A DNA stretch of 22,633 nt from assembly GCA_001443495.1 (NCBI GenBank), contig LDXR01000010.1:89220-111852 (forward strand), in the 5' to 3' direction. A program made the position numbers and the translations under genes. Below the pieces are notes generated by a model. The model was not told the origin of the DNA. It saw only the letters and a program-made list of their open reading frames with translations, and made no database searches. Positions 1 through 22,633 of this stretch are shown piece by piece. This stretch comes from a candidate division NC10 bacterium CSP1-5 (GTDB taxonomy: Bacteria; Methylomirabilota; Methylomirabilia; Methylomirabilales; CSP1-5). The number at the start of each line of letters is the position of its first letter. Within the stretch, counting starts at the first letter, position 1.

Positions 1-605
1 TCCAGAAAGAAACCGGTCTTCTGTCCCGTGGCGATGTCCACCTGAAAGCGGAGGTCCGCTTCCTCGATGGCGACGACCGGGTCGAAGAGGTTTCCCAGAA
101 CGGCCTTCTCCAGGGGGAGACCTTCCAGCAGGCGGGAGGGCGCATCATTCCGGAGGAAGATCCCGCGGGGATGGAAAAGCTCTTGGATCACTGGCAGCAA
201 GACTCCACGGAGCCGCTCCATGCCGGCGGTCAGGATCTGCAGGACCACGACATCCCCGTAACGGTCGAGGAGGAGGCCGGGCAGGGCGTCCGCCTCCGCG
301 TATACCATGCGCACCGCCGTGGAGGGAATGGCGAGCCGCTGGCGGTAGGCCATGGCGTCCCCAATCCGCCGGCGAAAAAAGGGGGCATCGATCGGTTCCG
401 TCGCTCGGGTGAGCAGGCGTCCGAAGATCTGGGAATCTGGATTGACGTAGCCCCGGCCAAGAAAGCGGCGTCCGGCCCCGTAAACGTCGACGACGTCCCC
501 CTTCTCGGGCGCCCCTTCGGTTCCATCCACGTCCGCCCGGTAGATCCAAGGGTGCCCCGCGAGGACCCGGCGCTGCCCCCGGCGGCGGAGGAGGATGCTC
601 GCCAT
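1..605 (-). CDS. rlmI: RlmI-type 23S rRNA (cytosine) methyltransferase, N-terminal part
   Basis: The gene is cut by the left edge, so about 201 N-terminal residues are visible. It starts at ATG 605 (MASILLRRRGQRRVL). Residues 1 to about 70 look like a PUA RNA-binding domain, with the GHPWIYRADV segment at residues 17-26 typical of the family. A linker region with LPGLLLDRYGDVVVLQ follows, and the visible part ends in the GQKTGFF motif that opens the Rossmann methyltransferase domain. Family members (RlmI/YccW) use S-adenosylmethionine to make 5-methylcytosine in 23S rRNA in the cytoplasm. The catalytic cysteine and SAM-binding motifs lie outside the window, so activity and exact target (C1962 in E. 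coli) are inferred. A sigma-70 type promoter lies about 40 bases upstream. Confidence 0.88.
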   Translation of the reverse strand, partial: MASILLRRRGQRRVLAGHPWIYRADVDGTEGAPEKGDVVDVYGAGRRFLGRGYVNPDSQIFGRLLTRATEPIDAPFFRRRIGDAMAYRQRLAIPSTAVRMVYAEADALPGLLLDRYGDVVVLQILTAGMERLRGVLLPVIQELFHPRGIFLRNDAPSRLLEGLPLEKAVLGNLFDPVVAIEEADLRFQVDIATGQKTGFFL

Positions 606-641
606 GTTCGAGTCGCCTCGTGGCTCCGCGAAATTGCCACT

Positions 642-670
642 TATGTACTGTCGGCGAGGAAAAATTGCAA
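642..670 (-). promoter_or_regulatory. Sigma-70 type promoter for the rlmI-like gene
   Basis: On the minus strand TTGCAA (665-670) and TACATA (642-647) are separated by exactly 17 bases. The start codon at 605 is about 37 bases from the -10 box. The fit is moderate: the -10 box is not perfect. Confidence 0.45.
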
Positions 671-700
671 GGGAAAAAAGCGGGCCCGAACCGTGTGCTA

Positions 701-1648
701 TCACCGTTCCCCGATCAGTCCCCGCGCGACCTGGGCCTCCCGGGATCTGGGGTGTTGCGTGATCAACTTCTGAAGCCGGGCCGCTGCCTGACGGTTGTTC
801 CGGACCTGCCGGTACACGTGGGCGCTCTTCAGGAGGGCCCGGGGGACTTCGGGGCTCTGGGGATAGTCCTGGACGATGGTCTCGAACTGGAGGAGCGCGT
901 CTGTGTACTCTCGCCGGCTATACAGGGATTCTCCCAGCCAGTAGAGGGCCTTGGGCTTTTCAGCGCTGTCGGGCTGGGCGGCAAGGTATGTGCGGAGATG
1001 CCCGATCGCGGCGGGAAAGTCCCCCCGGATGTATTCATCGATCGCGACCTCGTAGACCTCCTTCAACCTCATCGTCTCCTCATGCTTCACCGGCGGGGAC
1101 TTGGGGGTGTGGGGCGTCTGTGCCCTGGCGGTGAGTCGAACCGAGGAGGGTTCCGAGTGCGCCCCCGGTTGCAGCGGTCCTGTCGTGGTCGGCGACTGGG
1201 CAGTGCCGTTGGAGGAGACGAGGGCCTGAGACGGTGGAGGGGAGGAGAGAGCAGCGGCCGTCTGATTGAGGAATTCGAGGCCGGTCGCCCTATCCCGCTC
1301 CGGAAGGGTATCGGCATTCACCGAAACCCTGGTCGCCTTCGGTGTAATGGGGGTTATGGTTACCTCGACTTCGTACTGGTTCGGGGCGGCGGAAAAAATT
1401 AGGTACTCATTTCCGTGGGGCCCTTCCTGCTTGATGGTGAGGGCCATTGCCTCGAGCGCTCGGCGGCAGGCCTCCTTGACCTCGGGCATTGGTGCGACAA
1501 AGGTGCGGTCGACGGTCTGACTTCTTACAAAGAACGTCCCGGCAAGAGCGCTGCCGGCCATCGACGTGGCGACTCCTATGGGGGCACAGCCGCTGAGTAG
1601 TACGGCGACAAGGCCGAGGCCGAGACCGGTTTGTGTGTCGCGTGTCAT
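701..1648 (-). CDS. Outer-membrane lipoprotein: DUF3568-like domain fused to YbgF/CpoB-type TPR domain
   Basis: This 315-residue protein has a lipoprotein signal peptide with lipobox LLSGC (Cys21). Residues about 35-125 resemble the DUF3568 family of small lipoproteins (FVRSQTVDRTFVAPMPEV, then alternating strands). Residues about 130-190 form a Pro/Ser/Thr-rich linker. Residues about 195-315 are three TPR-like repeats of the YbgF/CpoB C-terminal type (YWLGESLYSRREYTDAL, FETIVQDYPQSP). CpoB works with Tol-Pal in coordinating envelope constriction, but no tol genes are present, so that role is only a family hint. Start ATG 1648 follows GGAG at about 10 bases and a strong sigma-70 promoter. It reads away from cobB on the same strand, with 103 bases between them. 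The domain fusion is unusual; neither half predicts a substrate. Confidence 0.8.
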   Translation of the reverse strand: MTRDTQTGLGLGLVAVLLSGCAPIGVATSMAGSALAGTFFVRSQTVDRTFVAPMPEVKEACRRALEAMALTIKQEGPHGNEYLIFSAAPNQYEVEVTITPITPKATRVSVNADTLPERDRATGLEFLNQTAAALSSPPPSQALVSSNGTAQSPTTTGPLQPGAHSEPSSVRLTARAQTPHTPKSPPVKHEETMRLKEVYEVAIDEYIRGDFPAAIGHLRTYLAAQPDSAEKPKALYWLGESLYSRREYTDALLQFETIVQDYPQSPEVPRALLKSAHVYRQVRNNRQAAARLQKLITQHPRSREAQVARGLIGER

Positions 1649-1678
1649 GTAAAAGATCTCCGAGAGCCCGTCGCCGGA

Positions 1679-1707
1679 ATTAGAAAAGGAAAAGCCTTAT
1701 CTGTCAA
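1679..1707 (-). promoter_or_regulatory. Sigma-70 promoter for the DUF3568/TPR lipoprotein
   Basis: On the minus strand a perfect TTGACA (1702-1707) and TCTAAT (1679-1684) are separated by 17 bases. This places the start of transcription near 1672, about 24 bases before the ATG at 1648. It is AT-rich compared with its surroundings. Confidence 0.75.
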
Positions 1708-1736
1708 GTATTTTTTATGATCTTCTGATACTTGAC
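1703..1736. repeat. Perfect 9-bp inverted repeat overlapping the -35 box
   Basis: GTCAAGTAT (1703-1711) and ATACTTGAC (1728-1736) are perfect inverse copies separated by 16 bases. The right-hand part of the element on the minus strand contains the TTGACA -35 hexamer. It could be a regulator operator. It could also be a hairpin at the 3' end of the cobB transcript, but no U-run follows the stem, so an intrinsic terminator is unlikely. Confidence 0.5.
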
Positions 1737-1751
1737 TTTAACGGTCTCTGC

Positions 1752-2489
1752 CTAGCCCATTGTCAGAATGGAGAGAACCTGGGGGAGGAGTATCCCGGCC
1801 TGGCCTTGTAAATAACTGTCAACAAAGGGGGTAATTGGGGTTGAGGTGGGGTTGATCTCCACGACGAATGCCCCGCGCTCCCTCGCCAAGATAGGAAGCG
1901 AGGCGGCCGGCTGAACGAGGGCCGAAGTCCCGACCGTGAGGAAGACATCGGCCGACTCCACCGTGGCAAAGGCCTGGACCTGTGTTTCAACCGAGAGGGG
2001 TTCACCGAACCAGACCACATCGGGACGAAGAAGACTTCCACAGCCGCAGCGTGGCGGGATGATCGGCAAAGGGACTTCGCGGTTTTCGCGAACGGTTCTT
2101 TCCGCCTGGCAGCGGACTCGCCAGATACATCCGTGCAGCTCGATCAGTCGCTGGCTCCCTGCGAGGCCGTGCAGGCCGTCGATATTCTGGGTCACCAGCG
2201 TGAACTCGGGAACGATCCGCTCGATCTGAACCAGGGCGTGGTGGGCAGGGTTTGGCGACGCCTGGGCGATTTTCTGGCGCCGCCAGTCATACCACTGCCA
2301 GACGAGTGTCGGGTCGCGCTGGAAGGCCTCAGGAGTGGCGAGGTCTTCGGGCTTATACTGTTGCCAAAGACCTTCGGGACCGCGAAAGGTGGGGATGCCG
2401 CTCTCCGCCGAGACCCCCGCTCCCGTGAGGACGACGACCGACCTCGCCCGCTTCAGCCGTTCGCCTATCGCAACCGTGGCCGAATCCAC
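1752..2489 (-). CDS. cobB: SIR2-family NAD-dependent protein deacylase (class III-like)
   Basis: The 245-residue protein is a complete small sirtuin. It shows the NAD-binding GAGVSAESGIPTFRG (residues 23-37), TQNIDGLH (100-107), catalytic His in ELHG (His119), and VGTSALVQPA near the end. It removes acyl groups from lysines, using NAD and giving nicotinamide and O-acyl-ADP-ribose. Tyr67 and Arg70 form the Y-x-x-R pair that in SIRT5/CobB-type enzymes binds succinyl or malonyl groups, so desuccinylase activity is a fair inference. Zinc-site cysteines are present but oddly spaced (Cys121, 127, 148, 150) rather than two clean C-x2-C pairs. The start is GTG 2489, the first start after an in-frame stop. 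A GAGGA lies almost against it, so translation initiation may be weak. Confidence 0.93.
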   Translation of the reverse strand: MDSATVAIGERLKRARSVVVLTGAGVSAESGIPTFRGPEGLWQQYKPEDLATPEAFQRDPTLVWQWYDWRRQKIAQASPNPAHHALVQIERIVPEFTLVTQNIDGLHGLAGSQRLIELHGCIWRVRCQAERTVRENREVPLPIIPPRCGCGSLLRPDVVWFGEPLSVETQVQAFATVESADVFLTVGTSALVQPAASLPILARERGAFVVEINPTSTPITPFVDSYLQGQAGILLPQVLSILTMG

Positions 2490-2552
2490 TCCTCAGCCTG
2501 TTGCTGCCGCACTGGAAAGAGAAGGTCTACGTCAGAGTGCCGTCGGCATGAA

Positions 2553-2561
2553 ATTGTACCA
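2553..2561 (-). promoter_or_regulatory. Extended -10 promoter candidate for cobB
   Basis: On the minus strand TGG-TACAAT (TACAAT at 2553-2558, TG one base upstream) matches an extended -10 element about 60 bases before the GTG start. No good -35 box is seen, so this is a weak call. Confidence 0.3.
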
Positions 2562-2614
2562 CGGAAGCACCGCCGCGTCGGGGCGAATTGCACCCCACTG
2601 GGGCGTCCAGACAC

Positions 2615-2631
2615 AAGGCATGAAATTTGCA
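2615..2631 (+). promoter_or_regulatory. Sigma-54 (-24/-12) promoter candidate upstream of the bactofilins
   Basis: AAGGCATGAAATTTGCA has GG at 2617-2618 and GC at 2629-2630 with exactly 10 bases between, as required for RpoN promoters. GGCA and TTTGCA match the two consensus blocks. The predicted start is near 2642, giving a leader of about 126 bases to the ATG at 2768. A related but incomplete copy, GGCATGAAATTGTACC, occurs about 70 bases upstream. Confidence 0.5.
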
Positions 2632-2767
2632 ACCCCAATCAACGCTTTTCCGGGGATCATCAGTTTCGTCTTCGGTGTGCTTGCCCGCGACAGATGGAGA
2701 TCGACGGCATACGGGTGTTCCGTACAAAAGGGTTCCCATTGGACCCGCCGAGAAGGAGGAGAACACA

Positions 2768-3226
2768 ATGTTGAGACGTACCAATTCCCCTGCCCCGAAA
2801 CAGGATCCTTCCGAGCTCCAGGGCAACGGTAACCAGTCGTCCTTGTCCGCTCTCCTGACCGTCATGGGCGGTGACGCGAGACTCGAGGGAAAGTTCGACA
2901 TCACCGACTCGATCGAGATCGAGTGCAAGGTCGGCGGCGAGTTGAAAGTGGGCGGGAAACTCGTCATCGGCGAGCGAGGCTCCGTGCATGCCGACGTGCG
3001 GACCGTGGACGCCATCATTCACGGCGAGTACGAGGGAAACATGGTGGCGACGGGGAGCGTAGAAATCTCTCCCAGCGGACGGGTGGACGGCAACATCGAG
3101 ACCAATTCCCTCGTGATCTCCAAGGGTGGCTTCTTCAACGGCAACGTCGTCAAGCTCAAGGAGACCGAGGAGGGTAAGCCTGCAATCCACCTGGTGAAGG
3201 AGAAAGCGCTCGCCCAGGCCAAGTAG
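2768..3226 (+). CDS. Bactofilin (polymer-forming cytoskeletal protein) 1
   Basis: The gene encodes 152 residues and starts at ATG 2768 behind an excellent GAAGGAGGAG ribosome site. The first 30 or so residues are polar and disordered (RTNSPAPKQDPSELQ). Residues about 35-135 are the bactofilin right-handed beta-helix, seen as short repeating strands (ARLEGKFDITDSIEIE, GELKVGGKLVIGERG, SVEISPSGRVDGNIE). A charged tail ends with EKALAQAK. Bactofilins polymerise without nucleotide into filaments on the inner membrane and recruit cell-wall enzymes. It is followed 24 bases later by a second bactofilin and then an M23 peptidase, the usual partner class, which suggests a cell-shape or local wall-remodelling function. 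A sigma-54-like promoter lies upstream. Confidence 0.92.
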   Translation: MLRRTNSPAPKQDPSELQGNGNQSSLSALLTVMGGDARLEGKFDITDSIEIECKVGGELKVGGKLVIGERGSVHADVRTVDAIIHGEYEGNMVATGSVEISPSGRVDGNIETNSLVISKGGFFNGNVVKLKETEEGKPAIHLVKEKALAQAK

Positions 3227-3250
3227 CGAGCGCTCCTCGGGGGGTTTACC

Positions 3251-3691
3251 ATGTGGTGGAACTCCACCAATAAGCCGTCGGCGAAGAACACAGGCATCAT
3301 GGCCTTCATTGATGAAGGCTCCGAGATCGAGGGGAAGTACAGCTTTACCGGCACCGGCACCGTCCTCCTGAACGGCAGGTTCCATGGTGAGATCGTGACC
3401 ACGGACGCCCTCGTCGTGGGGGAGAAGGCTATGGTCAACGCCACGATCCAGGCGGAATCGGTGGTGATCATGGGTGAGGTGGTGGGCAACGTCCGCGCCA
3501 GCTCGCGGATACAGCTCAAGGGGGCTGCCCGTGTCTTCGGGAACCTCGAGGCCCCTGTGGTGATCCTCGAGGAGGGTGTCCTGTTCGAAGGGCAGTGCCG
3601 GATGCCCGGGGCAAGGCCCGATGAGCCGGTTCACAGTCCCGGTGCAGTGGAAGCGATCCTGACCCGCCATCCGCAGTCTGACCATGATTAA
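3251..3691 (+). CDS. Bactofilin 2
   Basis: This is a second 146-residue bactofilin, paralogous to its neighbour but clearly diverged. The core at residues about 17-120 has the beta-helix pattern (IDEGSEIEGKYSFTGTGT, NGRFHGEIVTTDALVVGE, VVGNVRASSRIQLKGAAR). The short N-terminus (MWWNSTNKPSAKNTG) and the C-terminal tail (GARPDEPVHSPGAVEAI) are polar. Start ATG 3251 is preceded by a G-run (GGGGGG) rather than a canonical site, so it may depend on translation of the upstream gene 24 bases away. The stop at 3691 overlaps the ribosome site of the M23 peptidase. Tandem bactofilins often co-assemble or serve different sites. Confidence 0.92.
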   Translation: MWWNSTNKPSAKNTGIMAFIDEGSEIEGKYSFTGTGTVLLNGRFHGEIVTTDALVVGEKAMVNATIQAESVVIMGEVVGNVRASSRIQLKGAARVFGNLEAPVVILEEGVLFEGQCRMPGARPDEPVHSPGAVEAILTRHPQSDHD

Positions 3692-3699
3692 GGAGGCGA

Positions 3700-4638
3700 A
3701 TGCCCCGCAACGGCTATACCCTCGTACTCCTCACCGGCAACACCCCCCGCGGTCGGCAGTTTCACCTGACCGATCTCGGGTTCCGGGGTGCTCTCCTCGG
3801 CGGGCTCCTCACCGTCCTGGCCCTGGGCTACCTCGGCTATCACTTCCTCGTCTTCCAGGTCGACTATAGTGAGCTGGCCCACCTGCGCGAGACGGTCCAG
3901 AGCCAGGAGGAAATGGCGGCCCAGCTCCAGACCCTCGCCCAGGAGTTAAACCGCCTCCGGTCCTTCGACACCCAGATCCGCCGCCTCGCCGGCATGGAGG
4001 CGGGCCCGACCCCCCAGGGGGCGCCCCCCCGCGCGGTGGGGGGCGGGACCCTCGAGCTCGCCAAGGCCCTCAAAGAAGGAGAGCAGGCGAGCCAGACCCA
4101 GCTCCTCGCCCGGCTCTACCAGGATCTCGAGCGGCTGGAGCGGGAGATGGCGCTCCGGGCCGAGAGCCTGCAGGCGGTGACCGAGTACCTCACGAAACAG
4201 AAAGACCGCCTCGCCGCCACCCCGGCGCTGTGGCCCACCGAGGGCTACGTCGCCTCCCGCTTCGGCCCCCGGACGTCCCCCTTCACCGGCCAGCCCCAGC
4301 AGCACACCGGCATCGATATCGCCGCCCCCTCCGGCACCCCCATCCGCGCCCCGGCCGATGGGGTGGTGACCTTCGCCGGCACCCTCCCGGGCTACGGCCA
4401 CGCCGTCGTGCTCACCCACGGCTTCGGCTTCAAGACCTTCTATGGCCACAACCAGCGGAACCAGGTCAGCAAGGGCCAGACGGTCAAGCGCGGCCAGGTC
4501 ATCGCCCTCGTCGGCAACACCGGCTACAGCACCGGCGCCCACCTCCACTATGAAGTCCTCCTCAACGACCAGCCCCACGACCCCCTGAAGTACATCGTCG
4601 ATGAGGGGCAGCGGGCGCAGGCGCTGCGGGGAAGATAG
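3700..4638 (+). CDS. Membrane-anchored M23 family metallopeptidase (LmdC-like)
   Basis: The 312-residue protein has a short cytoplasmic start, one transmembrane segment (about residues 28-50, GALLGGLLTVLALGYLGYHF), and a long coiled coil (about 55-165, many LRETVQSQEEMAAQLQ-type heptads). The C-terminal LytM/M23 domain spans about 180-300. The zinc motif is complete: HTGIDIA near residue 202 (His and Asp) and HLHYEV near 281, with the YGHN histidine near 248. M23 enzymes cut peptidoglycan cross-bridges in the periplasm. With two bactofilins immediately upstream (8-base gap, AAGGAGG ribosome site inside the previous gene's end), the best reading is a bactofilin-guided wall hydrolase, as described for BacA/LmdC and the CcmA/Csd systems. 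The lack of change at the zinc ligands argues for an active enzyme. Confidence 0.93.
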   Translation: MPRNGYTLVLLTGNTPRGRQFHLTDLGFRGALLGGLLTVLALGYLGYHFLVFQVDYSELAHLRETVQSQEEMAAQLQTLAQELNRLRSFDTQIRRLAGMEAGPTPQGAPPRAVGGGTLELAKALKEGEQASQTQLLARLYQDLERLEREMALRAESLQAVTEYLTKQKDRLAATPALWPTEGYVASRFGPRTSPFTGQPQQHTGIDIAAPSGTPIRAPADGVVTFAGTLPGYGHAVVLTHGFGFKTFYGHNQRNQVSKGQTVKRGQVIALVGNTGYSTGAHLHYEVLLNDQPHDPLKYIVDEGQRAQALRGR

Positions 4639-4739
4639 CCGCTGTCGCCCGAGCCGAAATGGCGCACAAGACCCGTGCCCGGGTGAGACAGAACTAGGCA
4701 TCTCCCCGGAAAATGTGGGCTCTGGCTGGCCTCTTCACA

Positions 4740-4755
4740 TGGCACACAAGTTGCA
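4740..4755 (+). promoter_or_regulatory. Sigma-54 (-24/-12) promoter upstream of mlaC
   Basis: TGGCACACAAGTTGCA is an almost exact match to the RpoN consensus TGGCAC-N5-TTGCA, with GG (4741-4742) and GC (4753-4754) exactly 10 bases apart. The predicted start is near 4766, 53 bases upstream of the ATG at 4819. The surrounding 180-base spacer (4639-4818) holds no gene. Confidence 0.72.
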
Positions 4756-4818
4756 ACCATCTCCTCGTGTAATGACTCCTGTTTCCACAGAAACTCGCTC
4801 GATTCGGAGGTACGATCC

Positions 4819-5439
4819 ATGCAGGCCAGCCCTATGACTCGTACGGTGGTCAGCCTCATCTCTTTCCTGCTCGTCCCCAGCATGGCGCTTGCGGGTTCCC
4901 CGACGGACTGGATCCGAGGCACTCTTGGTGATGTCAGAAGCACCCTGGCGGAGCACAGTGCGGACGGAGAGGTCTCTGGGGAAGAGCTGACCGAGATGTC
5001 CCGCCTCATCAACGAGCGCTTTGACTTCCCGGAGATGGCCCGACTGGCGTTAGGCCACCATTGGCAGCAACGCTCGCCGCAAGAGCGGAAGGAGTTCACC
5101 ACGCTTTTCCAGAGGCTCCTCGCGCGATCCCACTTCATGAAGATCCCGACCAAGGCCAAGGCGGAGCAGCGCTATGTCGGAGAGCGGATCGAGGGGGATC
5201 GGGCCGTCGTCCAGGCGGTGGTGATGTCCGAGGACAATGAAATCCCGATCGATTACGCCCTCGTTCGGAACAACGGGAGCTGGAAAATCTACGACCTGGG
5301 GATCGACGGCATGCGACTCTCCGAGATCTACCGGTCGCAATTCAACAAGGTCATCAGCACCGGCTCCTACGACGATCTCGTCCGGCGGATGCACATCAAA
5401 CTTCAAGAGGTCAGCTTCGAGGCTGGGGCCGAGAAGTAG
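4819..5439 (+). CDS. mlaC: MlaC/Ttg2D-type periplasmic phospholipid-binding protein
   Basis: The 206-residue protein has a cleavable signal peptide (hydrophobic SLISFLLVPSMALAG) and then a single MlaC-like domain. Typical segments are MSRLINERFDFPEMARLALG, HWQQRSPQERKEFTTLFQRL and the closing VRNNGSWKIYDLGIDGMRLS. MlaC shuttles phospholipid between an outer-membrane complex and the inner-membrane MlaFEDB transporter, but none of those genes is beside it. It is therefore an orphan copy and could bind another lipid or hopanoid. Start ATG 4819 has GGAGGT about 8 bases upstream; ATG 4834 is a less well-placed alternative. The near-perfect sigma-54 promoter upstream suggests activator-dependent control. 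Confidence 0.87.
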   Translation: MQASPMTRTVVSLISFLLVPSMALAGSPTDWIRGTLGDVRSTLAEHSADGEVSGEELTEMSRLINERFDFPEMARLALGHHWQQRSPQERKEFTTLFQRLLARSHFMKIPTKAKAEQRYVGERIEGDRAVVQAVVMSEDNEIPIDYALVRNNGSWKIYDLGIDGMRLSEIYRSQFNKVISTGSYDDLVRRMHIKLQEVSFEAGAEK

Positions 5440-5483
5440 ACACTCACCTCTGCTGCTCTACCGTTCATGGGGCTCTCCACGCT

Positions 5484-5500
5484 GCGGGAATCCATCCCGC
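5484..5500 (+). other. Stem-loop downstream of mlaC
   Basis: GCGGGA (5484-5489) and TCCCGC (5495-5500) form a perfect 6-bp stem with a 5-base loop. No T-run follows, so it is not a clear intrinsic terminator, but it may protect the 3' end or act with Rho. A second hairpin, CGGGC-AAC-GCCCG, lies at 5577-5589 just beyond the 3' end of the convergent minus-strand gene. Confidence 0.3.
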
Positions 5501-5597
5501 GTCGCTGTGTCCATACATGAGACGCAGGCGCAGCGATGCTTTTCCGACACGGATCTTTTCGGTATAATGCCTTACCGGGCAACGCCCGTCGCCATGA

Positions 5598-5840
5598 TCA
5601 CTCCTCGTCGTTCAGCCGGTCGCGGAGCGAGAGATCGCTATGCTCTTCCGGCTCGTCGGGAGGGTAGGCGCGACGGAAGTTGGTGGCGAGCAGCCAGACG
5701 AGGAGCCCGACCATGTTTGCGCCGAAGAAGAGACCCAGGGCCGTCTTCGCCTGGCCGTGGATCAAAAAGAGTAAGGCCAGGGCCAAGAGGGCGATCATCA
5801 CCGTCCCTCCCCAGACCCAGACCGCGCCGTGCAGCGTCAT
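5598..5840 (-). CDS. Small two-helix membrane protein of unknown function
   Basis: The gene encodes 80 residues with two likely transmembrane helices (about residues 11-28, GGTVMIALLALALLFLI; about 34-53, ALGLFFGANMVGLLVWLLA) and an acidic cytoplasmic tail (PPDEPEEHSDLSLRDRLNDEE). I do not recognise a named family. A good GGGGAGG ribosome site 3 bases before ATG 5840 and coding-type composition support it as real. It is divergent from the arginine decarboxylase gene and convergent with mlaC, so it is probably a single-gene unit. Confidence 0.6.
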   Translation of the reverse strand: MTLHGAVWVWGGTVMIALLALALLFLIHGQAKTALGLFFGANMVGLLVWLLATNFRRAYPPDEPEEHSDLSLRDRLNDEE

Positions 5841-5917
5841 GGCCTCCCCAGTCGGTGTGCGCTGTGCGCATTGTATGGCCCTGGGCCTTCGGGATGCAAG
5901 CGTTCTGCAGAATCTCC

Positions 5918-5946
5918 TTGCGGGAGTGTGCCATATCTGTTATACA
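5918..5946 (+). promoter_or_regulatory. Sigma-70 promoter for the polyamine cluster
   Basis: TTGCGG (5918-5923) and TATACA (5941-5946) are separated by 17 bases. Transcription would begin near 5953, with GGAGGA at 5981-5986 and the ATG at 5991, an economical leader. A separate TATAAT at 5563-5568 lacks a convincing -35 box. Confidence 0.55.
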
Positions 5947-5990
5947 TCCCCCGTTTATCGCGGAGCGCGCCGCGCGAGAGGGAGGAAGCG

Positions 5991-6449
5991 ATGCTGGTGA
6001 CGCCGGTGAGCTACACGCTAGCCGTGGGGGCGGCTGAGGGTCTGACACCCCTGAACGCCTTCGATAATGCCTTGCTGGCTGCGGGGATCGGTAACGTGAA
6101 TCTCGTGAGGGTCAGCAGCATCTTGCCCCCGGGTGCCACGCATGTGGAGGCTCTTCAGATCCCGCCAGGGTCGCTGGTGCCGACGGCCTACTGCACGTGC
6201 ACCTCTGCCGTCCCCGGCGAGCGGATCACAGCGGCGGTTGCAGTCGGGCTCTCTCGCGACAGCTTCGGCGTGATCATGGAGTACGAAGGAACGGGGAAGC
6301 GTGAAGAGGCTGAGGCCGAGGTGGCCCGCATGCTCGAGGCGGCGTTCGAGCGACGGAACATGAAGCTGCATCAAGTCAGGATTCGGGGGGTCGATCATCA
6401 GGTGAAGACCCTCGGATCGGTGGTCGCGGCTGCGGTCCTCTGGTACTAG
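5991..6449 (+). CDS. pdaD: Pyruvoyl-dependent arginine decarboxylase
   Basis: The 152-residue proenzyme converts arginine to agmatine and CO2, the first step of the agmatine route to polyamines. It belongs to the PvlArgDC family: the self-cleavage site is LVRVSSILPPG, with cleavage between Ser42 and Ser43 making the N-terminal beta chain and the alpha chain capped by pyruvate. Other family segments are GLTPLNAFDNALLAAGIGN and a C-terminal domain with FGVIMEYEG. Its length matches the archaeal and bacterial enzymes. Start ATG 5991 follows GGAGGAAGCG. It sits 129 bases upstream of speE, with speB overlapping speE, so the three genes form one pathway unit. This family is common in archaea and scattered in bacteria, so its presence may reflect ancient transfer. 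Confidence 0.95.
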   Translation: MLVTPVSYTLAVGAAEGLTPLNAFDNALLAAGIGNVNLVRVSSILPPGATHVEALQIPPGSLVPTAYCTCTSAVPGERITAAVAVGLSRDSFGVIMEYEGTGKREEAEAEVARMLEAAFERRNMKLHQVRIRGVDHQVKTLGSVVAAAVLWY

Positions 6450-6452
6450 GGG

Positions 6453-6556
6453 TGGTGATTGGTGGCGAGTGATTGGTGATTAGTGACCAGTGAATGGGGA
6501 TTTGTCATTCTTTCCTTCGTCTTACTAATCACCAACCACCAACCACTCATCACTTG
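6453..6556. repeat. Period-7 repeat arrays in inverted orientation in the pdaD-speE spacer
   Basis: From 6453 to 6508 the sequence reads as consecutive heptamers (TGGTGAT, TGGTGGC, GAGTGAT, TGGTGAT, TAGTGAC, CAGTGAA, TGGGGAT, TTGTCAT). From 6522 to 6556 the opposite orientation appears (TTACTAA, TCACCAA, CCACCAA, CCACTCA, TCACTTG). TTGGTGATTAGT (6473-6484) and ACTAATCACCAA (6524-6535) are a perfect 12-bp inverted pair. The arrays can therefore fold into a long imperfect hairpin in the transcript. Confidence 0.75.
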
Positions 6557-6560
6557 GGCG

Positions 6561-6573
6561 AGCCCGAAGGGCT
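6561..6573 (+). promoter_or_regulatory. Hairpin covering the speE ribosome-binding site
   Basis: AGCCCGAAGGGCT is a perfect 5-bp stem with a GAA loop ending 5 bases before the speE ATG. The only purine-rich ribosome site (GAAGGG) lies in its loop and 3' arm. An overlapping alternative pairing, GGGC-GA-GCCC, starts at 6556. It could limit speE translation unless ribosomes from pdaD or a regulator open it. Confidence 0.4.
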
Positions 6574-6578
6574 GAACG

Positions 6579-7415
6579 ATGGAATTCTGGTTCACCGAAA
6601 AGCAGACTGAACACCTGGGGCTGGGCGTGCGCGTGCGGGAGAGCCTCCTCGTGGAACAGACCCCCTTCCAAGAGTTGGCCGTTCTGGACACCTACCAATA
6701 CGGCCGGATGTTGGTTCTCGATGGGGCGATCCAAACCACCGAACAGGATGAGTTTGTCTATCACGAGATGATCACCCATGTCCCCTTGACCACTCATCCC
6801 CAACCCCGGGAGGTCCTGGTGATCGGGGGGGGCGACGGGGGGGCGATCCGGGAGATCCTGAGGCATTCCGAGGTCAGGCGCGTCCGTCTGGTGGAGATAG
6901 ATGAGCGGGTGGTGGCCGCTGCTCGCCGATTTCTGCCTGGGCTGAGCCAGGCCCTGGATGATCCCCGGGCGGAGGTCATGATCGCCGATGGAGCCGAATA
7001 TCTCCGGGCGTTGCGTGGCGCCTGCGACGTGATCCTTGTGGATTCTACCGATCCGGTCGGTCCAGCGGTGAAGCTGTTCGAGGCGGACTTTTACCGGGCG
7101 GTGCACGACGCCTTGAACCCTGAGGGTCTCTTTGTCGCCCAATCCAAGTCCCCGTATCTCGATCGCGGACTGATTCGCGACCTCCTTGGCATCGTTCGTT
7201 CCCTCTTCCCCGTGGCCCTCCTCTACACGGCGGCGATCCCGACATACCCCAGCGGACTCTGGAGCTTCGTGCTCGGATCAAAGGTGCACCATCCGCTTGC
7301 CTTCGAACAGGGACGGGCCGAAAAGCTCGAGACCCGCTACTACTCTGCCGAAATCCATCGATCCGCCTTTGCCCTTCCCCGCGAGATCCGGGACGAGCTC
7401 AACCAGGCCCAATGA
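6579..7415 (+). CDS. speE: Spermidine synthase family aminopropyltransferase
   Basis: The 278-residue cytoplasmic enzyme transfers an aminopropyl group from decarboxylated S-adenosylmethionine to an amine. It shows the small N-terminal beta domain, the SAM-type motif VIGGGDGGAIRE (residues about 81-92), the acidic VEIDERV, the amine-site VDSTDPVGPA, and the family signature IPTYPSGLWSF. Length and order match bacterial SpeE. The acceptor could be putrescine, or agmatine as in Thermus. The gene order arginine decarboxylase, SpeE, ureohydrolase suits either. No SAM decarboxylase (speD/speH) is in the window. Its stop overlaps the speB start by 4 bases (ATGA). The start is ATG 6579; the ribosome site is poor and lies inside a hairpin. 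Confidence 0.95.
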   Translation: MEFWFTEKQTEHLGLGVRVRESLLVEQTPFQELAVLDTYQYGRMLVLDGAIQTTEQDEFVYHEMITHVPLTTHPQPREVLVIGGGDGGAIREILRHSEVRRVRLVEIDERVVAAARRFLPGLSQALDDPRAEVMIADGAEYLRALRGACDVILVDSTDPVGPAVKLFEADFYRAVHDALNPEGLFVAQSKSPYLDRGLIRDLLGIVRSLFPVALLYTAAIPTYPSGLWSFVLGSKVHHPLAFEQGRAEKLETRYYSAEIHRSAFALPREIRDELNQAQ

Positions 7416-8233
7416 TGCGACACAGGCGCCCTGGGATCATTCTTTTCGGGGCCCCCCTGGATCTCACCTCTTCATACCGAACCGGGACCCGATTGGGCCC
7501 CCAGCAGATCCGGGCGGCCGGGGAAGGTCTCGAAGATTACAGCCTGGCGCTCGACCGGGATGTTCGCCAGGTTAAGGTGATCGATCAGGGGGACCTCGAG
7601 CTGCCTCCTGACAATCTCGAGGCGGGTCTGGCGCGGATTGAAGAAGAGGCGGCGAGGGCGCTAGAAAAGGAGATGGCCTTCGTGGCCTTGGGCGGGGAAC
7701 ACCTGATCACCCTCCCCTTGGTGAAGGCGGCTCTGACAAGGTATCCGGACCTGGCCCTTCTTCAGATAGACGCCCATGCGGACCTCGCGGAGTTCTACGA
7801 TGGAAAACCGCTCACGCATGCAACGGTCATCCGGCGGGTGGCCGAGCTGTTGGGGCCGCGACGGGTCGTCCAGTTGGGGATCCGCTCCGCCACGGCCGAG
7901 GAGGTAATCTTTGCCCGCCAGCAGACACACCTGTTCCCCGGCCCGCCTGCGGATATGGCCAAAGTCGTGAAGATCCTCTCCGGGAGGCCGGTCTATCTTA
8001 CCATCGACATCGATGTGGTGGATCCGGCCTTTGCACCTGGGGTGGGCACCCCGGAACCGGGCGGGTGGAGTAGTCTTGACCTGTTTCAGGTTCTCAACCG
8101 GATGGCAGCTCTAGAGATTGTCGGCATGGACCTTGTCGAGGTCTGCCCCCCCTACGATCCTGCCGGGATCACCGCCATATTGGCCGCCAAGGCCCTCCGC
8201 GAGACCCTTCTAACCTTCTTTTATCCGGTCTGA
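7412..8233 (+). CDS. speB: Agmatinase-family ureohydrolase
   Basis: The 273-residue enzyme belongs to the arginase/agmatinase fold. The binuclear manganese motifs are intact: GGEH near residue 95, DAHADL near 120, a THATVIRR segment after it, and DIDVVDPAFAPG near 198-209. It hydrolyses agmatine to putrescine and urea, or N1-aminopropylagmatine to spermidine and urea if speE uses agmatine first. The start ATG 7412 overlaps the speE stop (ATGA), a sign of translational coupling; a second ATG follows at once. It is the last gene of the polyamine unit and is convergent with a minus-strand gene 52 bases away. No clear terminator is visible between them. Confidence 0.94.
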   Translation: MMRHRRPGIILFGAPLDLTSSYRTGTRLGPQQIRAAGEGLEDYSLALDRDVRQVKVIDQGDLELPPDNLEAGLARIEEEAARALEKEMAFVALGGEHLITLPLVKAALTRYPDLALLQIDAHADLAEFYDGKPLTHATVIRRVAELLGPRRVVQLGIRSATAEEVIFARQQTHLFPGPPADMAKVVKILSGRPVYLTIDIDVVDPAFAPGVGTPEPGGWSSLDLFQVLNRMAALEIVGMDLVEVCPPYDPAGITAILAAKALRETLLTFFYPV

Positions 8234-8285
8234 ACCCTCTGAACTTTTCGGCTCATGAGCGGATGTATCGCTACGGCCTGAGGAT

Positions 8286-8708
8286 TCAGGGGAGGAACTC
8301 AATGTGGTACGTAGCCACAGTAGCGCGCTGGACATGGGGGACAATCACGCGGAAAGGTCGCGTGACCCCGAGCTCGAAGTTCTCAATGGCGAAGTTGTTC
8401 GCCCCGAGGTACGTACAGTCGCCATGGAAAAGCTGGACCTTGAAGAGGGCGAAGTTGAAGAACCCCTGGCGATCGTTGTGAATCTCTCCGACCACCATCA
8501 CGCCTTGGGGATGTGGGCTGATCCGGACGTTGCGGACCAGGAAGCGCTGGCCGATATCGATGAGCTCTGTGTGACCAAAGGGGTCCTCGGGTAAGGGGAC
8601 TCCGCAGGCTGCCCCCTCATGCCTTGCCAGCGCCGGCCGACTTCCTGCGAGAAGGAAAGCCAGTGTCAGGACGAGTAGGGTATTTTCTCGAATCGTGTCG
8701 CTTTTCAC
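8286..8708 (-). CDS. Small exported protein, FxLYD-like fold suspected
   Basis: The 140-residue protein starts at GTG 8708 and has a signal peptide (TLLVLTLAFLLAGSRPALA) and a mature part of about 110 residues. The segment VVGEIHNDRQGFFNFALFKV, followed by FHGDCTYLG and FELGVTRPFRVIV, resembles FxLYD-type beta-sandwich domains found in periplasmic proteins of unknown function. Two mature cysteines (in AACGVPL and GDCTYL) could pair. It lies 43 bases downstream of the GspC-like gene on the same strand and may be the last gene of the secretion operon. The function is unknown. Confidence 0.65.
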   Translation of the reverse strand: MKSDTIRENTLLVLTLAFLLAGSRPALARHEGAACGVPLPEDPFGHTELIDIGQRFLVRNVRISPHPQGVMVVGEIHNDRQGFFNFALFKVQLFHGDCTYLGANNFAIENFELGVTRPFRVIVPHVQRATVATYHIEFLP

Positions 8709-8751
8709 TATTCTCTCTGTCGCGAGATCGTTCTGGAAGGGAAAAGCCGAG

Positions 8752-9804
8752 CTAGCGGATGCGGTAGGTAATGGTGCGCTGTTCGCGGCCCCGCCTGATC
8801 AGCACATTGACCTCTGAGACGCCGGCATCGGAGGAAAGTTGGCGGTAGAGCCTTACGAGGCTCCCGGCGGAATTGACCGGCTGGTCGTTCACGGAGAGGA
8901 TCCGGTCGCCCACCTCGAGGCCAGTCCGGCGCGCGAGCTTCACGTAATCAATCCGAAATCCCTCGCTGTCAAGCGTTCCGGTCCCGAGCGGGTTGTTGAG
9001 CCGAAGCCCCACGCCGTCGCCGAAGGTCACGACGGGCGTCGCCGAGAGCAAGGTTTCCGAGAGCAACGGCCAGATTTCACTGCCGAGCTCCCTCGCGTTC
9101 CGCTCGGGAATCTCCCACGTGTCCGGGCCGACTTCGGCGAACGGGATGCGGTTGACCGTATCGGCCGCCGTCCCGGGCTCTCCAACGGTAATGCTTCCAC
9201 CGGCGGCACGCGGTCCGTTCAGGTCGCGTGGTGATCCAGGCACCGCGATGATGCTGGCTTTCGGCAGGTTTTCACCGGGAGCCGCACGCCGCTCGAGGAT
9301 CGCTTGGCGTCCCCGGACATCCACCACGGAGTAGTTCTTGTTCGAAGCCCCGGCTCTCCCGAAGCGAAGCTGGAACCGGAGCGTGTCGAGCCAGGCACTC
9401 CGGATAAAGACGAGCGTGCGCGGGGCGGGAAGTCTCGTGCCCTCCGGGATCTCAACGGTTTGACCACCCGCCAGGACGATTCGCAGCGTGTGATCGTCGA
9501 CCACCACGATTTTGCCGATGGGGACGGGGCTGTCGTCGTCGAAGACGGCCTCGCCATCTCTGTAGAGGCCCAGATGGCCGGTCGCCGGGTCATGTATCAG
9601 GGCAAAGCGCGCCGGTTGCGGCAGTCGGACGTCTCCGACCACCTCGACGCGACCTTCCGGCTGCGACTTCTGGGCCTGCCCGGCTTCAAGGAGGTCCGCC
9701 AAGGCCAAGAGGAATGCAAGGCAGCACCAGACGGCAAGCGCTGGCGTCATCACCCTGCGGTGCCGTGGGACCTGCTCTCCGGCCGCGGGGATTCCGTGAC
9801 TCAT
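8752..9804 (-). CDS. gspC: GspC-like inner-membrane protein with HR and PDZ domains
   Basis: I choose ATG 9804 because it overlaps the stop of the SBBP gene as ATGA, giving 350 residues; longer starts would run into that gene. A transmembrane segment lies near residues 19-39 ([19 protein letters not shown]). Residues about 48-115 look like the homology region of GspC/PilP ([37 protein letters not shown]). A poorly conserved middle part of about 160 residues follows. The C-terminal 70 residues are a PDZ domain ([34 protein letters not shown]) very like that of GspC. In type II secretion GspC links the inner-membrane platform to the secretin and takes part in substrate choice. Coupling to the cargo-like SBBP gene fits that role. 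The middle insertion is unusual. Confidence 0.7.
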
Positions 9805-12206
9805 GGTCGAACCCGCAATCGCGTGGCGGCCCGGAAGGCCAGCCTGGTTCCGAGACCGAGGCAGGTTACCGGAATAGCCAGCCCGAGAATGGGGGACCAC
9901 ATGAACAGGGACACCCATCCGATGACCGGGATCAACCCGGCCCGGACGATGGCGCGGAGAGCTTCCGACTCTGCTATGAACGTGGCGACCGGCGGGCTGA
10001 TCCGATAGTAGGTAGAGACGAACAGCCGGCCCGGGGCACTGGTCATCAGGTATCGATCCCGGAACTCACGCAGGAGTTGGACCTGTGGGGCCAGGGGCGA
10101 GCCGAAGGCGGCTGTGGCGATAAAGCAAAATCCGCTACTCCCCCCACCTCCTCCGCCTCCGGCACCCGCCGCCGGACTTTCCATGAGCTTGGCAATGAAC
10201 GCATCAATGACGTCGTTGAACGTGGTATCGAACGCCCCCGCGGTCGTAGGAAACGGTGTTGGTACACCCGCAGGACCGGTCTCTCCCGTTACGTATGCGT
10301 TATCGAGGGGATCCACGGCGATGCCATTGCCGATGTCTGTCTCGCTACCTCCGAGATAAGTCGAGTAGACAAGGCCCGTACCAGTGGCATTAAGCTTCGT
10401 CACGAACGCATCTTGGAGACCGGCCCGAGCAGCCTGGAAGGGACTTCCAGCCGTCGGAAAGTTGTCCGACCGGGTGTCGCCCGTAATATACGCATTGCCA
10501 ACTCCGTCGATGGCAATCCCGCGACCAACGTCCTCAAAAGCACCACCCAGGAACGTGGAGTATTCGAGCATGGTGCCGACAGCGTTGAGCCTCGTCACGA
10601 AGGCATCTTGGACCCCGTTGAACGTCGTGTCGAACGACCCCGCGGTGGTGGGGAACAGGATCAAGCCCCCATTATCGGTCACCCCCGTCACGTAGGCCCT
10701 GTTTGCCGCGTCCACCGCAATGGCATTCCCTCGGTCCGTCCCGCCGCTGCCCAGGAACGTGGAGTACTCGAGCGCGTTCCCGGCAGCGTTGAGCCTCGTC
10801 ACGAAGGCATCTTGGACCCCGTTGAACGTCGTGTCCAAGGATCCAGGGATGGTGGGGAACGGAGTCAAACCTGCATTATCGGTCACCCCGGTTACATACG
10901 CTCTGAGAGCAGCATCGACCGCGATGCCAAAGCCTTCGTCGGTGCCCGTACCTCCGAGAAACGTGGAATACAGGAGCGAGGCGGCCCCGGCCAGAGTCGG
11001 ATCGAACTTCGATACGAAGGCGTCGCGAGCGCCGCCGAAGGAGGTGTCGAAGGCCCCTCCGGTCGTGGGGAACGCCGTGGCGCCTCCCGACTCGGTCCTC
11101 CCGGTGATGTAGGCGTTGTTGGCGGAGTCTACGGCGATGGCGTTGCCCTGGTCGTCAAGACTCCCTCCAAGGTAGGTCGAATACAAGAGCATGGACCCCG
11201 CAGCATTGAGCTTCGTGACGAAGGCATCCATGAGGCCGTTGTGGGTTGTGTCGAAGGCCCCCGCCGTCGTCGGGAACGGGTTGGCTACGGGTGAATCGGT
11301 TACCCCCGTGACATAGGCCTCATTGACACCATTCACGGCGATGCCGAGGCCCCGGTCGGTCCCGCCGCCACCGAGGAACGTGGAGTACAGGAGTGCGTTC
11401 CCTGCCGTGTTTATCTTAGTAACGAAGGCGTCCTGTACGCCGCTGAAGCCGGCGCCCACCGTCGTAGGAAACGGTGCGACACCCACATTATCGGTCTCCC
11501 CTGTCACGTAGGCGTTCCCCGTGGCGTCCACAGCAATGGCGTTGCCCCTGTCGGTCCCGGTGCTGCCGAGGAAGGTGGAGTACACCAGAACGGGGTCGAT
11601 GATCAGCGGGCGGGTGCGATCATAGGCAGCCACGTGAACGCCGATCCGATTCTTATCTCGGAGAACGTAATGGCCGGTGACGGCCTGCCTTGCCCCGTTG
11701 ATTTCCTGATAGATGACGGGGGTGCGTTGGATGAGGTGGCCGCCCGCGGTGTGCAGGATGAGATTTCCCTCGTTGTCAATCTCAAGCCTGTCCACTCCCT
11801 CGAATACTAACGTGATCGTGTCGGGGTCTGCACCCGGGGCGATCACAAAGTCGTATTCCAGCTGCCGGGGATTCCCGTAAAAAACGAGGTCGATGCCGGG
11901 ATAGGCCTGGCGGTACCGCACCTTGCCGTAATGCGGGATGTTTGTCCGCCATTTCTTGGGGTCGCTGCCGATGAAATAGTTGCTCTTCCCCGGTAGCTCA
12001 TCGACTCCTACGAGCTTTGCGTGTGCGTTGACTCCAACGACCTTCATCCTCACCACAGCCCGTCGCATTGCCGTTGGGGGCTCAGTCCTCAGGCCTGAGC
12101 CCTCAGTCTTCAAAGAGAGGACCGCCTCGGTGGGTGTCAGGAACAGCGTGTATCCAGAACCGCGGGCCAGGAATCTCACCTGCTCGTCGGTCTGGCCCTG
12201 GTTCAC
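9801..12206 (-). CDS. SBBP (beta-propeller) repeat protein with CFI-box C-terminal tail; body of a frameshifted gene
   Basis: This 801-residue body begins with a DUF7948-like domain ([20 protein letters not shown], then [18 protein letters not shown]). Seven SBBP repeats of about 65-70 residues follow, each with a [30 protein letters not shown] pattern. After a glycine-rich hinge comes the CFI-box tail: [21 protein letters not shown], then two hydrophobic helices and a basic end. Such proteins are large and exported. The first in-frame start seen is GTG 12206, with no ribosome site, yet homologous sequence ([11 protein letters not shown]) continues in frame up to 12269 where a stop occurs. 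The signal peptide lies in another frame at 12230-12430, so a one-base change has probably split the gene. The stop overlaps gspC by 4 bases. It is a likely secreted or surface cargo of the neighbouring machine. Confidence 0.9.
12081..12108. repeat. Heptamer repeats inside the SBBP coding sequence
   Basis: Four consecutive heptamers (CTCAGTC, CTCAGGC, CTGAGCC, CTCAGTC) lie inside the N-terminal domain, where they encode a variable loop ([12 protein letters not shown]) in the minus direction. The units resemble those of the intergenic array at 12503-12551. Since 7 is not a multiple of 3, each change of unit number would shift the frame. Confidence 0.65.
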
Positions 12207-12229
12207 CTCGAAACTCAGGGGGAGCTTGC

Positions 12230-12430
12230 CTAGGCCTCGCTGATTCGGGTTCTGCTCGCCGTATCCGGCTTAACGGAGGCCGGTGGTGAAGTACCCACAG
12301 AATGGGAAGCACCCAATGGGTCTGGGAGAGGCAGGGGAGCGGCTATGGCGTCCGAAGCCAGGCCAAAGATGATTCCGGAGACGATTGCCCCGGAGAGAGA
12401 AATGCGCCGACATCTCCTGGTATGATTCAT
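12230..12430 (-). pseudogene. Signal-peptide N-terminus of the SBBP gene, separated by a frameshift
   Basis: The 66-residue reading frame starts at ATG 12430 with a strong GGAGG site 8 bases upstream. It encodes a basic start and hydrophobic core ending in an Ala-x-Ala type site (SGAIVSGIIFGLASDAIAA), then a proline-rich stretch, and stops at 12230. It overlaps the open frame of the SBBP body, which extends up to 12269. The body lacks its own signal peptide and ribosome site, so this is best read as its true N-terminus. Joining the frames needs a -1 shift in 12230-12269. No slippery heptamer is visible there, so a point deletion or sequencing error is more likely than programmed frameshifting. 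Confidence 0.75.
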
Positions 12431-12502
12431 GCCCGCGGCCTCCAGGTCTGCGAGTTTGCCAAGGCATTTCCCCTTCCGTCATTCGCGCCCCCCGTGCCCT
12501 AA

Positions 12503-12551
12503 CCTCCGTCCTCAGGCCTCAGTCCGCATACCTGAGACCCAGTCACCAGTC
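12503..12551. repeat. Degenerate heptamer array after the third pseudopilin gene
   Basis: Seven consecutive 7-base units can be read on the plus strand (CCTCCGT, CCTCAGG, CCTCAGT, CCGCATA, CCTGAGA, CCCAGTC, ACCAGTC). The last units run into the 3' end of the pseudopilin gene, including its stop. The 112-base spacer 12431-12542 otherwise holds only the ribosome site of the SBBP gene. Confidence 0.65.
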
Positions 12552-13001
12552 GCGATAGCGATTCCCCTTCCCTGCGATGTTCATGAAGCCCTCGGCCTCA
12601 CTCCGGCTGTGGAGGTCTGTGATTCCGGCTATCGCGCCGGTCTTGTCCACGATGAAGTCCAACTTCCAGTCGGTCTGGCCGGTCATCGGGTCACGGTAGA
12701 TTCGGCGGAGGTAGCGCCGGACTTGAAGCTGCGTCTTGTCCTCCAGCAGGTCTTCCAGCTTGGCCGGGTAGCGACCGTGGTCCTGTCGATATAGAGCGAT
12801 GGCCCTGCGGTACTCCCCGAGACGGAAGAGCAGTTCGGCTTCCTTGTCACGACGGACCATCGTGCTCCACATCGGGGTCAATGCAGTCGTGGCAATCCCG
12901 ATCAGGGTGATGGCCAACAGCAGACCGACATAGGTCATCCCCTCTTGATTCGACGACCGACGGCAGATGGCCGATGACACGGTTCCTCGTTCATGGTTCA
13001 T
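12543..13001 (-). CDS. GspG-like pseudopilin 3, atypical N-terminus
   Basis: From ATG 13001 the gene encodes 152 residues. A 20-residue leader ends in SNQEG and is followed by the pilin-type hydrophobic helix MTYVGLLLAITLIGIATTAL. The processing glycine is present, but +1 is Met and the usual Glu at +5 is Gly, as in some minor pseudopilins. The C-terminal domain keeps the GspG pattern, with YPAKLEDLLEDKTQ, YLRRIYRDPMTGQTDWKLDF and a final RYRDW. Pseudopilins assemble into the short periplasmic pseudopilus that pushes cargo. The start codon lies in a heptamer repeat (12982-13002), no ribosome site is seen, and a TTG at 13013 is an alternative. It is the last of three tandem GspG-type genes. 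Confidence 0.75.
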   Translation of the reverse strand: MNHERGTVSSAICRRSSNQEGMTYVGLLLAITLIGIATTALTPMWSTMVRRDKEAELLFRLGEYRRAIALYRQDHGRYPAKLEDLLEDKTQLQVRRYLRRIYRDPMTGQTDWKLDFIVDKTGAIAGITDLHSRSEAEGFMNIAGKGNRYRDW

Positions 13002-13075
13002 CGTCGAACTCAACGTCCCAAGCCCCGCACTTTAAACTCTCGACTCTCAACTCTCAACCCTGAACCCCGAACCAA
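12982..13075. repeat. Two heptamer arrays between pseudopilins 2 and 3
   Basis: Plus-strand units at 12982-13002 are GTTCCTC, GTTCATG, GTTCATC; the last contains the complement of the start codon of pseudopilin 3. Units at 13034-13075 are AAACTCT, CGACTCT, CAACTCT, CAACCCT, GAACCCC, GAACCAA, filling nearly the whole spacer to the stop of pseudopilin 2. The orientation of the GAACC-like core is reversed between the two arrays. Confidence 0.75.
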
Positions 13076-13077
13076 GC

Positions 13078-13455
13078 CTACCAGGTGTTGTACAGGGTGC
13101 CGTCCATGGCGGCCTGGTCACTGCCGCTCTTGACATCAAAGATCCCCGCCTCCACCCCATGCTCGTCCGTATCAGCCACCAGCAGCCACGTGTTCTCTAA
13201 CCCGGTGATCGGATCTTTTGGGACCTTGCGGAGGTACCGCTTTTCCACCAGCACCTCGAGCGCCGGAGGGTACGTTCCATGGTCCGCGTAGTGCTGGTCA
13301 ATTACGTCCCGTAGGATAAACAGGTTCTCCCGTAGCGCGGCCTCTCGCGCCCGCTGTACCGATGTGGTAAAGCTCGGAGTGGCCAGCGTGACGAGGATTC
13401 CGATGACCACGAGCACGATCATGATTTCGACAAACGTAAATCCCCGTTGGTTCAT
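13078..13455 (-). CDS. GspG-like pseudopilin 2
   Basis: From ATG 13455 the product is 125 residues: MNQRG leader, then FTFVEIMIVLVVIGILVTLA with Gly -1, Phe +1 and Glu +5, a textbook prepilin site for the GspO/PilD peptidase. The globular part has TYPPALEVLVEKRYL, RKVPKDPITG and ends with DGTLYNTW, as in major pseudopilin GspG, whose C-terminal loop binds calcium. ATG 13476 would add 7 residues (MNHEPST). Both start codons lie in a heptamer array and neither has a clear ribosome site. An even longer reading to 13626 is only open because of repeat sequence and overlaps pseudopilin 1. Confidence 0.83.
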   Translation of the reverse strand: MNQRGFTFVEIMIVLVVIGILVTLATPSFTTSVQRAREAALRENLFILRDVIDQHYADHGTYPPALEVLVEKRYLRKVPKDPITGLENTWLLVADTDEHGVEAGIFDVKSGSDQAAMDGTLYNTW

Positions 13456-13559
13456 GGTTGAGGGTTCATGGTTCATAGAGGGACACAGCGCGCTTGCAGG
13501 TGGGCTTCTTCGCAGCCCCTTTATCCCTGAACCCTGAACTCTGAACCCTGAACCGTGAA
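13449..13559. repeat. Heptamer arrays between pseudopilins 1 and 2
   Basis: At 13449-13476 the plus strand reads GGTTCAT, GGTTGAG, GGTTCAT, GGTTCAT. On the coding strand these are ATGAACC units that provide two candidate start codons for pseudopilin 2. At 13525-13559 it reads CCCTGAA, CCCTGAA, CTCTGAA, CCCTGAA, CCGTGAA. The remaining spacer up to 13564 shows no other feature. Confidence 0.8.
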
Positions 13560-13564
13560 CTGTC

Positions 13565-14047
13565 TTACCAGGTCTCATACCGGCTCCCATCCATGGCGGT
13601 CGCGGTGCTCGCCGAGCGGACGTCATAAATGTCCCGCCGATCGGTGAGGGTGGTATCCAGGCTATCCGAATACGAGCGGATGACCCACCGACCTTCGGTG
13701 CTCATCGGATCCTTGGGGATGCGGCGAAGGGTCTTGGTCTCAACCAGCTCCTCGAGCGTCAGGGGATAGCCGGACCGATCGCTGCTCACGCGTGCCTTGA
13801 AGATCTCCCTGGCGTCCCTGGCATTCTGTCTCGCCTTGTCGTAGTCCACCTTGAACCGGTCGATCCCCTCCCGGATCTCGCGCAGGCCGCGCCGAAGCTC
13901 GATCTCCCTGGTGCGCTTGACCGTCACCTCGACGAGGGGCATGGCCACCGAGGCCAGTACGCCGAGGACCGTCAGAGTGATCAGAAGCTCCACCAGGGTG
14001 AAGCCGCGTGTGTCGAAACTGCCTTCGTGTCTCAGGCCAATGCCCAT
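13565..14047 (-). CDS. gspG: GspG-like pseudopilin 1
   Basis: The 160-residue protein has a 15-residue leader (MGIGLRHEGSFDTRG) cut before FTLVELLITLTVLGVLASVA (Phe +1, Glu +5). The rest is GspG-like: VKRTREIELRRGLREIREG helix, YPLTLEELVETKTLRRIPKD, WVIRSYSD, and an end of AMDGSRYETW that strongly resembles pseudopilin 2. It lies 12 bases downstream of the secretin gene. It is probably the major pseudopilin, since it best fits the family. The unusual insertion (KARQNARDAREIFKARVSSD) lies before the conserved YP motif. Confidence 0.88.
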   Translation of the reverse strand: MGIGLRHEGSFDTRGFTLVELLITLTVLGVLASVAMPLVEVTVKRTREIELRRGLREIREGIDRFKVDYDKARQNARDAREIFKARVSSDRSGYPLTLEELVETKTLRRIPKDPMSTEGRWVIRSYSDSLDTTLTDRRDIYDVRSASTATAMDGSRYETW

Positions 14048-14059
14048 TTCTCGATGCCG

Positions 14060-15973
14060 CTACGGCTGGCCCATTCCGGGGCGAGCCGGAGGAGTGGGTG
14101 GCGGCGACGGCGGGGCGGGCGCCGAGACGGGGGCCAGCGGCCCGCCCTCGAAGCTCTGCCCGGTCCCGGCCCAGAAGGTGGCCACTCCGGGTTTAGGCGG
14201 CTCGACCTTCTTGACGATGCGAGGCGTGAGAGAGATGATGACGTCCCGCCGGACCTTCTCTTGACGCTCATCTCGGAACAGCCGCCCGATGATGGGCAGG
14301 TCGCCGAGAAACGGGGAGTACCTGGTCGTCTTGCGCGACTCATCCTGGATGAGTCCTCCCAGGAGCCGGGTCTCGGCATCCCTCACCTTGATGAAGGTGT
14401 TCAGGCTCCGCGTGTTGACGCTGGGGAGGAGGTCGCCCCCGACCAGTTCGCCGATGCTCGAGATTTCGAAGTTAAGCTCGATCGTGACGTCGTTGTCCAG
14501 GTGGATGATGGGGGAGAAGGCGAGCTTCAGGCCGATATCCCGGTACTCCGTCCGGGTCTCGGTCGTCGTGATAGCTGTCGCTCCCCCGGCAGTCGTGCCG
14601 GGCTGCGGGATGACCCCCGGGGCCGTGGTGAGTTGGGAGATCTGGAACGGCCGGCGCTCTCCGATCAAGATGCTGGCCTTTTGCCGATCGAGGACCCGGA
14701 GCGTGGGATTGGCCAATAGCTTGGCCTCGGTATCCGTCTTGATCAGATTCAAAAAGATCACCGGGTTGGTGAAGAGCAGGTCAGAAAATGCGCGGGCCCC
14801 GGCGAGCGCCTCAGCCGTAACGAAGCCGGCAATAGCCGGGGCGCCAGCGGGGACGGTAAAGAAGGCAGCCTGGTACTGGTCGGTGAAGAAGATGCCCAGG
14901 TCCCTGAGCTTGGTCCGGTCCACCTCGAGGATCTCAAGGTCGATCTCCACCTCACCCCCACCCCGGTCGTTCAGGTGCATCAGCCGTTCGGCCAGTGCGA
15001 TCTTGTCGGGGGTATCCCGGATGACGACGGCGTTCAGCTTCTCATAGACGAAGATCTGGCGGCTGTTCAGGATGGTGCGAAAGAGGTTGACGGCGACCTT
15101 GGCGTCCGCGTTGCTCAGGTAAAAGGTCCGGACCTGGAGGTCGTCGTACTGCTGGTGCTTGGCCGGGGTATCCGGGATGACGATGAGGGAGTTGTCACTC
15201 ACCTGCTTGGCGAACAGGCGGTTGGTGCTGAGCATGAGGGCAAAGGCCTGGCGGAGCGGGAGATCCTTGACGTAGCTCGTGACCCGCTGCGCGCGCACCC
15301 CCTCATCGAGCAGGATGTTTATGTCGGCGAGCTTCGAGATGATCTCGAGGACCTCCTTGATATCCGTCTCCTTGAAGCGGAGGGTGACCGGCTTGGTCGA
15401 AAGCAGGCTCATCGCTCGCTCGGTCGCGGCCAGCTCGCTGGCCCGGGTCACCGTCTCCGCGGCCGCCTGTAACTGGGTGGTCACCTCCTGGTGGACCTGC
15501 TGGATCTCGGGGTTTTCGGGATCGAGGTTCTTGGCCTCTCCCAGTAGTTGTGCGGCTTCTCGTAGCTCCTCCTTCTCCAAAAGCTGCTTCCCCTTTGCGA
15601 GCAGCTCCTTGGCCTTCCGCTTGGCTGCGACCCGCTCTATCCCCTGCTGGGCGCGGGTCTCTTCGGTGTTGTAGTTGAGCGCCTGCCGGTACTCCACCAG
15701 GGCCGCGTCGGGCCGCCCCGCCTCCTCAAATTCGGCTCCCCGCTCGGCGTGCTGCACCGCCGCAGCCCGCAGCGCCTGGATCAGCTTGATGCGGGCTTCG
15801 ACGGACCGTGGCTCCTCGCTCAGTCGCTCCATGTAAAACTTGACCGCCTGGTCGTAACTCCCCGCCTGCATGAGCTCCTCACCGCTGGAAAGCGGGGGGG
15901 TGGTGACACACGCGGCAAGGGGGAGGAACATCCCCGGTATCAGGACGTAGAGTGCTGTTCGGAGTCTCATCAT
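14060..15973 (-). CDS. gspD: Secretin lipoprotein with N-terminal TPR region (GspD/PilQ/MshL type)
   Basis: The 637-residue protein starts with a lipoprotein signal peptide (lipobox PLAAC, Cys22). Residues about 30-170 are TPR-like helices (SYDQAVKFYMERLSEEPRS, REAAQLLGEAKNLDPENPE). Periplasmic N0 (VTLRFKETDIKEVLEIISK) and N1 domains follow. The C-terminal secretin barrel shows the LLANPTLRVLDRQKASILIG segment and the SPFLGDLPIIGRLFRDE motif. A proline-rich tail ends the protein. It forms the outer-membrane gate. The start overlaps the end of the pilP-like gene (ATGA). A self-contained lipid anchor may make a separate pilotin unnecessary. TPR-fused secretins are known from non-classical type II and Msh-like systems. 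Confidence 0.92.
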   Translation of the reverse strand: MMRLRTALYVLIPGMFLPLAACVTTPPLSSGEELMQAGSYDQAVKFYMERLSEEPRSVEARIKLIQALRAAAVQHAERGAEFEEAGRPDAALVEYRQALNYNTEETRAQQGIERVAAKRKAKELLAKGKQLLEKEELREAAQLLGEAKNLDPENPEIQQVHQEVTTQLQAAAETVTRASELAATERAMSLLSTKPVTLRFKETDIKEVLEIISKLADINILLDEGVRAQRVTSYVKDLPLRQAFALMLSTNRLFAKQVSDNSLIVIPDTPAKHQQYDDLQVRTFYLSNADAKVAVNLFRTILNSRQIFVYEKLNAVVIRDTPDKIALAERLMHLNDRGGGEVEIDLEILEVDRTKLRDLGIFFTDQYQAAFFTVPAGAPAIAGFVTAEALAGARAFSDLLFTNPVIFLNLIKTDTEAKLLANPTLRVLDRQKASILIGERRPFQISQLTTAPGVIPQPGTTAGGATAITTTETRTEYRDIGLKLAFSPIIHLDNDVTIELNFEISSIGELVGGDLLPSVNTRSLNTFIKVRDAETRLLGGLIQDESRKTTRYSPFLGDLPIIGRLFRDERQEKVRRDVIISLTPRIVKKVEPPKPGVATFWAGTGQSFEGGPLAPVSAPAPPSPPPTPPARPGMGQP

Positions 15974-16587
15974 GGCTGGTTCCCTCGCTGTGTTGTCGTG
16001 CTTGGCGGGGCGACGTCCGGCCCTGTCAATCCGAGCCGGATCTCCTTCTTTCCGTCAAGGGAGGTGACAAGGATGCCATCTTCCTTGACCTCCTTGACCC
16101 GTAGCTTGCTTCCGATGACCTCTGTCTCCGGGACGACCAGGAGCTCGCTGCCGTAGGTCACAAAGGCCATCATCTTGCCCTCCGCTGTGGCGAACCCGAG
16201 GAACCGGACCCGCTTCGCTTCCTCAAGAAAGAGGTCGGGAGGGGGAGGGGGTGCGGGGAGTGCAGCAAGTGCAGAGGGTGCAGCAAGTGCAGAGGGCAAG
16301 GGGGGAGAGGCTTCGGACGATGCGAAGATGTTGCGAGCCTCGGGTTCGTAGGGGGGTCTCACCCGCTCGACCCGCGCCAGCTTCAATCGAGGTATCTCCA
16401 TGCGGTCCTTCGTTTGCCTGCGAGGGGCCACCACGGGCCCCTCTCTCTGGGTCGAGGCGGCCGGGAGCGCGGCCGCTCCCTGGATTGGCCGGTCGGTCTC
16501 GCCCCGGTGCCGCTGCACGAGGATGAGGGCGATCCAGAAAGCCACAAGACAGAACAACACGATGAGTTTTCTCTTATCCGTCGGCAC
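15970..16587 (-). CDS. pilP: PilP/GspC-like inner-membrane lipid-side linker protein
   Basis: I place the start at GTG 16587, which has AAAGGAG seven bases upstream, giving 205 residues. A transmembrane helix spans residues about 7-23 (LIVLFCLVAFWIALILV). A basic/proline region with EARNIFASSEASPPLPS follows. The C-terminal 70 residues form a PilP/GspC homology-region fold (VRFLGFATAEGKMMAFVTYG, KLRVKEVKEDGILVTSLDGK). PilP-type proteins bind the N0/N1 domains of the secretin. The gene overlaps the secretin start by 4 bases. An 18-bp tandem repeat encodes LPSALAAPSALAAL. The reading frame stays open upstream to a TTG at 16800 through a diverged copy of its own 5' end, so a 276-residue form is possible. 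Confidence 0.72.
   Translation of the reverse strand: MPTDKRKLIVLFCLVAFWIALILVQRHRGETDRPIQGAAALPAASTQREGPVVAPRRQTKDRMEIPRLKLARVERVRPPYEPEARNIFASSEASPPLPSALAAPSALAALPAPPPPPDLFLEEAKRVRFLGFATAEGKMMAFVTYGSELLVVPETEVIGSKLRVKEVKEDGILVTSLDGKKEIRLGLTGPDVAPPSTTTQRGNQP
16260..16295. repeat. Nonamer/18-bp tandem repeat in the pilP-like gene
   Basis: GTGCAGCAAGTGCAGAGG occurs twice in tandem (16260-16277 and 16278-16295), that is four 9-base GTGCAG-NNN units. The period keeps the reading frame and encodes a small Ala/Pro/Leu/Ser linker. Confidence 0.85.
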
Positions 16588-16800
16588 GGCTCTTCTCCTT
16601 TGGGCGGTCTTCGCCTGCTGACTTATCGGTGGCTGGTTTGCAGAACGTACAGAAGGTGCAGGAGGCCCTTCGACAGGCTCAGGGCGAGGTGCAGCAGGTG
16701 CAGAAAGTACAGAGCCCCGCCTCTTCTCCCGTCTGCGGAGGGCGATACACAGTGCCCCGAGGCACACGAGGATGATGAGCCCTTTGCTATCTCTCGACAA
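16588..16800 (-). other. Diverged duplicate of the pilP 5' end with repeats
   Basis: The 71 codons from TTG 16800 to the pilP-like GTG are open in the same frame. The beginning (SKGLIILVCLGALCIALRRR) matches the true transmembrane start (DKRKLIVLFCLVAFWIALIL), and the DNA shares runs such as CTCATC and ATCGCCCTC at corresponding places. The rest is repeat sequence. It is either a remnant of a tandem duplication or a real N-terminal extension with a second membrane segment. A good ribosome site before the inner GTG favours the former. Confidence 0.55.
16638..16715. repeat. Nonamer repeats interrupted by a REP-like palindrome
   Basis: Units TTGCAGAAC, GTACAGAAG, GTGCAGGAG run from 16638 to 16664, and GTGCAGCAG, GTGCAGAAA, GTACAGAGC from 16689 to 16715. 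Between them lies CCCTTCGACAGGCTCAGGG (16666-16684) with complementary ends. On the minus strand this reads RPEPVEG, a peptide known as the translation of a widespread interspersed palindromic repeat in environmental bacterial genomes. Confidence 0.7.
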
Positions 16801-17362
16801 GGGGCCTGTTCTCCTTCACGCGTTCTTCCTCTATTTCTCTGCTGATGCGCTGCTCGGTCAAGAAGTACGCTGCCATCTCGAGTCGCAGATTGAGTCGATC
16901 GACCCCGCGGTGACTGGTGAGGGCGACTCTCTCGATCATCAGGGGGTCTTGGAGCCCCTCGACCTCGTACAAGAATCGGCGGATGGCGCCATAGCGCCCC
17001 TCCACCTCCATCTGGACGCTGAGCTTGACTAGCTCTTCCTCTGAAACCTCTCCGGGCTGGTACTTGACCGACGGCACATGGAGCTGAAGGCGTCGGGCCT
17101 GATCGGTGACCCGCCGGATCATGGCGGGGATGGCCCCCTGGGGTGGGATCCGGCTGCGGAACTGTTCCATTCCCTTAACCAGGGAGGCCAGAAGCTCTTG
17201 CTCACGCTGCTCCCGGCGAAGGGATCCCATGCGGGTGTGGAGATCCTGGAGAGCGGCGGCATGGACGCGCAGCGCCTGGCGGGCGGGGACGATGGCCAGG
17301 CCGAAAAAGGCCAGGTTCAGCGCCAGCAAGGCGCCGGCGAGATAGAGCAATCGAGGTTTCAT
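16787..17362 (-). CDS. pilO: PilO-like inner-membrane platform protein
   Basis: The 191-residue protein has one N-terminal transmembrane helix (residues about 5-26, LLYLAGALLALNLAFFGLAI). A short coiled coil (LQDLHTRMGSLRREQREQEL) leads to a periplasmic ferredoxin-like domain (IPPQGAIPAMIRRVTDQARR, SVQMEVEGRYGAIRRFLYEV) as in PilO/GspM. It pairs with PilN and supports the secretin link via PilP. Its start ATG overlaps the pilN stop by 4 bases. Confidence 0.86.
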   Translation of the reverse strand: MKPRLLYLAGALLALNLAFFGLAIVPARQALRVHAAALQDLHTRMGSLRREQREQELLASLVKGMEQFRSRIPPQGAIPAMIRRVTDQARRLQLHVPSVKYQPGEVSEEELVKLSVQMEVEGRYGAIRRFLYEVEGLQDPLMIERVALTSHRGVDRLNLRLEMAAYFLTEQRISREIEEERVKENRPLVER

Positions 17363-17916
17363 ACCGCATCCCCTCGATACCGCAGCGAGATGGTGAATCG
17401 CAGGCTTGTGCTCCCCTTCTCCTCCGCGTGATTGAGCAGGAACACCTGGTGAAACGCCTCCTGTCCCTTGAGGCCCTCGATGCAGCGCAAGAGGTCCTCC
17501 ATGCTTTTGGCATTTCCCAAGAAGGTCACCGCCCCTCCTCCGAGGTCCGGACGGATCTCCGTCAGCGTGACGTTCGGCGGGATGGCGCGTTCGAGTTCGA
17601 AGAGGAGGCGGGTGAAAGAATAGTTTGCCCCTTGAATGATCCGGTTGTACAGGGCAATCCGCGAACCGAAGTGCTCGAGCTCCTTGGGGGAGGGGCGATG
17701 GGGCAGGCTGGCTAGATTACGTTCCCTCTCCTGAACCAACTCCTGTTGCTGTCGAAGCTGCTCTTCCGAGGAGCGGAGGTCAGCCTGGGATAAGCTGTAG
17801 AGGAGGGCGTTGCCCACGCCGAGGAGCAGATTGAGACAGAGCCCTCCCACGGCCAGTAAATGCAAACGGCGTCGTCTGCGGATCGCGGGAGAGGCCAGGT
17901 TCAGCGTCACATCCAT
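17359..17916 (-). CDS. pilN: PilN-like inner-membrane platform protein
   Basis: The 185-residue protein has a cytoplasmic start MDVTLNLASPAIRRRRR, in the position of the PilM-binding INLLP peptide of PilN. A transmembrane helix (about 18-41) and a coiled coil (SEEQLRQQQELVQERERNL) lead to a periplasmic ferredoxin-like domain with FELERAIPPNVTLTEIRPD and FLGNAKSMEDLLRCIEGLKG. It overlaps pilM by 10 bases and pilO by 4 bases. Together these proteins connect the cytoplasmic ATPase to the periplasm. Confidence 0.87.
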   Translation of the reverse strand: MDVTLNLASPAIRRRRRLHLLAVGGLCLNLLLGVGNALLYSLSQADLRSSEEQLRQQQELVQERERNLASLPHRPSPKELEHFGSRIALYNRIIQGANYSFTRLLFELERAIPPNVTLTEIRPDLGGGAVTFLGNAKSMEDLLRCIEGLKGQEAFHQVFLLNHAEEKGSTSLRFTISLRYRGDAV

Positions 17917-18818
17917 CGTAGTCTCCAGGGCTTGCGAAGCAAGGCCGCCCCCGCGGAGCCCAGGAGTTCCCCGCGGAGCCCATTCCGGTGTTCAGGCATC
18001 GTGTGGACCGGAAGCTCACAGGCCCCTCGCAAGGACTCCGCCAGGGTGTCTTCTCCCTCTCCCATCAGCACGAGGCCCTCAGGCTGTCCTGCTCCGATCT
18101 CGTCCCGGAGATACCGGATGGTCGTATGAATCTCCCGAAGCACCCTCTCCACCCTGTGCTCTTGGTCCGCCAGAGCATCGTGTCCATCCCACGGCAACAG
18201 CCGCCACAGCCGTGGGATCTGCTCATCGGCGTAGATGAACAAGAGGCTGGACGGCCCGGGGGCCAGCACGAGGCGCTTGCCACCGAGGCCGGCAGTCTTC
18301 TGCAACCGGTACAGGGCGACGCCTCGTGTGATGATCCGGACTGGCTCGAGGCCCGCACCCACGACCAGGGCTTCGTACTGGGCGATCACCGCCTCACGGG
18401 CCAAGAGATACAAGAGGCGGGTTCCGCTCCCCTGTCCGGGTAAGGGCTGGTAGTCGATGCGGGACTCCTGGATGGGGAAGGGAATGCGGTCCTTGAGGCG
18501 CCAGCAGAGAAGCTGGCGAGTGTCTGACGGGGTTCCGCTGAGCGCCTCGAAATCCTGCCATCCGATGCGACAGCTGGTGTCGGGTAGGGCCACCACGACC
18601 GGCCCGCCCTTGCATCCGGCCCTTTTCATCAGGCTTCGCAGCTCACCGCTGAGTGTCCGCCCCTCGGCCACATTCAGTTCGGTGAAGGCAGGGGTGATGA
18701 GCGCTGAAGGCAGGGGGAGCGACATGCCCTGTGTGACCTCGAGCCCTCGGGACGTGAGCCGGGCCCGGCACAGGCCGATCCGTCCTTTGTCGATTTCCAG
18801 CCCCCAGGCACCTGTCAT
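17907..18818 (-). CDS. pilM: PilM/GspL-like actin-fold platform protein
   Basis: The 303-residue protein has no transmembrane segment. It starts with the actin-like strand GAWGLEIDKGRIGLCRAR. Features expected of PilM or cytoplasmic GspL include VVVALPDTSCRIGWQDFEAL, WRLKDRIPFPIQESRIDYQP (the IPF segment is typical), a central ARE AVIAQYEALVVGAGLEPVR region and a final LLGSAGAALLR. It is shorter than typical PilM (about 350), and the C-terminal ATP-site segments are weak, so nucleotide binding is uncertain. It lies 4 bases downstream of gspE and overlaps pilN. Confidence 0.82.
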   Translation of the reverse strand: MTGAWGLEIDKGRIGLCRARLTSRGLEVTQGMSLPLPSALITPAFTELNVAEGRTLSGELRSLMKRAGCKGGPVVVALPDTSCRIGWQDFEALSGTPSDTRQLLCWRLKDRIPFPIQESRIDYQPLPGQGSGTRLLYLLAREAVIAQYEALVVGAGLEPVRIITRGVALYRLQKTAGLGGKRLVLAPGPSSLLFIYADEQIPRLWRLLPWDGHDALADQEHRVERVLREIHTTIRYLRDEIGAGQPEGLVLMGEGEDTLAESLRGACELPVHTMPEHRNGLRGELLGSAGAALLRKPWRLRWM

Positions 18819-18822
18819 GATC

Positions 18823-20520
18823 CTACATCTCCGCGAAGGTCATCCGATTGATCTCCTGCAGGGTCGTGACTCCGGCATAGACCTTGTTCAGGGCCGCCTG
18901 GCGCAAAGGGGTCGTACCCTCCTCGCGGGCGATGGCCCGGATCTCTGCAGCCGGTCTCCGGTCCAGGATCGCCTGTCGGATGCGATCGGTGACCTCGACC
19001 AGCTCAAAGATCCCGGTCCGACCCCGATAGCCGGTGTGGACGCACTCGGGGCACCCCTTTCCCTCGAAGAAGGGGACGGGTGGCGGTTCGGCAAGTCCCG
19101 AGTCCTCCAGCAGCGCGGGGGACGGGGTCGTCTGGATCTTGCAATGCAGGCAGATCAGGCGGACGAGACGCTGGGTCAAGATACAGTTGAGCGCCGAGAC
19201 AAAATTGTACGGCTCGAGCCCCATGTGGATCAGGCGGCCGACGACATCGATGATGTTATTGGCGTGCACCGTGGTAAATACCAGGTGACCGGTCAGGGCC
19301 GCCTGGACCGCGATCTGAGCCGTCTCAGGGTCTCGGATCTCTCCGACCATGATCTTGTCGGGATCGTGGCGAAGGATCGACCGGAGGCCCCGCGCGAACG
19401 TGAGCCCCTTCTTTTCATTCACCGGGATCTGCACCACATTCTGGAGCTGGTACTCGATGGGATCCTCGATGGTGATGATCTTGTCCTCCCCCCGATTGAT
19501 CTCGCAGATGGCGGCATACAACGTTGTCGTCTTGCCGCTCCCGGTGGGGCCGGTGACCAGGATCATCCCGTGGGGCCGGTGGATCGTGTGCCGGAATCGC
19601 TTCATGTCGGCTTCGGGGAACCCGAGCCGCTCGAGCTTGAGCTCACTGAGTTCGGCGGTGATGGCTTCCTTATCCAGGATCCGGATGACCACGGCCTCGC
19701 CGAAGTCACTCGGCATGACCGACACCCGAAAGTCGATCGTCCTCCGGTTGAGGCGAAGTGTGAATCGGCCGTCCTGGGGAACCCGGCGCTCGGCGATGTT
19801 CAGCTCGGCCATGATCTTGATCCGCGAGACGATCGCCTCCTGGTAGCGCCGGTCCAGCGGCTCCATCGCCGCATAGAGTGTTCCGTCAATCCGGTACTTG
19901 ACGAGCAGATGGCGCTCGGCCCCCTCCAGATGGATGTCGCTCGCCCGCCGGTCGAGGGCGTGTAGCACGATGCTATCCACCAGCTTGATGATGGGGCTTT
20001 GATCCTCCTTGACCCGCTCCAGCGTCAACGGTGCCTGTTCATCCTCTGCCACCAGCGACAGCTGGAGGTCCTGGCTCAGCTCCTGAAGGACCTGCTCCGC
20101 GGTTTCCACCCCGTGAATCTTGGCCCGGATCTGGGTGCGTGAGGCGACCACCATCTCGGACTCGCCGAGGCAGAGTCGCAGTTCATCGAGGGCGGGAAGA
20201 TCACTCGGGTCGGCCAGGGCGACGGCAAGCTGGCCGTCGCTCCGGCGGAAGGGAAAGAACGCTCCGCTCTTGAGCAGGGCTGGGGGAAGCCGTTTCACGA
20301 GGTCCATCTCCGCCCCGACGGAGGTCAGGTCAATGTACGAGAGCCCGTACTGTCTGGCCCGAGCCTGGGCCAGTTCCTCTTCGGTGACATGGGCCGCCTC
20401 CAGCAGGTACGCCGCGAGGCTCGACCCCTCGAACCCCCGACCCTCCGCCTGGGTGACGAGTTCGGGGCTTAGCCACCCCCCTTCGATCAGGACCTCTGTG
20501 AGGCGCTTGATTCCTGCCAC
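18823..20520 (-). CDS. gspE: GspE/PilB-type secretion/assembly ATPase
   Basis: The 565-residue cytoplasmic ATPase powers pseudopilus or pilus assembly. The N-terminal 130 residues are a GspE-N/MshEN domain with two half-motifs (RLTEVLIEGGWLSPELVTQA and LAAYLLEAAHVTEEELAQAR). The catalytic core has Walker A GPTGSGKTTT (about residues 321-330), the Asp/Walker B box IMVGEIRDPETAQIA (about 383-397) and the His box HLVFTTVHANNIIDVVGRLI. Four cysteines form two C-x2-C pairs (CLHC near 457, CPEC near 490) for zinc. Extension ATPases have these; retraction PilT does not. Start GTG 20520 has a GGGG site. The MshEN-like region could bind cyclic di-GMP. Confidence 0.95.
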   Translation of the reverse strand: MAGIKRLTEVLIEGGWLSPELVTQAEGRGFEGSSLAAYLLEAAHVTEEELAQARARQYGLSYIDLTSVGAEMDLVKRLPPALLKSGAFFPFRRSDGQLAVALADPSDLPALDELRLCLGESEMVVASRTQIRAKIHGVETAEQVLQELSQDLQLSLVAEDEQAPLTLERVKEDQSPIIKLVDSIVLHALDRRASDIHLEGAERHLLVKYRIDGTLYAAMEPLDRRYQEAIVSRIKIMAELNIAERRVPQDGRFTLRLNRRTIDFRVSVMPSDFGEAVVIRILDKEAITAELSELKLERLGFPEADMKRFRHTIHRPHGMILVTGPTGSGKTTTLYAAICEINRGEDKIITIEDPIEYQLQNVVQIPVNEKKGLTFARGLRSILRHDPDKIMVGEIRDPETAQIAVQAALTGHLVFTTVHANNIIDVVGRLIHMGLEPYNFVSALNCILTQRLVRLICLHCKIQTTPSPALLEDSGLAEPPPVPFFEGKGCPECVHTGYRGRTGIFELVEVTDRIRQAILDRRPAAEIRAIAREEGTTPLRQAALNKVYAGVTTLQEINRMTFAEM

Positions 20521-20530
20521 GTCGTTTCCC

Positions 20531-21745
20531 CTATCGGACGACTGATGCGAGATGAAAGATCGGGAGGTACATAGTAATCACGATTGCCGCGACGAAAAGA
20601 CCCATGGTAACCATGACGACCGGCCCGAGGGCGGTGGCCAGCGCGGACAGATGGTATTCGAGCTCTTCTTCGAGGAAGTCCGCCACGTGGTGCAGCATCT
20701 CCTCCAGCCCTCCGGTCCGCTCGCCGACACTCACCATCTCCAGGACCAGGGGCGGAGCTGCCTTGACCCCCTCCAACGCCGCCGCAATCGAGGCCCCCCC
20801 TGTCACCGCGGGAATGGCCCGGTGAAGCGCCGCTCGAGCGGCCTGGTTATGCACAGACCCCGCGGCGACCTCGAGCGCCGGCACTATCGGCATTCCCCCG
20901 GCGGAGACCGTCCCAAGGGTTCGGCAGAAGGTCGCGAGGGAGAACCGCTGGATGATGGATCCAAGCAGGGGGAGGCGCAACAGGAGCCGGTCGAGGCTGA
21001 GTCGGCCACTTCTTGTCCGGCGCCACTGCCATAGGCCGAGCAGGCCGAGGAGAGGGAGTGGGAGGATGATCAGGAGGTATTCGCGGATCAGGCCCGTGAA
21101 GGACAGGAGAAGCCGGGTCGCGTACGGAAGTTGTGCCTCGAAGTCCAGGTAGATCTGCGAGAAGGACGGGACGACCACGGTGAGCAGGAAGATCACGACC
21201 GCGATGGTCAGCACGAGGAGCATCGCTGGGTACAGCAGGGCCGACCCGAGCTTCTTTTGCAGGACAATGACCCGCTTGAGATGGGCAATGTATCGCGCCA
21301 GCACCTCCGGCAGCTCCCCGCTCTTTTCGCCGACCCTGAGCGATGCCACATAGAGGGGGGAGAAGACGTCCAGGTGCTGCTCTGCTGCATCGGACAGTGA
21401 AGCGCCTCCCTTCACGGCCTCTCGGAGCTTTTCCAGGATCTGCCGGAGACGGGGATGGGTTTGCCGTGCCACGACGAGATCGAGCACAGATAGGATCGGC
21501 AGGCCCGCCTTGATCAAGGCGAGCAATTCCTGGTTGAGGATCAGGAGATCTTTCTTTCGGACTCGCCGCCAGGCAGACGGGAGAGAGAAGCGGAAGAGGG
21601 ATCGAGAGGTGCGGGGAAGGACGTGGAAGACGTAGTAGCCTTCGGTCTCGAGCTGGCGTCGCAGCCGGTCCGGGTTCTCGGCCTGCCGGTCCTGGACCAG
21701 GATCTTGCCCCCGGCTGTGGCGATGCGGCACGCAAACGTTGCCAC
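20531..21745 (-). CDS. gspF: GspF/PilC-type inner-membrane platform protein
   Basis: The 404-residue protein has the short N-terminal region (ILVQDRQAENPDRLRRQLE) and two copies of the GspF helical domain (LLILNQELLALIKAGLPILS; FCRTLGTVSAGGMPIVPALE). Hydrophobic segments lie near residues 167-195 (LYPAMLLVLTIAVVIFLLTV), 215-240 and 370-395 (VVMVTMGLFVAAIVITMYLP). It anchors the ATPase and moves pilin subunits out of the membrane. The start is GTG 21745 with GGAGGGG 5 bases upstream. It is the first gene of the long minus-strand operon, after a 290-base leader containing a terminator. The gspE gene begins 10 bases after its stop. Confidence 0.95.
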   Translation of the reverse strand: MATFACRIATAGGKILVQDRQAENPDRLRRQLETEGYYVFHVLPRTSRSLFRFSLPSAWRRVRKKDLLILNQELLALIKAGLPILSVLDLVVARQTHPRLRQILEKLREAVKGGASLSDAAEQHLDVFSPLYVASLRVGEKSGELPEVLARYIAHLKRVIVLQKKLGSALLYPAMLLVLTIAVVIFLLTVVVPSFSQIYLDFEAQLPYATRLLLSFTGLIREYLLIILPLPLLGLLGLWQWRRTRSGRLSLDRLLLRLPLLGSIIQRFSLATFCRTLGTVSAGGMPIVPALEVAAGSVHNQAARAALHRAIPAVTGGASIAAALEGVKAAPPLVLEMVSVGERTGGLEEMLHHVADFLEEELEYHLSALATALGPVVMVTMGLFVAAIVITMYLPIFHLASVVR

Positions 21746-21916
21746 GAATGCCCCTCCGCCTCTTACGGGATGCGCCCCCTTGATGCCGGCCTGGGACGGG
21801 GCCCTAAGCTATCCAAAACGGCGTTTGAAAGCAAGTAAAATCCTGGCTAACACCAGTCTCGCCCATTGCTGGGGGCCTCACCCATCTTTGGTTCCTGCGT
21901 TTCCCATCCGAGAAAC

Positions 21917-21958
21917 AAAAAAGCGCCTCCCGGAAGAACCTCTTCCGCCTTGAGGCGC
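21917..21958 (-). terminator. Rho-independent terminator in the gspF leader
   Basis: On the minus strand a perfect 7-bp outer stem (GCGCCTC at 21952-21958 paired with GAGGCGC at 21923-21929) encloses a 6-bp inner stem (GGAAGA/TCTTCC, 21932-21946), followed at once by six T (21917-21922). It lies 170 bases upstream of the gspF start, so it ends a short transcript or attenuates the operon. Confidence 0.8.
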
Positions 21959-22028
21959 CATGGCCACGCCGAGAGATACAGCCTTGGGGTCTCTCGACCG
22001 TCACGAGAACTCTAACTTACGGGAATTA
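21917..22028 (-). ncRNA. Candidate small RNA or regulatory leader of about 112 nt
   Basis: A near-consensus promoter (22035-22063) and an intrinsic terminator (21917-21958) bound this stretch. Inside is a second perfect stem: CGAGAGA (21970-21976) with TCTCTCG (21990-21996), loop of 13 bases rich in C and A. No open reading frame with a ribosome site is seen. I could not match it to a known riboswitch: the cyclic di-GMP class I core was looked for and is absent. It may be a free small RNA or an attenuator for the secretion operon. Confidence 0.5.
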
Positions 22029-22034
22029 TGCGCT

Positions 22035-22063
22035 TTTATACCTAATGGAGTTCGCCGTGTCAA
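22035..22063 (-). promoter_or_regulatory. Strong sigma-70 promoter upstream of the secretion operon
   Basis: On the minus strand a perfect TTGACA (22058-22063) and TATAAA (22035-22040) are separated by exactly 17 bases. Transcription would begin near 22028. It is the best -35/-10 pair in the window and drives into the leader/terminator and then gspF. Confidence 0.8.
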
Positions 22064-22078
22064 GAAATTTCTTCGGAC

Positions 22079-22266
22079 AAGCGCTACCTGGCGGAGCGGC
22101 GGCTGCGCACCCTCCGAGGTCAGCTCCATTACGCCGCCGGATGGTGGTCAGTGGCCCTGTGTTCGCCAACTCAAGCAGGCTCTGGGCCCCCGGCATTTCC
22201 GGTTGCACAGGCTGGAGAAGGTCCGCGCTGAATGGGGAGTCTGCTATGACCCACTCCACCTCATGA
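22079..22266 (+). pseudogene. Decayed C-terminus of an IS1182-like DDE transposase
   Basis: Two pieces in different plus frames resemble the end of IS1182-type transposases. KRYLAERRLRTLRGQLHYAA (22079-22138) is like the family's (R)xKLRTxxGRAHYARR segment. RQLKQALGPRHFRLHRLEKV, continuing with RAEWGVCYDPLHL (22164-22266), is like the family's FGxxKxxxGFRRFxLRGLxKVRxEW end. At least one frameshift separates them, there is no start, and no terminal inverted repeats were recognised. It is a relic, not an active element. Confidence 0.55.
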
Positions 22267-22361
22267 CCCGGACAGGCTCCTGGCCGAGGCTGGCATCACG
22301 CGCCATGCGCAGCTCATGGTCCATCTTCGCAAGGGAACGGGACCTGTGACGGCCCGCCGCC

Positions 22362-22633
22362 TCACGGGACGATCGCACCAGCAGGCACGGTTGTGCCATC
22401 CGGGATTACCGCTCCAAGGAGCACCGTGACGTTCTTCCCGATGGAGACGCCCGCGCCGATCGTGACGTTGTCCCTGATCATCGTGTTCTGCCCGATCGAG
22501 GTCCCGTTGCCGATCGTCACCCCTGACCCGATCACGACGCCACGGTTGATCACTACACCAGCGCCGATCGTGACGTTGTCGCCCAGGATGACACCCTGGT
22601 TGATCGTGGTCCCGTTGCCGACCACCAGGTTGT
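22362..22633 (-). CDS. Hexapeptide-repeat (left-handed beta-helix) protein, C-terminal part
   Basis: The reading frame is open at the right edge; at least 90 residues are visible. They are almost pure hexapeptide repeats with I/V/L at every sixth position (GVILGDNVTIGAGVVINRG, SIGKNVTVLLGAVIPDG). This is the fold of acyltransferases such as WbbJ/LpxA types and of gamma-carbonic anhydrases, but no catalytic segment is in view, so function is open. At DNA level there is a 108-bp periodicity: GCGCCGATCGTGACGTTGTC starts at both 22453 and 22561. The protein simply stops after VPAGAIVP, without the usual C-terminal helix. Confidence 0.7.
   Translation of the reverse strand, partial: NLVVGNGTTINQGVILGDNVTIGAGVVINRGVVIGSGVTIGNGTSIGQNTMIRDNVTIGAGVSIGKNVTVLLGAVIPDGTTVPAGAIVP

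Follow-up and report, generated by a model that had tools for sequence, protein, structure and literature searches.

Substrates of the type II secretion system (T2SS) are said to have no linear universal secretion signal, and of the known T2SS substrates VesB alone depends fully on the PDZ domain of EpsC (PMC12369372). Among machines of this kind, the 'Pul' atypical T2SS of Geobacter and Pelobacter (PulG, OxpG, TklG) is described as having up to three pseudopilins and as secreting the multicopper protein OmpB (PMC3543383, citing Mehta et al. 2006). The operon described here resembles it, by published description only, in being a T2SS with three pseudopilins, and the portion of that description at hand mentions no CFI/PDZ cassette such as the one reported below (PMC3543383); likened in this way, the Geobacter system may be a close relative of our machine.

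The operon lies in a stretch of 22,633 nucleotides from the candidate division NC10 bacterium CSP1-5 (Methylomirabilota), here called the window, and runs on the minus strand in the order gspF-gspE-pilM-pilN-pilO-pilP-TPR-secretin-three pseudopilins, followed by an SBBP/CFI protein and a GspC-like protein. Our reading, to which we give a probability of about one half, is that this is a minimal, atypical T2SS whose operon took up a cargo cassette, the CFI tail of which tethers the exported passenger at the T2SS. The gene order and overlaps that had been predicted are confirmed by the positions of the open reading frames and by family scans, as follows.

20531..21745, minus strand: gspF/pilC-like inner-membrane platform protein (TIGR02120, 1e-90)
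18823..20520, minus strand: gspE/pilB-like assembly ATPase with a GTG start (TIGR02533, 4e-165; TIGR02538, 6e-163; both below cut-off)
17907..18818, minus strand: pilM, the cytoplasmic part of GspL (TIGR01175, 3e-6; position kept in 12 relatives)
17359..17916, minus strand: pilN, the periplasmic part of GspL (PF05137, 1e-7)
16787..17362, minus strand: pilO/GspM-like (PF04350, 6e-8; NF040576, 4e-8)
15970..16590, start uncertain, minus strand: pilP/GspC-HR-like, with TM and HR and without PDZ (orthologue profile against PilP 2IVW, E 8e-6)
14060..15973, minus strand: secretin with N-terminal TPR (PF00263, 3e-36; TPR_14, 4e-7; orthologues in 13 genomes)
13565..14047, minus strand: pseudopilin 1, GspG-like (TIGR02532, 1e-7; TIGR01710, 2e-7)
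13078..13476, minus strand: pseudopilin 2, GspG-like (TIGR01710, 3e-13)
12543..13001, minus strand: pseudopilin 3 (TIGR01710, 0.003; homologous to pseudopilins 1 and 2)
12230..12430, minus strand: ORF encoding the signal peptide of the SBBP protein, in a different frame from the remainder (translation; in frame in G009, G010 and G013)
9801..12206, minus strand: DUF7948 and SBBP beta-propeller protein with a C-terminal CFI-box, N-terminus frame-broken (family scans)
9921..10127, minus strand: CFI_box_CTERM domain (NF041770, 2.6e-30)
9804..9965, minus strand: CFI tail, hydrophobic helices and basic C-terminus (AF2 model)
9801..9804, minus strand: ATGA stop/start overlap, translational coupling (overlap shared by L094 and L023)
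8752..9804, minus strand: GspC-like protein with TM, HR-like domain and PDZ (fold and profile matches)

A Pfam scan of the pilP-like protein gave no match. The gene has no clean ATG and its open frame extends to 16815; between 16590 and 16815 (minus strand) the upstream part of the pilP frame repeats the pilP N-terminus in degenerate form (DSKGLIILVCLGALCIAL compared with DKRKLIVLFCLVAFWIAL), which suggests a partial tandem duplication. At 15900-15973 (minus strand) the secretin starts with a lipobox-like LAAC and TPR repeats, which gives it the look of a secretin with a built-in pilotin. At position +5 pseudopilin 3 (12543-13001, minus strand) does not have the customary Glu (GMTYVG), in which it is like tip pseudopilins such as GspK.

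GspL has its counterpart in PilM and PilN together, GspM in PilO, and the HR domain of GspC in PilP. Since PilM/N/O/P are homologous to these components, the mixture of Pil and Gsp names does not make the machine a hybrid, as had been proposed for it, and an atypical T2SS with three pseudopilins is described in Geobacter (PMC3543383). With the canonical T2SS (GspC-GspO) of E. coli K-12, Nitrospirota and deltaproteobacteria the locus shares a homologous secretin, GspE, GspF, GspG-like pseudopilins, GspL/M equivalents, an HR domain and a PDZ domain, but its GspL is split, its GspC is PilP-like and has the HR domain only, GspH-K are not recognisable in the operon, and its PDZ protein accompanies the cargo. 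At the family level the locus brings together a secretin, GspE, GspF and pseudopilins; the best scores against the curated equivalog profiles for GspD, GspE, GspF and GspG lie below their cut-offs (163.6/351, 550/630, 305/424 and 50/89 respectively), so that we term the machine T2SS-like or atypical and not canonical. In a GspE tree the window clade is monophyletic (100/100), and the tree assigns it to neither T2SS nor T4P. The core machine resembles a minimal, atypical T2SS with a split GspL, and its parts would be GspF, GspE, PilM and PilN as the split GspL, PilO as GspM, PilP as an HR-only GspC, the secretin and the three pseudopilins. A retraction ATPase had been reported as absent, which is true of the window, where the PilT that accompanies a type IVa pilus system is not found, but not of the genome, which elsewhere encodes PilT-like ATPases, including a PilB/PilT pair, as well as an MSH-like locus and further T2SSE-family ATPases.

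Secretin orthologues (E < 1e-150) are found in 13 genomes of the order with the gene order kept; this conservation, together with the proximity statistics given below, places the operon beyond chance. The slot after pseudopilin 3 holds either the SBBP protein or an unrelated one, the CFI-box being kept, as in G017 where a non-SBBP CFI protein occupies it. In G001, G002 and G006 the contig continues past pseudopilin 3 without an SBBP/CFI gene, and these genomes have no CFI-box anywhere. The contigs of G009, G010 and G013 break off within the SBBP gene and are therefore uninformative about absence; G009, a Candidatus Methylomirabilis MAG of the same genus as the window genome, encodes several CFI proteins. 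The original prediction of a pilus/secretion hybrid that serves a single SBBP substrate drew on operon adjacency and on the ATGA coupling of cargo and GspC-like genes, but with at least three related operons lacking the CFI cargo, multiple CFI proteins in G009, a different passenger at the slot in G017 and PilMNOP homologous to GspL/M/C, a dedicated machine is not upheld and we regard such a hybrid as very improbable. The SBBP protein was also considered as the conserved element and was ruled out, as passengers swap.

The SBBP protein matches DUF7948 (2e-68) and SBBP repeats (3e-42) in the family scan, and its C-terminus is a member of CFI_box_CTERM by the curated profile NF041770 (104-109 bits against a cut-off of 40, E 2.6e-30, residues 694-762 of 801). 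NF041770 is a named family to which the scan output gives no functional assignment, and a search of the PMC literature found no paper naming the CFI-box. The AF2 model of the tail has five helices (pLDDT 94), among them the two hydrophobic C-terminal helices that had been foreseen, at 55-77 and 79-106 (pLDDT 94); a fold search of the tail against the PDB returned no match and a search of its profile against PDB sequences nothing convincing. The SBBP reading frame opens at 12269, with neither a start of its own nor a signal peptide before the GTG at 12206, and since the signal peptide (MNHTRRC...AIAAPLP) sits in another frame, in the ORF at 12230-12430, the exported protein is frame-broken in this assembly. 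In G009, G010 and G013 the signal peptide and the SBBP part form one continuous frame. The frameshift at 12200-12270 (minus strand), which relatives lack, is either an assembly error or a real lesion. Of the large exported SBBP protein that had been predicted, the SBBP and CFI domains are thus found, but the signal peptide is out of frame in this assembly.

The stop of the SBBP gene overlaps the start of the GspC-like gene (ATGA, 9801-9804), as originally noted. The two genes overlap in the same way in L023 and L094 and are separated by a short gap in L100 and L108, so that the split was ruled out as an assembly artefact. In G004, G008, G009, G039 and G042 the CFI tail continues into the PDZ protein as a fusion; of these genomes, G039 and G042 lack the window-type operon and have a GspD over the cut-off. 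Among 95 Methylomirabilota genomes the CFI-box exceeds its cut-off in 11 and the PDZ protein is present in 10, with both in 9 (Fisher p 5e-10, a value that ignores shared ancestry). The expected GspC-like HR and PDZ protein is recovered at the level of architecture, the AF2 model having a TM, a beta domain and a PDZ domain with corresponding fold matches. In fold comparison its PDZ part aligns with those of EpsC and PulC, and its C-terminal 107 columns (the PDZ region) match the curated GspC profile with E 1.7e-14. For residues 45-105 the fold match is to chain Pa of the T4aP machine 3jc8 (Z 5.7, rmsd 1.8), which from the chain name we take to be PilP; profile-profile homology to pilP was rejected as too weak (prob 1.6), and the HR assignment comes from the fold match only. 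As modelled, the protein appears to have the TM, HR and PDZ architecture of GspC; it scores 29 bits, through the PDZ part only, against a cut-off of 150 for curated GspC (NF041515), which is why we name it GspC-like and not GspC. As GspC homologue the machine proper has the PilP-like HR protein; the PDZ protein goes along with the cargo.

CFI loci numbered 66 in a scan of GTDB species genomes, and the statistical tie between the CFI-box and T2SS genes and GspC-type proteins that had been anticipated is borne out by co-occurrence, proximity counts and fusions in three phyla. In 195 Nitrospirota genomes, 8 of the 79 CFI genes have a gspD within 12 kb where 0.8 are expected (p 2e-6), or 7 with the centre genome left out (p 2e-5), and GspD exceeds its cut-off in 35/39 genomes with a CFI gene as against 53/156 others. 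The CFI gene there stands in the order gspC-D-E-F-CFI-G and onwards (L099, L115, L128, L193), between gspD and gspE (L147) or ahead of gspL (L187, L188, L191, L192). In 197 genomes sampled independently from the phylum of one deltaproteobacterial MAG, 7 of 92 CFI genes are found within 12 kb of gspD against 0.6 expected (p 3e-6), with a modest difference in GspD over the cut-off (38/49 CFI genomes, 90/148 others; p 0.02). In this sample a gspC recognised at the curated level follows directly downstream of the CFI gene in G363 (within about 6 nt) and in G417, the CFI gene precedes gspG in G358, G388, G412 and G321, and in G445 an SBBP-CFI protein like that of the window adjoins gspC-gspD. The proximity p-values treat genes as independent and ignore shared ancestry; the linkages span three phyla and several operon slots; chance adjacency was ruled out by the proximity tests in two phyla. 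In L215 (G105:C12, 951-9487) a pilM-to-secretin operon is followed by a 1021-residue CFI protein with HYDIN/VesB-like Ig domains, and on a Methylophaga plasmid (L223, 7803-16201) a small CFI-box protein lies about 5 kb upstream of GspE/GspF/pilin genes.

Three genomes, G112 (L128), G412 (L228) and G321 (L229), encode a passenger, a CFI-box and a full GspG in one open reading frame, with both domains over their curated cut-offs and the prepilin cleavage motif kept after the CFI tail. Many of the genomes are fragmented MAGs, in which faulty assembly could account for an in-frame fusion seen in one MAG only; those to GspG come from three different genomes. GspC and the prepilin GspG both start in the cytoplasm, and with the tail joined in these fusions to GspC-like proteins or to GspG, its end would be cytoplasmic and the passenger outside. 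The tail looks like a C-terminal membrane-anchoring domain, and the anchoring half of the proposal that it is a sorting or anchoring signal recognised by GspC gains support. We infer a C-terminal inner-membrane CFI domain that would bring varied exoproteins to the T2SS. The cassette would consist of the SBBP beta-propeller exoprotein with its CFI-box and an HR-PDZ adaptor of GspC type that would be co-produced with it, through the ATGA coupling in the window and as a single polypeptide in relatives. The CFI tail may hold the exported passenger on the inner membrane, with the N-terminus outside and the C-terminus in the cytoplasm, a tether that would concentrate the passenger at the T2SS; the PDZ or HR part could then hand it to the secretin and pseudopilus, after which it would be freed by a protease or remain displayed.

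A cargo destined for release would not be expected to stay fused to a GspC-like protein unless cleavage freed it, and the CFI protein may instead be a permanent T2SS accessory, such as a periplasmic adaptor, scaffold or sensor anchored by GspC and GspG. The GspC-like fusions have no evident release site, and the GspG fusions and the positions among structural genes fit this account, which we nonetheless hold to be unlikely: unrelated exoprotein types swap at one slot, including subtilases with pro-domains, genomes encode several CFI proteins at a distance from T2SS genes, and many T2SS operons (L194-L204) have no CFI gene. At the gspF/gspG slot, for instance, the passenger is a subtilase with a pro-domain and fn3 (L128, L193) or a DUF6055 protein (L099, L115). 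The passengers of 65 CFI proteins include fn3 domains, subtilases, M6 peptidases, beta-propellers, lipases and FG-GAP repeats; the N-terminus is hydrophobic in 59/69 full-length CFI proteins, and the CFI-box is C-terminal.

Most CFI genes do not adjoin T2SS genes. The archaea G119 and G120 have a CFI-box and no secretin among the matches listed; 12 of 26 CFI genomes have no GspD over the cut-off, some of these genomes being incomplete, and there are bacteria with only PilQ-like secretins among the matches listed. On a Burkholderia anthina plasmid (L221, 1153-1734) a short CFI-box without a membrane helix sits on a cold-shock-domain protein, so that the domain has a form that looks non-secreted and cytosolic. 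Such archaeal and cytosolic-looking carriers, and the many unlinked genes, would suit a CFI-box that serves generally as a membrane or structural domain at the C-terminus and plays no part in T2SS targeting, its linkage reflecting co-regulation of exoproteins with their machine. We find this doubtful, as co-regulation by itself would not be expected to yield recurrent fusions at the same end to two different T2SS components, nor the retention of the CFI-box while passengers swap.

If the tether at the T2SS is instead the correct reading, the CFI-box would act like the GlyGly-CTERM or MYXO-CTERM tags without belonging to either; an NCBIfam scan of the window tail for their motifs or profiles gave only CFI_box_CTERM. 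To our knowledge the CFI-box has no sortase partner. It shares with the MYXO-CTERM/myxosortase system a C-terminal position, membrane anchoring, an invariant Cys, a basic end and a predicted T2SS link (PMC11980579), but is a 69-residue helical domain ahead of the membrane helix. GlyGly-CTERM, with rhombosortase, is likewise a C-terminal signal on T2SS substrates (PMC6219818, PMC12369372), although the motifs differ. VesB provides a parallel in needing the GspC PDZ as one particular substrate, but its PDZ-dependent information lies in an Ig fold and not in a C-terminal tag (PMC12369372). Possibly, and we advance this tentatively, the CFI-box is a portable C-terminal T2SS delivery domain that tethers any exported carrier in the inner membrane beside GspC and GspG and passes it on to the secretin, with covalent fusion of cargo to GspC or GspG in some lineages giving one cargo per machine subunit. 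If so, it would be a concrete, portable signal for the T2SS, linked or fused to T2SS components in three phyla, and would explain how part of the exoproteome is chosen and why the GspC PDZ may serve only some substrates.

Elsewhere in the window, two adjoining bactofilin-like genes (2627-3691, plus strand) are followed by an M23-type peptidase gene (3700-4638), all named by eye only.
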